A stretch of 48,469 nt of DNA, taken from NCBI GenBank assembly GCA_016290315.1, contig JAEETK010000006.1, positions 1-48,469 of the forward strand. Reading direction: 5' to 3'. Position numbers and translations under genes: made by a program. A model generated the notes under the pieces. The model was not told where the DNA came from. It worked only from the letters and a program-made list of their open reading frames with translations, and searched no databases. How positions within the stretch are numbered: the stretch's first letter is position 1; each line of letters opens with the position of its first letter. This document shows, piece after piece, positions 1 through 48,469 of the stretch. This stretch comes from Candidatus Saccharimonadota bacterium. GTDB lineage: Bacteria > Patescibacteriota > Saccharimonadia > Saccharimonadales > Saccharimonadaceae.

Positions 1-126
1 GAGCATTGCGGCAAGCAAGGAAAGAAAAACTGGCAAATTCATACCTGCCGCAATTGGTATTGCGCCACGTAATTCAACAAGTGGGAACATTGCCACTAAT
101 GTAACTAAGAATAATTTCAGCAACAT
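1..126 (-). CDS. Small multidrug export-like membrane protein (COG2426 type), N-terminal part
   Basis: The first 42 residues of a membrane protein run off the left edge of the window. They are hydrophobic and contain PLVELRGAIPIAAGMNLP, the glutamate/arginine-glycine signature near the N-terminus of the Sm_multidrug_ex family (Pfam PF06695). That family consists of small polytopic membrane proteins annotated as putative small multidrug exporters; transport has not been shown for most members. The ATG at 126-124 is preceded by a GAGGTGAG ribosome-binding site. The gene is divergent from the regulator at 301. Family call from the motif only. Confidence 0.7.
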   Translation of the reverse strand, partial: MLLKLFLVTLVAMFPLVELRGAIPIAAGMNLPVFLSLLAAML

Positions 127-300
127 AGCTCACCTCAACTTAATATATGATAGCATTTTCCATCTTTATATAAAAATACTGTATTGTTTTAGCTTTATTT
201 TTGCTAGAATAAAACACAAGTGCCCGGTGTGTCATAATAATAAACGGTTAAAACCGCTGTTTTTGTAATTTTCAAAAAAGTACATTAAAAAGGAGGGGAT

Positions 301-1146
301 ATGGTAAAGAAAGCGATTGATTTTGTTGGGTTTGATGCTGGCGCTATTTCAGACGAGCTAGCTGAACGGATAAAACGTAAATTCCGCTCAAACCAGGAAA
401 TGATATGGGTAGCGCGCCGTGCGGCCTACGCAATTTTGGAAGGTAGTATTTCTATTGACGATACTACATCGAACGTTGTGAGGTTGATGTATCAACTGGG
501 GTATATCAGGAGGGGCTTAGATCTTTCTACTTTCGCAATCAATCGAGTTTACAAGGCATTACTGGGTAGGGGCGCTGAAACAATAGTCCCAACGCGAGTA
601 CATGACTTCTATACTGAGAACGATGGAGCTAATCGTTTCTGTTTAGCGAATGTGCGATATGAGGAATTCGTACCGCCAACCGAGAGCTGGAGCAGGAAAG
701 TTGCTGATTCTATTAGGGAACTGTTCGATAACCAGCTTCCGGCAGAGCAGCCCATGATCTACGATGCCGTCAATCTGCGTTTTGGGCTCGAAGAAGAGAG
801 TGGGCGTACGTACAAACGGGTATCGGCGATGCTTCATATTTCAGAGAGTACAGCAAAAAGCAAGGTTAGGCGCGGCCTGGAGGCTATTAACCGTTCTGGC
901 ATAATGTGGGGAACTGTGCCTAACGGGGCCTTCGCTGTGGCGCCTCTCTCTATTACGCTCAAATCGAACATCGATGATATTTGCCTGACTACGCCCGCGT
1001 ATTGCAGCCTAAAGAAGCTCAGAATTAATACAATCGGCGATGCTCTTGAGGCTCTAAAGGGCAGAGGTAGGATTCGAGGCATCAGTGACGTGGCTAATCG
1101 TGAACTTAAATGTAAGCTTATTCGTGCCGGTTTCGAATTAAAATAA
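301..1146 (+). CDS. Sigma region 4 / alpha-CTD-like fusion regulator, paralogue 1
   Basis: A 281-residue protein with three parts. The N-terminal helical part carries STFAINRVYKAL and ANVRYEEFVPPTE, both conserved in the paralogues at 1290 and 3648. Residues about 155-200 (VNLRFGLEEESGRTYKRVSA, then a second helix) resemble sigma-70 region 4, where LRFGL precedes the -35-reading helix-turn-helix. Residues about 225-281 (LCLTTPAYCSLKKLRINTIG, ending KLIRAGFEL) resemble the RNA polymerase alpha C-terminal domain. No sigma region 2 is visible, so it should not melt promoters alone; an accessory transcription factor is my inference. An AAAAAGGAGGGG ribosome-binding site precedes the ATG and a strong terminator follows. 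A possible extended -10 (TAGAAT, 205-210) lies upstream. Confidence 0.6.
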   Translation: MVKKAIDFVGFDAGAISDELAERIKRKFRSNQEMIWVARRAAYAILEGSISIDDTTSNVVRLMYQLGYIRRGLDLSTFAINRVYKALLGRGAETIVPTRVHDFYTENDGANRFCLANVRYEEFVPPTESWSRKVADSIRELFDNQLPAEQPMIYDAVNLRFGLEEESGRTYKRVSAMLHISESTAKSKVRRGLEAINRSGIMWGTVPNGAFAVAPLSITLKSNIDDICLTTPAYCSLKKLRINTIGDALEALKGRGRIRGISDVANRELKCKLIRAGFELK

Positions 1147-1177
1147 TCTGCCCCCCCTCGGGCACCAAGACAGTGTC

Positions 1178-1207
1178 AGCCCCCGGCTTTTTGGTCGGGG
1201 GCTTTTT
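1178..1207 (+). terminator. Intrinsic terminator after paralogue 1
   Basis: GC-rich hairpin (GCCCCCG pairing with CGGGGGC) followed by TTTTT. The T-tract runs directly into the promoter region of the next paralogue, whose extended -10 box (TGTTATAAT) is at 1223-1231. Confidence 0.85.
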
Positions 1208-1289
1208 GCGCTATCTTAAAAGTGTTATAATAGGCCAACGTTCGCTAGAAACAGATGTTGTACTTTAAAAGAAAGGAGAGGCGAAAATA

Positions 1290-2138
1290 ATGGTCAAAAA
1301 AGCGACCGAGTTCCACGGGTTTGCAATTGATAACCCTCACAGTATTCCTACCGAGCTTATGTCGAAGATTGCAAGAAAGTTCAAGACTGTCCCTGAGATG
1401 ATTTGGAGGGTGCGTTGTGCGGTTTTTGACGAAAAAGTCAGTGGCCGAAAAATACCCAACGGATTAGTTAATGATCTTGCTCAATATTTTACAACCGCAG
1501 GATATATCAGAGAAGACCTTACTGTTGACACTTTTGCTATTAATCGTCTTTACAAGGCGGCAAGTTACGGTACCGATCTCGGCATTCCAATTTGCGTTCA
1601 GGATTTATTATGCGCGTATGATTGCGGTCTCTACGCAAGGGCAAATCGGCGCTATGAAAACTACGAGTCGCCGACTGACGAGCAGCGCAAGCGCATAGCC
1701 GATTTTATTAAGAAATCACTTTGTGACCAGCCATCCAAAAGGCGGGACATGTCTGGCTACTACGATGTGCTCAATCTGCGTTTTGGCCTTGAGCCGGGGA
1801 TAAGACCGCATACTTACAAGGAAATATCGGCAAAACTGTTTATGTCAATCGGCAGCGCATCGGACAAAACTAAAGCAGCCTTGGAAGTTATTCGGGATTC
1901 TGGCCTACTCGCAAAGCTTGAGTCGGAAGAAATTTATGCCGTAGTGCCACTGTTTGTTTTTGAAGATTCCGTTGTTAATATGCTATGTTTAACTAGAACA
2001 ACACGAGACGCTTTGGCGCGAGCGGAAATCAAAACGATCGGTCGGCTCATCGAAGCATTAAAATGTGGCCACATTGACGACAATATTCGCGGCGAGGTTG
2101 TGAATCGACTTGCGCGCGCTGGATTTGACGTCGAGTAG
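1290..2138 (+). CDS. Sigma region 4 / alpha-CTD-like fusion regulator, paralogue 2
   Basis: A 282-residue paralogue of the gene at 301 with the same order of parts: an N-terminal block with DTFAINRLYKAA, then ANRRYENYESPTDEQ, a sigma-4-like block at about residues 160-205 (YDVLNLRFGLEPG, HTYKEISAKLF), and an alpha-CTD-like end (LCLTRTTRDALARAEIKTIG, RLARAGFDVE). The tandem position next to paralogue 1 suggests duplication. It has its own extended -10 (TATAAT 1226-1231), a GAAAGGAG ribosome-binding site and its own terminator, so the copies are separate units. A short ORF in the leader (ATG 1254) ends in TAATG overlapping this start. A role in transcription is inferred from domains only. Confidence 0.6.
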   Translation: MVKKATEFHGFAIDNPHSIPTELMSKIARKFKTVPEMIWRVRCAVFDEKVSGRKIPNGLVNDLAQYFTTAGYIREDLTVDTFAINRLYKAASYGTDLGIPICVQDLLCAYDCGLYARANRRYENYESPTDEQRKRIADFIKKSLCDQPSKRRDMSGYYDVLNLRFGLEPGIRPHTYKEISAKLFMSIGSASDKTKAALEVIRDSGLLAKLESEEIYAVVPLFVFEDSVVNMLCLTRTTRDALARAEIKTIGRLIEALKCGHIDDNIRGEVVNRLARAGFDVE

Positions 2139-2165
2139 CGCCTCTCCTATCAATACAAAGACATA

Positions 2166-2192
2166 CCCTCGGTCTATTGGCCGAGGGTTTTT
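2166..2192 (+). terminator. Intrinsic terminator after paralogue 2
   Basis: CCCTCGG pairs with CCGAGGG, followed by TTTTT. It abuts the terminator of the convergent operon on the other strand. Confidence 0.85.
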
Positions 2193-2622
2193 AACGATAA
2201 AAAAGCCCAGCCGTTGGCTGGGCAATGATTCTAGAAAGAAAGGGCTTTTTGGGGCAAATATGCGGAAACGTCCTCGCCGTTTCGGCATTTTGCGCAAACA
2301 CCTCCCAGACGGACACTGGCATGGTTCTTTTACAATGTTCGTAATAGAAGCTAAACCAAGTGCTAAAATTTGCCATGCTTACTCCTGTTCGTTCGGAAAG
2401 GGCGCTCTGTAGAATGGCAAGTTTTTGGTTTAGTTCTTCGACCGTTGTATGGCTTTTCTGACAACTATAGTCGTCAGGATATCTACCGGTTATCCTTTTG
2501 TTAATATTCCACATGTCGATGCACATATATAAGTCGGCATACAGAATAAAAAGCTGTGGTATTGACAATTTCGACAGGTCGCCCAGGTCCATGTTACCTG
2601 GGCTACAGATTCGTATGTCCAT
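2191..2622 (-). CDS. Unknown 143-residue protein coupled to the racemase-like gene
   Basis: No family recognised. I start it at the ATG at 2622-2620 rather than further upstream, because this ATG overlaps the stop of the preceding gene (TAATG) and has GGAGG just before it, a classic translational-coupling arrangement. The protein is mixed helical (LSIPQLFILYADLYMCIDMW; KLAILQSALSERTG). It should be made with the racemase-like protein and may act with it. Odd feature: the last codons (AQPTAGLFYR, then stop) are encoded by the hairpin and U-tract of the operon's own terminator, so most transcripts may end before the stop codon. Confidence 0.6.
   Translation of the reverse strand: MDIRICSPGNMDLGDLSKLSIPQLFILYADLYMCIDMWNINKRITGRYPDDYSCQKSHTTVEELNQKLAILQSALSERTGVSMANFSTWFSFYYEHCKRTMPVSVWEVFAQNAETARTFPHICPKKPFLSRIIAQPTAGLFYR
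2199..2223 (-). terminator. Intrinsic terminator lying inside the end of a CDS
   Basis: On the minus strand GCCCAGCC pairs with GGCTGGGC and is followed by six T. It lies within the last ten codons of the upstream gene; the stop codon is at 2193-2191, just beyond the T-tract. Confidence 0.8.
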
Positions 2623-3380
2623 TATTCCTCCAGCGCTTCGGTTACCAAGCATCTAATATGTTCCTCGACTGCGTCAATCACCGGCGATTGAACCGGGTCG
2701 TCCGAACAGATATATCCACCCAGTACGGGGTTCGCAAGTATAACTACTTCCGGGCCTTGAGGCAGTTCTGAGGGAACCTGCCATATAAAGTTGACCAAAA
2801 GCTCTTTTGCGTCAATCACCTCCTCATCATCGGTCGGCCTTTCTCGGATGATTCGATCGATTAGTTCAATCTCTTCCGGGTAATCGGCCGTATCGACCAT
2901 TTCGATCCCATACTGTTTGAGCTGTTCTCCAATGAAGGAACTAGACATGTCGTCCTTTGTTCCCAAAACAAGAACATACTTGGCAGACATTGACTGAATC
3001 TTTTGCGCTACGCACTCCCAGAGTTCCAGCATGTTTACATCGACTTGGTAATGGGTTGGCGGCCAGATTACGCCTTCTACGACCTCGTGTAGCTCGGCAA
3101 CCGCAGGTTCTACTTCTCGCAGATTATCGGTTGCAAGCGCCACGCAACAGCATTTGTCTTTGAGTGCCAGATCGAGCGCTTCTTGGCTCATCTTTTCAGA
3201 GAGCTCGCCCCAATCTTCTTCTGTCTTCGGCGGCCCAGAACCTTGAAAGTCTGGACAGTAACGGATCACGAGCCTGGCGGCATTCGCATCTTCCGTACGC
3301 CGTTCAATCTCTTTGCTGATACCTTCGAGGTACATCAGCGTAGCGTCGTAACTAGTGGAAATAATTCCGATACTTTTCAA
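2622..3380 (-). CDS. Aspartate/glutamate racemase-fold protein lacking catalytic cysteines
   Basis: A 252-residue protein beginning MKSIGIISTSYDATLMYLEG, the N-terminal pattern of the Asp/Glu racemase superfamily (PF01177; usual form MKTIGIIGGMSWEST). The internal KYVLVLGTKDDMSSSFIGEQ matches the start of the second half-domain. Active members have two catalytic cysteines, in CTNT and GCTE motifs; here the aligned sites read ALATDN (about residue 83) and VILANPVL (about residue 216), so both are lost. A racemase reaction is therefore unlikely, and a binding or structural role is my inference. The start is a TTG at 3380; the in-frame codons just upstream include a stop, and a GGAAGGTGAT ribosome-binding site sits at the right distance. 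First gene of a two-gene operon. Confidence 0.6.
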   Translation of the reverse strand: MKSIGIISTSYDATLMYLEGISKEIERRTEDANAARLVIRYCPDFQGSGPPKTEEDWGELSEKMSQEALDLALKDKCCCVALATDNLREVEPAVAELHEVVEGVIWPPTHYQVDVNMLELWECVAQKIQSMSAKYVLVLGTKDDMSSSFIGEQLKQYGIEMVDTADYPEEIELIDRIIRERPTDDEEVIDAKELLVNFIWQVPSELPQGPEVVILANPVLGGYICSDDPVQSPVIDAVEEHIRCLVTEALEE

Positions 3381-3429
3381 ACAACATCACCTTCCTTTCT
3401 AATATTAAAGTGCAAAACCCTCAGCCATA

Positions 3430-3452
3430 TTTTGTTGCGCGACGCAACAAAA
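3430..3452 (-). promoter_or_regulatory. Palindrome in the leader of the racemase-like operon
   Basis: A 10-bp inverted repeat (TTTTGTTGCG, 3-nt loop, CGCAACAAAA) lies between a probable extended -10 (TGTTATAAT on the minus strand, about 3468-3476) and the TTG start. CTCAG and CTGAG flank it and would extend the stem. It could be an operator or an RNA hairpin; the sequence does not decide. Confidence 0.45.
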
Positions 3453-3540
3453 ACTGAGAGCGATTTAAATTATAACATAATATGCGCTATTAGTAAATGC
3501 AGACCACGACAGAGATATTTATAGAAAATAGGCTATCTTT

Positions 3541-3611
3541 CGCCATCTTGGCGGGTACTTTTAAAGAAAGGAGAAGAATATACCTTTTCTTTCAGTCCCT
3601 TGGGGCTTTTT
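3541..3611 (+). promoter_or_regulatory. Leader with hairpins and an attenuator-like terminator before paralogue 3
   Basis: The elements in order are: CGCCA-TCT-TGGCG hairpin (3541-3553); AAAGAAAGG (3563-3571), which can pair with CCTTTTCTTT (3583-3592) and would bury a first Shine-Dalgarno-like site; AGTCCC/GGGGCT stem with a run of T (3594-3611). The real Shine-Dalgarno (AGGAGG) and ATG come 25-35 nt later. The leader of paralogue 4 contains a related block (CTTTTTCTTTCGTCCCTC, then GAGGGCTT), which supports a conserved element. Confidence 0.4.
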
Positions 3612-3647
3612 CGATAGAACCTGAATTTTTTTCTAGGAGGAAAAAGT

Positions 3648-4631
3648 ATGAATTCTACTACCGCTTTATCTCTCCGTGCTCTGAACGATATCCTTCCGAC
3701 AGCTACTGCAAGTCGTCTCATGAAAAAATATGGGACGGTAAACATGGCTATTTGGTGCGCTCGTGTGGAATACTACGTGTCGCTCCTTGGCCGTCAGCCC
3801 AAAAACGACCTGCCCGAGCTGATCGATGCACTCCTTGCTAATGGATATATCCGTAAGGATATCACCCCCGCAACCTTCGCGATCGGCCGCCTCTATAAAA
3901 AGGTTGTCAGTCGCCGCAAGATTGAGCATGATATCCCGGCAAGCGTGGCCGACCTTTACCGTGCGAACGCGGAAGAAGCGAATAGGCGCTATGAGCAGTT
4001 CGTAGCTCCGACTCAGGAGCAGTGCGACAGGCTCATTGGGCACATTCGCGCCCTGTTCCAGAACGTGTCGGATGAACACCCCGGTCAGTCAAAGGCTGAG
4101 AATGTTGGCAGAAATGTTGACATCATCAGATACTGGTCTGGGCTCAGTGAAGATGGGATGCCTCATACGGCCGCGGATACTGCCAGGCGGTACGGTCTGT
4201 GTGCGCAGCGGGTGCTTGGCATTGTCAGGTTTGTTTCCCGCAGGCTCGCATTTCACCCCTTCGCTATCGGTTGCGATGGCGACATCGCTCAGGCGATCTT
4301 CGCGATTGAAGGGCTGCGTCCGCGCGATGTTCCGGAAGATTCGCCGATTGTCTACGTAGTAGGTGACGGACAGCTTCATCGCACGCTCAGGCGCGCCGGC
4401 ATTAATACGGTCAGTGATTTGCTGAGCCTCTTCGACCCCAAGTCCAAGAAGCGCGTACGCAATCTCGGAATAAAGGGCAAAGATCGGCTCCGGAAGCGTC
4501 TCGAAGAAGCCGGGTACGCTTTTAACAAAGACGGCTATCTGGCAACAGAAGCCGAACTTGACGAGCTTTATGGCAATACTCTCTTGGAGCCACTTGAAGT
4601 CATTCCGTGGCCGTCGGAACTGGAAGAGTAA
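3648..4631 (+). CDS. Sigma region 4 / alpha-CTD-like fusion regulator, paralogue 3
   Basis: At 327 residues this is the longest and clearest member. The N-terminal helical part includes ATFAIGRLYKKV and ANRRYEQFVAPTQEQ. The sigma-4-like block (IIRYWSGLSEDGMPHTAADT, then ARRYGLCAQRVLGIV) is at about residues 162-205. The alpha-CTD-like block (GQLHRTLRRAGINTVSDLLS, then RNLGIKGKDRLRKRLEEAGY) is at about residues 245-298 and keeps the NLGxK helix-hairpin-helix loop that contacts DNA in RNA polymerase alpha. An acidic tail follows. The ATG has an AGGAGG site upstream and a terminator follows. GC content is visibly higher than in the flanking leaderless genes. Function is inferred; the domain match is by eye. 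Confidence 0.65.
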   Translation: MNSTTALSLRALNDILPTATASRLMKKYGTVNMAIWCARVEYYVSLLGRQPKNDLPELIDALLANGYIRKDITPATFAIGRLYKKVVSRRKIEHDIPASVADLYRANAEEANRRYEQFVAPTQEQCDRLIGHIRALFQNVSDEHPGQSKAENVGRNVDIIRYWSGLSEDGMPHTAADTARRYGLCAQRVLGIVRFVSRRLAFHPFAIGCDGDIAQAIFAIEGLRPRDVPEDSPIVYVVGDGQLHRTLRRAGINTVSDLLSLFDPKSKKRVRNLGIKGKDRLRKRLEEAGYAFNKDGYLATEAELDELYGNTLLEPLEVIPWPSELEE

Positions 4632-4669
4632 GTCTCTCCTTCTTCTGCCCCCCTTCATAAAGGGGGAAA

Positions 4670-4696
4670 CCCTCGACCATTGGTCGGGGGTTTTTC
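4670..4696 (+). terminator. Intrinsic terminator after paralogue 3
   Basis: CCCTCGACC pairs with GGTCGGGGG, then TTTTT. A second GC hairpin (CCCCCTT/AAGGGGG) lies just before it at about 4650-4666. The pair may also stop the convergent gene at 4702. Confidence 0.85.
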
Positions 4697-4701
4697 TTGG
4701 C

Positions 4702-5496
4702 TTAAATCAAGGCGGGGTTTGCTAGCTCGGCCCTTTCGTGCGCATCGAATACTTTCATGATTGTTTGTCGCCCTCTGTGAATCAATACTATTGGTAATCC
4801 TCTTTCTTTGGCTGCTAGCTTGTCATCGGGGGATATTTTATCAATTGCAATTACTACGTCGGGCGTCAATGCGGCACCTTTTTTGATTCCTTTTTGCTGT
4901 TTGGTAGTCTTAGTTTCAATCGTAACTTGACTATAGGCCTTAAGCCGAAGCGCCGCTTCGCACAAGTCCTCTATGTCGAGCAATATTTCTGGCGCGTCGG
5001 TTAGCTTTAATGGGTCAGTTTCGTAGCCGTCCGTATTGGAGTCGCAAGGGTAAATATGTGCAATCATAGACGCATCAATTCCACTCTTGTAGCCATACAG
5101 AACGCGCCCGGGGAAATGCGAAAGGTTTTTCTCGGTCATAATCGTGAAGCCCATATATCTCCGCGCCTCCGCCGTCTCTTCTATGGTTCGATTCTCCCAA
5201 TTCGTGCGTACTCTAGCCAATAAAAAGAAATGGTCTTTGTCGCAATTCAACTCCTTCACTTGGCCATTTTTTGCGTCATCAAAAGTAATCAAGCTGCCTA
5301 CGAGGGAATTGCAGGCGTAGTCTCTGCAGGCTACGTAGGTCGTCTCGAGTTCTTTTCGTGTTGCTTCCGCCAAGTTCAGCAACTCATGCTTCTTTGCATA
5401 GGATGAATTATCGATATAATAACGTAGACTATCATCGTTTAACCTTGTCGCTAAAACAGAATTTTTTATCATTTCTAAACTTACCTTAAAATCCAT
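4702..5496 (-). CDS. Unknown protein with a GLPIVLI-type C-terminal domain
   Basis: 264 residues, not a family I can name. The C-terminal half (VLYGYKSGIDASMIAHIYP, then QVTIETKT, LTPDVVIAIDKI, AAKERGLPIVLIHRGR) has the same order of strands and motifs as parts of the proteins at 9990 and 25199: a strand with E/Q-V-x-I, then PDxxxxF/I, then A-K/A-x-x-G-L/V-P-I. This arrangement is also familiar from hypothetical proteins of Firmicutes with unknown function. A -10 box (TATAAT, plus-strand 5502-5507) ends 5 nt before the ATG and there is no Shine-Dalgarno, so the mRNA is probably leaderless. Confidence 0.55.
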   Translation of the reverse strand: MDFKVSLEMIKNSVLATRLNDDSLRYYIDNSSYAKKHELLNLAEATRKELETTYVACRDYACNSLVGSLITFDDAKNGQVKELNCDKDHFFLLARVRTNWENRTIEETAEARRYMGFTIMTEKNLSHFPGRVLYGYKSGIDASMIAHIYPCDSNTDGYETDPLKLTDAPEILLDIEDLCEAALRLKAYSQVTIETKTTKQQKGIKKGAALTPDVVIAIDKISPDDKLAAKERGLPIVLIHRGRQTIMKVFDAHERAELANPALI

Positions 5497-5685
5497 TTTT
5501 CATTATAGCTAATAGCTTGCTAAATTTATGAAAAATATGGCAATATGTTCCTAAGTATCCTAGATTACGTCGAGAGGCCAAGTTGGTGGGATCTCTAGTC
5601 GCTAGGCATGTCCCGTGTTATGGTAAGAATGTGCAAAATGTTGGAATTCTCGTACGCGAAATAAATAACTAAAGGACGATATTGC

Positions 5686-6150
5686 ATGGAAAAATTGAAG
5701 ACATTTTTAATAAAAGCTAAAAAAGAGACGTATGCGAACGCAAATGTCGAGAAAACATCGGCTTCGCGCGTTGGGTCGAATGACTATGAATATAGTGAAG
5801 CTGGTATGACCTATCATGATACTTATTTTGGCGGTGTGAAGTTTATCGGCGAAGAAGTAGTCTACGATGGCGAATCCGATACGCCTATTTGGGGAATGAA
5901 TTACTATGGCGTGACTTTGGACGAAGAATTATCTGAAGAAGCTATGGATAAAGCCTTGAGACCAGCTTTAATGAAGGTGGGCGAAGATGATATTTTGCCA
6001 GTACGTGGTCCAAGTCGCTTCGAGAGCGATGGCTACGAGTATACTTTTAATGTTGAGGGAAACTTAGATCGTTTTGATGGCGTTGAAGAAATACACAAAG
6101 GCGGTAAGCTCATCTATCAGCTTCGTTGCGCCGGTGGACGTGTAAAATGA
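5686..6150 (+). CDS. DUF5680 domain protein
   Basis: 154 residues with the DUF5680 pattern: FLIKAKKETYAN, then SNDYEYSEAGMTYHDTYFGG, FIGEEVV, and IWGMNYYGVTL. In other bacteria this domain often sits behind an XRE helix-turn-helix; here it stands alone and its role is unknown. The ATG has a modest AAAGGA site 9 nt upstream. It lies just ahead of the CapA-like gene, which has its own -10 box, so the two need not be co-transcribed. Confidence 0.7.
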   Translation: MEKLKTFLIKAKKETYANANVEKTSASRVGSNDYEYSEAGMTYHDTYFGGVKFIGEEVVYDGESDTPIWGMNYYGVTLDEELSEEAMDKALRPALMKVGEDDILPVRGPSRFESDGYEYTFNVEGNLDRFDGVEEIHKGGKLIYQLRCAGGRVK

Positions 6151-6172
6151 GCAGTGGTCTATAATTAAAATA

Positions 6173-7288
6173 ATGAAAAATAGGCGCACGGTAGGTATTC
6201 GGATTGTCAGTCTAGTTGCGGTAATGGCATTAGCGGCATTAGTCGTATTTTTTGGTCTAAGTTATTTTCGCCCCTCATATTCGGAGACGCAGTCCGGCCC
6301 CGTTGAGCTAGATGAGATTGCGAAACCAGATAAAGATTACACGATAAGCATAGTTGGCGATATCTCTTTGGCGGACAACTGGGAGGTAATGCCGCAGTAT
6401 GATCAACGCGGCAAGGGGGTTAGTGGCATTTTGTCGGATCAGGTTCTCAAAGTTATGCGCGAGAGCGATTTTATGGTTGCGAATAGTGAATTCACTGTCA
6501 GTAATCGTGGCATTAAAACGCCTGGCAAATACTACACTTTTCGCGCCAAACCCGAGCGACTATCAATTTATAACGACATGGGCGTAGATCTGGTAACGCT
6601 TGCCAACAATCACGTCTATGATTTTGGACCGCTCGCTTTCAGCGATATGCTAGAAAGCTTTCAGGCTATCAAAATGCCATATATTGGCGCTGGCAAGAAC
6701 TTAGACGAGGCTAAAAAGCCATATTATCTAACCTTACCCAACGGCTATCGCGTCGCCTTCGTTAATGCTACGCGCGCCGAAAAATGGGGCATCGACACTC
6801 CTGGTGCTACGGCCACTACTGGCGGCGTCTTGCTTTGCTACGATACGGCGGAGTTTATCGATACTATCAAAGAAGCAAAGTCGAATAGTGATTATGTTGT
6901 AGCTATCATCCATTGGGGAACTGAAGGGTCGCATCAATTAGAGCAAGTCCAGAAGACGACCGCTAAAGATTACCTCAACGCTGGTGCGGATATTATTGTT
7001 GGTGGCCATGCGCATGCATTGCAGGGAATTGACTACAACAACGGGAAGCCGATTGTATATAATCTTGGCGACTTCATCTTTAACAACGGGACCGAGGATA
7101 CGGGAATCTTGCAAATCAAATTCCTTACAGACGGTGGAGTAAAATTCTACTTTTTACCTGGTCTGCAAAATAATGTCTTCACGGATTTACTTTCAGGTAA
7201 CGCTCGTGCGCAAAAAATCAGCGAAATCCTATCGTGGGATGGCTCAAATGCAAAAATCCTTGATGATGGCGAAATCGTAGCGAGGTAA
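6173..7288 (+). CDS. CapA family metallophosphoesterase-like protein, membrane anchored
   Basis: 371 residues. An N-terminal hydrophobic segment (about residues 10-30) acts as signal or anchor, followed by a PGA_cap (PF09587) domain outside the cell. Visible motifs are YTISIVGDISLADNWE, MVANSEFTVSNRG, DLVTLANNHVYDFG, VVAIIHWGTE, IVGGHAHALQGID and IVYNLGDFIFN, which give the Asp, Asn and His residues of the calcineurin-like metal site. CapA proteins are linked to poly-gamma-glutamate or other envelope polymer handling; the substrate here is unknown. TATAAT (6160-6165) ends 7 nt before the ATG with no Shine-Dalgarno, so it is probably leaderless. The peptidase-like gene follows after 26 nt. Confidence 0.85.
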   Translation: MKNRRTVGIRIVSLVAVMALAALVVFFGLSYFRPSYSETQSGPVELDEIAKPDKDYTISIVGDISLADNWEVMPQYDQRGKGVSGILSDQVLKVMRESDFMVANSEFTVSNRGIKTPGKYYTFRAKPERLSIYNDMGVDLVTLANNHVYDFGPLAFSDMLESFQAIKMPYIGAGKNLDEAKKPYYLTLPNGYRVAFVNATRAEKWGIDTPGATATTGGVLLCYDTAEFIDTIKEAKSNSDYVVAIIHWGTEGSHQLEQVQKTTAKDYLNAGADIIVGGHAHALQGIDYNNGKPIVYNLGDFIFNNGTEDTGILQIKFLTDGGVKFYFLPGLQNNVFTDLLSGNARAQKISEILSWDGSNAKILDDGEIVAR

Positions 7289-7314
7289 CTATAATAATCT
7301 AAAAAGGAAAAAAT

Positions 7315-7926
7315 ATGACTGGAAAAATCTTTCTTTCTGGTGGCGGCGATGAGAATGCTACTAAAATGCTTGACGAAATGTTCTTCGCTGAATTGCCGCA
7401 AAATAGCAGCATCCTTTACGTCGCCACTGGCTTTCGTGACAATGAGAAGATATCCTCCGCTTCTGAATGGATGCGAGATATGATTGTCATGCACGGACGT
7501 ACGGACATTCAGTACCTTTTTGCTGATAGTCTGGCGCCGTTTAAACATCTGGGTGAATATAGTGCTGTCTATATTGGTGGCGGCGATACGGAAGTGATTA
7601 TGGACGAATTTGATCGTACCGGCTTCGAATTCGTTTTGCAAGACTACAGTAATCATGGCGGCGTTGTTTACGGCGGCGGTGGTGGCGCCATTGCTCTTGG
7701 CAAATTTATCGATACCGGCCGTGACATTCATCGGCATTATAAAACTGGCGCCGGCCTGATTGGTCGCTATTCTGTCTATACGGATTATCGCGATGAAAAT
7801 AAAGACGGCTGGGCCACTAGCCATGATTCGTTTCTAATTTGTTTGCCCAGTGGGGTTGGAGTTGTGGTTCAGGACGGCAAGATCATCCGTCATGCTGGCA
7901 GTAACTATAAAATCTTTGAGCTATAA
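7315..7926 (+). CDS. Peptidase S51 / class I glutamine amidotransferase-like protein, nucleophile missing
   Basis: 203 residues of the S51 (dipeptidase E) fold: KIFLSGGGDENATKML at the start, AVYIGGGDTEVIM in the middle, and VVYGGGGGAIALG where active members have GxSAGA. The nucleophilic serine is replaced by glycine, so peptidase activity by the usual mechanism is unlikely; a binding or regulatory role is inferred. The start has an AAAAAGGAAAAA site and lies 26 nt after the CapA-like gene, suggesting one transcript. Confidence 0.7.
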   Translation: MTGKIFLSGGGDENATKMLDEMFFAELPQNSSILYVATGFRDNEKISSASEWMRDMIVMHGRTDIQYLFADSLAPFKHLGEYSAVYIGGGDTEVIMDEFDRTGFEFVLQDYSNHGGVVYGGGGGAIALGKFIDTGRDIHRHYKTGAGLIGRYSVYTDYRDENKDGWATSHDSFLICLPSGVGVVVQDGKIIRHAGSNYKIFEL

Positions 7927-7957
7927 TTGACAAAAATAGCAAGAATATATAAAAGTA

Positions 7958-7986
7958 TTGACAATATTTTAACACTATGATATAAT
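7958..7986 (+). promoter_or_regulatory. Promoter of leader A
   Basis: TTGACA (7958-7963), 17-nt spacer, TATAAT (7981-7986): a full consensus promoter. It drives the structured leader of the gene at 8164. Confidence 0.85.
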
Positions 7987-8005
7987 AAACAATGCAAGCT
8001 TGATT

Positions 8006-8155
8006 AGCTTTATTGAACATTAAGAAGATGCGTTAGGGTCTCCTCTGGAGGATTTTGCAACTCGTTCTGCCTATCTATATGGTGGCCAGAATGAGTTGCG
8101 AAAGCCGCTCGAAACATAAACACTTTTTTTCGGCGGTAGCCCCCGCCAGAAGGAG
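8006..8155 (+). promoter_or_regulatory. Structured 5' leader A (candidate cis-regulatory RNA)
   Basis: It has the same architecture as leader B at 12541. After a conserved GATGCGTTAGG/TCTCC stretch, a 13-bp stem forms between 8057-8069 (GCAACTCGTTCTG) and 8087-8099 (CAGAATGAGTTGC). A conserved GCCGCTC single strand follows, then a GGCGG/CCGCC hairpin (8132-8147) ending 2 nt before the Shine-Dalgarno AAGGAG. GCCGC could also pair with GCGG of the last hairpin, giving two exclusive folds. I do not recognise an Rfam class. Confidence 0.65.
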
Positions 8156-8163
8156 ATTTTCTT

Positions 8164-8718
8164 ATGGTTATTATTCTCATTCACAAACAGGCCGGTCAGA
8201 GAAAAGACGCAATCCGCGTCACGAAGGAAGCTGATATTCCGGACTTCCTGCGCGAATCCGTTCGTGTGTCAGGTGATACGATCCAGCTCACATGCGTTGA
8301 GGGAGATGAAGAATGCCCCATCGGCAGCGTGATTGGATATGAGGAGTCTCAGGCCACGAGCACCGGATACAACTGCTGGTGCATCGGCAATGCCGCCACG
8401 AACCTCATCGAGATCGACGGAGTCTTTTATAAGAAGGCCACTATTATGAAGGCAGCACTGCTGACCGAAGAGTACCCCGAGTTCCTGAAAGGGGCCGAGA
8501 TTTCCCGCAACGATGACGGATCCTGGTCAATCAAGACGGACTGGGGGGTAAGCACCGGATTTCCCGGAGAGGCATACTGGGTCAGATATGGCACCAAGGA
8601 AGATGGTACGCCGGACGCCAACATCCTGACAAAGACGGAAAAGTCTTATCGGGATTATATCGTCTGCGATGGGAATGGCAACGATCTTGGCTGGCTTGCA
8701 GAGATTGACCCCGCATAA
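8164..8718 (+). CDS. Unknown 184-residue protein under leader A
   Basis: No family recognised with confidence. The sequence is soluble and acidic; the C-terminal half (DDGSWSIKTDWGVSTGFPGE, AYWVRYGTKEDGTPDANILT, then YRDYIVCD) faintly recalls PGDYG-type proteins. It stands alone between a consensus promoter plus structured leader and a bulged GC-rich terminator, both of which also flank the unrelated ORF at 12686. The Shine-Dalgarno is AGAAGGAG, 8 nt before the ATG. Base composition is richer in GC than the leaderless neighbours, which suits an acquired gene. Confidence 0.6.
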   Translation: MVIILIHKQAGQRKDAIRVTKEADIPDFLRESVRVSGDTIQLTCVEGDEECPIGSVIGYEESQATSTGYNCWCIGNAATNLIEIDGVFYKKATIMKAALLTEEYPEFLKGAEISRNDDGSWSIKTDWGVSTGFPGEAYWVRYGTKEDGTPDANILTKTEKSYRDYIVCDGNGNDLGWLAEIDPA

Positions 8719-8754
8719 CTGACAGCCCCGACATAAAACGCATCGATTAACCGC

Positions 8755-8799
8755 CCCCCGACTTTTCCGCACTAATCGTGCGACGGTCGGGGGCTTTTT
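8755..8799 (+). terminator. Two-tier terminator of the leader A unit
   Basis: Outer stem CCCCCGAC/GTCGGGGG with an inner CGCAC/GTGCG stem, then CTTTTT. The terminator at 13223 has the same design. Confidence 0.9.
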
Positions 8800-8811
8800 C
8801 ATGCAAAAAGA

Positions 8812-9717
8812 CTACATTTCGCGCGCAATCTTCATAATCTGCTTGCGGAGTAAAAAGTCGTCTAGTATCAGCAAGCTATCCGTGTCGCATTTCTTATTAA
8901 ACAATTCTTCTAGCTTTTTGCGCATGCCGATACCGTCAAAGTATAAGTAGCTTTTACCATCTTCCAGGGAGATTACATTCATTAACCATTCTGGGTAATC
9001 CGCAAAAACTTGCTTCATTTTTGCCGTATCAAAACGATCGATATTCAATATGATCATTTGGCCAATAGCTTCCGGCAAGACCCCGGCCTTCTCAATCTTT
9101 ATGTCATCCTTGATAGCTCGCGTAAAATCTTTTAAGATTTCCGATTCGCAAGCGGAGAAGTATTCGGCATAAAAATCGCTCGACACATCGCCTATTTTCA
9201 GTAGCTCGCTGTAGGCATTACGGTCGCGTTCGGTCGTGATACTAGATTTAAGGTTTAGTGTGTTGTCTAGAATTCCAGCAATAAGCAACTTGCAAATATC
9301 AGTGTCTAATATTTCGGTATGGTTAGATGAAATAATTCGCTCGTAAACTATAGTGCAGACCGAGCCGATAAACTCAATCTGAGTTTTAATGTTCGGGTAA
9401 TCATTCCAATATTTTTCATAGCCCGTATGATGGTCGATTATCTCAATGAGCTTCCTTGTAGTAACTTGTTTATCGAAAAAATCAGGTTTTGACGTATCTA
9501 ATACGATGAATTTTGCGTCTTTTGCTGTATCTACTGGGTCGAGCTGGTATTTCAGGTTCAGAATTAAAGGCGGGATACTCTGGTTGGGCCTAGACGAAGA
9601 TGAGGCAGTTGCATTTTTCCCTTGCCTCTTCAATAGTTCGCGATAAGCGATGATGCTAGCGTATCCATCAATATCTAAATACTTACAGCCCGAGGTGACG
9701 ACTATATTGGTTTTCAT
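8812..9717 (-). CDS. DHH-family phosphoesterase, family II pyrophosphatase-like
   Basis: 301 residues. KYLDIDGYASIIAYRELL corresponds to the first metal motif (DxD), FIVLDTSKPDFFD to the second, EIIDHHTGY is the DHH motif, and AGILDNTLNLKSSITTERDR matches the ILSDT...KSPTTTxxD stretch of manganese-dependent inorganic pyrophosphatases (PpaC). The first motif departs from the usual GHxNPDTDS form, so the substrate may differ from pyrophosphate. An extended -10 (TGCTACAAT; hexamer on plus-strand 9724-9729) ends 6 nt before the ATG, so it is probably leaderless. Confidence 0.75.
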   Translation of the reverse strand: MKTNIVVTSGCKYLDIDGYASIIAYRELLKRQGKNATASSSSRPNQSIPPLILNLKYQLDPVDTAKDAKFIVLDTSKPDFFDKQVTTRKLIEIIDHHTGYEKYWNDYPNIKTQIEFIGSVCTIVYERIISSNHTEILDTDICKLLIAGILDNTLNLKSSITTERDRNAYSELLKIGDVSSDFYAEYFSACESEILKDFTRAIKDDIKIEKAGVLPEAIGQMIILNIDRFDTAKMKQVFADYPEWLMNVISLEDGKSYLYFDGIGMRKKLEELFNKKCDTDSLLILDDFLLRKQIMKIAREM

Positions 9718-9741
9718 GCGTTTATTGTAGCATTAGGTGCG

Positions 9742-9770
9742 TTGACAACGAGTGATAGAAGATATAAAAC
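9742..9770 (+). promoter_or_regulatory. Possible promoter upstream of the frameshifted gene
   Basis: TTGACA (9742-9747), 17 nt, TAAAAC (9765-9770). A hairpin CGAAG-TTCG-CTTCG lies at about 9793-9806, and a second -10-like extended box (TGATATTAT) is near 9840-9848. Confidence 0.4.
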
Positions 9771-9880
9771 GCTCGAAATTCTATTTTTCTGAACGAAGTT
9801 CGCTTCGAAATCCCGTCGGTCTTAAAAATGCTACCGCTTATGATATTATGATTAGTAAGCAATGATACATAAGGAGACAT

Positions 9881-10012
9881 ATGGCGCTTAGGGGTATATT
9901 CGAATTTCTGCGCGGGCAGACGGAGGCTGAAAGAGTCGACGGTTCTGAACAAAATCGGGAACCAGAGCAAAATGATGAGATAGCGGAGAGTGCGGAAAAA
10001 AGATTACCCTGA
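9881..10012 (+). CDS. N-terminal piece of the gene at 9990, out of frame by one base
   Basis: ATG at 9881 has a good AAGGAG site 5 nt upstream and opens a 43-codon frame (MALRGIFEFLRGQTEAERVD...) that stops at 10012. The long frame at 9990 has only a GTG without a convincing ribosome-binding site. The two frames meet at a run of six A (9996-10001): losing one A, or a +1 shift, joins them into a protein of about 598 residues. I therefore read this as the true start of that gene, interrupted by a frameshift. Confidence 0.55.
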   Translation: MALRGIFEFLRGQTEAERVDGSEQNREPEQNDEIAESAEKRLP

Positions 10013-11666
10013 AGAACGTATGGAGCAGGTGGGCGAAAAGGCAGTCGAAATTGATAACGAGCTGAATTACACGGATCAACAATGGGCAGATAAGGGCGGC
10101 TCGCCATCAGAGCTATCGGCACAGCGAAGAATTAATTTAGAAAAAAATAGAGAACGTCAAAGAACGATTGAAACCAAACTAAACGAAACATTCACGCCAA
10201 TCGAGGAGCTAGAGGCAATAATGGATGCTGGCGAAGCCGAATCCTCAAAGACTGTCGTCGAATATGAGGGCAAGCCAGTTGTAATATATAATACTGGCAA
10301 TTTGCCGTTTAGATATCTAGAGCATGATATTCAATATAGTGGCGGCAGGGGAGGTCAGCCATTAATGAAAGATCCCATGTTGTGGTACACCAGCAAAGAA
10401 GAGGCTCAAAAACGCGCTGCGTCCTTGACATTTTCGGATCAATTGTCTTTCCAATACAAAGATAGCATTAAACGGCGGGACCAAGAATACGTTGATAAAG
10501 ATGAACATATTTTCTATTGTTTTCTGCATCTTCCAGAAATGTCTCTTTCTCAAATGGGCGAAGGTGCTACTGGCGAGCTGATTAAGGGTAGTAACGATAT
10601 TATTAGCCTCAACGAAGGATCGGCAACTGGTGATGTTGCCGAGAAAATATCGGATAAGAGATTTTTAGAGCTTCAAGCGCACCGTTACGACGAAACGGGC
10701 AAGCCGGCATTCAAGATTGATTTTATCAGAGCCCCACTTGATGGTGTAAATGAGGATGTTCTTAGGCAAGCCGCTGCGCACGGAGTGCCAATCTTCATCA
10801 TACCAAACAAACATGTCCTCACTAAGGAGGAGGCAGCCGCAGAGGAAGCGCGCAAAGCCAGGGAAATAGAGCAAGAACGAGAGCGTCGCAAAGATGAGTT
10901 ATTCAAGATTATTCTTGGCCATAAATTTTATGATGATGAAGCTTATGATAAATTAGATGCACTTATGCAGGATCCATACAGTAAAGAATGGGTTCCAAAG
11001 CTACAAAGTTCTAGAATGGGCGATGCTAGCGCGCAACTTCGCGCAATGTCTCTAGAGCAAGCACAAAGTGGTAAAGAAGAATTCGATACTTCGACCGAAG
11101 AGGGTTTTGAGGCGAACAAAAAGGTTGAACTCGAGCGCGCAAATAAAGAAATCGGCTTCGAAATCGAAAGACTCATGTATATTAACAAAGATGAGAGGAC
11201 GGAAGATGAATTGCGCGAGAAGAGAGAAAAGCTAGAACAGCTTGCAAAAACGAGCAGTCGAGAAAACTGGGGAATATATGTAATAAAATATCAGCAACTT
11301 TTTAATCTCGTAAAAATGCGTGACGAAATCGAGTCTAGCCAATTTGGTGTGAATAGCGAAGAGGATGACCCGGAACTAGAAGACGAGGAGGCGGAGCCAA
11401 GCGTGGAAGAACTTGAGGCCAAAGTCGAAGAGTTATGGCAACAAGTCAAGTCGAAAATTGATGCTTTCTTAGAAAGTAAGGATTACGACGACGATAAGCT
11501 CGATCGGCTACAAAATAAGCTAATTGAAATGGCTAACAACCCAGATAGTAATATTCTTTGGAGAAGACCAACTCACAATAACCCGGACTTCTTTAAACCA
11601 TTCCAGGAACTGGCCCGAAAATACAAAGAAGCAGATGCTGAGCTAGAGAAAAAGCGTCGAAGCTAG
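9990..11666 (+). CDS. Large charged coiled-coil protein with a GVPI domain (frameshifted 5' end)
   Basis: 558 residues from a GTG, probably preceded by the 43-codon frame at 9881. No named family. Residues about 85-280 form a globular part (LPFRYLEHDIQYSGG, HIFYCFLHLPEM, FLELQAHRYD, IDFIRAPLDGVNEDVL, AAHGVPIFIIPNK) whose last third matches the order of motifs in the proteins at 4702 and 25199. From about 285 on it is highly charged and predicted helical (EEARKAREIEQERERRKDEL; KVEELWQQVKSKIDAFLESK). Likely cytoplasmic or an effector; no signal peptide is seen. The function is unknown. Confidence 0.6.
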   Translation: MRKKDYPEERMEQVGEKAVEIDNELNYTDQQWADKGGSPSELSAQRRINLEKNRERQRTIETKLNETFTPIEELEAIMDAGEAESSKTVVEYEGKPVVIYNTGNLPFRYLEHDIQYSGGRGGQPLMKDPMLWYTSKEEAQKRAASLTFSDQLSFQYKDSIKRRDQEYVDKDEHIFYCFLHLPEMSLSQMGEGATGELIKGSNDIISLNEGSATGDVAEKISDKRFLELQAHRYDETGKPAFKIDFIRAPLDGVNEDVLRQAAAHGVPIFIIPNKHVLTKEEAAAEEARKAREIEQERERRKDELFKIILGHKFYDDEAYDKLDALMQDPYSKEWVPKLQSSRMGDASAQLRAMSLEQAQSGKEEFDTSTEEGFEANKKVELERANKEIGFEIERLMYINKDERTEDELREKREKLEQLAKTSSRENWGIYVIKYQQLFNLVKMRDEIESSQFGVNSEEDDPELEDEEAEPSVEELEAKVEELWQQVKSKIDAFLESKDYDDDKLDRLQNKLIEMANNPDSNILWRRPTHNNPDFFKPFQELARKYKEADAELEKKRRS

Positions 11667-11706
11667 CACGGTCTTGGGAATAGTTTAAGAATGCTATAAT
11701 CATTGC

Positions 11707-12438
11707 ATGAAAGCGATTGTTACTACTAAAAAGGATTTATCTGCCACTTTTTTCGAACAGCATGGGTGGGATATATACCTTTACGATGAACTCCCTGGAC
11801 GCGATCTTAATTATGACGTAGTTTACTTGCGCGACCCATTCAATGATCAAGAGATATCGCCCCGTGCAAAAGAATATGTCGAAAACGCTCTAAAAACTTT
11901 TCACTTTTCAAAAAGCATAGATAATATAACCACGTATGAACAGATGGAGTCTTTTGAAGACAAGTATCGCCAGTACATGCTTTATTCTGACTATATGCCG
12001 AATACGTTTTTGCCTTCGAATGGGACATTCCGCGATGGTAAGCATTTAGCCAAAAAACGCATCTCGCAACGCGCAAAAGGTATTTATTTTAGTGAGGCGA
12101 ATTTTGATGATAGTTATATCATCCAAGATTTAATGGATATTCAGGAAGAACTGCGCGTCTATGCTATTTTTGGTAATCCAGTTGAGCAGGCTACGATAAA
12201 AACTAGCAAATCGCCAGAGTCAAAGGTCAAAGTTGTCGGAAAACGCCAATTGACTGAAAAGGAGAAAGATATTTGCAAGAAGATTGCTACTCTCTCCGGG
12301 CTTGATTTTATCGGCATTGACCTCGCCGTATTAAAAAATGGCGAATTAAAATTGATTGAAGTAAATCGATCGCCACAATTCAAGCGATTCGTAGAAATAT
12401 ATGGCGAATCGCCACTATCTGAAATTTTAAATATATAA
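11707..12438 (+). CDS. ATP-grasp domain enzyme
   Basis: 243 residues. The C-terminal two thirds carry ATP-grasp features: KKRISQRAKGIYF (lysine strand), YIIQDLMDIQEELRVYAIFG, then GLDFIGIDLAVLKNGELKLI and EVNRSPQFKRF, where the Asp/Glu and Asn residues bind magnesium-ATP as in RimK-like ligases. It should join a carboxylate to an amine or similar nucleophile; the substrate cannot be told. An extended -10 (TGCTATAAT; hexamer 11695-11700) ends 6 nt before the ATG, with no Shine-Dalgarno: leaderless. Confidence 0.8.
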   Translation: MKAIVTTKKDLSATFFEQHGWDIYLYDELPGRDLNYDVVYLRDPFNDQEISPRAKEYVENALKTFHFSKSIDNITTYEQMESFEDKYRQYMLYSDYMPNTFLPSNGTFRDGKHLAKKRISQRAKGIYFSEANFDDSYIIQDLMDIQEELRVYAIFGNPVEQATIKTSKSPESKVKVVGKRQLTEKEKDICKKIATLSGLDFIGIDLAVLKNGELKLIEVNRSPQFKRFVEIYGESPLSEILNI

Positions 12439-12492
12439 GATCGACCAATTCAGACCTTTATGATGCATAGGTTGTGAATTAGTATAAGTCCA

Positions 12493-12521
12493 TTGACAAA
12501 AATAAGCATATGTGGTATAAT
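12493..12521 (+). promoter_or_regulatory. Promoter of leader B
   Basis: TTGACA (12493-12498), 17-nt spacer, TATAAT (12516-12521). Confidence 0.85.
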
Positions 12522-12540
12522 TAGACGAATAAACCCACTA

Positions 12541-12683
12541 GGGCTTATGGAACTTTAGGAAAATGCGTTAGATTCTCCCGATGGGGATTTGCGACTCATT
12601 CTGCTTAGCTATTATTAGGTAGTCGGAATGAGTCGCAAAAACCGCTCAAAGATTTTTCGGCGGCAATTCCGCCAGAAGGAGGA
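12541..12683 (+). promoter_or_regulatory. Structured 5' leader B, homologous to leader A
   Basis: Shares with leader A the GCTTAT...GAAC...AATGCGTTAG start, the TCTCC motif, a 13-bp stem (12591-12603 with 12624-12636), the CCGCTC single strand, and a GGCGG/CCGCC hairpin (12659-12673) ending just before AGAAGGAG. Base changes are compensated in the long stem: GCAACTC/GAGTTGC in A is GCGACTC/GAGTCGC in B, and a G-U pair in A is A-U in B. This covariation is good evidence for a selected RNA structure. Confidence 0.65.
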
Positions 12684-12685
12684 GT

Positions 12686-13213
12686 ATGAAGCTTGTAGTA
12701 ATTGTTGCTGTTCTGATTTTCATCGCACTCGTCGTGCGCTACTTAACCGATGACTACGGCAGCTATAGCGCCCTGAAGCCGGACTTTGTCTGGTACACCA
12801 AGGCGCTGGTGCAGACCTACTGGGACATGGTAGTCAGGGCGATCGCTCAGATTCCGCTTCCCATGGCTGACGGAGTATTTCGTTTTCCTGACGCCCGCCC
12901 CTTCGATTACTTTAAAGTAGGCGAAGATGTGGTTTTCATAAACTACATCTGCGGTGGAGTGATTTCCGAGAGCCTTCCGGCAGTCGCCAAGGGAGTCGTG
13001 ACAGCTATCAACGCCGCCGACGGCATTATCACGTTCACGGCATCGGTATCAGGTGAGGAAATACAGTTCTATAACTGTAGTAGCCTGCTAATTCACACCT
13101 GGGAACATGATCGTCTCAAGCGGCGCCCGATACTTAGGTACCTGTACTGCTACGACGCCAAGGGTACTTCGATTGAAGGTATCGGCAATGTGATTACCGA
13201 GGCCGCCGCCTAA
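12686..13213 (+). CDS. Unknown membrane-anchored protein under leader B
   Basis: 175 residues. MKLVVIVAVLIFIALVVRYL is an N-terminal transmembrane segment or uncleaved signal; the rest is probably outside the cell. The remainder (FKVGEDVVFINYICGG, then AVAKGVVTAINAADGIITFT) looks like a small beta-barrel of the kind that begins with a V-G-x-x-V turn. No family recognised. It is unrelated in sequence to the ORF at 8164 although both carry the same leader and the same terminator design. Confidence 0.6.
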   Translation: MKLVVIVAVLIFIALVVRYLTDDYGSYSALKPDFVWYTKALVQTYWDMVVRAIAQIPLPMADGVFRFPDARPFDYFKVGEDVVFINYICGGVISESLPAVAKGVVTAINAADGIITFTASVSGEEIQFYNCSSLLIHTWEHDRLKRRPILRYLYCYDAKGTSIEGIGNVITEAAA

Positions 13214-13222
13214 CGCGTCCAC

Positions 13223-13268
13223 CCCCCGACTTCCGCACAGCCAGTGCGGGCAGAGTCGGGGGCTTTTT
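13223..13268 (+). terminator. Two-tier terminator of the leader B unit
   Basis: Outer stem CCCCCGAC/GTCGGGGG, inner CCGCAC/GTGCGG, then CTTTTT; same layout as 8755-8799. Confidence 0.9.
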
Positions 13269-13322
13269 AATGGGTATTTTTGGGCAAGAGACCTAACTTG
13301 CACCTCATGATATAATTGCAAT

Positions 13323-13844
13323 ATGAGAAAACTATTTACCATTGATTTGAAGGACTATAATCCAAATGGGAAAAAGTTTTACCGCCCATCGGTTCGCGGA
13401 ATTATCTTTGATAATAATGGCAATATTGCGATGATCTATAGCCGGGAGTGCCATTTCTATAAATTCCCTGGCGGTGGAATTGAAGGAAATGAAACGCATC
13501 TTGAGGCGTTAGTTCGTGAAATCAAAGAAGAAACCGGCATGACGCTTATTTCGGATTCTGTCAAAGAGTTTGGAGAAGTTCTAAAAATCCAAAACGGCGA
13601 CGATTCTGGTAAAGACATCATTCATATTCAGCAAAATTTTTATTACACTTGCAGGGTAGAGGACGAGATAGGCAGTCAAGAACTAGATGATGGAGAAAAG
13701 GCTTTAGATTTTGTCCTAAAATTTGTGTCAATAGAAGAGGCTATCGCGGCAAACTCCGCTTTTGAAAGCGACGATGCGTTTAAAAAGCAGATTGCAGAGA
13801 GAGAAAGGCGAGTTCTAGAATTACTGAAAAGCGCACAAGTGTAG
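13323..13844 (+). CDS. NUDIX hydrolase
   Basis: 173 residues with a complete NUDIX box: GGIEGNETHLEALVRE followed by IKEETGM, matching G-x5-E-x7-R-E-x2-E-E-x-G, which binds the catalytic magnesium. The strand before it (FYKFPGGG) is typical. It hydrolyses a nucleoside diphosphate linked to some moiety; substrate not predictable. An extended -10 (TGATATAAT; hexamer 13311-13316) ends 6 nt before the ATG, so it is leaderless. A second NUDIX gene lies at 44054. Confidence 0.85.
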   Translation: MRKLFTIDLKDYNPNGKKFYRPSVRGIIFDNNGNIAMIYSRECHFYKFPGGGIEGNETHLEALVREIKEETGMTLISDSVKEFGEVLKIQNGDDSGKDIIHIQQNFYYTCRVEDEIGSQELDDGEKALDFVLKFVSIEEAIAANSAFESDDAFKKQIAERERRVLELLKSAQV

Positions 13845-13856
13845 GTTTTGCCGCTA

Positions 13857-13885
13857 TTGCATTTATACGAAAAATGTGCTATAAT
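13857..13885 (+). promoter_or_regulatory. Promoter of the nucleotidyltransferase-like gene
   Basis: TTGCAT (13857-13862), 17-nt spacer, TATAAT (13880-13885) with an extended TG. Confidence 0.75.
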
Positions 13886-13893
13886 ATAAAAAT

Positions 13894-13950
13894 ATGCCGC
13901 ATTTTTATCTAACTATAGGCGGCCGCATTTTTAAAATCTTTTGGAGGTGA
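13894..13950 (+). CDS. Possible leaderless upstream ORF (18 residues)
   Basis: ATG lies 8 nt after the -10 box, the spacing of the leaderless genes here. It encodes MPHFYLTIGGRIFKIFWR and its TGA stop overlaps the Shine-Dalgarno (GGAGGTGAG) of the next gene, 5 nt before that gene's ATG. Its translation would affect access to the downstream start. Confidence 0.35.
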   Translation: MPHFYLTIGGRIFKIFWR

Positions 13951-13955
13951 GGTGT

Positions 13956-14702
13956 ATGGTATCAACAAATAGGGTATTGGTATTATTAGTACGGCATAAG
14001 TGCGACATAATCAAGATTGTCCCCAGTGCTGAATCCAATATCGTAATGACAATCCGCAGATATGAAGGGCTTTACGACGATATTTTAGTCGCAGCCCATG
14101 AGGATCTGTATCAAGAAACCATGGTCGAGCTCGATAAGGTCGTCGACCCGTCAAAGATCTTCGTGGTGGACAACTATTATTGCGACGCGCATGCTATGGC
14201 GCAAGTTGCTAAAAAGATCAGAAAAACGGCGGAAATGTCGACTAAAACAGCAATCTGCGTAAGACCTATGTTGCTGGACGTTGGGGGTGGCAGATATGCC
14301 TACGGCGATACTCGTGATTATGTAAAAGAAGCAACGAAAGTCGCAGAAAAACATGGAAGCATAGTCATGGCTACCGCAGATGATGATTTCGTCTGTAAGA
14401 AAACGCTCCGTGTTGCCGGTGTTGGCACCGTCAGGGTTGGTCCGGTCAAAAGCTGCGGCTATTCCCTCATCAATACGGTTGGGGCAGATTATATTTATTG
14501 CGATGCTGGAATCTACTTCTGGCGGCCGTCCGTATACCTCGACGCAATTAGTAGGGTAAAGAAGGCTAAGAAGGCGTATGATACTATGGCGGAACTGGCA
14601 TCTTCTCTGGCCGATTTAGGCACGCCGGTATTGACGCCGTGCTACTTATCGGAGTGGCGTCCGGTAATCGAGTGGTATTGGCCGGCGCCGATGTTCTCCT
14701 GA
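13956..14702 (+). CDS. Nucleotidyltransferase-fold (mannose-1-phosphate guanylyltransferase-like) protein
   Basis: 248 residues from the ATG at 13956, chosen because GGAGGTGAG sits at the right distance; a TTG at 13941 would overlap that site. The ADYIYCDAGIYFWRPSVYLD stretch matches the NAGIYxWR motif of sugar-1-phosphate nucleotidyltransferases, and TAICVRPMLLDVG, SIVMATADDDF and the late position of the motif fit that fold. The N-terminal GGxGTRL pyrophosphorylase loop is not seen, so it may be degenerate or divergent. It would act on nucleotide sugars if active. Single-gene unit with a strong terminator. Confidence 0.5.
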   Translation: MVSTNRVLVLLVRHKCDIIKIVPSAESNIVMTIRRYEGLYDDILVAAHEDLYQETMVELDKVVDPSKIFVVDNYYCDAHAMAQVAKKIRKTAEMSTKTAICVRPMLLDVGGGRYAYGDTRDYVKEATKVAEKHGSIVMATADDDFVCKKTLRVAGVGTVRVGPVKSCGYSLINTVGADYIYCDAGIYFWRPSVYLDAISRVKKAKKAYDTMAELASSLADLGTPVLTPCYLSEWRPVIEWYWPAPMFS

Positions 14703-14714
14703 AGGATAATACGC

Positions 14715-14743
14715 AAAGCTTCGACAAACGTCGAAGCTTTTTT
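14715..14743 (+). terminator. Intrinsic terminator
   Basis: AAAGCTTCGAC pairs perfectly with GTCGAAGCTTT across an AAAC loop, followed by T. Confidence 0.9.
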
Positions 14744-14882
14744 ATGTTCCACGGCATATGTAAAATGTCCAAATTGTCAAGTAGGCTACTGTCTATTGGT
14801 CATCTTCTTGTTTTTAGGTGTGCTAGTCGATATGCTCGTTGAGGTTTGTTTTTTATCATTGGTTTATCTTATAATAGAACTA

Positions 14883-15515
14883 ATGTTTTGCACTAATTGT
14901 CACGAAGAGATAAAAGAGAGCGCCGATCGCTGTCCGGCGTGCGGTAGCGAGAAAATCGTCAATAATGGCGAAGCGTATGGTCTCAAATGGGATATTAATT
15001 CTACTAGTCCAAATGTGCGGTCATTTTTAGCTCTATTTTTAACACTTGCACTGTTGGCTATACTCGGTATTATCTGGTCTCTTCTGCCAGAAGAGTATCA
15101 ATACGGTGGCAGTTTTTTACCCTTTTTAATTGTGTGTGCAACGATATTAATTGGCGCCATTATCTACTATACGATCCAGCAAGCCAAGTATAGCAAACGT
15201 ATACATAATCCCACTTGGCATGAGGTCGAAGGAACGGTTATCGACTACCGCGAGGCATCATTCATTACTAAAACCCATCATGAAATCATTGAATTTTCTG
15301 TAAAAGGGAAAAAATATCGTCATGTAGCAAAATACGGTGGCGACAAAGAGGGGGAAGGCAAGAAGCGTCGCATTGTATATGATCCACATAACCCATTCGA
15401 TAGTGAGATTGTCGGCAATCATCGTAACATTGAAATTATAGCTGTATGCGCATTTATGATCATTCTAATTGCGGTTGCCACCTTTGCGCTCATGAATAGC
15501 ATGGTGATTAAATAG
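14883..15515 (+). CDS. Zinc-ribbon membrane protein with DUF3592-like domain
   Basis: 210 residues from the ATG at 14883. The N-terminus is a zinc ribbon (MFCTNCHEEIKESADRCPAC, four cysteines). Two transmembrane helices (about residues 48-70 and 80-100) come next. A soluble domain (EVEGTVIDYREASF, then EFSVKGKKYRHV and RRIVYDPHNPFDSEI) resembles DUF3592, and a C-terminal transmembrane helix follows. A -10 (TATAAT 14870-14875, with TTGTTT 18 nt upstream) ends 7 nt before this ATG, so an upstream start is unlikely and the mRNA is leaderless. Confidence 0.75.
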   Translation: MFCTNCHEEIKESADRCPACGSEKIVNNGEAYGLKWDINSTSPNVRSFLALFLTLALLAILGIIWSLLPEEYQYGGSFLPFLIVCATILIGAIIYYTIQQAKYSKRIHNPTWHEVEGTVIDYREASFITKTHHEIIEFSVKGKKYRHVAKYGGDKEGEGKKRRIVYDPHNPFDSEIVGNHRNIEIIAVCAFMIILIAVATFALMNSMVIK

Positions 15516-15628
15516 CTTAACTAGATAAAACAATTTTAAGGATTAGTTGAAAAATCTTATAACCCGAATTGCGAACCTTAATTCGTGAAGTCAGAATCAT
15601 AATAAAGGTTAGTATTATTCCGAGCATG

Positions 15629-15657
15629 TTGACAAAACGATTTTAATATGATATAAT
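15629..15657 (+). promoter_or_regulatory. Promoter of the ETNSS / radical SAM operon
   Basis: TTGACA (15629-15634), 17-nt spacer, TATAAT (15652-15657). Short inverted repeats (CGAATT/AATTCG and AACCTT/AAGGTT) lie upstream at about 15560-15610. Confidence 0.85.
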
Positions 15658-15714
15658 TCAATTGATTTTTGTAACTTAACAATTTATTTTCGATGCGAAA
15701 GAGAGGAACCAAGT

Positions 15715-16137
15715 ATGATTATTAAAGTGAGACGAGGTTGTTATGAAACAAATTCGTCAATCGACCACGCGCTTGTTATTATGCCGGAAGAGGATAGTGA
15801 AAGGTGGGAAAACGATGACCATCTTTACGTCTATGTAGATAAATATTTCTACGCTTTCAAAAAATTAAGCGACGAAGAGAGGCCGATCTACATGAGACTG
15901 TACACCGAGGAAGAAGTGTTCGCATTTATCGAGAAGGTCTCCGGAAAAACAAAGGAAGAGATCCTTGACGATATGGACGATGAATATGAGGATGTGGCAG
16001 GTATGCTGTACGGCGAATACGACTTCGCTACTTCTGAAATATGGAATGATAATGATGAATATTATCATGACGTATATGAGTACACTGCACCTTCGGGAGA
16101 ACGTTTCAAGATCCACGCAAGATATTGCAATGGTTAA
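15715..16137 (+). CDS. ETNSS-motif protein, partner of the radical SAM gene
   Basis: 140 residues opening MIIKVRRGCYETNSSIDHAL. This start (IKVRRGxxETNSSSxHSL in relatives) is seen in hypothetical proteins of phages and Firmicutes, and I recall it next to radical SAM genes; function unknown. The rest is very acidic (DDMDDEYED; WNDNDEYYHDVYEY). GAGAGGAA precedes the ATG. It ends 9 nt before the radical SAM gene, so they are one operon. It could be the substrate or a partner of that enzyme; this is inference. Confidence 0.7.
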   Translation: MIIKVRRGCYETNSSIDHALVIMPEEDSERWENDDHLYVYVDKYFYAFKKLSDEERPIYMRLYTEEEVFAFIEKVSGKTKEEILDDMDDEYEDVAGMLYGEYDFATSEIWNDNDEYYHDVYEYTAPSGERFKIHARYCNG

Positions 16138-16146
16138 GGGGGAATA

Positions 16147-17034
16147 ATGGCAAACATATTGTACGAGTATAGAAACGGCAATGCTCAGATAGAACTCTAT
16201 GCTGACGGAACGAGAATTATTCGGACAGAAGATGACATTCTCAATTTTGAGTACCCACTCAATAATGATATAACCATCACACATAAATGCGATGGCGGAT
16301 GCCCTTATTGCTATCTCGGATGTACGGAAAACGGAAAACATGCAGACATACTCAGCCATAAGTTTTTCGACACTCTGTTACCGGGTACGGAATGTGCCAT
16401 CAACCTGAATGATATGTCTCACCCTCAGCTCCTGGCTTTTCTGGGAAAAATGAAGAATAAGGGGATTGTCGTGAATGGCACGATCAACCAGAAGCACTTC
16501 ATGAAGTACTGGAAGGATTTATATCTGTTGACGATGCAGGGCTTGATCCATGGGGTAGGCGTATCTCTTATGGCTCCAACCGAAGAGCTATTTAAAGTGC
16601 TGCGCTACTTCCCGAATGCTGTAGTTCATGTAATCAACGGAATCGTTTCCGAGGACGATATCATGAAGATGGAAGGCCGGGGCATAAAGCTCTTGATCTT
16701 GGGCTATAAGGCACTTCGCCGAGGCGAAGCGTACTTGACTGCGAATAATGATGAAGTAGCAAAGAGGCAAAAGTTCCTCTATGACTATATTGCAGGAAAG
16801 CCCAAATTTAAGGTCATCAGTTTCGACAACCTGGCAATCGAGCAGCTTGCTGCTCGTCGCATCGTGACGGATGAACAATGGGAAACCATGTACCAGGGCG
16901 AAGAAGGCAGTGCAACGTTTGCTATTGATCTTGTGGATGGTACGTTTGCCGTGAGTTCGTCTGAAACAAAGACATTTCCTATCATGGATGATGTTCGGGA
17001 GATGTTTAAGGTAGTAAAAGCGCAATGCGCATAA
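16147..17034 (+). CDS. Radical SAM protein (phage-type)
   Basis: 295 residues. The iron-sulfur motif CxxxCxxC is at C48, C52 and C55 (HKCDGGCPYCY), with a further C59 and the following GKHADI typical of a radical SAM group found with ETNSS proteins in phages and Firmicutes. An HPQLLAFLGKMKNKGIVVNG segment matches the barrel strand after the glycine-rich motif; that motif itself is altered here (AINLNDMSHP instead of AIGGGNPLSHP). It should bind a 4Fe-4S cluster and SAM. The reaction and substrate are unknown; the gene just upstream is the obvious candidate partner. Confidence 0.8.
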   Translation: MANILYEYRNGNAQIELYADGTRIIRTEDDILNFEYPLNNDITITHKCDGGCPYCYLGCTENGKHADILSHKFFDTLLPGTECAINLNDMSHPQLLAFLGKMKNKGIVVNGTINQKHFMKYWKDLYLLTMQGLIHGVGVSLMAPTEELFKVLRYFPNAVVHVINGIVSEDDIMKMEGRGIKLLILGYKALRRGEAYLTANNDEVAKRQKFLYDYIAGKPKFKVISFDNLAIEQLAARRIVTDEQWETMYQGEEGSATFAIDLVDGTFAVSSSETKTFPIMDDVREMFKVVKAQCA

Positions 17035-17068
17035 TACGCTACCGGTTAAGTAAGCAAATGAGAATCAC

Positions 17069-17094
17069 CCCGCCGCTAACGCGGCGGGTTTTTT
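17069..17094 (+). terminator. Terminator of the radical SAM operon
   Basis: CCCGCCGC pairs with GCGGCGGG across a TAAC loop, followed by six T. Confidence 0.9.
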
Positions 17095-17132
17095 ATTGGT
17101 TCAACAAAATCCTTCAGGCATTTTTCGTTATC

Positions 17133-17161
17133 TTGACAAATAAATTAAATAATGGCATACT
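17133..17161 (+). promoter_or_regulatory. Promoter of the gene at 17203
   Basis: TTGACA (17133-17138), 17-nt spacer, CATACT (17156-17161); weaker -10 than its neighbours. Confidence 0.65.
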
Positions 17162-17202
17162 GTTAGTATAAATGTACTTTTGAGCAATGAAGGGGGGGTA
17201 CC

Positions 17203-17793
17203 ATGAATATTAAAATTTCAATTGCGAATTTTTTCGCCAGACAGTCTTTGCCCGCTTGGCAGAATAATCGAATCATCCGCGTCCTTTGTCGCGTGATTTA
17301 TCGTGCGATAATGGAATACGGAGCAAAGGATTATCCGTACGCTCGACCGCAGTTTGCGCCTTGGGAAGAATCGGGCGCGCCTGAGTTCTATACGGCCGTA
17401 ACGGATTCGCTAAACTTCGTCATCAGGAGAAGCCCGAGCTATGTTGCATGGAAAGTTAAGCATGCGAGTGGCAAGCAGCTCAAGATGCCTGAACCAGGAG
17501 ATCGTGAGCCGGGTGAAAATCGATTCGATGCTAGGCGTTGGGGAGAGATCCTCACCTATAATAACTGGGAGTCAGTATCGCCGCGTGATCTGTCGTTAAC
17601 CAAGAGAATCGTGGACCATATTTATCTAATTGGCGTTATCGAAAGCGAAGGGCAGTATGGCCAAGTCGTTTGGTTCGAAGGCGTAGCTAACGATGGTTGC
17701 TGGATTGTCTCAACATACAGCAATTTCCGCGAGGTTCGCTATCCGATCAAGCCAGATAAGCCTGGTGTTGCCTGGTATTGCAGGCTCAAATGA
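17203..17793 (+). CDS. Unknown protein, single-gene unit
   Basis: 196 residues. The N-terminus has a basic, amphipathic stretch (IKISIANFFARQSL; RIIRVLCRVIYRAIMEY). The central part (SYVAWKVKHASGKQLKMP, RFDARRWGEILTYNNW) and the end (YGQVVWFEGVANDGCWIVST, YSNFREVRYP) have the look of a conserved accessory protein family but I cannot name it. A GGGGGG-rich ribosome-binding site lies before the ATG, and a terminator follows directly. Probably part of the same acquired gene pool as the neighbouring promoter-terminator units. Confidence 0.6.
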   Translation: MNIKISIANFFARQSLPAWQNNRIIRVLCRVIYRAIMEYGAKDYPYARPQFAPWEESGAPEFYTAVTDSLNFVIRRSPSYVAWKVKHASGKQLKMPEPGDREPGENRFDARRWGEILTYNNWESVSPRDLSLTKRIVDHIYLIGVIESEGQYGQVVWFEGVANDGCWIVSTYSNFREVRYPIKPDKPGVAWYCRLK

Positions 17794-17802
17794 ACATTAA
17801 TC

Positions 17803-17834
17803 CCCTCCCCGCGATTTTGCGAGGAGGGTTTTTA
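17803..17834 (+). terminator. Intrinsic terminator
   Basis: CCCTCC/GGAGGG outer stem with an inner CGC/GCG, followed by TTTTT. Confidence 0.85.
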
Positions 17835-17878
17835 TATAAATCATCAAAGGGCGCGCCATGCTATAATGTAATGGATTT

Positions 17879-19630
17879 ATGAAGCAGTCGTTATTTAGAA
17901 AAATATACGGTATTTTAGATAAAAAACAGAAGATAAGTTTTTTGTTAGTATTATTACTCCTTGGAATATCGGCAATACTTAGCCAGATTACTCCGCTTGC
18001 TATCGGCTATCTTACAGATCAGGTTTTGGCTCAGGATGAGATAGTTTTCACGGCGGTCATTCCAATTCTGCTAGTTATTTTAGTAGTTACCGTCTCCAAT
18101 GAAATTATAAAAGTAATCAGGCGACTGATGATTGAAGGCGTTGCCACAAAGGTGGAGCTTAGAGCGAGAACAAAAGCTTCCAGTTCTCTAATGACGGCGC
18201 CACTATCGTATTTTCGTAAGCACATGACGGGCAATATTCACGGTCGCCTCAATCGTAGCATAGAAGGGGTGTCAAAACTCGTAAAACTGGTGTTTATGGA
18301 TTTTGCCCCAGCTATAGCCACGGGCGTTGCTGCAATTGTTGTAATTTTTACACAGCTACCTCCATTGGTCGCACTTTTGATAATCGCAGTAATACCGGTT
18401 GGACTTATTATCGTATGGCGCCAAATCGAGACCCAACGTGGCATACGTGTAGATTTAATGGAGCAGAAAGCCGAAATGGATGGAACTATGGTAGAGTTGC
18501 TTGGCGGCATTGAAACTATTCGCTCCTTGAACAGTGTCGATATGGAAGTATCGCGCGTCGAAAGCAAATCGAGTAATCTCCGTTCAAGAGAAATGAAGCA
18601 TCACAAATCTATGGCATTCTATGATTGTGTCAAGTTTATTAATGAAGCTGTTTTTACTGTCCTAGTTATTGCCATTTCTGTAGTGCTAGCCTCGAACGGT
18701 ATCATTGCGGTGGGTTCTATTTTAACTATCTATCTATGTTTTACTCAGCTAACCGCCCCACTTCGCGAGTTGCATAGAATTCTAGACGAATTATCCGAGT
18801 GTAAAGTGCTCGCAGATGACTATTTCAAGATTGCGGAGTTGCCAAAAGATTTCTCGTATCAAACGAGCGATAAATACTACGATGAAATCATTAATAACAA
18901 TGTCTTGCTGAAACATGTTTCAATGGGTTACGATGAGGAGCCAGACAAGAAGATATTAAACAACATTGATCTAGAAATAAACAAAGGAGAATTTATCGGG
19001 ATTGTTGGCCCAAGTGGTTGCGGAAAGTCGACTCTAATTAAGATAATTGACAAGCTAGAACAGGCAAGTGGGGAAATTAGAATTGGCGGTATTGATTTAT
19101 CAAAGCTCAGCCGTGCGGAGATTGCAAAATCTATAGCTTTAGTTCCGCAGACTCCTTTCTTAGTGGCCGGGACTATTGCTGAGAATATTGCTTATGGTCT
19201 AGAGGAAAATATTTCCCCAGAAGCAATTGCGGAGGCTGCCAAAAGCGCAAATCTCGAAGAAACTATTAATAACCTCCCCAAAAAATATAACTTTATGATT
19301 TCAGAAGGCGGCAGAAATTTGTCGGGCGGACAACGTCAGCGCATAGCGCTTGCTCGCATTTTTCTACGAAAACCAAAGATTCTGATATTGGATGAAGCAA
19401 CTTCCGCGCTCGACAATACGTCCGAAAAACATGTGCAAAAAGAAATTGAAAAACTAAAAGAAGAATACAACACCACTATTATATCTATTGCGCATAGGTT
19501 GACCACGCTACAAAACTGCGACGAAATAATCGTAATAGATAAAGGAAAAATAGTTCAGAGGGGCACCTTTAGTGAACTTTCCGATACTCCCGGCATCTTC
19601 CAAGATATGAAGAATGGCGTACTAAAATAG
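17879..19630 (+). CDS. ABC exporter, fused permease and ATPase (MsbA/LmrA type)
   Basis: 583 residues. The N-terminal half is a six-helix type I exporter domain; the C-terminal half is the nucleotide-binding domain with Walker A GPSGCGKST, signature LSGGQRQR, Walker B ILILDEATSALD and the switch histidine in SIAHR. It works as a homodimer or heterodimer at the cytoplasmic membrane to export a lipid, drug or peptide; the substrate is not evident. An extended -10 (TGCTATAAT; hexamer 17862-17867) lies 11 nt before the chosen ATG; the nearer ATG at 17871 is out of frame and runs into a stop after two codons. Confidence 0.9.
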   Translation: MKQSLFRKIYGILDKKQKISFLLVLLLLGISAILSQITPLAIGYLTDQVLAQDEIVFTAVIPILLVILVVTVSNEIIKVIRRLMIEGVATKVELRARTKASSSLMTAPLSYFRKHMTGNIHGRLNRSIEGVSKLVKLVFMDFAPAIATGVAAIVVIFTQLPPLVALLIIAVIPVGLIIVWRQIETQRGIRVDLMEQKAEMDGTMVELLGGIETIRSLNSVDMEVSRVESKSSNLRSREMKHHKSMAFYDCVKFINEAVFTVLVIAISVVLASNGIIAVGSILTIYLCFTQLTAPLRELHRILDELSECKVLADDYFKIAELPKDFSYQTSDKYYDEIINNNVLLKHVSMGYDEEPDKKILNNIDLEINKGEFIGIVGPSGCGKSTLIKIIDKLEQASGEIRIGGIDLSKLSRAEIAKSIALVPQTPFLVAGTIAENIAYGLEENISPEAIAEAAKSANLEETINNLPKKYNFMISEGGRNLSGGQRQRIALARIFLRKPKILILDEATSALDNTSEKHVQKEIEKLKEEYNTTIISIAHRLTTLQNCDEIIVIDKGKIVQRGTFSELSDTPGIFQDMKNGVLK

Positions 19631-19665
19631 TAATAGATTGCATTGCGTAGCGGAATTTATAGGTG

Positions 19666-19693
19666 AAAAAGCTCCTGAGCTAAGCCCAGGAGC
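19666..19693 (-). terminator. Terminator of the ECF S-component gene
   Basis: On the minus strand GCTCCTG pairs with CAGGAGC, followed by TTTTT. Confidence 0.85.
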
Positions 19694-19730
19694 GTAAAAC
19701 CACAAGAAGCAGATTTATTAACCGGCACAG

Positions 19731-20285
19731 TTATGCGGCCGTTTTGTCGATGCCATGTTCCGCTCCGTATCGAAGTTCCTTCGCGATCTTCTCTGTGGCT
19801 AAACAGATTGGTAAGCTAGCCACGATAACAAAAGCGTCCGATACGAATGACGTCGTGTTCTTGGCGACCCTCACTAAGATTGGCTGGCTGACAACCATGC
19901 TGTCTACAATAGACTTTATTACTTCGATGCCAATGAAAGTAGCAATGATTGCAACCAATGCAATAAGCACGACCTGCAAGGTTTTATGCCTTAGTGTCTG
20001 GATCTTTTTAATGGCAACGCCAAGAATTAGGCCGATGACAACGTTTCCGAGAGCCCATCCCGGCATACCATTAAAACCAAGGCCGCCAACGACGCAGTAT
20101 AGGATCACGCCGAGCGAGCCGACGACGGCTCCTTCGTACCAGGCAAAGTTCCAGGCATAGATTGTCATAACGATATATCCGAGACACAGATAATAATTCT
20201 CGAATACGGGGACCCTTAAGCACATCGAGAGTACTACGAAAAGTGCTATACCGAGTCCCATAAAAGTGATTGATCGTGTTCTCAT
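19731..20285 (-). CDS. ECF transporter S component-like membrane protein
   Basis: 184 residues with about six hydrophobic segments. The pattern (short N-terminal helix, GLGIALFVVLSMCLRVPVF, AVVGSLGVILYCVVGGLGFN, then PGWALGNVVIGLILGVAIKK) fits the substrate-binding S subunit of energy-coupling-factor vitamin transporters. It would need an EcfA/A'/T module from elsewhere in the genome. The vitamin cannot be told from sequence. Promoter on the minus strand near 20385 (TGTTATAAT) and a leader of about 100 nt that can fold; see the regulatory entry. Confidence 0.7.
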   Translation of the reverse strand: MRTRSITFMGLGIALFVVLSMCLRVPVFENYYLCLGYIVMTIYAWNFAWYEGAVVGSLGVILYCVVGGLGFNGMPGWALGNVVIGLILGVAIKKIQTLRHKTLQVVLIALVAIIATFIGIEVIKSIVDSMVVSQPILVRVAKNTTSFVSDAFVIVASLPICLATEKIAKELRYGAEHGIDKTAA

Positions 20286-20289
20286 GATT

Positions 20290-20380
20290 CCACCTACCTT
20301 TCTGTTTGTTCATGTACTAATTCCAATTAACGGTTATTGCGTTCATTATTTGAAACAAACGCTAAGGAATTTACGCAATA
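20290..20380 (-). promoter_or_regulatory. Foldable leader of the ECF S-component gene
   Basis: Between a probable extended -10 (TGTTATAAT on the minus strand, near 20385) and the ATG, AATTCC can pair with GGAATT and, nested inside, GCGTT with AACGC; ATTGCG/CGCAAT is an alternative pair. Vitamin-transporter genes of this type are often riboswitch controlled, but the sequence does not match a class I recognise. Confidence 0.3.
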
Positions 20381-20561
20381 TTATAACATAAAACCGAAAT
20401 AAGAAAAGGGTCAAGTGAAAAAACTCACAGGCTACCTGCCCCGTATTTGCTTTCCTTTTTTTGCGGCAGTATTGATGGCACTCTTGAAAAATCTGGATTT
20501 TATTGTAGAATTTCTAGAAGAGGAGGATTCCAAATAGTTCTTTAAGAAAGGAGTGAATTGC

Positions 20562-21635
20562 ATGTTTATTCATTATAAGCCTTGGCGCCCCGATAGGCTT
20601 AACGCCATAGTGCGCCACGCTCGCACAGACCTACTGGCTCTAGATGTCCAACTAGGTTCTGCATGTAACGCTAGATGTCCGCGTTGCGACAGCTCATGCT
20701 CTATAAAAAACAAGCCTGCCGCCTTGGATATTGAAGCTGTTTCGGCGCTCGCTGCCGAAATCAATCAGCGTCGCTTGTCTTTGGGTATACCCGATGGTAA
20801 CATGGGATTCTGTTGCGGCCTCGGCGAACCGACCTTTGATGTCAACTTGACTAAACTTAAGTCCCTAATCGCTAACACTGCGGTCCACGATTTCAGTTGG
20901 TCCATTTTTAATAATGGCATCTATTGGGATGGAGAGCTTGAAGATTTTCTTAGGCAGGGATACTTAAACGTGTTGGTCCAATACAATAGCGAGCGCCCAG
21001 AAGTCGTAGCGAAGATGCTTGGCGTTAGCCCGACACTGGCGGCAAAGCACATGGAAAATCGTCGGCATCTGCTTGAGATTGCTGGCGAATTTAATCGTGA
21101 CTGTGCGACCAGCATTGGCGCCTCTATTGTTCCGGAGCGCGATAACTATGATGAAGTTGTGGATATTGTGAGGCGATGTGTTGAACACAATGTGTTCCCA
21201 TTAGTTGGCGAGCTGGAAAATGCTGGATATTCCAAGGATGAATATTACGAGCGACATAAGCTCACCGACGAAGAGCTGGCGGTGTTATATCGAGCAATTG
21301 AGCGACAATTCGGCGTTAGCTACAAAGTCCCATTTTGCCCCGCCGCAATCGGCGCAATCAATATCAATAGCGACAACGAGGTCACGGTCGATAGCACCGG
21401 ACTCTCTTGTGGCTGGTACGGCATGGGAGATCCTCGGCCTATTGTCATTGGCGATATTCGCAAAATGACATACAAAGAAATCGTTTGTGCCGTTTTGGAT
21501 TATCGCGCTGAACGCATTCCGGAAGTACGTCGCGTGATTAGTGATTATCCCGATATGGTATTCGGTGGCTGTGGTGGCAATGCGCGCGATTTGCTGACTG
21601 CCTATGTGTCGCTCTATGATAATGGAGTAATATGA
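20562..21635 (+). CDS. Radical SAM protein with extra C-terminal cysteines
   Basis: 357 residues from the ATG at 20562, chosen because AAGGAG sits 8 nt upstream. The radical SAM motif CNARCPRC gives C35, C39 and C42, with C46 close by; MGFCCGLGEPTFD is the glycine-rich SAM-binding strand. Later cysteines (VPFCPAAIG, LSCGWYGM, FGGCGGNARD) could bind an auxiliary cluster, as in SPASM-type enzymes. The methyltransferase gene overlaps its stop (ATGATGA), so the two are coupled and probably act on the same substrate. The leader shares 19 identical nt (TAGTTCTTTAAGAAAGGAG) with paralogue 4 at 28774. Promoter: TTGAAA, 16 nt, TAGAAT near 20482-20510. Confidence 0.8.
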   Translation: MFIHYKPWRPDRLNAIVRHARTDLLALDVQLGSACNARCPRCDSSCSIKNKPAALDIEAVSALAAEINQRRLSLGIPDGNMGFCCGLGEPTFDVNLTKLKSLIANTAVHDFSWSIFNNGIYWDGELEDFLRQGYLNVLVQYNSERPEVVAKMLGVSPTLAAKHMENRRHLLEIAGEFNRDCATSIGASIVPERDNYDEVVDIVRRCVEHNVFPLVGELENAGYSKDEYYERHKLTDEELAVLYRAIERQFGVSYKVPFCPAAIGAININSDNEVTVDSTGLSCGWYGMGDPRPIVIGDIRKMTYKEIVCAVLDYRAERIPEVRRVISDYPDMVFGGCGGNARDLLTAYVSLYDNGVI

Positions 21636-22291
21636 TGAATTCGGAAGAAAAAAGAAATAGCGTCAAAAGAAACTACGACCTTGTAGCGCAACAATATGGT
21701 AATGATTTTGGCATTTTCATTGAGGATATGGATATTTATAAAGCATTCGAGAGGGAACTGCCAAAAGGAGCGACCATATTAGATTTGGGCGCAGGAACAG
21801 GAAGGACTTACGCCTATTTTAGTAAGAGGGGATATGGCTACATCGGACTTGATTTCTCGTCCGAAATGAGACGCGAGGCCTTTAAGATCCATGGCGAATT
21901 TGCATATATCTGCGACGATATGGTAAACGTTAAAAACCATTTTAAGAATGACTCGGCAGATGCAATATTCGCAGTCTATTCCTTATTTCATTTACCGCAA
22001 GACGATTTCTGCAGAGTTCTATCTGATGCTCATGATATTTTAAAAGACAATGGGATTATTGTCTTATCGTATCAGTTGGGAGTAGGAGAAGAATTCGCAG
22101 ATGAGCCGTACCTGGGGGAAAAGGGGAAGAATGCGCTTTATATGAACTATCAAGCCGATGGCGAAGTGGAGGCTATTTTAGAGTCACTGGGTTTTATGGA
22201 CATATATAAGAAAAAGAAAGTCGAAACGGTTGACGGCGCCATAAATAGCAACAATGCCATTACTGTATTTAGGATAATGCGAAAATTATAG
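21632..22291 (+). CDS. Class I SAM-dependent methyltransferase
   Basis: 219 residues with motif I ATILDLGAGTGRTYAYF, motif II GYIGLDFSSEM, acidic ICDDMVNV, motif IV DAIFAVYSLFHLPQDDF and motif VI LKDNGIIVLSYQ. It transfers a methyl group from SAM to an unknown acceptor. The start overlaps the stop of the radical SAM gene, giving a two-gene operon; a small-molecule or peptide modification pair is plausible but not shown. Confidence 0.85.
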   Translation: MMNSEEKRNSVKRNYDLVAQQYGNDFGIFIEDMDIYKAFERELPKGATILDLGAGTGRTYAYFSKRGYGYIGLDFSSEMRREAFKIHGEFAYICDDMVNVKNHFKNDSADAIFAVYSLFHLPQDDFCRVLSDAHDILKDNGIIVLSYQLGVGEEFADEPYLGEKGKNALYMNYQADGEVEAILESLGFMDIYKKKKVETVDGAINSNNAITVFRIMRKL

Positions 22292-22352
22292 TCCACATCC
22301 GCGAGGCGCTCGAGGTTGTCAAGAACATGTAGTTTATGTAAAACTAATCAAG

Positions 22353-22384
22353 ATCCCTGCCGCCAACGCGACAGGGATTTTTAT
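22353..22384 (+). terminator. Terminator of the radical SAM / methyltransferase operon
   Basis: ATCCCTG pairs with CAGGGAT (inner CGC/GCG), followed by T. Confidence 0.85.
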
Positions 22385-22389
22385 AGCAT

Positions 22390-22414
22390 AAAAAAGCTCG
22401 CAGTTACCTGCGAG
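22390..22414 (-). terminator. Terminator of the tandem-XRE gene
   Basis: CTCGCAG pairs with CTGCGAG on the minus strand, followed by T. The stop codon of the gene lies in the hairpin loop. Confidence 0.8.
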
Positions 22415-23066
22415 TAGTTGTTTTCGCATTTTCGGCACGAATAAGGCTTATGGCTGTTGCCAAAGTGATCTTGGTGTCTTTCTTTTCGAGTACTATTCCG
22501 TCCAGCATAGATAAGACAACTATATCCACGATTATAAGCTCATCCATTGAGACGCCAAGGGTGGCAGCCAAGGCTACCAGATGCTCGACTGCCGGCAGTC
22601 TAGTGCCGTGAATCCAATGATAGACTGCCTGTGTGGTTTTAGTGCCAAGAATCTTCTGTATGTCTCGCACGGTCATTTCGGCATCAATCCTTAGCTGATT
22701 AATCCTCTTACCGGTCGCTATAGCATCTATGTCTGGGACAAGCATTTGTCCGTAATCGCATATTGGCAAGTCGCACGTCATCTCCGCCAAGTTTTCCTCG
22801 TGTGCGAGTAGCGACTTCTTTGTCTTTGCGGGATAAGCGGTAGTGTCGGCAACTATGATTTCTTCCATTGGAGTACCCAATACTGCCGCCAGGATTACTA
22901 GATGCTCGACGGTCGGTAATGCGGCGCCGCTCAGCCACCTGTAGAATGTCTGTGAAGAGCTGATATCGTAGAAGCATTTGGCATTCAGTGTAGTCAGACC
23001 AATCTCGTTCATCAAAAGCCGAATTCTTTTACTCGTTGCAGTAGTGTCGATGATTGTGCTTTTCAT
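22404..23066 (-). CDS. Tandem XRE-type helix-turn-helix protein
   Basis: 220 residues made of two similar DNA-binding halves. Half 1: SKRIRLLMNEIGLTTLNAK, then QTFYRWLSGAALPTVEHLVI, LAAVLGTPMEEIIVAD. Half 2: GKRINQLRIDAEMTVRDIQK, then AVYHWIHGTRLPAVEHLVAL, AATLGVSMDELIIVD. The repeated LPxVEHLVxLAxxLGxxMxExI shows an internal duplication. Two XRE domains in one chain could bind a direct or inverted repeat without dimerising. A consensus-like promoter and GAGGGGGG site precede it. Target unknown. Confidence 0.75.
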   Translation of the reverse strand: MKSTIIDTTATSKRIRLLMNEIGLTTLNAKCFYDISSSQTFYRWLSGAALPTVEHLVILAAVLGTPMEEIIVADTTAYPAKTKKSLLAHEENLAEMTCDLPICDYGQMLVPDIDAIATGKRINQLRIDAEMTVRDIQKILGTKTTQAVYHWIHGTRLPAVEHLVALAATLGVSMDELIIVDIVVLSMLDGIVLEKKDTKITLATAISLIRAENAKTTTRR

Positions 23067-23131
23067 TTAAATCCCCCCTCTTTTCTATAAATAACGGCCA
23101 TGAGGCTACGAAAGGTCTCAGAGCTTCCGAT

Positions 23132-23160
23132 ATCATAACAGCATAGCTAAATGTCGTCAA
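23132..23160 (-). promoter_or_regulatory. Promoter of the tandem-XRE gene
   Basis: On the minus strand TTGACG (plus 23155-23160), 17-nt spacer, TATGAT (plus 23132-23137). Confidence 0.75.
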
Positions 23161-23208
23161 GTTTAGGCTTACTAGGGATGTTTATTTTGGCTATGGCGGA
23201 ATGTCGTG

Positions 23209-23724
23209 CTACTTGATTCGTATCTGTTTTCCTTTTTCGCAATGTTTATAGAATTCGATGCACGATAAGTTTTTCGCGGGCGCAGCGTATTCGTATATGA
23301 CAAGATTTCGCGAGTTAAACTTACCGCCAAGTTCGTTCTCAATGAATTTATTCCGAATATCGGAAATAGCTTCTTTAAAATTGGCATATTCGTGCAAGCC
23401 GCGCAGGGCAGCCCACGCATGCTCGTGCCAGAAGACTTTTCCGCCATGTTCAAAGATTATGAACGTATGGGTCGGGCACTTATCTTCGTCGTAATGGACA
23501 ATGAAAAACGAGCGCACGGCAATCCCGCAATCGTTAAATAGTTTTCGCTGTAACTCTACTTGATCCCAGCAAACCCCAAGTCGACTCTTCAATAATTCGT
23601 CTGGCATTTGAAGTATATATTTCTCGGCAAACTCCGCCATGTCGGCGTGCTTAGCGCCAGCATTGTCCACCCAGCCATATTGTATTAACGACATTTTTGC
23701 GTCAATATCTTTTATAAAATCCAT
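23209..23724 (-). CDS. Transglutaminase-like (papain-fold) protein
   Basis: 171 residues. LGVCWDQVELQRKLF holds the likely catalytic Cys52, THTFIIFEHGGKVFWHEHAW the His86 and an acidic partner. This is the C...H...(D/E) layout of small transglutaminase-like proteins. It may cleave or crosslink amides; target unknown. TATAAT on the minus strand (plus 23732-23737) ends 7 nt before the ATG, so it is leaderless. One copy of the 22-bp repeat (23735-23756) overlaps this -10 box. The papain-fold gene at 24484 faces the same way upstream and was probably adjacent before the ncRNA cassette arrived. Confidence 0.75.
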   Translation of the reverse strand: MDFIKDIDAKMSLIQYGWVDNAGAKHADMAEFAEKYILQMPDELLKSRLGVCWDQVELQRKLFNDCGIAVRSFFIVHYDEDKCPTHTFIIFEHGGKVFWHEHAWAALRGLHEYANFKEAISDIRNKFIENELGGKFNSRNLVIYEYAAPAKNLSCIEFYKHCEKGKQIRIK

Positions 23725-23734
23725 ACATTTTATT

Positions 23735-23756
23735 ATATCGCCAAGGCGCTAGAGCA
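23735..23756 (+). repeat. 22-bp direct repeat, left copy
   Basis: Identical to 24470-24491; core TATCGCCAAGGCGCTAGAGC, containing the small palindrome CGCCAAGGCG. The pair brackets the promoter, the tandem ncRNA and the terminator exactly, with no coding sequence between. Confidence 0.85.
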
Positions 23757-23768
23757 AATATGTAAGTA

Positions 23769-23797
23769 TTGACAAAAATTACAACGTGTGCTATAAT
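23769..23797 (+). promoter_or_regulatory. Promoter of the tandem ncRNA
   Basis: TTGACA (23769-23774), 17-nt spacer, TATAAT (23792-23797). Transcription should start near 23804, at the first base of repeat unit 1. Confidence 0.85.
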
Positions 23798-23804
23798 TCA
23801 ATCA

Positions 23805-24104
23805 TGCTCAAATGACATCCCCAGTGCCAAATGGGCGCAACTTGAACAATTGCCACCGTATTGTCCTACGATGGAGCAACAATTGGGATAGTATATTAGT
23901 ATATTTTAAATGTGTGGGACACCTCCAGTCTTAGCCGAAAAGGCTGGAACGCATCCTGGGGCTTCGAAATGACCACAGAAAGTGGTGAAATTAAAAAATG
24001 GGGCGAGTAGGGGCTCCTATAAAGAAGACGGTTTCAAGGCAAAGCCCTCAGAGGGCAAAATGGGAATCGATCGCTTCACTCTACGCAGGTCTCAATCCTG
24101 CAAC
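23805..24104 (+). repeat. ncRNA repeat unit 1
   Basis: Begins TGCTCAAATGACATCCCC and ends with the GCAGG/CCTGC hairpin plus AAC. Contains a small GCCCT-CAG-AGGGC hairpin (about 24044-24056) absent from unit 2. Confidence 0.8.
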
Positions 24105-24116
24105 ATGGCTGAACTG

Positions 24117-24396
24117 TGCTCAAATGACATCCCCAGTGTCAAATGGGCGCAACTTGAACAATTGCCACCGCATTGTCCTGCGATGGAACAGCAATTGGGA
24201 TAGTGTAAATGTGTGGGACACCTTCAGTCTTAGCCGAAAAGGCTGGAGCGCATCCTGGGGCTTCCGAAAGGAAGGAAACGACCACAGAAAGTGGTGAAAT
24301 TTAAAAATGGGGCGAGTAGGGGCTCCTATAAAGAAGGCGGTTTCAAGGCAAATGGGAATCGATCTCTTCACTCTACGCAGGTCTCAATCCTGCAAC
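24117..24396 (+). repeat. ncRNA repeat unit 2
   Basis: Same sequence as unit 1 with scattered changes, one insertion (GGAAGGAAAC region near 24270) and two deletions. It runs into the terminator. Confidence 0.8.
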
Positions 24397-24402
24397 CCCC
24401 CA

Positions 24403-24434
24403 CCCCCGTAGAAGGCTACGGGGGTTTCTTTTTT
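24403..24434 (+). terminator. Terminator of the ncRNA
   Basis: CCCCCGTAG pairs with CTACGGGGG across an AAGG loop, followed by TTTCTTTTTT. Confidence 0.95.
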
Positions 24435-24469
24435 CTGAAAAAAAGACCAAAGTTTATGGGGTCACACGA

Positions 24470-24491
24470 ATATCGCCAAGGCGCTAGAGCA
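24470..24491 (+). repeat. 22-bp direct repeat, right copy
   Basis: Identical to 23735-23756. It contains the stop codon of the papain-fold gene (CTA at 24484-24486 on the plus strand). Confidence 0.85.
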
Positions 24492-25044
24492 GATACTTTG
24501 AATCCTCGATCTCATCAAAATCCATCGTAAAATTGACGCTGTTATATTTTAATATGTCTTCGTTTAATTCTTTATTATCCAACCTTACGATGAAGGAATT
24601 CTTATAATTTATATCTCTAAAATAATAACTCCCGTCATCGCTATCAATATCTGCCAACAAGCCAGCTTGCGAATCCATGACGTATATCTCGCCATCGATG
24701 TTTAGCAGAATAAATTCATGTCCTCCAGAAGAACCCTTCCAGTTCACGTGGCAATAAAACCTTTTCCCGCTCAAGGCTTTTTGTCTTAATTCGTTTTCAT
24801 TGCGAAAATGTATTTTTCTAGCATATTTGACTATGTTTGCATCCGTGAACTTAAAAATGACATCTCTAGGGGAATATACCGGCCTAGGCAGAATATCGAT
24901 GCCTCTAAATTGGGCTTCGGTACACCATGTACATAGTAGGCAGTTTTGGTTTCCGACTGGTTCTTTCTTATCTTTTTCGACTTTGTTGCTAATTCTTTTT
25001 ACAATCTTTTGCGCAAATCGTTTAGTATTGGTGGCTTCTCTCAT
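24484..25044 (-). CDS. Papain-fold (Tox-PL / glutamine deamidase-like) protein
   Basis: 186 residues. The pattern NQNCLLCTWCTEAQFRGIDI, then GGHEFILLNIDGEIYVMDSQ and AG, matches the Tox-PL papain-fold family (PF15644), in which Cys, His and Asp/Gln form the active site: Cys35, His109, Asp124 and Gln126 here. Family members are deamidase or peptidase toxins and phage MuF-type C-terminal domains. There is no signal peptide; a basic N-terminal segment (AQKIVKRISNKVEKDKKE) could serve for membrane or nucleic-acid contact. With the transglutaminase-like gene it makes a pair of thiol enzymes that act on side-chain amides. No immunity gene is obvious. Confidence 0.65.
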   Translation of the reverse strand: MREATNTKRFAQKIVKRISNKVEKDKKEPVGNQNCLLCTWCTEAQFRGIDILPRPVYSPRDVIFKFTDANIVKYARKIHFRNENELRQKALSGKRFYCHVNWKGSSGGHEFILLNIDGEIYVMDSQAGLLADIDSDDGSYYFRDINYKNSFIVRLDNKELNEDILKYNSVNFTMDFDEIEDSKYLL

Positions 25045-25198
25045 TGAATCGTCCCTTCCGAAAATCTCTTTTGTTAATTATATAATTCTTAGAAAAATCG
25101 GCCAAAAACTGAGCCGAGCAGAGTTATTGCCGTAGGGGGCATATATCAAAATAATATAATGCCATAAAAGGATGGAATGAGATTATATTTAGCTAACG

Positions 25199-26329
25199 AT
25201 GTACGGAGAGAGTTTGCAAGAGAAACTAAAAGTATTATATATAAATAATATGAATAGCCCCGAGGAAACAATAAATCAGCCTGAGCAGACAGATAATGTC
25301 GAGCCATTACCGTCCGAAGGCACGTCGTGGCAAAATCCAGGTGAGTTTCCTATTTTTAGGGGGAAAGCTTTGCCGCCTGAGGCGAATAAGGATACCAAGA
25401 AAAATAATAGAGAGGTAGCTAGATCGAAAGCGGAAAAACTATACCAGAGTGAATTGACCAGAGCATACGAAGCCGATAAGGAAGGTGTTCTAAAATTCCC
25501 TATCAAAGTTGGTGATAAGACAATTGACGGATATGAATTCGTTGGCTCAGATTTTAAAATGCTCGTTTCCGTTATTGGGGCAGTAGGACAATCGCTTGGG
25601 AATCACTCAAAAAATATAGACTTAAAGCGGTGGGCTAATGCGTCTAGAGATTATATTTCAACATCTTTGATTTCGAATAAAAAAATGAATTTGTTCGATA
25701 AGAATGGGTTAATATTCGGTTTTAACAATCTAAAAGACGGCGATTTTTTAAGTGCAGCACCCGCAGATCATGGGGTATTGAGAGATATTGGCAAAATGGG
25801 TCAATATAAAGACCAAGTAATGAATCCAGACGAGTTATTGGAAGCTACTGGCACTATAGATAGCTTAACCCCCTGGAATGAAGTAGAGATTAACGGCAAA
25901 ACTAAACCAGATTCAATAATTGTTTTTGGAGATTCGCAAGATGCAATAAGCGATGAGGCCAAGAAAGCAGCAGAATTTTTTGGAGTACCGATTTATTTAA
26001 TTCGGACAGATATTTACGGCGAGCCCACTGATAGACATGACGACAGAGAGGTTTCTGAAAACGTTAAAGAGTTTTGGGCGAATCGAGATAATCCTGTTTC
26101 TGGGCGAATAAAACAAGAAAGAAATGCCCTTCTCGAAGAGGCAAAGTCTTTCTTTGAAACTGGAGAAGTTGGAGAGCGAATCGTGAAATATCTAGGCGAT
26201 TACGAAGGCGAATTGCAAACTGTAAAAGAAGCAAGCTCTACTAAAGAGGAATTTGTTAGAAATCTTATAGCTGCACTAGGCCAAGACGGGATAGCAGCGC
26301 TAAAAGAGCAAATCAGAGACGGCGATTAA
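25199..26329 (+). CDS. Unknown protein with a GVPI domain, divergent from the papain-fold gene
   Basis: 376 residues from the ATG at 25199; an ATG at 25250 (MNSPEETINQPEQ) with a TATA-like box 6 nt ahead is an alternative start. The N-terminal 90 residues are hydrophilic and low in complexity. Residues about 105-265 contain ASRDYISTSLISNKKMN, NGLIFGFNN, WNEVEINGKTKPDSIIVFGD and AKKAAEFFGVPIYLIRTD, the same motif series as in the proteins at 4702 and 9990. STS followed by a strand with E-x-E is reminiscent of ADP-ribosyltransferases, but this is too weak to assign. The C-terminus is helical. Confidence 0.6.
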   Translation: MYGESLQEKLKVLYINNMNSPEETINQPEQTDNVEPLPSEGTSWQNPGEFPIFRGKALPPEANKDTKKNNREVARSKAEKLYQSELTRAYEADKEGVLKFPIKVGDKTIDGYEFVGSDFKMLVSVIGAVGQSLGNHSKNIDLKRWANASRDYISTSLISNKKMNLFDKNGLIFGFNNLKDGDFLSAAPADHGVLRDIGKMGQYKDQVMNPDELLEATGTIDSLTPWNEVEINGKTKPDSIIVFGDSQDAISDEAKKAAEFFGVPIYLIRTDIYGEPTDRHDDREVSENVKEFWANRDNPVSGRIKQERNALLEEAKSFFETGEVGERIVKYLGDYEGELQTVKEASSTKEEFVRNLIAALGQDGIAALKEQIRDGD

Positions 26330-26381
26330 AAATATCCGGGGACTTAATTAACCGAGCCTTAACAGTACGCAAAGAAGTCAA

Positions 26382-26891
26382 TTAAGCTAAAGAGTTTGGA
26401 TTCATAATTGCCATTCGACGTAAATCGAACATTTGTCCATTGTACGGACGGTTGGCTGGCTGTGTGCCAAAACTCAAAAAGCCAGCTTTTTCGTAACTTT
26501 TAATTGCGACTGGGTTTCCTTCGCTTACTAATAGCCGAATACTTTTTAAGCCACGATTTTCGAAGCCGTATTTTACTAATTGCTTAGTTGCCGCTGTGCC
26601 GATGCCTTTTCCGCGTGCGTCTTCACCATATAATCCGATACTGAGCATTGCGAATTTCTTTTCGAAGTTATAGTCATATAGTGCGCAATATCCCACCATT
26701 TTTTCGTTGTTCAGGATAATAAAGTAATCGTCTTTATTTGCTATATTTTTACTTATCCATTTTTTTACGGATTCCAAATCTGCATCCGCCTGATAAAAAT
26801 CGTAATTCGTATCATCTAAGCGCATCTTCAAAATAAACTCAGTAAATTCTGAGTTTTCTAAAGTTAGTGGAACGAGTCTAATATTCGTCAT
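26382..26891 (-). CDS. GNAT family N-acetyltransferase
   Basis: 169 residues from ATG 26891 (MTNIRLVPLTLENSEFTEFI, a normal RimJ/RimL-like start). An in-frame TTG at 26918, 7 nt after a TATAGT box, is an alternative. The acetyl-CoA loop is LYGEDARGKGIGTAATKQL (Q/RxxGxG/A), followed by SIRLLVSEGNPVAIKSYEKA and GF, typical of this fold. It acetylates an amine on a protein or small molecule; substrate unknown. Confidence 0.8.
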   Translation of the reverse strand: MTNIRLVPLTLENSEFTEFILKMRLDDTNYDFYQADADLESVKKWISKNIANKDDYFIILNNEKMVGYCALYDYNFEKKFAMLSIGLYGEDARGKGIGTAATKQLVKYGFENRGLKSIRLLVSEGNPVAIKSYEKAGFLSFGTQPANRPYNGQMFDLRRMAIMNPNSLA

Positions 26892-27065
26892 AAATAATTG
26901 GTGGATCTTAGCTCGCAAAGTTAGAACTATAATCCAGGCCGATATTTACAGAACATCAGTGCGTCGCGCAAAAAAACTGATAATTGTAGTATTATAGTCA
27001 TAAGCGCAATGTGCGCTTCAGTTTAGATACCTACCTCTTAAATAATTAAAAGAATAAACGTAAAT

Positions 27066-28328
27066 ATGTTAAGATTATCGACTAAAATGATGTGTTTTGG
27101 CGTCGCGACGCTAGTTGTGGCGTCGATTGGCGTGCAAAATGCTAATGCTATTACCCCTTATTTAATATCGGGTTTTCTAGAAAATAATTATATTAGCGAC
27201 GATAGTTCTTTTGACTTTTTGAAGCATGCAAGCGCCACAAACGGCAACGGCATATACTATAATTCGGAATCCAAAACTTATTATTACCGTGGTCAAGTAG
27301 ATAACAACATAATCTACGCAAATCGATGTTGGCAAATCATGGGAACGACGACGGATGGCGCCATTAAGTTCATATACAATGGTTTTTCATCCGAAAGTGA
27401 AGCCTGTGAGAACATGGATAACGATTCGGCTGCTCTTCTAAATATTTCTTATGGTGCGGCTAATAATGGTAGCTACGTAGAATCAAATGCAAAAGCTGAA
27501 CTCGAAGCTTGGTTTGCTGATAATTTGAAAGACTATGCTGACGATTTTGCGGATGTAATTTATTGTAACGATACTAATCATGTCGATGCCCATAAACGAA
27601 TAATAGAAGACGGCAAGCCGACATTCATCTGCGCCGAAGAGCACCAATTAACTGTAGAGAATGGTAAATTGACTTATCCGATAGCAATGATGTCTGCCGA
27701 CGAGTTGCTGTTTTCCGGAGCAGGTTACGGCGTAGCTCCGAGTGATGGCGAGGGGTATTATGCCGATACGGGTAAATTCCAGACTCTTACGCAGCAATCG
27801 GCCAATAAAATGTTCTACAATAATTCGAAACATTACATGAATCGCTCGAGTGGCACAAATTACTCTGCTAATATTCGCCCAGTAATAGCGATTGCGAGCG
27901 ATTCCGCCTACATTCTAGGTGGCTCTGGCACCAAACTCGATCCATATCGTCTCAAAGTTGTCCCCCCAGTTCCGCACCAGGTCAATAGTCTTGATGATTC
28001 TTTGCAGATAGATGATGATATCGATTCGGCATTATTTGGCGAGAGAGTAACATTTACTACTGACAAGAATCGAAAAGTTAAAAAGATTACATTCACTAAT
28101 AAAACTGGCGAACCAGTAACCGTCGATTTGATAGTTATTGACGAAGAGAATGGCAAATATGCTTTTATTATGCCTGATCACGATATTTATCTGAATGTGG
28201 AATACGAAGATGGTGCGCCGTCTAATCCGGCCACATTTGATGCTAGCGGAATAAATGTTTTGCTATTGGCGTCATGCGCTATTGTCTTTGGTCTTATCGT
28301 TCGCACCAACTCGATGAGAAAAAAATAA
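27066..28328 (+). CDS. Secreted, wall- or membrane-anchored surface protein
   Basis: 420 residues. A signal peptide (cleavage after about residue 28, ANA) leads an extracellular region containing YYYRGQVDNNIIYANRCWQI and NIRPVIAIASDSAYILGGSG, TKLDPYRL, a pattern common in surface proteins of gut and oral Firmicutes. The C-terminus has NPATFD, a hydrophobic helix (NVLLLASCAIVFGLIV) and RTNSMRKK. NPATFD recalls the NPxT sortase signals, so it may be sortase anchored; otherwise the helix anchors it. A hairpin AAGCGC-AATGT-GCGCTT lies in the leader near 27002-27018. Confidence 0.75.
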   Translation: MLRLSTKMMCFGVATLVVASIGVQNANAITPYLISGFLENNYISDDSSFDFLKHASATNGNGIYYNSESKTYYYRGQVDNNIIYANRCWQIMGTTTDGAIKFIYNGFSSESEACENMDNDSAALLNISYGAANNGSYVESNAKAELEAWFADNLKDYADDFADVIYCNDTNHVDAHKRIIEDGKPTFICAEEHQLTVENGKLTYPIAMMSADELLFSGAGYGVAPSDGEGYYADTGKFQTLTQQSANKMFYNNSKHYMNRSSGTNYSANIRPVIAIASDSAYILGGSGTKLDPYRLKVVPPVPHQVNSLDDSLQIDDDIDSALFGERVTFTTDKNRKVKKITFTNKTGEPVTVDLIVIDEENGKYAFIMPDHDIYLNVEYEDGAPSNPATFDASGINVLLLASCAIVFGLIVRTNSMRKK

Positions 28329-28411
28329 ATCCGGCTTAAGGTCGGGTTTGAATAGCGCGATTTACCTCTAAATTGTCCAACTTTAATCAAAACTTTTAGA
28401 TTTTTGTGCAA

Positions 28412-28464
28412 AATAAAAAATCCACCCCTGTTACATTTTGACAAAATGCACAAATTATGGGTGG
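28412..28464 (-). terminator. Terminator of tRNA-Val
   Basis: On the minus strand CCACCC pairs with GGGTGG around a nested CATTTTG/CAAAATG-type hairpin, followed by a T-rich tail. Confidence 0.65.
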
Positions 28465-28482
28465 GTTAGAATAAGCTAACCG

Positions 28483-28559
28483 TGGTGGGCCTTACTGGGC
28501 TCGAACCAGTGACCTTACGAATGTGAATCGTACGCTCTAGCCAACTGAGCTAAAGGCCC
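28483..28559 (-). tRNA. tRNA-Val (anticodon CAC)
   Basis: Full cloverleaf on the minus strand: acceptor GGGCCTT/AAGGCCC, D stem GCTC/GAGC, anticodon stem TACGA/TCGTA with loop TTCACAT, T arm ACTGG-TTCGAGC-CCAGT, discriminator A and an encoded CCA. TGGTATAAT lies just upstream as an extended -10. Confidence 0.95.
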
Positions 28560-28604
28560 ATAGCCAAATTATACCATAAAACAGATCGATGCATAAAGGT
28601 TGCA

Positions 28605-28633
28605 TTGACATGCGTATAGAAACATGGTACAGT
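28605..28633 (+). promoter_or_regulatory. Promoter of paralogue 4
   Basis: TTGACA (28605-28610), 17-nt spacer, TACAGT (28628-28633). The leader is about 135 nt. Confidence 0.75.
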
Positions 28634-28639
28634 ATGGCT

Positions 28640-28780
28640 GTGCTGAGTGATCAGCATTATGTTTTGTTGAAAACTAGTTCTTTAAGAAAGGAGATTACTT
28701 GCTTTTTCTTTCGTCCCTCATCTAGAGGGCTTCATATAGATTTGCCAACCACAGATTCTGATAGGAGGAATATATGGTAA
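28640..28780 (+). CDS. Possible leaderless upstream ORF overlapping paralogue 4
   Basis: A GTG 6 nt after the -10 box opens a 46-codon frame that crosses the first Shine-Dalgarno-like site and ends in TAA overlapping the start of paralogue 4. The spacing equals that of leaderless genes here. No homology seen; it may serve only to control downstream initiation. Confidence 0.3.
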   Translation: MLSDQHYVLLKTSSLRKEITCFFFRPSSRGLHIDLPTTDSDRRNIW

Positions 28781-29622
28781 CAATCAGAATGAACAAGTTG
28801 TCATTGGAGCCTAGAACTCAAACAAATATTGAGAAACTCGGCGTACATAAAGCCGTATTCTTAGCCCTCTGTATCGCCCATGGCAACATGGATCCTAAGG
28901 ACCACCCTCCGAAGAAGCTTCTGGACTTAAAGAGCATCGCTTCTCTGGCGAAAGCTCTTGAAGAAAATGGCTTCGTCCGGCATGAACTCGACCGAACTTT
29001 CGCATTCGGCTCGCTGTATTCGGCAATATATCACGAGATTGCGCCGAATCTTCCCCGGCAGCCATGGGATCTGCTTTCGTCCGTATCGCACTTGCGGAAC
29101 GAGCAGGATTACCGGATGGCGGTTGAGCGCTACGAAAACCTCCATTCGATATCCGAAGAGAAATACCATGGAGCCATGGATGAGATTTCCAATGCGTCTG
29201 CGCCATATATAGCAACCATCATTAGGTTTCGGTACGGGCTTCGAGATGGGAAAAAATATACGACTGAGGAGATTTTGCAACGTCTTGGCAAGACCACCTT
29301 TACGGCGATATACCTGGAAGAAGCTCTCAGTGGCGAAGCAGTGCTGAACGACTTGAGGCGCAGGAGCGTATTGCGCCGCCTGGCTGGCGAAGATCCAATT
29401 GTCAGCTATGGCTATTCAGAATGCATTAAGCTTGATGCTTCAGTGCCGATTCGTAACCTGTTCATTAGTATTCCGACCAGAGACCGCCTCCTGGAGGCTG
29501 GCTTCACTACTGTCGGTGACGTCAGAGGGAAGACGGAAGGCGAACTTCGCCGCATAGTTCCGGGAATCCTGATTAGGGAAGCCAGGGAAATCGTGAGGTT
29601 TCTGGATGCTTTCGACGAATGA
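28774..29622 (+). CDS. Sigma region 4 / alpha-CTD-like fusion regulator, paralogue 4
   Basis: 282 residues, the most divergent fusion member. It keeps the N-terminal helical part (TFAFGSLYSAIYHEI; AVERYENLHSISEEKY), the sigma-4-like block at about residues 147-165 (TIIRFRYGLRDGKKYTTEEI) and the alpha-CTD-like end (LFISIPTRDRLLEAGFTTVG, then ELRRIVPGILIREAREI). The helix after TTEEILQRLGKT is altered, so the -35-type contact may be lost or changed. AGGAGG precedes the ATG. The leader shares 19 nt with the radical SAM gene at 20562 and a block with the leader of paralogue 3. A terminator follows. Confidence 0.6.
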   Translation: MVTIRMNKLSLEPRTQTNIEKLGVHKAVFLALCIAHGNMDPKDHPPKKLLDLKSIASLAKALEENGFVRHELDRTFAFGSLYSAIYHEIAPNLPRQPWDLLSSVSHLRNEQDYRMAVERYENLHSISEEKYHGAMDEISNASAPYIATIIRFRYGLRDGKKYTTEEILQRLGKTTFTAIYLEEALSGEAVLNDLRRRSVLRRLAGEDPIVSYGYSECIKLDASVPIRNLFISIPTRDRLLEAGFTTVGDVRGKTEGELRRIVPGILIREAREIVRFLDAFDE

Positions 29623-29651
29623 AAGCGTAGCTCCTAATCCGTTAATCGGAC

Positions 29652-29679
29652 GCCCCCAACGATAGTTGGGGGCTTTTTT
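29652..29679 (+). terminator. Terminator of paralogue 4
   Basis: GCCCCCAAC pairs with GTTGGGGGC across GATA, followed by six T. Confidence 0.95.
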
Positions 29680-29732
29680 CTTGGAGTTAGCCTACAACCT
29701 TTGCGCGACGATTGGCTCGGTCTGCACTGCGA

Positions 29733-29761
29733 TTGACAAAATGGTAAAACTGTGATATTAT
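29733..29761 (+). promoter_or_regulatory. Promoter of the LRR_5 protein gene
   Basis: TTGACA (29733-29738), 17-nt spacer, TATTAT (29756-29761). Confidence 0.8.
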
Positions 29762-29767
29762 ATTAAT

Positions 29768-29845
29768 ATGACTACCGTCGTTTGGCGGATTTGTAACTTA
29801 CATTATCAGAGCTTAAGCGAAGGAGGGGAATATGAAGATGTTTAA
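29768..29845 (+). CDS. Possible leaderless upstream ORF (25 residues)
   Basis: ATG is 6 nt after the -10 box. The frame (MTTVVWRICNLHYQSLSE...) spans the Shine-Dalgarno AAGGAGGGG and overlaps the next start codon by 14 nt, as expected for a control ORF. Confidence 0.35.
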   Translation: MTTVVWRICNLHYQSLSEGGEYEDV

Positions 29846-30359
29846 GCAAATTTTGATTTTTATTGCAGGCGTGATCATTGGCGCAGGGGTCATTATAATC
29901 AATCCGGACCTCAAGTCTTTCTCATCGTCGACAACAAAGCAGTCGTTCACTGATGGAGTAGTTACGGCGACGCTCGATCAGAGATTAGGTACGCTGACCT
30001 TTTCTGGGCATGGTGCCGTAGAATGGGCTCTCCTGGAAGAACTTCCGCGCGAGCAACGAGTCTTCGTCAGAACAATCGTCTTCGAAGATGGCATAACATC
30101 TGTCGGGAGTTATGCGTTCTATGATGGCCGGGGGCTCATAAACCTCGAAAAAGTTGTCTTTAAGGGAGACATCAACAAGATCGGCAGCTTTGCATTTGAG
30201 GATAACCCCAACCTGACGACTGTCGAGTTTGGCGGAAAGTGCAAGGTAATCGACTTTGGTGCATTCAAGGGGTGTGTCTCCTTAGGGCCCGACGATCCTA
30301 CGCCTGACGGTTGTAAAGTGGACTATGCGGCCTATAGAGACACCTGGATCATCCGCTGA
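29832..30359 (+). CDS. Membrane-anchored BspA-like leucine-rich repeat (LRR_5) protein
   Basis: 175 residues. An N-terminal transmembrane segment (ILIFIAGVIIGAGVIII) is followed by a short linker and LRR_5 (PF13306) repeats: VRTIVFEDGITSVGSYAFYD, LEKVVFKGDINKIGSFAFED, LTTVEFGGKCKVIDFGAFKG. Such repeats are common in surface proteins of oral and gut bacteria and usually serve binding; only three repeats here, so it is a short member. AAGGAGGGG precedes the ATG. Confidence 0.8.
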   Translation: MKMFKQILIFIAGVIIGAGVIIINPDLKSFSSSTTKQSFTDGVVTATLDQRLGTLTFSGHGAVEWALLEELPREQRVFVRTIVFEDGITSVGSYAFYDGRGLINLEKVVFKGDINKIGSFAFEDNPNLTTVEFGGKCKVIDFGAFKGCVSLGPDDPTPDGCKVDYAAYRDTWIIR

Positions 30360-30374
30360 AAACTGATAAAATTC

Positions 30375-30403
30375 ACCGCGCTCTCATCATGGGCGCGGTT
30401 TTT
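30375..30403 (+). terminator. Intrinsic terminator
   Basis: ACCGCGC pairs with GCGCGGT, followed by TTTTT. Confidence 0.85.
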
Positions 30404-30534
30404 CTTATGTTATAAAAACTATCTAGTTATGCTTGTTGGTTGTATTGCCGAAATGCTACCATTACGGTGTAACTTTTATGTCTCTTTAATACGGAGGCAT
30501 TAGTCTCCGAGAAATCTTCAAAAGGAGGAAAGAT

Positions 30535-31341
30535 ATGCACCTTAAAGAGAACCATATTATATGCGAATTCTTAAGGATAGGGAAGATGGGCTGCTGGATG
30601 CCCTATTACTACACCACCGGTTACGCATACTTAGCTAGGCAGCCCAAGCCGGGAACGATTAAGTGCACATTCAACGGTCAGCCTCTTGAGTATGACGACT
30701 TCGACCCATATGAGCGGACACTCTACTTTTCAATCGACAAGGCTTTCTATTTCGACAGAGTGCGAGAAGAAGCAGGGGACGATAAGGATAATTTGCTCGT
30801 AAAAATTGAGTACGTCGAATCTCCGCCGCTCGAAATAAAGACAGAAGATGTCGATACGGTTGAGGGAATCAAGAAGGCTCTGGATGATGATTTGGCTGGC
30901 CTGTACAAATTAATAAAGGAGCGGATGTGGCTTGCGAAGTATGGCAACAATGGAGAGTTTATGTCGCTACATGAATTTATCCTCTTTGGGGGACGAATTA
31001 AATTAACCTCGAGGGGAGATGTTCACTATATCATAATAGACGACAAAAACACTGCCGAAGGCCGAGTATTGACGCTACCTGGTTGCGAAGATGTGATGAT
31101 GTGGGCGGACTTCTCGGGCAACCTGAAGCATATCGGGGCATACTGGGGTGAGACTGGTCAGGCAATCCCCTCCGAAAAAGACAGGTGCCCTCTTTGCGGG
31201 AGAAACTTTACCTTAAAAGATATCAGGCATGGAACGATCGAGTGTAACTCATACATGAATGCTCCACTTCATGGCTACTTCCACAGCGACTGTTGGGCGG
31301 CGTATGAGGAGATACTCAGAATACAAAGGCAGAAACGGTAA
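30535..31341 (+). CDS. Unknown protein with a C-terminal zinc-binding treble clef
   Basis: 268 residues. The first 200 match nothing I know. The C-terminus holds CPLCGRNFTLKDIRHG, then GYFHSDCW: a CxxC plus HxxxC arrangement typical of a treble-clef zinc site. AAAGGAGG precedes the ATG. A possible promoter is TTGTTG, 18 nt, TACCAT (30433-30462), and a strong terminator follows. A single-gene unit, probably of the same acquired class as its neighbours. Confidence 0.6.
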   Translation: MHLKENHIICEFLRIGKMGCWMPYYYTTGYAYLARQPKPGTIKCTFNGQPLEYDDFDPYERTLYFSIDKAFYFDRVREEAGDDKDNLLVKIEYVESPPLEIKTEDVDTVEGIKKALDDDLAGLYKLIKERMWLAKYGNNGEFMSLHEFILFGGRIKLTSRGDVHYIIIDDKNTAEGRVLTLPGCEDVMMWADFSGNLKHIGAYWGETGQAIPSEKDRCPLCGRNFTLKDIRHGTIECNSYMNAPLHGYFHSDCWAAYEEILRIQRQKR

Positions 31342-31354
31342 TATGGTTTTACCC

Positions 31355-31379
31355 CCCCAGAGCTAGCTCTGGGGTTTTT
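31355..31379 (+). terminator. Intrinsic terminator
   Basis: CCCCAGAGC pairs with GCTCTGGGG, followed by TTTTT. Confidence 0.9.
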
Positions 31380-31441
31380 ACTGGGTTGGCTACCTCTAGT
31401 GACTATGGCAAAACGCCATAAAAGATGTTAAAATATTACAA

Positions 31442-32470
31442 ATGAATCTGGAAATCGATTTTGATGCATTAAATAACGAACGTCAGGAATTGACGGACTT
31501 TTTGAGTCAACCAAACGCTTACGCTGACCCGAATTTTGCTGCTAAAAATCGCCGTCTCCAAGAGGTGAGTGAACTTATTCAGCTTGGCAAAAAGCGCATT
31601 CAGCTCCAAAATGACCTCCAAGAGGCTGCGAACGACCCAGAGCTAGCCGAGATGAAGCCAGACTTAGAAAAAGAACTTCAAGACACCGAAGCAAAACTTG
31701 CCGAAATGCTTATTCCAAAGGATCCTAACGACGACAAACCGGCCATTATCGAGATTCGCGCCGGTGCAGGGGGTGATGAAGCTAGTCTCTTTGCTGGCGA
31801 CCTCTATCGTATGTATCTTAGATATGCCGAAACGCATGATTTGAAGGTGGAGCTTCAATCAGAATCCGTAAATGACGCTGGTGGCTACAAAGAAGTCATC
31901 TTTCGCGTTACTGGCGACCAACCTTATGGCAAGCTCAAGTTCGAAGGTGGCGTACATCGCGTTCAGCGCGTTCCAGTAACCGAATCTCAGGGGCGCATTC
32001 ATACTAGCACCGCCACAGTGGCGGTTCTACCAGAAGCAGAAGAGCAAGATCTCGAAATAAAGCCTGAGGATCTTCGTATTGATATCTATCGCGCTGGCGG
32101 TCATGGTGGACAGGGTGTAAATACTACCGATTCAGCCGTGCGTATTACTCACCTTCCGACCGGTATTGTTGTGACAATGCAGGACGAGCGCTCTCAGCAA
32201 CAGAACCGCCTTCGCGCCATGACTATTCTGCGCAGTCGTCTCTTAGAGCAAAAAATCGCCGAAGATCGTGCTAAGGCATCCGATGCGCGCAAGTCTCTGA
32301 TCGGCACCGGTGATCGTTCGGAGAAGATTCGCACCTACAATTACCCCCAGGATCGCATTACTGATCATCGTATTCACTATAGTCGTAGCAATATTTCCGC
32401 CGCTATGAATGGCGATATTGAAGATATAATTGAGGCGCTTACCGCCCATGAACGTGAACTCTTGGCTTAA
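31442..32470 (+). CDS. prfA: Peptide chain release factor 1
   Basis: 342 residues, full domain set of RF1. The stop-codon reading motif is PVT (residues 178-180, in [14 protein letters not shown]), as in RF1 rather than the SPF of RF2. The peptidyl-tRNA hydrolysis motif GGQ is at 222-224 ([20 protein letters not shown]), with glycine where many RF1s have His after GGQ. It releases finished proteins at UAA and UAG. An extended -10 (TGTTAAAAT; hexamer 31429-31434) ends 7 nt before the ATG, so it is leaderless. prmC, whose product methylates the GGQ glutamine, overlaps its 3' end. Confidence 0.97.
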
Positions 32471-33242
32471 AGAGTCGCCTATCCAAAGATTAGACTCGGA
32501 GTTGATTGTTGCTCATATTTTAGGTAAAGAGCGATCTTTTTTGCACGCTCACCCAGAATATGAGTTTAGTGAGACTGAGCTGGCTCAAATAAGAGCCGCC
32601 ACGGAGCGTCGCGCTTCTGGCGAGCCGCTAGCGTATATTCTGGGCTATAAAGAGTTCTATGGGCGTATCTTTAAGGTTACAAAGGATACACTCATTCCTC
32701 GCCCAGAGACGGAGGTCTTGGTTATAGAGGCGATTTCTCTTCGGCCTAAAAGTATACTTGATGTCGGTACCGGCAGTGGCTGCATTGCCGTTACGCTATC
32801 AAAGGAGCTTCCCGGCGTTTCCATTAGTGCTATAGATATCTCGAAAGAAGCTCTTGCGGTTGCTAAAGAAAACGCCCAAAAACACCATGCTCAAATCGCT
32901 TTTATGCAATCTGATCTACTAAGTAACCTCCACAAGGCGCAAAAATACGACCTAATTATCGCAAATCTCCCCTACGTAGATAAAAACTGGACTTGGCTGG
33001 GCGCTGAGCTCTCCTTTGAGCCAGAATCGGCCTTGTTTGCGGAAGATGGTGGCCTCGAGTTAATCAAAAAAATCATCTTACAAGCTCCGAGCCGTCTGAA
33101 CCCGCACGGGTACCTTCTCTTGGAGGCAGACCAAATCCAACATCAAACCATCATAGATTTTGCCCAAAAAAGTGGCTATTTCGAGAGTGTCAAAAAGGCC
33201 GATGAAAAGTCGGCTTTGGCACTGGTCTTGCAGTTGCGTTAG
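32448..33242 (+). CDS. prmC: Release factor glutamine methyltransferase
   Basis: 264 residues from the ATG at 32448 ([20 protein letters not shown]), which overlaps prfA by 23 nt; an in-frame TTG at 32430 is less likely. The N-terminal helical domain precedes [20 protein letters not shown] (SAM binding) and [12 protein letters not shown], the N-P/L-P-Y motif that holds the target glutamine amide. It methylates Gln of the GGQ motif in release factors, consistent with the prfA-prmC operon. The second motif residue is Leu rather than the usual Pro (NLPY versus NPPY). Confidence 0.93.
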
Positions 33243-33633
33243 CGGCACCGCTAATGCGCGGTTGTACCCCACCCGTACTGGCACTGCCGAAGCGTAGATT
33301 GGAGCGAGTGTGTGTATCAAATCTGTGCTGTGCGGCCATTTCGACACTTGATGTTCGGCCATACCCAGGACGTTTCTCGGAGGATTTTGCCTCTTGAAGC
33401 GCTCTCGTCTCGTCTACGTTTAATGCTTTAGGGTACTTGTTGCGTTTTTGACCAATCATAGAGCGGCTATAGGCGCCACCCTGAGGACTTAGGCTTTGCG
33501 TTTGGCGAGAGTTAACACTAGTGCCTCTGTTACTAAAGCCACCATTATTGCTAGCATTAATCGCGCCAGCGGTATGTGTATCGCTAGCCGTAGCCCCCGT
33601 GATACGGCCAATCATTTTACTATTAAATGCCAT
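33190..33633 (-). CDS. Small basic unknown protein
   Basis: 147 residues, low complexity, rich in Ser, Gly, Arg and Asn (INASNNGGFSNRGTSVNSRQ), probably disordered. I accept it because TGCTAGAAT (hexamer on plus-strand 33643-33648) sits as an extended -10 just 9 nt before the ATG, the same arrangement as other leaderless genes here. Its 3' end overlaps the 3' end of prmC by 53 nt on the opposite strand. Nucleic-acid binding is possible from the charge but not shown. Confidence 0.5.
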   Translation of the reverse strand: MAFNSKMIGRITGATASDTHTAGAINASNNGGFSNRGTSVNSRQTQSLSPQGGAYSRSMIGQKRNKYPKALNVDETRALQEAKSSEKRPGYGRTSSVEMAAQHRFDTHTRSNLRFGSASTGGVQPRISGAANATARPVPKPTFHRPF

Positions 33634-33712
33634 CTTATTTCTATTCTAGCACACACCTAAATGCTTATGGATAACATATTTTTTGCTAAAGGTAAATTAC
33701 TATATAAAACTA

Positions 33713-33741
33713 TTGACAAAATGCAAAATCTTTGATATAAT
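33713..33741 (+). promoter_or_regulatory. Promoter of leader C
   Basis: TTGACA (33713-33718), 17-nt spacer, TATAAT (33736-33741). Confidence 0.85.
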
Positions 33742-33742
33742 A

Positions 33743-33889
33743 ATCACAGCTAATTGCAAGTACTGCGAAAAGTTTGGCAAGAGGTGTAGTGTTAACAAAT
33801 CAGATCATTACTGTGTAAAACCGCAACATTACACAGTAGACGGTATTCTAGAATGGTTTTTGAAGCTTGACCATTCGCCGTCGCCATAG
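33743..33889 (+). pseudogene. Zinc-finger-like reading frame without a start codon
   Basis: Immediately after the -10 box an open frame reads NCKYCEKFGKRCSVNKSDHY and C, then about 24 more residues to TAG. C-x2-C-x6-C with NKSDxYC is the pattern of very small zinc-binding proteins common in phages and Firmicutes. No ATG, GTG or TTG lies in frame downstream of the promoter. It may be a remnant, or start in an unusual way, or be chance. Confidence 0.3.
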
Positions 33890-33986
33890 AGCCCTTCAGG
33901 GGGCAATAGTTTTCAGTTAACTCCCCCTCAGTGGCAATAAGAGGGGATATAGTCACACATGCCGCGAAAGGAGCGGCAGAAGGAGG
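33800..33986 (+). promoter_or_regulatory. Structured leader C
   Basis: A chain of hairpins: TACTGTGTAA/TTACACAGTA (about 33810-33839), GAATGGT/ACCATTC (about 33851-33876), GCCC/GGGC, CCCCTC/GAGGGG, and GCCGC/GCGGC (33961-33977), the last ending directly before AGAAGGAGG. That final hairpin-plus-Shine-Dalgarno layout is shared with leaders A and B. Confidence 0.5.
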
Positions 33987-33991
33987 AACAT

Positions 33992-34447
33992 ATGGCAACA
34001 GTAACGAATTTCTCTCTCGATGAATTCAAAGATTTTACCAGCGGTGCTATCGCTGCAGGCACCAAGGCCACAAACGATTACACCAGCGGCGCTGTCGCAG
34101 CTGGAACTCAGGCCACCATCAAAGGTGTGAATACTCACACCGATGACGTTGTTGGCCGGGCCCAGGCAAAGCTTGAGGACTTTATCACGGGCCAGAACGC
34201 GTCTGTGATCAACAATGCCAACGAGAACACAGCAAAGATTCTGAGGAACCAGTATCTCGGCAAGGAGCCGTGGATCTGGGCGGTCTTCGCCCTGCTGTTC
34301 GCGGCGGCATTTGCCGTTGTGTATCTCGTTGTCGCGAAGCCGATCGCGTACGTTCCTATGAAAGTGTTTTTGGGAGTGCTCGCCGGCCTGCTCGCATGCC
34401 TGGTGGCATTCATTTCTCCCATTGCTAACAGACGGCCGCAGTCCTGA
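33992..34447 (+). CDS. Small membrane protein with an internal repeat
   Basis: 151 residues from the ATG at 33992 (AGAAGGAGG upstream). The N-terminal part repeats FTSGAIAAGTKATNDYTSGA and VAAGTQAT, looking like an amphipathic helix; two transmembrane helices follow (WIWAVFALLFAAAFAVVYLV and VFLGVLAGLLACLVAFISPI). Function unknown. It is followed after 33 nt by the secreted proline-rich protein, on the same transcript, so the two may form an envelope complex. Confidence 0.65.
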   Translation: MATVTNFSLDEFKDFTSGAIAAGTKATNDYTSGAVAAGTQATIKGVNTHTDDVVGRAQAKLEDFITGQNASVINNANENTAKILRNQYLGKEPWIWAVFALLFAAAFAVVYLVVAKPIAYVPMKVFLGVLAGLLACLVAFISPIANRRPQS

Positions 34448-34480
34448 ACATGTTTGGATTGTTTGATTGGAGGTGAAAAA

Positions 34481-35770
34481 ATGAGAAGGAGAGCGGCGGC
34501 AGCTATTGCTGCGATGATCTGCGCAATTGCGCTGGTGATCGGCCTCGTAGCGTCCGGATGGACGCCTGAGAATGCGAAGAACTCCGTCATTCCCAGTAAT
34601 GCGACTATCGCCTGGCACGACTATACTGAGCCTGGCGTTACTACTAACGGCAACCGAATGCCGGACGGAACCGTCATCAATCCTTGGGAGGCCACTGAAG
34701 GTCTCGAGGGGGATGAGCGTTTCGATGCAATCATGAGTGAGCTTCGTGCTCGCGTTAATCCGGACGATAAACTCGAGCGGCCGTCGGCGGCTCTGCTTGC
34801 GGAGCTTGCATTCGATGCCCAAGAGAGGTTGGGGTTCGATATTCTCGGTAAACATAAGGCCGAGAAAGACCCTAACGTTATCCAGGAATACTTCATGCAC
34901 GACCCGGCGTATGCCAGGGAAGTGTATGCGAAGCTCGACACCATATGGAGAAGCGCCATTGACGGCGAGATCTTAGATGACTACTCCTATGTATCGGCTT
35001 TCTACATGGAGCACGATGCCATCACGATTGATGGCAAGCCCGCTCCTAAGGTAGTAGCCGCTGAAAGCCGTCACACTGGAGGTCATTTCATCAGGCTGAA
35101 AGTGCGCGACGCAAATGGCAATATGGTGGATCTCGTCTACAGGCTGGAGTGCGGATTCCAGCCGGTCAACATCACTGTACCGACCAACCATGAACCCGTG
35201 GTTGATAATCCGCCCAGCCCTGAACCTGAACCTGGACCCGGACCCGGACCCGAACCCGAACCTGAACCTGAACCTGAGCCTGAACCGAAGAATCCTAATG
35301 ATGGCCCCACTGGTCGACATGAGGATAATCCCGATCCGGACAGCGGAGGAGGTCCAAATGACGAGAAAGAAACTCGTCATGAGGAAACCAAAGAGCCGAA
35401 TACGGATGAGTCTCCGTCGGAGTATAAAGCACCCGACCCGCCCAAGGCGGATGAAGGTGGCAACTCTGGTGGCGGCAACTCCGGAGGCGGTTCGGAGAAG
35501 AAGGCAAAGGACGATAACGGAAAGCAGGAAACCTATAAGGATCCTGACTCCGGCAAAGAATCGTCCGGCACTGTCCGCACTGGCGACAGTAAGGAGTATG
35601 ACCACCGCGACGAGAAAGTCGACAAGAATCCTTCGCCGGTAGAGAAGGGTGTGAACCCTGATCCTCCGAAGAAGGAGTCCGGTGGCAATTCCAATAAAGA
35701 ATCCAGCGGCGGATCCGACAATAACGATTCTGGCGGGAGCAACGACAAAGAAATCGCAGCTCCTGAATAA
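34481..35770 (+). CDS. Secreted protein with a proline/glutamate repeat and disordered tail
   Basis: 429 residues from the ATG at 34481, chosen for the GGAGGTGA site. A signal peptide (AAAAIAAMICAIALVIGLVA) comes first, then a folded domain to about residue 235 (DAQERLGFDILGKHKAEKDP; HFIRLKVRDANGNMVDLVYR). Next is a run of alternating Pro with Glu/Gly (about 245-270) and a long charged, glycine/serine-rich tail to the end. There is no LPxTG or C-terminal helix, so it is probably secreted or held by the membrane protein just upstream. Function unknown; spacer or matrix role is inference. Confidence 0.65.
   Translation: MRRRAAAAIAAMICAIALVIGLVASGWTPENAKNSVIPSNATIAWHDYTEPGVTTNGNRMPDGTVINPWEATEGLEGDERFDAIMSELRARVNPDDKLERPSAALLAELAFDAQERLGFDILGKHKAEKDPNVIQEYFMHDPAYAREVYAKLDTIWRSAIDGEILDDYSYVSAFYMEHDAITIDGKPAPKVVAAESRHTGGHFIRLKVRDANGNMVDLVYRLECGFQPVNITVPTNHEPVVDNPPSPEPEPGPGPGPEPEPEPEPEPEPKNPNDGPTGRHEDNPDPDSGGGPNDEKETRHEETKEPNTDESPSEYKAPDPPKADEGGNSGGGNSGGGSEKKAKDDNGKQETYKDPDSGKESSGTVRTGDSKEYDHRDEKVDKNPSPVEKGVNPDPPKKESGGNSNKESSGGSDNNDSGGSNDKEIAAPE
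35220..35287 (+). repeat. Hexanucleotide-type low-complexity repeat within the CDS
   Basis: Tandem CCTGAA / CCCGGA / CCCGAA units encode the Pro-Glu/Pro-Gly run. Length variation here would stay in frame. Confidence 0.75.
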
Positions 35771-35775
35771 AGCTT

Positions 35776-35866
35776 CATTTCCCTCATGAATGCCCCAGTT
35801 GCGAGGGGCGCCAGATAACCTGAGGGAAGCACCTTAAAAGGCGGAGAGCCTAAAAACTCTCCGCCT
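35776..35866 (+). terminator. Double hairpin after the secreted protein gene
   Basis: TTCCCTCA/TGAGGGAA closes a structure around CCCC/GGGG (about 35778-35829); a second, perfect AGGCGGAGAG/CTCTCCGCCT hairpin lies at 35839-35866 with a weak T-tract (ATTT). Probable terminator region. Confidence 0.6.
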
Positions 35867-35989
35867 ATTTCCACGTTTTACTCGGTAATGATCTGATTTG
35901 GAGACGATTAACAATGCGGCTAATAAAATCTTTCAAAGAACTTTTTCCACTCTGGATATTTTTACAATCAAGAAAGGAATTATAACTAT

Positions 35990-38488
35990 ATGAATAAGAT
36001 TGCTAAGGCGGGTATTGGCATCGCAGCCGTTGCTGCTGTTGCTGCTACCGGTGCGCTTGTAGCTTTTGCTTGGGGCCCTTCACGTACTACATATACGCTT
36101 GAAAAGCCTGCTACAAAAGTTACGTTCAACTCTATTACTAATAACAATAAAGAAGTTGGTGATGAGCGCTACTTTGTAAGCGCTTCTCCATACACTGGTG
36201 ATGCTTCTAAAAATCACTGGACTGATAACACTCAAGTTGAGAATGGTAAAGAGTATGTCGTTCGCATGTATGTACATAACAACGCTGCTTCTAACCTTAA
36301 TCTAACCGCAAAAGACGTAAAAGCTTACGTCGTTTTGCCAACCACTACCGGTACAGAAATTACCGTAAGTGGTAAAATTACTTCTTCAAACGCTGACCCA
36401 GTCTCCGTTTGGGATGAAACTACTTTTAAATCCAAGAATGGTGAAAAGTTCAACCTTGCCTACGTAGATGGTACCGCAAAGTATTACAACAATGCTGGTA
36501 CTTTCAAACTCGGCACGAGCGTATTTACTAACTCTGGTCAGCTTCTTGGCTATAGCAAGATGGATGGCAATATTCCAGGTTGTATTCAATACTCTGGTTA
36601 CCTTACTTTCCACGTTAAAGCTCAATTCGCTGCTAAACCAGCTCTCGAAATTCAAAAGGAAGTAAAACTTCTTGGCACTGATACTTGGAGCGAACAAATT
36701 AAAGCCAAAGCTGGCGACACTGTTCGTTATCGTATTCAGGTTAAGAATACTGGCAATACGCAATTGCAGAACGTTCACGTTTTCGACGTTCTTCCTAAGG
36801 GTCTAACTTACGTAAAAGGTTCGACTACTGTTGCTAATGCTACTAATCCAAAAGGTATCGCCGTTAGCGATAACATCGTTACGGATAACGGTATCAATAT
36901 CGGTACTTATGGCGCCGGTGCAAATGCTTGGATCTACTTCAATGCTACGGTTGATAAGTCTGTAAGCGAAGAATGTGGTAATACGATTCTTCGTAACATT
37001 GCACAAACTTCCGCTGGTTCCAGTACTGGTACTAAAGAAGATACGGCAGACGTCATTGTTGACGGTAAAACCTGTAAAGATGGCTTTACTATCGACAAGA
37101 AAGTAAAGAACGCTGCTGGTGAGTATGTTGAAACCGCTAACCTTAAGGCTGGCGAAAATGCTCACTACCGCATCGCATTCAAGAATACTGGTGACACCAC
37201 TTTGAAGAACGTCATCATCAAAGATACTCTTCCTGCAAACATGACCTATGTCAAAGGTAGCACGAAGATCGACAGTAAAGCTGCTGCTGATGGCATCGTT
37301 TCTGACGCTGGCCTCAACATCGGTAACGTAGCTGCCGGTAAGACCGTATATGTCTACTTTGATGCTTTTGTTGCTAAGACTCTTGGTGACAAGTGTGAGA
37401 CTACTACCCTTACTAACACCGTTAAGGGTACTTACAATAAAGATGACAAGACTGCTAAGACTGACACTGCAGTCGTAAAGATTGAAGGCAAGTCCTGTAA
37501 AGATGGCTTTACTATCGACAAGAAAGTAAAAGACGCCAACGGTAATTATGTAGAAAGCACCACCCTCAAGGCTGGCGAAACTGCACATTATCGTATTGAA
37601 TTCAAGAATACTGGCGACAACGAACTCAAGAACGTTGTCCTCAAAGATACGCTTCCTTCCAAGATGACCTATGTCAAGGGTAGCACTAAGATTGGTAGCA
37701 CCGCTGCAGGTGATGGCATCGTCTCTGGCGAAGGCCTCAACATTGGCAACGTCGCTGCTGGCAAATCCGTTTATATCTACTTCGACGCTAAGGTTAACGC
37801 TGGTGTAGGCGAAGATTGCGCCGACGCTACTCTAACCAACATTGTTGAAGGTAAATATAACAACGATGATAAAACCTCCAAGACTGACACTGCGGTCGTA
37901 AAGGTTGACGGCAAAGAATGTAAAGATGGCTTCATCATCAACAAGATGGTTCAAGCCGACGGTGGTAAAGAGTGGAGTGAAAACGTCACTGTTAAGGCAG
38001 GCGACAAAGTTCGCTATCGCATCCAATTCAAGAACACTGGCGAAACAACTCTAAAGAATGTCGTAATTCGCGATCTTCTTCCAAGCAATATGACCTACGT
38101 CAAAGGCAGTACGATTCTTTACAATTCTGCAAACACCAACGGTAAAACTCTTGCCGACGGTATCGTATCGACCGAAGGTATCAATATTGGCGATTATGCC
38201 AAGGGTACCGAAGCAACGATTTACTTCTACGCTACGGTCAATGCATCTTTGAAAGATAACTGTAACGGTTCTACTCTTACCAACACTGTAAAAGGTAAGT
38301 ACAACAACGATAGCAAGACTGAGAAGTCGGATACTGCTGACGTTACCGTACCTGGTAAGGACTGCAAAGAACCAACTCCAACGCCATATCTCCCAGAGAC
38401 TGGTGCAGGAGAAATTATCAGCGGTGTACTTGGCCTTGCTGCCGTAAGCACTGCTGCTGGCTACTATATCATTAGCCGCAAAAAATAA
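35990..38488 (+). CDS. LPxTG-anchored surface protein with four DUF11 repeats
   Basis: 832 residues. A signal peptide (about 1-28) leads an N-terminal domain to about 216, then four repeats of the DUF11 beta-sandwich (PF01345) beginning near residues 217, 361, 501 and 643. Each has the VRYRIxxKNTGxTxLxNVxxxDxLP and MTYVKGST motifs and most end in a cysteine before KDGF. The C-terminus is PYLPETGAGEIISGVLGLAA, a hydrophobic helix and ISRKK: a standard sortase substrate. No sortase gene is in the window. It likely projects from the cell surface, for example in adhesion to a host bacterium (inference). Repeats 2 and 3 share long identical DNA (from about 37074 and 37495). Confidence 0.9.
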   Translation: MNKIAKAGIGIAAVAAVAATGALVAFAWGPSRTTYTLEKPATKVTFNSITNNNKEVGDERYFVSASPYTGDASKNHWTDNTQVENGKEYVVRMYVHNNAASNLNLTAKDVKAYVVLPTTTGTEITVSGKITSSNADPVSVWDETTFKSKNGEKFNLAYVDGTAKYYNNAGTFKLGTSVFTNSGQLLGYSKMDGNIPGCIQYSGYLTFHVKAQFAAKPALEIQKEVKLLGTDTWSEQIKAKAGDTVRYRIQVKNTGNTQLQNVHVFDVLPKGLTYVKGSTTVANATNPKGIAVSDNIVTDNGINIGTYGAGANAWIYFNATVDKSVSEECGNTILRNIAQTSAGSSTGTKEDTADVIVDGKTCKDGFTIDKKVKNAAGEYVETANLKAGENAHYRIAFKNTGDTTLKNVIIKDTLPANMTYVKGSTKIDSKAAADGIVSDAGLNIGNVAAGKTVYVYFDAFVAKTLGDKCETTTLTNTVKGTYNKDDKTAKTDTAVVKIEGKSCKDGFTIDKKVKDANGNYVESTTLKAGETAHYRIEFKNTGDNELKNVVLKDTLPSKMTYVKGSTKIGSTAAGDGIVSGEGLNIGNVAAGKSVYIYFDAKVNAGVGEDCADATLTNIVEGKYNNDDKTSKTDTAVVKVDGKECKDGFIINKMVQADGGKEWSENVTVKAGDKVRYRIQFKNTGETTLKNVVIRDLLPSNMTYVKGSTILYNSANTNGKTLADGIVSTEGINIGDYAKGTEATIYFYATVNASLKDNCNGSTLTNTVKGKYNNDSKTEKSDTADVTVPGKDCKEPTPTPYLPETGAGEIISGVLGLAAVSTAAGYYIISRKK

Positions 38489-38550
38489 GTTGACCGCCTA
38501 GTATAGAGCTTTCCCAGAAGCTTTTAGATGGACGGGAAACTAATATAAAA

Positions 38551-38582
38551 ATACTCCCCGAGCAATCGGGGAGTATTTTTTT
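38551..38582 (+). terminator. Terminator of the surface protein gene, probably bidirectional
   Basis: ATACTCCCCGA pairs with TCGGGGAGTAT, followed by seven T and preceded by a run of A; it can also serve folD on the other strand. Confidence 0.9.
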
Positions 38583-38590
38583 GTGTGCGT

Positions 38591-39367
38591 TTATTTCTGT
38601 GCCGCTTGTAATACGCGCTCGAACAGCATTGTCACGGTGAGTGGCCCCACGCCGCCAATCTTTGGTGTAATCGTCAAGTCTTCGCGTTCACGTACGGCGT
38701 CATCTACATCGCCTTTAATTACACCACCTTCGGAAGCTGTGCCAGCATCGACTACTACCGCGCCGTATTTGAGCATCGCGCTTTTGATCAATCCAGGTAC
38801 TCCCGTAGCCGTTACGACTACGTCGCAATCTGGCAGAGTGGATGTGTCGTCACCTTTGTCGTATACTGTCACGTCGTATCCGCTTTCGCGCCACATTTTT
38901 TCAAGCGGCGCACCGACTAATTTACCGTGTCCGACAATTCCGAGTTTCTTTTTATGTAAGTCAATTCCGTAACCTGTCAACAGCCAATGAATTGCCATTG
39001 CGGTCGCCGTGTCTGATTCTCCACGTAGTCCGTCAACATCCTTCGCTACTGGTATTAAGTCCAAAATTGACATATCGCATTCGGATAGCGGCAACTGCAC
39101 TATGATGCCAGTTATTGTTTCGTCCTTCGCTGCGGCCCGAATCTTCTCCTCGGCATCGTTTGCGGCTATTTTCGTTACTGCGACTTCTATGCCAATATCC
39201 TCGCCGTAAACCTGCTTTAGTGACATATACTTTGCAATTACGAGCGAATCGTTATCGTAGAATATTGCTAGTTTCGGAAAAATTTTTCGACTACGCAAGG
39301 CTTTTACAGTATGCGCTTGGCGCTCTTTTATGTATCCTGCTAGCTCGCGACCATTCAACTCTTTCAT
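38591..39367 (-). CDS. folD: Bifunctional methylene-THF dehydrogenase / cyclohydrolase
   Basis: 258 residues, somewhat shorter than the usual 280-290. Active-site segment IAKYMSLKQVYGEDIGI has the Tyr47 and Lys51 pair; GIIVQLPLSE, AKDVDGL, GIVGHGKLVGAPLEKMW (NADP site) and TPKIGGVGPLTVTML are family motifs. It interconverts 5,10-methylene-THF and 10-formyl-THF in the cytoplasm for one-carbon supply. The start overlaps the stop of murB (ATGA), so the two are co-translated. Confidence 0.92.
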   Translation of the reverse strand: MKELNGRELAGYIKERQAHTVKALRSRKIFPKLAIFYDNDSLVIAKYMSLKQVYGEDIGIEVAVTKIAANDAEEKIRAAAKDETITGIIVQLPLSECDMSILDLIPVAKDVDGLRGESDTATAMAIHWLLTGYGIDLHKKKLGIVGHGKLVGAPLEKMWRESGYDVTVYDKGDDTSTLPDCDVVVTATGVPGLIKSAMLKYGAVVVDAGTASEGGVIKGDVDDAVREREDLTITPKIGGVGPLTVTMLFERVLQAAQK

Positions 39368-40395
39368 TCGTCTCCTAACTCCATCGGTTCTTGCTCTAGT
39401 GTGTAGCCAAATTTTTCTTTTACGGCATCTATCACTGCCTGGCGCGCTCTCGCTAAATCTGCGTAATTCTTTGCGTTCTCGTTGATTAAGATTAGGGCCG
39501 CCTTATCTGACACGCGCATGCCATAGAATTCCTTACCTTTTAATCCAGCATGCTCAATCAGCCAACCACTTGGCACCTTACCGCCATCCCAAACTGGAAT
39601 GTCTTTTTTCTTAGCCTCTTCGGCTTCCTTTTCGTTAAGGTAAATATTCTTAAAGAATGAGCCTGCCGAGGCGAACTCTGCCGGATCGGGCAACTTGCCA
39701 GCACGAATCTCCGCCACCGCATCGCGCACGACTTGCGGAGTAAACTCTGTCACGCCGCGCTCATCAAAATAGGCCTGGAGAGAAGTGTAGAATGGCGGCT
39801 TCAGCCAATGCTTGTGTAATTCCACTGTAACGCTAGAAATAAAATAGCGTCCCACGCCGTCGCCGGTATTAAAAATACTGTGGCGGTAGCCGAGATCCAA
39901 CTCGTCGGCCATCATATGTTTGAAAAGATTATCACGACAATCATAAACGCATACCGAATGCAAGGTTTGTGCTATTTCTTGACCGTAAGCACCCACGTTT
40001 TGGACTGGCGCCGCGCCAACCGTGCCAGGGATTTTCGATAACGCCTCAATACCAGAGTAGCCATAACTCTCGCCGTTCCAGAGTTTTACGCTGTATTCTA
40101 CTAAATCGTCTAATAGGTCGCCACTTTTGGCGCAGAGACGTATCTTGGCTGGGTCGCTATCTATTACGTAAATGCCGTGTAATTTATTCACGAGAATGAC
40201 GCCGTCAAAACCACCGTCGCGTCCAATAACATTGCTACCGCTGCCCAGGATGTACGTTGGTAGGCCTTTCTCGTCCGCAAAATGATAAGCTTCCGCCAAA
40301 TCTTTATCTTCTTCGATATCGATGACATATCTCGCATTTCCACCAAGGCGCATGGTTGTTAGTGTTGATATTGCTACATTCTCGCGTATCTTCAT
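39364..40395 (-). CDS. murB: UDP-N-acetylenolpyruvoylglucosamine reductase
   Basis: 343 residues from the ATG at 40395 (MKIRENVAISTLTTMRLGGN). FAD-binding motifs LGSGSNVIGRDGGFDGVIL and IPGTVGAAPVQNVGAYGQEI, then LDLGYRHSIF and the catalytic ASAGSFFKNI with the active serine, and GWLIEHAGLKG. It reduces UDP-GlcNAc-enolpyruvate to UDP-MurNAc in peptidoglycan synthesis. The C-terminal domain resembles type I (E. coli-like) enzymes. TATAAT (plus 40402-40407, extended TGG) ends 6 nt before the ATG, so it is leaderless; a longer frame upstream crosses the promoter and is rejected. Confidence 0.95.
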   Translation of the reverse strand: MKIRENVAISTLTTMRLGGNARYVIDIEEDKDLAEAYHFADEKGLPTYILGSGSNVIGRDGGFDGVILVNKLHGIYVIDSDPAKIRLCAKSGDLLDDLVEYSVKLWNGESYGYSGIEALSKIPGTVGAAPVQNVGAYGQEIAQTLHSVCVYDCRDNLFKHMMADELDLGYRHSIFNTGDGVGRYFISSVTVELHKHWLKPPFYTSLQAYFDERGVTEFTPQVVRDAVAEIRAGKLPDPAEFASAGSFFKNIYLNEKEAEEAKKKDIPVWDGGKVPSGWLIEHAGLKGKEFYGMRVSDKAALILINENAKNYADLARARQAVIDAVKEKFGYTLEQEPMELGDE

Positions 40396-40446
40396 GCAAT
40401 AATTATACCACCAGGCGCATAAAACTACTACAAATTCCGCCCTCGA

Positions 40447-40475
40447 TTGACAATTGCTAGTAATAGTGGTATAAT
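40447..40475 (+). promoter_or_regulatory. Promoter of the gene at 40521
   Basis: TTGACA (40447-40452), 17-nt spacer, TATAAT (40470-40475). Confidence 0.85.
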
Positions 40476-40520
40476 TCAACAACGCACATTAATAGTACAG
40501 AGTAGAAAGGGGGTAAACTA

Positions 40521-41129
40521 TTGGGAGAACTCTCATTTAGTATTCCTAACGCTGTCAGGCTTGGCGATATTGCAGAATATATCGCACCTAATTTATACGA
40601 AGCGGCGCAGGCACGTGTCAAAGAGGGTATAAAGCAGAGCGGTCGCATAGTTATCACACCCGCGCAATGGCGAGAGTTATGTGAGCTTGAGGCGAAAAAT
40701 TGGGAAAAACTTCCGGAGCCTTTTTTTCGCGAAGTGTTGCCGCGCGATTTTTGTCTTGAAATTGCCGACACGGACTATCTTGTCGGCTATCGACAGTCTG
40801 AATTTGCGTCAATCAATCTCGAAGATGGTCGGCGGCTCGAACCGAAAGTCGACTGCCTAATCGGCTGGCGCGATCACATCGAATTATATAAGGACGGTCG
40901 GTGGCGCAAAAAAGGCGAAAATGGCGGACTCAAACAGCACATCGGCGGTATCGGGCTTCTTTATGAGAAAGAACGAGCGCCCGAAGTTGCCTATTACTGG
41001 ATCGGCCAGGCAAACGAAGCGGCCGAAGAGTTAATCGTAGATATTCTCAGCGACTACTTCGCAGTACAGTATGCGTATTATGTACTGCCCAATCTGGTCG
41101 CCGGCATAGGGCACATCTGCAACGACTAA
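40521..41129 (+). CDS. Unknown protein with a TTG start
   Basis: 202 residues. TTG at 40521 follows AAAGGGGGT at normal distance, and no ATG fits better. The protein is soluble (DFCLEIADTDYLVGYRQ, RLEPKVDCLIGWRDHIELYK) and ends with EAAEELIVDILSDYFAVQYA, YYVLPN. No family recognised. A single-gene unit with consensus promoter and terminator, divergent from murB. Confidence 0.65.
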   Translation: MGELSFSIPNAVRLGDIAEYIAPNLYEAAQARVKEGIKQSGRIVITPAQWRELCELEAKNWEKLPEPFFREVLPRDFCLEIADTDYLVGYRQSEFASINLEDGRRLEPKVDCLIGWRDHIELYKDGRWRKKGENGGLKQHIGGIGLLYEKERAPEVAYYWIGQANEAAEELIVDILSDYFAVQYAYYVLPNLVAGIGHICND

Positions 41130-41154
41130 TGGCTGATTCTGTACAGATTAAGAC

Positions 41155-41180
41155 AGGCGGTCCTCACGGGCCGCCTTTTT
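41155..41180 (+). terminator. Intrinsic terminator
   Basis: AGGCGG pairs with CCGCCT (inner CC/GG), followed by TTTTT. Confidence 0.85.
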
Positions 41181-41206
41181 AATTGCGTGTTAAAATATAG
41201 CCAAGT

Positions 41207-41281
41207 GCACCCGTAGCTCAGTGGAAGAGCACTGGTTTCCGGTACCAGGTGTCGCAGGTTCGACTCCTGTCGGGTGTACCA
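41207..41281 (+). tRNA. tRNA-Arg (anticodon CCG)
   Basis: Acceptor GCACCCG/CGGGTGT (first pair G-U), D stem GCTC/GAGC, anticodon stem CTGGT/ACCAG with loop TTCCGGT, T arm GCAGG-TTCGACT-CCTGT, discriminator A, CCA encoded. An extended -10 (TGTTAAAAT) lies just upstream. Confidence 0.95.
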
Positions 41282-41311
41282 TCCGAAATGATTTATAATT
41301 AAGATACATAA

Positions 41312-41345
41312 AAAGCCGCTCACTTGAGCGGCATCACTTTTTGTT
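41312..41345 (+). terminator. Terminator after tRNA-Arg(CCG)
   Basis: GCCGCTC pairs with GAGCGGC, followed by ATCACTTTTT; also has a run of A on its left side and may work both ways. Confidence 0.7.
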
Positions 41346-41377
41346 AATAATTGCCTTTGTTTGCTATTGATGGCATG

Positions 41378-41400
41378 AAAAATGCCCCGCTGAGCGGGGC
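41378..41400 (-). terminator. Terminator of the 57-residue gene
   Basis: On the minus strand GCCCCGC pairs with GCGGGGC, followed by ATTTTT. A smaller CTACC-GTAA-GGTAG hairpin lies between it and the stop codon. Confidence 0.8.
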
Positions 41401-41449
41401 GGAGACCAGAGATCTCTTTAAGGTGCTACCTTACGGTAGGTGCCGACGA

Positions 41450-41623
41450 TTACTCGTCGGCGGCGATCTTTTCTTCCTGGGGGGCAGCTTTTTCCGAAGT
41501 CTGATCAGTCGCAGTGACGACGGTATCTTCCGTTGCTACTCTTGCTTTCTGATGCTCCGCTTCAAGTGCTCCTGCACAAGGCAGCGGGTCACGTCTGTAG
41601 TTCTTAATACTTCCCCATGCCAT
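41450..41623 (-). CDS. Small protein of 57 residues
   Basis: ATG at 41623 with a perfect AGGAGG upstream, its own TTGACA-18-TATAAT promoter and a terminator, so it is a real small gene despite its size. It begins MAWGSIKNYRRDPLPCAGAL and ends in an acidic, alanine-rich tail (EKAAPQEEKIAADE). No signal peptide or membrane helix; probably soluble and partly disordered. No known family. It lies directly downstream of the stand-alone alpha-CTD-like gene, same strand. Confidence 0.8.
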   Translation of the reverse strand: MAWGSIKNYRRDPLPCAGALEAEHQKARVATEDTVVTATDQTSEKAAPQEEKIAADE

Positions 41624-41636
41624 ATCTTTTTCCTCC

Positions 41637-41693
41637 TTATCTGAAAAACAATGGCCTACGTTCCGAAAGAATCATCATACCAAAATGGTACAA
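41637..41693 (-). CDS. Possible leaderless upstream ORF (18 residues)
   Basis: TTG 7 nt after the -10 box opens MYHFGMMILSERRPLFFR; its TAA overlaps the start of the AGGAGG site of the 57-residue gene. TACCA/TGGTA near its start can form a hairpin. Confidence 0.25.
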   Translation of the reverse strand: MYHFGMMILSERRPLFFR

Positions 41694-41700
41694 CCTCTTT

Positions 41701-41730
41701 ATTATAGCACACAATACCCCAAGTTGTCAA
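41701..41730 (-). promoter_or_regulatory. Promoter of the 57-residue gene
   Basis: On the minus strand TTGACA (plus 41725-41730), 18-nt spacer, TATAAT (plus 41701-41706), with extended TGC. Confidence 0.85.
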
Positions 41731-41748
41731 GCCTAAGTTTGTCAAAAA

Positions 41749-42015
41749 CTAGCCATGCAGGTTGTCGTAGGCGCCATTAAAAATTTGCGCATACACCTTC
41801 TGTAGAAGCAGATGTTCGCTTTTAGTGATTTTGGGCGCATGCAGGAGCGCGATAGGTTCCAGTAGGGGCAGATCTCCGACGAGGCTTACTCCATTTTGCT
41901 GCAGATAACGGAAAAGCCGACCACCAAGTATTGGTAACAGCCGCCGCAAATCATCATCGGGGCTAACCAGCAATAGCTCCGATTTGACCTGTTGTTTGCT
42001 AGGATATTTGCTCAA
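41749..42015 (-). CDS. Stand-alone alpha-CTD-like helix-hairpin-helix protein
   Basis: 88 residues from a TTG at 42015, chosen because AGGGAGG lies 8 nt upstream; a GTG at 42024 would overlap that site. The core LGGRLFRYLQQNGVSLVGDL, then PLLEPIALLHAPKITKSEHL, has the shape of the alpha-CTD: L-x3-L/G turn, GVxxVGDL helix, then a second hairpin. This resembles the C-terminal part of the fusion regulators at 301, 1290, 3648 and 28774, without their sigma-4-like block. It may compete with or modulate them (inference). Promoter TTGACG, 18 nt, TACATT at about 42080-42110. Confidence 0.55.
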   Translation of the reverse strand: MSKYPSKQQVKSELLLVSPDDDLRRLLPILGGRLFRYLQQNGVSLVGDLPLLEPIALLHAPKITKSEHLLLQKVYAQIFNGAYDNLHG

Positions 42016-42182
42016 AACTTCCACCTCCCTTGAAGAAAATGAGATTTAAAGGATACGCCTATGCCTAGGTTGTTTTAAATGTAGCTTAGCTTGCGAAATC
42101 TCGTCAAGTATACTGCATGAAAACCAACTTCAAGTTGATATCTGATGACCCCAATCTTAAAAAATGCTATAATCTCCCTAGT

Positions 42183-42259
42183 GCACCCGTAGCTCAGTGG
42201 ATTAGAGCACTTGTCTTCGGAACAAGGGGTCGTGGGTTCGAATCCCTCCGGGTGTACCA
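42183..42259 (+). tRNA. tRNA-Arg (anticodon TCG)
   Basis: Acceptor GCACCCG/CGGGTGT, D stem GCTC/GAGC, anticodon stem CTTGT/ACAAG with loop CTTCGGA, T arm GTGGG-TTCGAAT-CCCTC (one U-U mismatch), discriminator A, CCA encoded. Extended -10 TGCTATAAT with its hexamer at 42169-42174. Confidence 0.95.
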
Positions 42260-42266
42260 GCGATAG

Positions 42267-42290
42267 AGCAGAGCGTGAGCTCTGCTTTTT
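42267..42290 (+). terminator. Terminator of tRNA-Arg(TCG)
   Basis: AGCAGAGC pairs with GCTCTGCT across GTGA, followed by TTTT. Confidence 0.9.
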
Positions 42291-42352
42291 CGCTGGTCTC
42301 CGCCCTAGATGCCAAACGTAGAACTTTGCTATACTGGCGTAAAGAGGTTTAA

Positions 42353-43054
42353 ATGTTCGAGAATCTACATAACTTTATAAAAGATAAACCAGAAAAAGCG
42401 GGCGGTACAGAAAAAAATTCTTGGGATATGACGCCGCCAGAAAAGACGCCAACTTCCGCCGCAAAACCAAAAGAAGACGTCGATTTGTTTGATTTATTAA
42501 ATAAAGTCGACGGGTACGACCCAAATATTAATACTGCCGAAACGGAGACATCTTCGGATAAAGATTGGTTTGCACTGGTGACTAATACGCGACCAGATGC
42601 ATCGCTGGATAGCATGTTAATTTCGTCGCCAACCGTATTTATACGCGAATATAAAAGGTTCCGCCTTGGCCCCGGCGCTACAAAAGACGACATTATGCGT
42701 GCAATTGACGACGATGTCAGGTTTGACTATATCGAACGTTTCGGGCTAGACCGTGATGCCACATGGGATACCATACGAGAAGAAGTGGTAGAGGAACTAA
42801 GAGATATTTGCGCGCGTCATGGCTATAATAAAAGTAAGGGCGATTACGCAACATTCATGAAAACGCACCCCAGGTCAAGAAGAGCAATATATCTAGAATA
42901 TACGGGGCTAGAGAACGAGTCCGTTAGCGATGCGGACCTAATTAGATGCGCGGTAAATAAAACCCGAGTGCTAACCGAGCGAATGCAAAAGAAATCCTCT
43001 TCCGATTTTTTCGCCAAGAACGTAGACGAGGCAACGAATATTAGGCATGAGTAA
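42353..43054 (+). CDS. Unknown acidic protein with a repeated helical motif
   Basis: 233 residues. After a disordered N-terminus (about residues 1-70) come two related segments, FRLGPGATKDDIMRAIDDDV and FGLDRDATWDTIREEVVEEL, spaced 30 residues apart, which look like short helical repeats (G-x-x-x-x-A-T-x-D-x-I). No named family. -10 TATACT (42330-42335) and AAAGAGG precede the ATG. Confidence 0.6.
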   Translation: MFENLHNFIKDKPEKAGGTEKNSWDMTPPEKTPTSAAKPKEDVDLFDLLNKVDGYDPNINTAETETSSDKDWFALVTNTRPDASLDSMLISSPTVFIREYKRFRLGPGATKDDIMRAIDDDVRFDYIERFGLDRDATWDTIREEVVEELRDICARHGYNKSKGDYATFMKTHPRSRRAIYLEYTGLENESVSDADLIRCAVNKTRVLTERMQKKSSSDFFAKNVDEATNIRHE

Positions 43055-43142
43055 ATCTTCGCAATCTAAGTGAATAGCTTTCTAGCTATATATCATCTTC
43101 GTGTTATTATTAAAAATAGAAGACGAAAAGGAGGTTTTTATA

Positions 43143-43943
43143 ATGAGTAAAGAGTCCGGCCCGAATAGCGCCGAAAACCAAGATCAAGGCCCATCGAGCT
43201 ACGAGCAAGTGATGGCTGGTGCCGTGGTTTTTAATGCGGCTGAAGCAAGCGCGCGCGCCGCAGAATATAGGAAACAGAAGGCAGATCAGGAGGCGGCAGA
43301 CAAAGCCGCCGCGGAAGCGGAAGCGGAGCAGCGCAAGCAAGCATACGAAGACCGGGAAGCGCAAGAGCGCGCTGAAGCCGAAGAGAGAGCGCGCCAGCAT
43401 CAAGAGGCTTGGGAGGCTCGTCGGGAAAACCACGATTATCCAACGGAAATTATTGATACCTTTATGTCGAATATTAACGAAGCCATAACGGAAGCGACTA
43501 AAGATGGACAAGAAACCGCCGATTTTACAAGGGAGGTCACAATATACTATGGGCCAGGATATGCAGATTATTCGCGCAAAGGTATAGCTAGTACGCTTAC
43601 AGGAAAAGAGGCTAATGGCGGTTCTCCTGATGTAGTATGCGAGGCTGCAATCGATAGTGTTATTAATAAAGACCCCGACAATAAGGATTATGACGGTGAT
43701 ATACGTGGTCTCGCTACTGAACAAATGCCAGCAATCAAGGCAAAGCTTGAAGAAGCTGGATATTTGGTTCAAACCGATGCTAAAACCGGCATCATAACAT
43801 CGATTGCCTGGGGCGAAGAGGCGGCAAGGATAACAAAGGAAATGGAGGAAGCGGCAAAGGAGTCGGAGAAACCAGCCCAGACGCCAGCAAAACAGCAATC
43901 TGTTATTTCAAGAATCTTTTCACGTCTTCGCGGGAAAAATTAA
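43143..43943 (+). CDS. Unknown coiled-coil protein
   Basis: 266 residues from the ATG at 43143 (AAAAGGAGG upstream). Residues about 35-100 are a long charged coiled coil rich in Ala, Glu and Gln (AAEAEAEQRKQAYEDREAQE). A small folded domain follows (EIIDTFMSNINEAITEATKD, then MPAIKAKLEEAGYLVQTDAK and TGIITSIAWG), with a basic tail (SRIFSRLRGKN). Function unknown. -10 TATTAT lies near 43110. Confidence 0.6.
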   Translation: MSKESGPNSAENQDQGPSSYEQVMAGAVVFNAAEASARAAEYRKQKADQEAADKAAAEAEAEQRKQAYEDREAQERAEAEERARQHQEAWEARRENHDYPTEIIDTFMSNINEAITEATKDGQETADFTREVTIYYGPGYADYSRKGIASTLTGKEANGGSPDVVCEAAIDSVINKDPDNKDYDGDIRGLATEQMPAIKAKLEEAGYLVQTDAKTGIITSIAWGEEAARITKEMEEAAKESEKPAQTPAKQQSVISRIFSRLRGKN

Positions 43944-44008
43944 AATCTTTTAAAACCTCCTAATCCATTGCTTATCGTTAGTCGCACCTCCATAAGCTAT
44001 GGTGCGAC

Positions 44009-44032
44009 AAAAAAGCGTAGCCTCCGCCACGC
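44009..44032 (-). terminator. Terminator of the second NUDIX gene
   Basis: On the minus strand GCGT/ACGC stem with inner GC pairs, followed by six T. A further hairpin GTCGCACC/GGTGCGAC at 43981-44008 lies just beyond. Confidence 0.55.
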
Positions 44033-44053
44033 CAAAACGTCTCCATCTTTGGT

Positions 44054-44482
44054 CTAAACGCCAATCAAATCCAAATCGTAAATCTTGCCATTCTCGACGG
44101 CTGCAATAGCTTCAACTATCCATTCATAAGAACGGAGTTTATCGCGCATTTCTACGATTTCGTCATAAGAGAACCATTCGGTCTGTAGAATCTCGTCTTT
44201 ATTATTACTGCTGTGCTTTTTTAGAATTTTTGTGCTGAAGATAATACCAATAAACGAGTCGCCAGCCACCATGCTATTTCTTATTTTTGCTATACCAGTT
44301 AGCTCGACATCGTATCCACTTTCTTCAAAAATCTCGCGTTTTGCGCCTTCAAAAACATTTTCATTTAGGTCAAGCATTCCTGCTGGAAGGTTCCATTTTC
44401 CCCTAATTTCTTTTTTCGCTTCTTGGACTAGCAAATATTTGCCGTTTTTCTCCAACACGCCACCTACTACAATTATTCCCAT
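44054..44482 (-). CDS. NUDIX hydrolase (MutT-like)
   Basis: 142 residues from the ATG at 44482 (MGIIVVGGVLEKNGKYLLVQ). The NUDIX box is GMLDLNENVFEGAKRE, IFEESGY, fitting G-x5-E-x7-R-E-x2-E-E-x-G; GKWNLPAG precedes it. TAAAAT (plus 44490-44495) ends 7 nt before this ATG, so the longer upstream starts are not transcribed in full and the mRNA is leaderless. Substrate unknown; nucleotide pool cleaning or cofactor turnover is usual. Confidence 0.85.
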   Translation of the reverse strand: MGIIVVGGVLEKNGKYLLVQEAKKEIRGKWNLPAGMLDLNENVFEGAKREIFEESGYDVELTGIAKIRNSMVAGDSFIGIIFSTKILKKHSSNNKDEILQTEWFSYDEIVEMRDKLRSYEWIVEAIAAVENGKIYDLDLIGV

Positions 44483-44542
44483 GTGAACCATTTTATCACT
44501 TGAACTTTTTGTTGCATACTTGATAAATGCTATACTAGACAC

Positions 44543-45295
44543 ATGTCTCAGCCAAAAACTCAGCGGAGATTATTAATCATTCCAACTGTCGTTTTGGTTG
44601 TTTTTGCGAGTATCTTTATCTGTTTTTACCAAGCCGTCAAAAATCGTTTCATCAGTATTAATGAATGGTCGCTGAATTCAAACTCCGTTCGTGGCGTAGA
44701 TATCTCTGAGTATCAAGTCAACGTTGATATGAATAGGCTCAAAGAACAGGGAATTCAGTTTGTTTATATTAAGGCTACTGAGGGTAGCACTCATGTAGAT
44801 AGGCAGTTTGCGGCTAATTGGCAAAACGCTCAGAATGCTGAGCTACCTGCGGGCGCATATCACTTTTTTAATTTTGAAAGCCCTGGCGCCGAGCAGGCAG
44901 AAAACTACATCAATACTGTCGGTGAGTCGCTGGATGGGCGTTTAATTCCCGCAGTAGATCTTGAGATTTATGGCGAAAAAGAATTGGTCCAGCCAAACAA
45001 AGATAGTCTTCGTAGCGAGCTTAAGATTATGCTCGATCGGCTCGAGGCGCAATACCATGTTAAACCAATAATTTATGCGCAAAAAGATTTTTACGATACT
45101 TATCTTACGGATTTCTCGGATTATCCACGTTGGGTACGCGATGTCTATGTACCGGCAAGGTGGAATAATGGCAATGATTGGCTGATATGGCAATACAATG
45201 ACCGTGGTCGACTGGACGGTTATTCTGGCGGAGAAAAATACATCGATTTAAACGTAATTAATAGCAATAAAAGCTTAAGCGACCTTAAAGTATAG
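44543..45295 (+). CDS. GH25 lysozyme (muramidase), membrane anchored
   Basis: 250 residues. An N-terminal transmembrane anchor (LLIIPTVVLVVFASIFICFY) and short linker lead a complete GH25 barrel: RGVDISEYQVNVD (Asp53), FVYIKATEGSTHVD (Glu80), AGAYHFFNF, IPAVDLEIYG (Asp139 and Glu141, catalytic) and DWLIWQYND. It cuts the MurNAc-GlcNAc bond outside the cell, for wall remodelling or for attack on a host cell wall. An extended -10 (TGCTATACT; hexamer 44531-44536) ends 6 nt before the ATG: leaderless. Just upstream of the MacB-like genes. Confidence 0.92.
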   Translation: MSQPKTQRRLLIIPTVVLVVFASIFICFYQAVKNRFISINEWSLNSNSVRGVDISEYQVNVDMNRLKEQGIQFVYIKATEGSTHVDRQFAANWQNAQNAELPAGAYHFFNFESPGAEQAENYINTVGESLDGRLIPAVDLEIYGEKELVQPNKDSLRSELKIMLDRLEAQYHVKPIIYAQKDFYDTYLTDFSDYPRWVRDVYVPARWNNGNDWLIWQYNDRGRLDGYSGGEKYIDLNVINSNKSLSDLKV

Positions 45296-45321
45296 CAAAA
45301 AATAATATATAATTACTAAGG

Positions 45322-46035
45322 ATGAGCATTTTGGAAGTTCGTAACCTAAGTAAGTCTTACGGCAAAGGTGACAATCTTGTAAAAGCCGTTGATGATGTCA
45401 GCTTCGCCGTTGAAGAAGGCGATTTTGTTGCCATTATTGGTGCTAGCGGCTCGGGCAAATCTACGCTATTACATTTAATTGGTGGAGTAGATAATCCTAG
45501 TTCTGGCGAGATAATTGTCGATGGTGAAAATATTACAAAGTACAATTCCGATAAACTTGCCGTTTTCCGTCGCGAAAAGGTTGGCATCATTTATCAGTTC
45601 TATAACCTCATTCCCGTGCTGAATGTACAGGAAAATATCACGCTCCCATGCGACTTGGCTAAAAAAGAAATCAACCAAGAATATCTAAAAGAATTAATCG
45701 AAATGCTTGGCCTGAGTGATCGAGTGAAGTATTTGCCAAATCAGCTATCTGGCGGTCAACAACAGCGCGTAGCAATCGGTCGAGCTCTCTTCGGGCAACC
45801 GAAAATCATCCTCGCTGATGAACCAACGGGCAACCTAGACAAGAAAGCTGGTGATGAAATTGTAAAGCTTCTTGAAGTTGCGCATGAAAAATATCGCCAA
45901 ACTATTATTTTGGTCACCCACGATATTTCCATAGCACAGCACGCCCAGCGTATTATTACTTTCGAGGATGGAAAAATCATAAAAGACGAACGTAAGGGAG
46001 AGCATGAAGATTCTAGCGAAGCTCAATCGCATTAA
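45322..46035 (+). CDS. ABC transporter ATPase, MacB/LolD type
   Basis: 237 residues: Walker A GASGSGKST (residues 40-48), Q-loop YQFYNLIP, signature LSGGQQQR, Walker B IILADEPTGNLD, switch VTHD. It is the motor subunit for the FtsX-like permease whose gene overlaps its 3' end by 32 nt. Such pairs act as mechanotransmission devices or exporters of peptides or lipoproteins. TATAAT (45308-45313) ends 8 nt before the ATG; an AAGG lies in between. Confidence 0.92.
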   Translation: MSILEVRNLSKSYGKGDNLVKAVDDVSFAVEEGDFVAIIGASGSGKSTLLHLIGGVDNPSSGEIIVDGENITKYNSDKLAVFRREKVGIIYQFYNLIPVLNVQENITLPCDLAKKEINQEYLKELIEMLGLSDRVKYLPNQLSGGQQQRVAIGRALFGQPKIILADEPTGNLDKKAGDEIVKLLEVAHEKYRQTIILVTHDISIAQHAQRIITFEDGKIIKDERKGEHEDSSEAQSH

Positions 46036-48307
46036 TCTAGAACAAAACCGCGCCCGTACTATTGTGACCATTATTGGCGTCGCATTATCCATAGCGTTAA
46101 TATTGTCTGTAATTGGCGTGGCAACAAGTTTCTTGAATAGTTGGCGTCTCCGCGAAATTGAAGAATATGGCGATTATCATATCATGTACCGCGACGTTCC
46201 AGGTAATCTTGTATCGATTATCGAAGAGTCAAATTATTTCGATGTACAATTTTATTCCAATCATATTGAATATATAGTTCTTGAAGATGGTACGAAGGAT
46301 TATTACGTTGCGGGACTCTTTCCGCGAAATTCTTACGCGCCAATTACGGACGCCGCCATGCTTCAGCGCGATGGAGATCATCTATACGACGTTTTTGTAA
46401 AATACCGCAATCCTCACGATTATTCTCATAGCGAAAAAATGATAGCCCGTGAATTAAAAGACGCCGGCATGGAAGAAATCGAAACTCGCACCACTCTAGT
46501 TGCAACTCTGGATGGCTGCATGCCAGAGACGACGCGCATTCTCTCATGGTCGCTATCGGTATCTGCTATTGGCGTATTGGCCATTGTGTCAGCTTTTGTG
46601 ATTAGGAATTCATTCAACATTTCAATCACAGAACGTGAACGCCAGTTCGGTATGCTTTCAAGTATTGGCGCTCGCCCGCGCCAAATTCGCGGAATGGTTT
46701 ATCGCGAAGCCTTTTCGATTGGCGTTGTAGCAATCCCGGTTGGTATTATTCTAGGTATTATTACCACATTAATAGTCTGCGCGATTGTCAACAAGCTCGA
46801 TACCTATGCCTTAGGTTTTTCAATGTCTTTCTTTATCCCGGTTAGCGGATATTTTTCAATTGCAATAATCGGTGCAATCATAATCCTTCTCTCTGCCGCC
46901 TCGCCTGCAATCGTGGCGAGTAGAGTTAGCCCTATTGCCGCTTTGCGTAATGAAAATGATATTAAAATTAAAGCCAAAAAAGTGCGCACATTGAAACTCA
47001 CGCAGAAGATTTGGGGAATTGGTGGCGTAATCGCGGCTAAGAATCTCAAGCGTAGTCGCAAAAAATATCACACTACCGTAGTATCTATTGTACTTAGCGT
47101 GGCAATTTTTATTGGCGTTTCGACCTTAATTTCCTATGGTTATAAAGATATCGCTTTTTTCATTGACGACACGGGTTCGAACTTTATGATCTTCGATGGC
47201 ACAAAGGAGCTCTATGATAGTATTATTGAGCGTTTTAATATAAAAGAGTACGCATATTTCTACGAGTCCTCGCCAGACCTTACCAACGGAGCAGCCCCGG
47301 TTAAATTAACAGCCATATCTAAGGACGAATTTGCTCGCTTTGCCAAAAGAGCGGGGTATCGCGGCAATGACTATGCAAATGTCGCAATCCTGCGCGATTA
47401 TTACATGGACCATCACAGTAACGGCTCAGTAAGCTTTGAGCGCGGAACCGATTATAAAGTTGGCGATAAAATTGACTTAGTCATCTATAGACTAAGGCCC
47501 GCTATAAATTACCAGATTGAAGATTTAGATTCGGATCTTGACGAGTTTGATAATACGGAAATAGCTCCGAGTGCAGACGATGACCCAAAGACTAAAAAGA
47601 TAGAATTGGAAGTTACACAAATTACTGAAGAGACACCGTTGGGGATATCTAAAAACACATTCTCCAATAAGGGCGCAATCTATATCTCTGAAGAAAATGA
47701 AATATTAAAAGACACGTCTGGCATCTATTTTACGATTGGAGATTTCCATATTGCCGATTCTGGGCTTGGCGAGCAAATTGGTAAATATTTAGACGACAAT
47801 AAAAATAAGCTTCAATATAAAAACGAGTTCGGAGATTACGCGGATTATTACTATTACAATGCCGAAATAGCCTATACTTCCATTCGGAATCTATTATTGA
47901 CTATCGAAATCCTATCTTATGGTTTTATAGCAATCGTTTCATTAATTGGCATTACGAATATCTTTAATACAATAACCACGAATGTCGCTCTGCGCGCGAA
48001 AGAGTTTGCGGTCCTAAAATCTATTGGCATGACCGAGAAAGAGTTTAGTCAAATGGTCCGCCTCGAAAGTGCCATGTATATTACGCGCGCGCTGCTAATT
48101 GGTCTGCCAATCGGCCTATTAATGTCGTATGGCATGTATAAACTCTTCGATGCGGGCGGGGCGGGAATTGGGCTAATTATTCCGTGGCACGCAGTAGTGA
48201 TTTCGATTTTGGCAGTAGTGATTCTTGTAGCCGGCACGATGCGTTATTCGATGCGTCAAATTCGTAAACAAAATATCATTGAAACAATTCGCAAAGAAAG
48301 TTTCTAA
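46004..48307 (+). CDS. FtsX/MacB-like ABC permease
   Basis: 767 residues, a ten-helix-type permease: an N-terminal helix (VTIIGVALSIALILSVIGVA), an extracellular domain, three helices with SSIGARPRQIRGMVYRE (FtsX domain), a central helix near residue 360, a second extracellular domain, and a final FtsX domain (ALRAKEFAVLKSIGMTEKEF). Two FtsX domains in one chain mean it can work as a single permease subunit, unlike half-size MacB. It partners the ATPase just upstream. Substrate unknown. Confidence 0.88.
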   Translation: MKILAKLNRINLEQNRARTIVTIIGVALSIALILSVIGVATSFLNSWRLREIEEYGDYHIMYRDVPGNLVSIIEESNYFDVQFYSNHIEYIVLEDGTKDYYVAGLFPRNSYAPITDAAMLQRDGDHLYDVFVKYRNPHDYSHSEKMIARELKDAGMEEIETRTTLVATLDGCMPETTRILSWSLSVSAIGVLAIVSAFVIRNSFNISITERERQFGMLSSIGARPRQIRGMVYREAFSIGVVAIPVGIILGIITTLIVCAIVNKLDTYALGFSMSFFIPVSGYFSIAIIGAIIILLSAASPAIVASRVSPIAALRNENDIKIKAKKVRTLKLTQKIWGIGGVIAAKNLKRSRKKYHTTVVSIVLSVAIFIGVSTLISYGYKDIAFFIDDTGSNFMIFDGTKELYDSIIERFNIKEYAYFYESSPDLTNGAAPVKLTAISKDEFARFAKRAGYRGNDYANVAILRDYYMDHHSNGSVSFERGTDYKVGDKIDLVIYRLRPAINYQIEDLDSDLDEFDNTEIAPSADDDPKTKKIELEVTQITEETPLGISKNTFSNKGAIYISEENEILKDTSGIYFTIGDFHIADSGLGEQIGKYLDDNKNKLQYKNEFGDYADYYYYNAEIAYTSIRNLLLTIEILSYGFIAIVSLIGITNIFNTITTNVALRAKEFAVLKSIGMTEKEFSQMVRLESAMYITRALLIGLPIGLLMSYGMYKLFDAGGAGIGLIIPWHAVVISILAVVILVAGTMRYSMRQIRKQNIIETIRKESF

Positions 48308-48308
48308 T

Positions 48309-48469
48309 TTAAGATTTTAGTTGCTCTTCAATCATAGCGGCGTCGATTTCTATTTCTGTGCCGCTGTTTGCTACTCCGGCTAATACCATCTTGGCGACTA
48401 GATTCTCAACAGTATTTTGCACAACACGTCGCATTGGGCGAGCTCCTAATTTTGGATCATAGCCATTCT
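48309..48469 (-). CDS. ClpC/ClpB-like AAA+ ATPase, C-terminal end
   Basis: The last 52 residues of a gene running off the right edge. NGYDPKLGARPMRRVVQNTV is the sensor-2 GYDxxxGARPLRR motif of Clp/Hsp100 ATPases, followed by the usual C-terminal small domain. It cannot be told whether it is ClpC (protease partner) or ClpB (disaggregase). It converges with the permease gene with one base between the stop codons. Confidence 0.9.
   Translation of the reverse strand, partial: NGYDPKLGARPMRRVVQNTVENLVAKMVLAGVANSGTEIEIDAAMIEEQLKS

Follow-up and report, generated by a model that had tools for sequence, protein, structure and literature searches.

A radical SAM enzyme and an N-terminally tagged ETNSS protein in a Saccharibacteria chromosome: a putative enzyme-substrate pair that appears to be mostly a phage system

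Analysis of a 48,469-nucleotide stretch of DNA from a Candidatus Saccharimonadota bacterium (the window, by which we mean the whole of that stretch) has revealed a two-gene cassette in which a protein with an N-terminal ETNSS tag is encoded ahead of a radical SAM enzyme (rSAM). We lean, without strong conviction, towards the view that the two constitute an enzyme-substrate system, in which the rSAM acts on full-size proteins by modifying their N-terminal NSS(S) segment; neither a reaction nor a product nor a complex has been observed. An earlier note on this DNA had suggested that the ETNSS segment could be the modified substrate, and as an inference this is still the best reading. In the mechanism that we infer, as to binding, reaction, residue and biological purpose alike, the rSAM would bind the N-terminal strand of the ETNSS protein (entry of the tag into the active site has not been established), the neighbouring (T)NSS(S)xH segment would undergo a radical-based covalent change, with the Ser-Ser pair as its most probable site, and the remainder of the ETNSS protein would be a functional body that either depends on the modified N-terminus or bears it. 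In phages a single enzyme would serve several tagged proteins, or one that is fused to the enzyme, and the pair in Saccharibacteria, derived from phage-like stock, would have been kept under purifying selection.

Judged from its sequence, the cassette is one promoter-to-terminator unit in the Saccharibacteria chromosome, comprising two ORFs with a stop-to-start gap of 9 nt (Table 1). Co-transcription from a consensus promoter, as claimed in the earlier note, is well supported in this way, by the full match of the promoter and by the terminator behind the rSAM, but there are no RNA data. The sister cassette, at a locus that we call L072, has TTGACA-17-TATAAT at the equivalent place. Site totals (7 promoter-like and 2 terminator-like) were near the shuffled means of 4.9 and 1.2. 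The window's genome comprises 1.2 Mb in 74 contigs, and ordinary chromosomal genes surround the cassette (RF1, MurB, FtsX, ECF transporter), with an ABC transporter gene at 17879-19630; the flanks of the cassette differ in the sister genome. A prophage in the window is unsupported, with 0 of 30 Pfam-scanned window proteins matching phage structural or replication families (the remaining window ORFs were outside the scan), and a known anti-phage defence gene was likewise rejected, as neither window protein matches PADLOC.

Table 1. Features of the cassette in the window (predicted from sequence and models)
Feature	Position	Strand	Remarks
Sigma-70 promoter TTGACA-17-TATAAT, extended -10 (TG)	15629..15657	+	12/12 consensus matches; only such promoter-like site
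ETNSS protein, 140 aa, short type	15715..16137	+	ORF starts MIIKVRRGCYETNSSIDHAL...
N-terminal strand MIIKVRRGCY, proposed leader-like docking strand	15715..15744	+	pLDDT about 80 (block 1-10), strand 2-6; likewise in fused L064
ETNSSIDH, proposed modification site, variant of ETNSSSTH (third Ser to Ile)	15745..15768	+	residues 13-20 below pLDDT 50
Radical SAM enzyme, 295 aa, CDGGCPYC ... GKHADI	16147..17034	+	one [4Fe-4S] cluster motif; auxiliary-cluster cysteines not conserved
N-terminal beta extension, from ILYEYRNGNAQIELYADGTRIIRT, three predicted strands	16156..16266	+	SkfB/SuiB structural match begins here
CDGGCPYC, the CxxxCxxC cluster motif	16288..16311	+	C48, C52, C55 invariant, 25 rows
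GKHADI motif	16333..16350	+	G63, H65 nearly invariant in 25-row alignment
NLND at glycine-motif position	16402..16413	+	GGGN/GGGD in 15/25 close rows; GGGE in fused relatives
Intrinsic terminator, GC-rich, closing the cassette	17069..17088	+	only terminator-like sites found, behind rSAM; L072 homology stops at window 17099

Other features of these loci were noted in passing. A dispersed intergenic repeat of ~50-68 bp with the core CTTAGTTCGCAAAGTTAGAACCATAATCCAGGC occurs at window 26898-26947 and at about 2195, 2960, 4735 and 11785 of L072, with 8 matches in the genome G021 (including the query itself) and 1 in the window's genome. In L072 one copy immediately precedes the cassette, and a degenerate look-alike was seen by eye near window 15580; the repeat might be a marker of cassette boundaries. 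Window 23735-24495 holds a tandem duplication of ~300 bp (repeat families D1-D4, 92-98% identical) to which no function was assigned, and the gene at window 25199-26329, without a Pfam match, has 84% DNA identity to L072 10649-11728 in the twin's locus, where it lies at a different distance from the cassette.

The pairing of enzyme and tagged protein was observed computationally from both sides. An rSAM-first search with a profile of five rSAM sequences yielded 64 viral-contig loci, of which 48 (L008-L055) were closer, and in 45 of these 48 there was a same-strand ORF starting about MKxxIRxxVFETNSSSxHS. The misses were L020 and L054, cut upstream and downstream of the rSAM, respectively, and L030, which is uncut and has an rSAM without a tagged ORF; a stricter tag count gave 44/48, since L027 has no ATG at the start. 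All 8 rSAM loci from the public genome collection had an ETNSS ORF, these being the Saccharibacteria twin and MAGs called Tenericutes, Clostridia, Anaerocolumna, Acholeplasmataceae, Erysipelotrichaceae, Bacillota and Bacteroidaceae (some contigs may be phage). Among loci with a tagged ORF, the nearest one was no more than 100 nt from the rSAM ORF in 30 of 45 distinct loci and no more than 1,000 nt away in 42. The tag-first search relied on a profile built from 18 GNDN-type ETNSS proteins and free of rSAM sequences, giving 177 matches and 80 loci kept; the scan filter was FETNSSS[TM], so the matched proteins were motif-selected and their paralogs were not. An rSAM lay within 8 kb in 73 of the 80 loci. 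Among the seven misses, the tagged ORF is at most 500 nt from a contig end in L181, L208 and L214, L190 is truncated 1.3 kb upstream, and L207, L222 and L223 contain no rSAM in the 5.7 kb or more of sequence available on either side of their tagged ORFs. As linkage controls, standing in for random viral contigs, we relied on this reverse search and on a strand count: the tag test found 0 tagged ORFs opposite the rSAM strand in 1.25 Mb of related loci, and all tagged ORFs in three sets (74, 11 and 168) were on the strand of the locus-defining match. The earlier note had proposed to check gene pairing across genomes and would have been refuted had the two genes usually been unlinked elsewhere; they are linked in the forward (45/48 and 8/8) and in the reverse direction (73/80). 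On these data the enzyme-tagged protein pairing appears to be mostly a phage system.

Tagged proteins may accompany their enzyme in numbers, with four ETNSS genes directly behind the rSAM in Lak megaphage B7 and five in Lak-A2, and with 0-5 tagged ORFs per locus in the rSAM-first set and 1-6 in the tag-first set. Comparison of same-locus paralogs revealed a conserved tag on divergent bodies, median identity being 68-73% over the first 22 residues vs. 23-26% after (45, 4 and 157 pairs in the three sets). The lists of tagged ORFs came from motif tests demanding N-S, which in part predetermines the counts at these two letters; of 60 distinct proteins in the rSAM-first set, all have the next Ser, 59 the third Ser and 58 the His. 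In the GNDN type, R7, ETNSSS, H, K55, Y58, D106, H107 and D141 are invariant (18 rows), and the fused proteins are similar. Departing tags are TNSSSASM in Thermus phage phiYS40 and TNSSSTMT and TNSSSSDR in L022. A few kb from the ETNSS array of Lak-B7 we also noted, on the minus strand, an ORF (L001 10145-10825) whose sequence, on inspection alone, resembles a TIGR02452/macro-domain protein.

The window protein is of the short type, 13 relatives of which have R, ETNSS, H and W in common plus a YTTxSGExVxAFGxYGYDG-like C-terminal end. Its tag, ETNSSIDH, and that of the twin, ETNSSIEH, are without the third Ser, which is thus dispensable in the Saccharibacteria copies, and because of this we infer that the first Ser-Ser pair is the likeliest modification site. 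As for annotation, none of the standalone ETNSS proteins scanned was above Pfam or NCBIfam family cut-offs, and GNDN-type ETNSS proteins match PHROG 28997, of unknown function. The window ETNSS protein alone as query vs. phages gave no matches, nor did either single window protein vs. viral contigs, the relatives having emerged only with alignments, and a search of solved-structure sequences with the ETNSS protein gave no credible match.

Natural fusion of the two partners was observed in a divergent branch, in which the tag domain is the N-terminus of an rSAM protein of about 460-495 aa with the layout VRxGFATNSSSSHS ... YIDHQS ... GGNDN ... CxxxCxxC. Of 16 divergent viral loci (L056-L071), 13 encode such a fusion, with an ETNSS domain of the GNDN type; in the other three, the tag is in a separate ORF (L067) or the locus is cut at a contig end (L059, L063). 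A second scan for fused proteins, by GGNDN and GGGE patterns and not by the tag, gave 213 matches from which 77 loci were kept. The three exceptions in this set are L102, cut by a contig end, and L160 and L161, without the N-domain; 73 of the 77 pass a loose tag test, and L125 carries the variant ANNSSSDH. Across 55 aligned fused proteins, R7, A11, S14, S15, S16 and H18 never vary; this alignment omits L125, L135, L138 and L156 (tags NNSSS or YNSSS), and the high rank of its conservation windows at residues 88-93 arises with gaps counted as the commonest letter. Cultured phages provide named examples: gp146c of Salmonella phage Arash (L080 4001-5431), annotated as a 'methyltransferase', is an ATNSSSSHS-domain/radical SAM fusion, the variant-tag gene of Thermus phage phiYS40, YS40_162, comes immediately before the rSAM, and the rSAM of Rhodothermus phage RM378 is followed two genes later by a tagged one, p106. 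In Ma-LMM01 the tagged protein and its rSAM are gp130 and gp128.

One tag on several divergent bodies per enzyme, as well as a tag domain naturally fused to the enzyme, would also be compatible with an unmodified tag that serves only as a docking peptide, with divergent bodies bringing one rSAM to different targets (RNA, nucleotides, host proteins), and the confident modeling of the N-terminal strand is in keeping with such docking. In fusions a docking tag would no longer need to be preserved, but S14-S16 and H18 show no variation across the 55 rows and a Ser run followed by His was retained in 74/74 of the second-scan loci with an uncut N-domain; moreover, the part that is best conserved is the segment left unplaced by the models rather than the strand. 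For these reasons we regard this alternative as unlikely, and continue to favor modification of the tag by the rSAM.

Predicted structures bear on the same segment. The AlphaFold2 model of the fused L064 protein (55 relatives) had a mean pLDDT of 87 and a pTM of 0.88, with only residues 12-19, exactly TNSSSSHS, and residues 91-95, a gappy region, under pLDDT 50; TNSSSSHS is among the best-conserved stretches of the fused protein, yet unplaced. The window pair was modeled as a single chain, read through the stop, with ten other in-frame pairs, giving a pTM of 0.69 and pLDDT values of 80 for residues 1-10, 38 for residues 11-20 (the lowest block), 42-72 for the remainder of the ETNSS protein and 83-98 for the enzyme. 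Four further ETNSS/linker stretches of the window pair were also under pLDDT 50, so that the fused model is the cleaner evidence and alone singles out the tag. In these models, a conserved unplaced stretch beside a confident strand can fit a leader plus a modified site, and a partner- or ligand-binding loop would fit too.

With respect to fold class, the predicted models have a partial TIM-barrel fold that aligns with SkfB, SuiB, EpeE, anSME and others. The nearest solved folds were SuiB (Z 21.9, rmsd 3.5, 287 aligned) and SkfB (Z 20.0) for the fused protein, and SkfB (Z 17.3, rmsd 3.5, 258 aligned) and SuiB (Z 16.9) for the window enzyme. Viperin was nearly equal for the fused protein (Z 19.5) and MoaA reached 17.5-18.0, so the fold is no proof of a peptide substrate; in addition, the lists of structural neighbours (VIA-align) re-examine Foldseek's own matches, and families not listed there are not excluded. 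For the window enzyme the match begins at residue 1 to 4 (NGN beta-hairpin), aligned with SkfB from residue 12 and with SuiB from residue 2 to 5, and three N-terminal strands with no recognition-element helices are predicted before the barrel. The N-terminal domain of SkfB, built of three strands and three helices, is a recognition element; the leaders of some related enzymes join the recognition-element sheet as an extra strand, though SuiA binds SuiB elsewhere (PMC6231123). On the predicted model, the window enzyme seems to have the recognition-element strands without the helices.

The presence of anSME among the structural neighbours, together with invariant residues of the GNDN type (18 rows) that resemble an active site, raises the alternative that the TNSSSxH loop belongs to the active site of the ETNSS domain, which would then be an enzyme or binding protein in its own right, matured by the rSAM as anSME makes formylglycine in sulfatases. 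This strikes us as somewhat less credible than the docking alternative, given that the short type, the window protein included, is without the DH and GNDN motifs and that the tag has no C/S-x-P/A-x-R, the sulfatase-type motif. It is quite improbable that NSSSxH is an unmodified phosphate- or nucleotide-binding loop with the ETNSS domain delivering a small molecule on which the rSAM acts. A Ser-rich loop, viperin-like fold neighbours (CTP users) and the match of the fused L064 protein to PADLOC viperin (pVip, E 6e-13) would speak for this, but AlphaFold2 did not place the loop, no scanned standalone ETNSS protein was above a curated family cut-off, and arrays of up to 6 bodies are unexpected for a simple carrier domain. 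The window enzyme did not match pVip, and in NCBIfam the viperin model was reached by relatives with at most 35.6 bits vs. a cut-off of 180, the window enzyme not being among the matches.

Returning to modification of the tag as the favored reading, we considered the features of the enzyme that would carry it out. The CxxxCxxC cysteines are invariant in the 55 fused rows as well, and beyond these three there is no invariant Cys across the 25 close rows that could indicate an auxiliary SPASM/Twitch cluster. The glycine-motif region of the window enzyme reads AINLND-MSHP, and the alteration remarked on previously is real; since the N-x-[NQ] form is found in 10 of 25 aligned rows (window, twin, both Lak phages and six viral contigs), it represents a subfamily form and no lesion. 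Recent decay of the window enzyme was ruled out by a dN/dS of 0.10 and by the N-x-N form also occurring in phages. The curated cut-off of PF04055 was passed by L013, L003 and the fused L056, L060 and L064 and failed by L008, and the window rSAM had zero Pfam matches. The window enzyme and relatives match PHROG 16999, 'Fe-S oxidoreductase', for which the library gives the name only and no function of the pair. The window rSAM matched a Lak phage with E 2e-73, a plasmid search gave 7 records at 25-32% identity, and matches to solved-structure sequences were weak only (QueE E 0.0025, SuiB E 0.007).

A parallel system involves an enzyme in which a SPASM domain is annotated and which is separate from the window class. 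In Vibrio phage D479, five ORFs that begin MKxRxGFVSNSSSSSF lie no more than 11 kb from an rSAM sharing 52% identity with the SPASM enzyme of Klebsiella phage Matisse, and Matisse itself carries two ORFs of this type about 20-24 kb from its rSAM. With a profile of the D479 and Matisse enzymes we obtained 27 viral loci, 19 of which have one to eight tagged ORFs within 10 kb (64 in total, none on the other strand). The other eight (L273, L287, L288 and L263-L267) are without a tagged ORF within 10 kb; the rSAMs of L263-L267 are 83-98% identical to that of Matisse. The tag classes have in common an Arg, an aromatic residue a few positions on, and then x-[TS]-N-S-S. In L280 and L281 (9519-15158), eight tagged ORFs (MKxRxxFVSNSSSxSF) lie beside one SPASM-type rSAM, and some of the bodies, by eye, start with Cys-containing stretches resembling zinc ribbons.

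A wider proposal, which we put forward only tentatively and with more doubt than the enzyme-substrate reading itself, is that phages run a general N-terminal tagging chemistry, in which one rSAM per phage would place the same unusual modification on the N-S-S-S of a whole group of dissimilar proteins as a shared prosthetic N-terminus. Two enzyme classes would do so in parallel, the single-cluster class with ETNSSSxH or ATNSSSxH and the SPASM class with VSNSSSSSF, and Saccharibacteria would have domesticated one pair.

Regarding origin, the two Saccharibacteria sequences pair with a support of 100 on a long stem in a quick rSAM tree of 88 rows, inside a clade of 31 rows (support 98) that includes 26 viral contigs or Lak phages (two Lak rows) and 3 Firmicutes/Tenericutes MAG loci. 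They group with L011, L033 and L209 (support 89), the nearest by path length being L008, L217, L009 and L012; the tree carries SH-aLRT support only and a long-branch warning. Among 100 genomes that we searched, two carry the rSAM plus ETNSS gene, namely that of the window and G021, which belongs to the same genus, and an even draw of 379 genomes of the phylum gave a full match only in the window's own, with one other weak partial match. Both the resemblance of the motifs to phage and Firmicutes genes and the lateral transfer from phage-like stock, as put forward earlier, are supported, the former by viral contigs, Lak phages and Firmicutes/Tenericutes MAG loci in the same rSAM clade, the latter by the nesting of the pair among phage-type rows. 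Because of this tree placement and the occurrence in so few genomes, acquisition of the pair by Saccharibacteria from phage-like stock is well supported. Over the stretch between promoter and terminator (window 15629-17099) the twin cassette shares 88% identity with that of the window, while the flanking DNA is without alignment, so that either the cassette moved or the DNA around it was rearranged. Between the two Saccharibacteria copies dN/dS was 0.10 for the rSAM and 0.47 for the ETNSS protein, and by this measure the window copy is kept, under purifying selection.

Several known systems resemble the pair in part. As with the SkfB/SuiB RiPP maturases, the rSAM gene adjoins the gene of the proposed substrate, and these are the closest solved folds, aligned from the N-terminal beta-strands on; in contrast to them, the tagged proteins are often in arrays with divergent bodies, and the window enzyme is without conserved auxiliary-cluster cysteines, and none of the helices of a complete recognition element is predicted between its strands and the barrel. 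RaS-RiPP systems share a precursor-like gene beside the maturase, with a conserved leader and a variable remainder (the precursor role being inferred here), but the proposed substrates in our case are whole proteins (140 aa in the window, 96-276 aa in standalone relatives) and not short peptides. anSME is an rSAM enzyme that acts on a residue of a folded protein, and anSMEs carry a SPASM domain; it is a structural neighbour of both the fused protein and the window enzyme, but there is no sulfatase Pfam match and no sulfatase motif in the tag. In the His-Xaa-Ser system (HxsABCD), rSAM enzymes are paired with a His/Ser-rich target protein; NCBIfam HxsB/HxsC weakly match some relatives, but the scores are far below cut-offs and no HxS repeats were seen in the tag. 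Overall, in the way it works the window pair most resembles a radical SAM maturase and its substrate, though it is no typical RiPP system because the proposed substrates are full-size and auxiliary-cluster cysteines are not conserved. In the open-access collection searched we found no description of the pair, with ETNSSSTH, TNSSSTH, TNSSSSH, SNSSSSSF, GFVSNSSS, ETNSSS and ATNSSSSH all unmatched (motifs given only in figures, or in papers outside that collection, would escape).

Beyond what the earlier note contained, our analysis adds tandem paralogs, natural fusions and the parallel SPASM system, and it names proteins for a direct test, namely the fusion of the cultured Salmonella phage and proteins of Thermus, Rhodothermus and Microcystis phages. 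If the proposed modification is true, one shared maturation step would account for many 'hypothetical' proteins of large phages, and radical protein modification would be added to phage biology, with a link to an episymbiotic bacterium.

Follow-up and report, generated by a model that had tools for sequence, protein, structure and literature searches.

How did a 713-bp cassette that carries an RNA gene and no conserved reading frame come to lie between two genes whose products resemble thiol enzymes, and what does it encode? The cassette lies in a window (the whole stretch of DNA that was analysed, 48,469 nucleotides) that is contig C29 of a 1.2 Mb assembly in 74 contigs, with an estimated contamination of 8.4%. 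An earlier note on this DNA had read the locus as a recent insertion of an RNA-only mobile element with a target-site or att duplication. The anatomy that it described was borne out (Table 1): the two 22-bp repeats are identical and bracket 713 bp; the cassette contains a perfect promoter, two RNA units and a terminator; the left repeat overlaps a TATAAT upstream of the transglutaminase-like gene, and the stop codon of the papain-type gene falls within the right repeat. The statement that transposase and terminal inverted repeats are absent also stands, as the cassette has neither terminal inverted repeats nor a conserved reading frame. With the cassette and one repeat taken out, 24 nt would separate the two genes, in place of the 11 nt given originally.

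A perfect TTGACA-N17-TATAAT is expected by chance about 0.01 times per strand in the mono-shuffled window. Direct repeats that match exactly over 18 bp or more and lie no more than 2 kb apart are likewise few: with the RNA units excluded, there are three in the whole window, including the 22-bp pair and a tRNA-Arg pair. A 37-bp exact direct repeat is located at 37071 and 37494, with a spacing of 423 bp. Searches of Pfam, PADLOC and NCBIfam returned no match for the product of the transglutaminase-like gene.

Table 1. Coordinates of the cassette, its flanks and related features in the window.
Feature	Position	Strand	Remarks
Left 22-bp direct repeat	23735..23756		26 bp (to 23760) if one mismatch is allowed; G022 has a single copy at its empty site; putative native recipient copy
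RNA cassette	23757..24469	+	713 bp; missing from the G022 empty site
Consensus promoter TTGACA-N17-TATAAT	23769..23797	+	same layout ahead of the RNA in G039, G233 and G390
RNA unit A	23805..24104	+	300 nt; 324 bits
RNA unit B	24117..24396	+	280 nt; 322 bits
Intrinsic terminator ACCCCCGTAG-AAGG-CTACGGGGGT plus T-run	24402..24434	+	GC-rich; homologous tail in G233
Remnant: cassette tail and first bases of the ~200-bp site (TGAAAAAA-AGACCAAA-GTTTATGG)	24436..24459	+	matches the tails of the G233 and G038 cassettes (p at or below about 0.0005)
Right 22-bp direct repeat	24470..24491		holds the stop codon of the papain-type gene; putative donor copy
Putative imported block, right-hand part, G039-like	24470..24685		homologous crossover at about 24683-24688
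Transglutaminase-like gene	23209..23724	-	conserved GVCWDQ...THTF; homologue is an array cassette in G029
Papain-fold-like gene	24484..25044	-	weak Gln_amidase match, just under cut-off
tRNA-Val	28483..28559	-	3′ end is a putative unoccupied cassette attachment site; occupied in G039; in G029 its 3′ flank adjoins a cassette site

The two RNA units are 95.6% identical over aligned columns. A protein-coding origin was rejected, as indels between the units disrupt all reading frames and no frame is kept across them. An insertion specific to unit A, ATTAGTATATTTT, is common to the orthologous units of genome G039, so the tandem duplication predates the split between the window and G039. A covariance model was built on four units and run against 394 genomes. 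Homologues of the same family were detected in a second genus, at G233:C9 (74 bits) and G390:C36 (67 bits). A rebuilt model gave a weaker match at G357:C21 (22.8 bits, E 5e-5), which was accepted because a TTGACA -35 element lies upstream and a GC-rich terminator downstream. The family is thus present in at least five Saccharibacteria genomes from two genera, and the G233, G390 and G357 homologues all come with a promoter and a terminator. By DNA similarity, only the window genome (G000) and G039 carry the RNA among 45 genomes of the genus, and a search of 393 genomes of the order returned only these two and G233, indicating that the RNA is rare and patchy in distribution.

Across seven units, 95.7% of paired cells in the alignment are standard pairs. 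Double changes were found in 33 of 77 pairs, as compared with 11.1 in shuffles and 2-7 in slid controls, and none of 500 shuffles reached 33; because the alignment had been fitted to the structure model, it is biased towards that structure and the 33-pair figure is inflated. UGUCC and GGACA occur once each in all seven units and neither varies, with UGUCC in the loop of helix 4, and a pseudoknot between them is possible. Permissive and curated Rfam scans passed no family's gathering cut-off, and the window copy had no creditable match at E values up to 10. As judged from covariation in the aligned units and the Rfam scans, the RNA is a new structured family. It resembles ROOL, GOLLD and raiA in being long, stand-alone, strongly structured and patchily distributed, and differs from them in matching no creditable Rfam model over the same range of E. 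No DNA resembling the cassette was found in phage and plasmid records. Neither the RNA nor the site pattern was found in viral contigs, where two 18-mer matches were checked and rejected as chance. At the G390 locus (L084:1411-1536), the first RNA hairpin (CTCAAATGA-YGCCTCGGCGTCAGATGAG) is present three times in tandem ahead of the main RNA.

That the cassette was inserted between the two genes could be checked by looking for an empty site among relatives. G022:C34 has both genes with a single 26-bp copy of the repeat between them and no cassette; window segments 23209-23760 and 24470-25044 map to this contig and share overlap bases 3157-3182. The 713-bp cassette is a real insertion. In G039, the right 22-mer and then the papain-type gene follow the cassette, whereas the left neighbour of the cassette is the end of an ABC-transporter gene and the left 22-mer is absent from the locus. 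G005 and G029 have papain-type genes with no adjoining cassette. A search of the genus for the 22-mer argued against a dispersed repeat, as the other exact matches are codons in conserved protein-coding genes.

The flanks of the cassette differ in ancestry. On the left, the window is 96.2% identical to G022, rising to 98.8% over the final 169 bp. On the right, it differs from G022 by 12% over 24470-24669, as compared with 1.2% on the left side. Identity to G039 is 94.7% for the cassette and 94.8% for the adjacent right flank; this equal divergence implies that the insert is not recent. Within the papain-type gene, the affinity of the window changes: identities to G039 and G022 are 96.4 and 87.2% over 24490-24685 and 92.6 and 95.0% over 24686-25064. 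Site patterns in 24470-25065 switch at 24683-24688 (changepoint permutation p 0.0008), with G039 sharing 21 of 23 informative sites to the left of the changepoint and 14 of 37 to the right. Identity between G039 and G022 is steady across the gene (88.8 and 90.2%), while those of the window to G022 and to G039 shift in opposite directions, which marks the window as the recombinant. As judged from these site patterns, the flanks show that the window imported the cassette from a G039-like donor onto a G022-like background.

Together with the cassette, the imported block would comprise the right 22-mer and about 215 bp from the papain-type gene. Its right end would be a homologous crossover within that gene. 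As the donor lacks left homology near the cassette, the left end was probably joined through short homology just past the resident 22-mer, where the recipient reads GATAC, the donor AATACG and the window AATATG; the left junction of the cassette is known from one assembly only, and all genomes compared here are draft assemblies. The direct repeat is single-copy at the empty site, yet its two flanks are of differing ancestry; it would combine a resident copy on the left with a donor copy on the right, as a by-product of import. A duplication left by a mobile element, with later exchange, may also account for it. Homology-facilitated illegitimate recombination is a known outcome of natural transformation (PMC3240628), and Saccharibacteria are naturally competent (PMC10633639). 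The window resembles such events in having a one-sided homologous crossover with a short-homology join opposite, which would account for the direct repeat; it differs in that the event is read from sequence, with a G039-like donor. The cassette DNA may therefore have entered by natural transformation.

Two other histories of the locus can be set against import. A non-autonomous, transposon-like element might have inserted with a 22-26-bp target-site or att duplication, with G039 later losing the left part across AATAYGT. The empty site with exactly one copy and the clean 26-bp repeat are what such an element would leave, and a 7-bp microhomology could account for the deletion in G039. However, a right flank 12% and a left flank 1.2% away from the empty-site relative are unexpected for a simple insertion in place. 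The cassette also lacks the terminal inverted repeats of a transposon, and the 22-mer is unlinked to the RNA in G233, G390 and G357 and unlike the ~200-bp site described below. We regard this history as unlikely. Alternatively, the cassette could be ancestral at the locus, with G022 having lost it through recombination between the 22-mers or by taking up an empty allele. Such a deletion could be mediated by the 22-bp repeats, and the window and G039 have both the cassette and the right flank in common. This fits poorly with the steady identity between G039 and G022, which marks the window as the recombinant, and with the papain-type genes of G005 and G029 that have no cassette beside them, making ancestry at this locus quite improbable.

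The claim of a recent RNA-only mobile element with its own duplication holds in part. The presence of the RNA gene in five genomes at differing places supports mobility in a wide sense, but not a self-contained recent element. There is no need to invoke a target-site or att duplication, given the absence of the left 22-mer from G039, the lack of linkage between the RNA and the 22-mer elsewhere, and the mosaic flanks.

Other segments of the window also differ from relatives. Single-gene insertions relative to G022 occur at 19630-20438, with a gene for an ECF-transporter S component, and at 22385-23191, with an HTH gene bordered on both sides by an imperfect 12-bp direct repeat, AGGGATKTTTAT. 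A promoter-leader-gene unit, with TTGACA...TATAAT, a structured-looking leader and a small membrane-like protein, is found at window 12491-12993 and at L053:2995-3497 in G031; the two units sit at differing places, and the G031 copy truncates a papain-type gene. AATACGT was considered as a cassette core and rejected: it is present at the ABC/cassette junctions and once in G031, where comparison with window 12485 makes its occurrence look fortuitous.

In two other genomes, the RNA is associated with a second kind of repeat, of ~200 bp. In G233 it is flanked by a full copy and an end copy of this repeat, and in G390 it lies between partial copies; at the locus shared by the window and G039, and in G357, it is outside arrays. 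Arrays of the repeat are found at G038:C20 (L118), G038:C26 (L117), G029:C9 (L052) and G039:C1 (L119). They contain about one gene per repeat, with the repeats co-oriented and spaced mostly 0.6-1.5 kb apart, and their cargo includes serine hydrolase, AadA-like, LysE, GNAT, methyltransferase, SDR and peptide deformylase proteins, as well as a homologue of the transglutaminase-like gene (in G029). In model coordinates, the eight array-end repeats all terminate within 163-168, and the array-first repeats begin no later than 163. Five of these eight overlap the final ~10 bp of a tRNA gene that lies on the opposite strand (tRNA-Met in four cases and tRNA-Ala in one), and a partial repeat overlaps tRNA-Val in G039. 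A common TGGTGG is the complement of the ..CCACCA end of the tRNA. The 143-bp flank of the unoccupied tRNA-Val in the window is 97.9% identical to the DNA on the left of the array-first repeat in G029. Because of the junctions at end and first repeats and the tRNA-Val comparison, the ~200-bp repeats are best read as sites of site-specific insertion at tRNA 3′ ends.

The cassette in the window can be linked to these sites through its tail. The G233 and G038 cassettes read TGAAAAAACCTAGACCAAATTGTTTAGGG (in G233, ..GTTTAGAG) and run into the start of the ~200-bp site; the window tail, TGAAAAAA-AGACCAAA-GTTTATGG, matches those of G233 (p about 0.0005) and G038 (p below 0.0005). At the end of contig G038:C29 (L124/L043), the 3′ part of the RNA, terminator included, survives immediately after a partial ~200-bp site, and can be read as an RNA cassette with an internal deletion. 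A functional ~200-bp site is missing from the window copy itself. Given the match of its tail to the site start, the window copy would most simply be a former array cassette that has lost most of its site. The 22-mer was considered as a decayed ~200-bp site and rejected, as the resemblance did not exceed that of shuffles.

No recombinase was found within 1.5 kb of the ~200-bp sites at the loci examined, so we infer the mobility of the arrays from their anatomy. A single Xer-like enzyme is encoded in most genomes and phage-like recombinases in some, and none of these lies beside a ~200-bp site. Array loci contain no tyrosine recombinase, and integrase loci contain no site, except beside a remnant in G029:C2. 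There (L136, 1501-1997), a remnant of a tyrosine recombinase and a partial ~200-bp site are separated by about 400 bp, and the remnant is possibly a relic of the cognate recombinase.

The same repeats might instead be regulatory spacers, each combining a tRNA terminator with a promoter or ribosome site and spread by homologous exchange, so that the RNA would be merely another gene between them. The repeat does contain purine-rich stretches ahead of genes and, for the tRNA strand, a hairpin resembling a terminator, and the absence of a nearby recombinase is consistent with this proposal. Spread by homologous exchange is hard to reconcile, however, with end copies that stop no more than six positions apart at the tRNA CCA end, with first copies that start near there, or with the divergence of occupied and empty tRNA-Val ends at exactly that point; we consider the proposal doubtful. 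A role of the repeated RNA as a leader, as a riboswitch or as an antitoxin RNA for an adjoining protein is very unlikely. Its neighbours resemble thiol enzymes and are possibly effectors, as might befit such a role, but the RNA stops at its own terminator, the papain-type gene is on the opposite strand and runs towards the RNA, and the neighbours differ in every other genome. The terminator and the varying neighbours both argue against a leader.

Taken together, these data favour, with a probability of roughly 0.6, an accessory structured-RNA cassette that derives from tRNA-anchored single-gene arrays, is now decayed and was imported into this locus by recombination. The element of the earlier note is more plausibly a single cassette that belongs to a wider gene-shuffling system and was carried here by recombination. 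Its product would be a structured, untranslated RNA with its own strong promoter and terminator, and the tandem duplication would place two RNA units on each transcript. The RNA would most likely be made at a high level and act in trans as an accessory RNA. Its natural vehicle would be same-orientation single-gene cassettes that carry one ~200-bp attachment site apiece and are strung together from an anchor at tRNA 3′ ends; excision and integration of these cassettes would be carried out by a recombinase acting from elsewhere.

The arrays can be compared with several known systems. Like integron arrays, they have one ~200-bp site per gene in a common orientation (G038:C20, G038:C26, G029:C9 and G039:C1), accessory cargo (AadA-like, GNAT, SDR, peptide deformylase and Ser_hydrolase proteins) and a partial site at the array start. 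Unlike integron arrays, they have their anchor at tRNA 3′ ends, and the search next to the sites revealed no integron integrase. The RYYYAAC ... GTTRRRY boxes of attC sites are present in none of 21 full ~200-bp repeats on either strand, and assignment of the repeats to attC was rejected on this ground. Cis-mobilizable or tRNA-accreted elements, the relatives of ICEs and IMEs, similarly consist of recombinase-less units stacked in tandem at a tRNA 3′ end, and the att core here lies at the 3′ ends of tRNA-Met, -Ala and -Val with about 10 bp of overlap with the end repeats. The units described here differ in that each is one gene, 0.6-2 kb in size, and has a long conserved site, and no related ICE or IME was found. 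Somewhat short of even odds, and tentatively, we propose an integron-like, non-integron mode of capture, in which single-gene cassettes with ~200-bp lambda-type att sites integrate serially at tRNA 3′ ends through a distant recombinase, one of them carrying a non-coding RNA gene. A literature search, with incomplete coverage, found no description of such arrays or of the RNA.

Saccharibacteria are ultra-small epibionts with shrinking genomes. To our knowledge, few non-coding RNAs are known in Patescibacteria, and the RNA described here adds an unlisted family of large, structured RNAs to this group, with an RNA gene that appears to spread as accessory cargo. A tRNA-anchored cassette system could explain the continued uptake of single genes by these organisms, including acetyltransferases, AadA-like enzymes, hydrolases and possible effectors.
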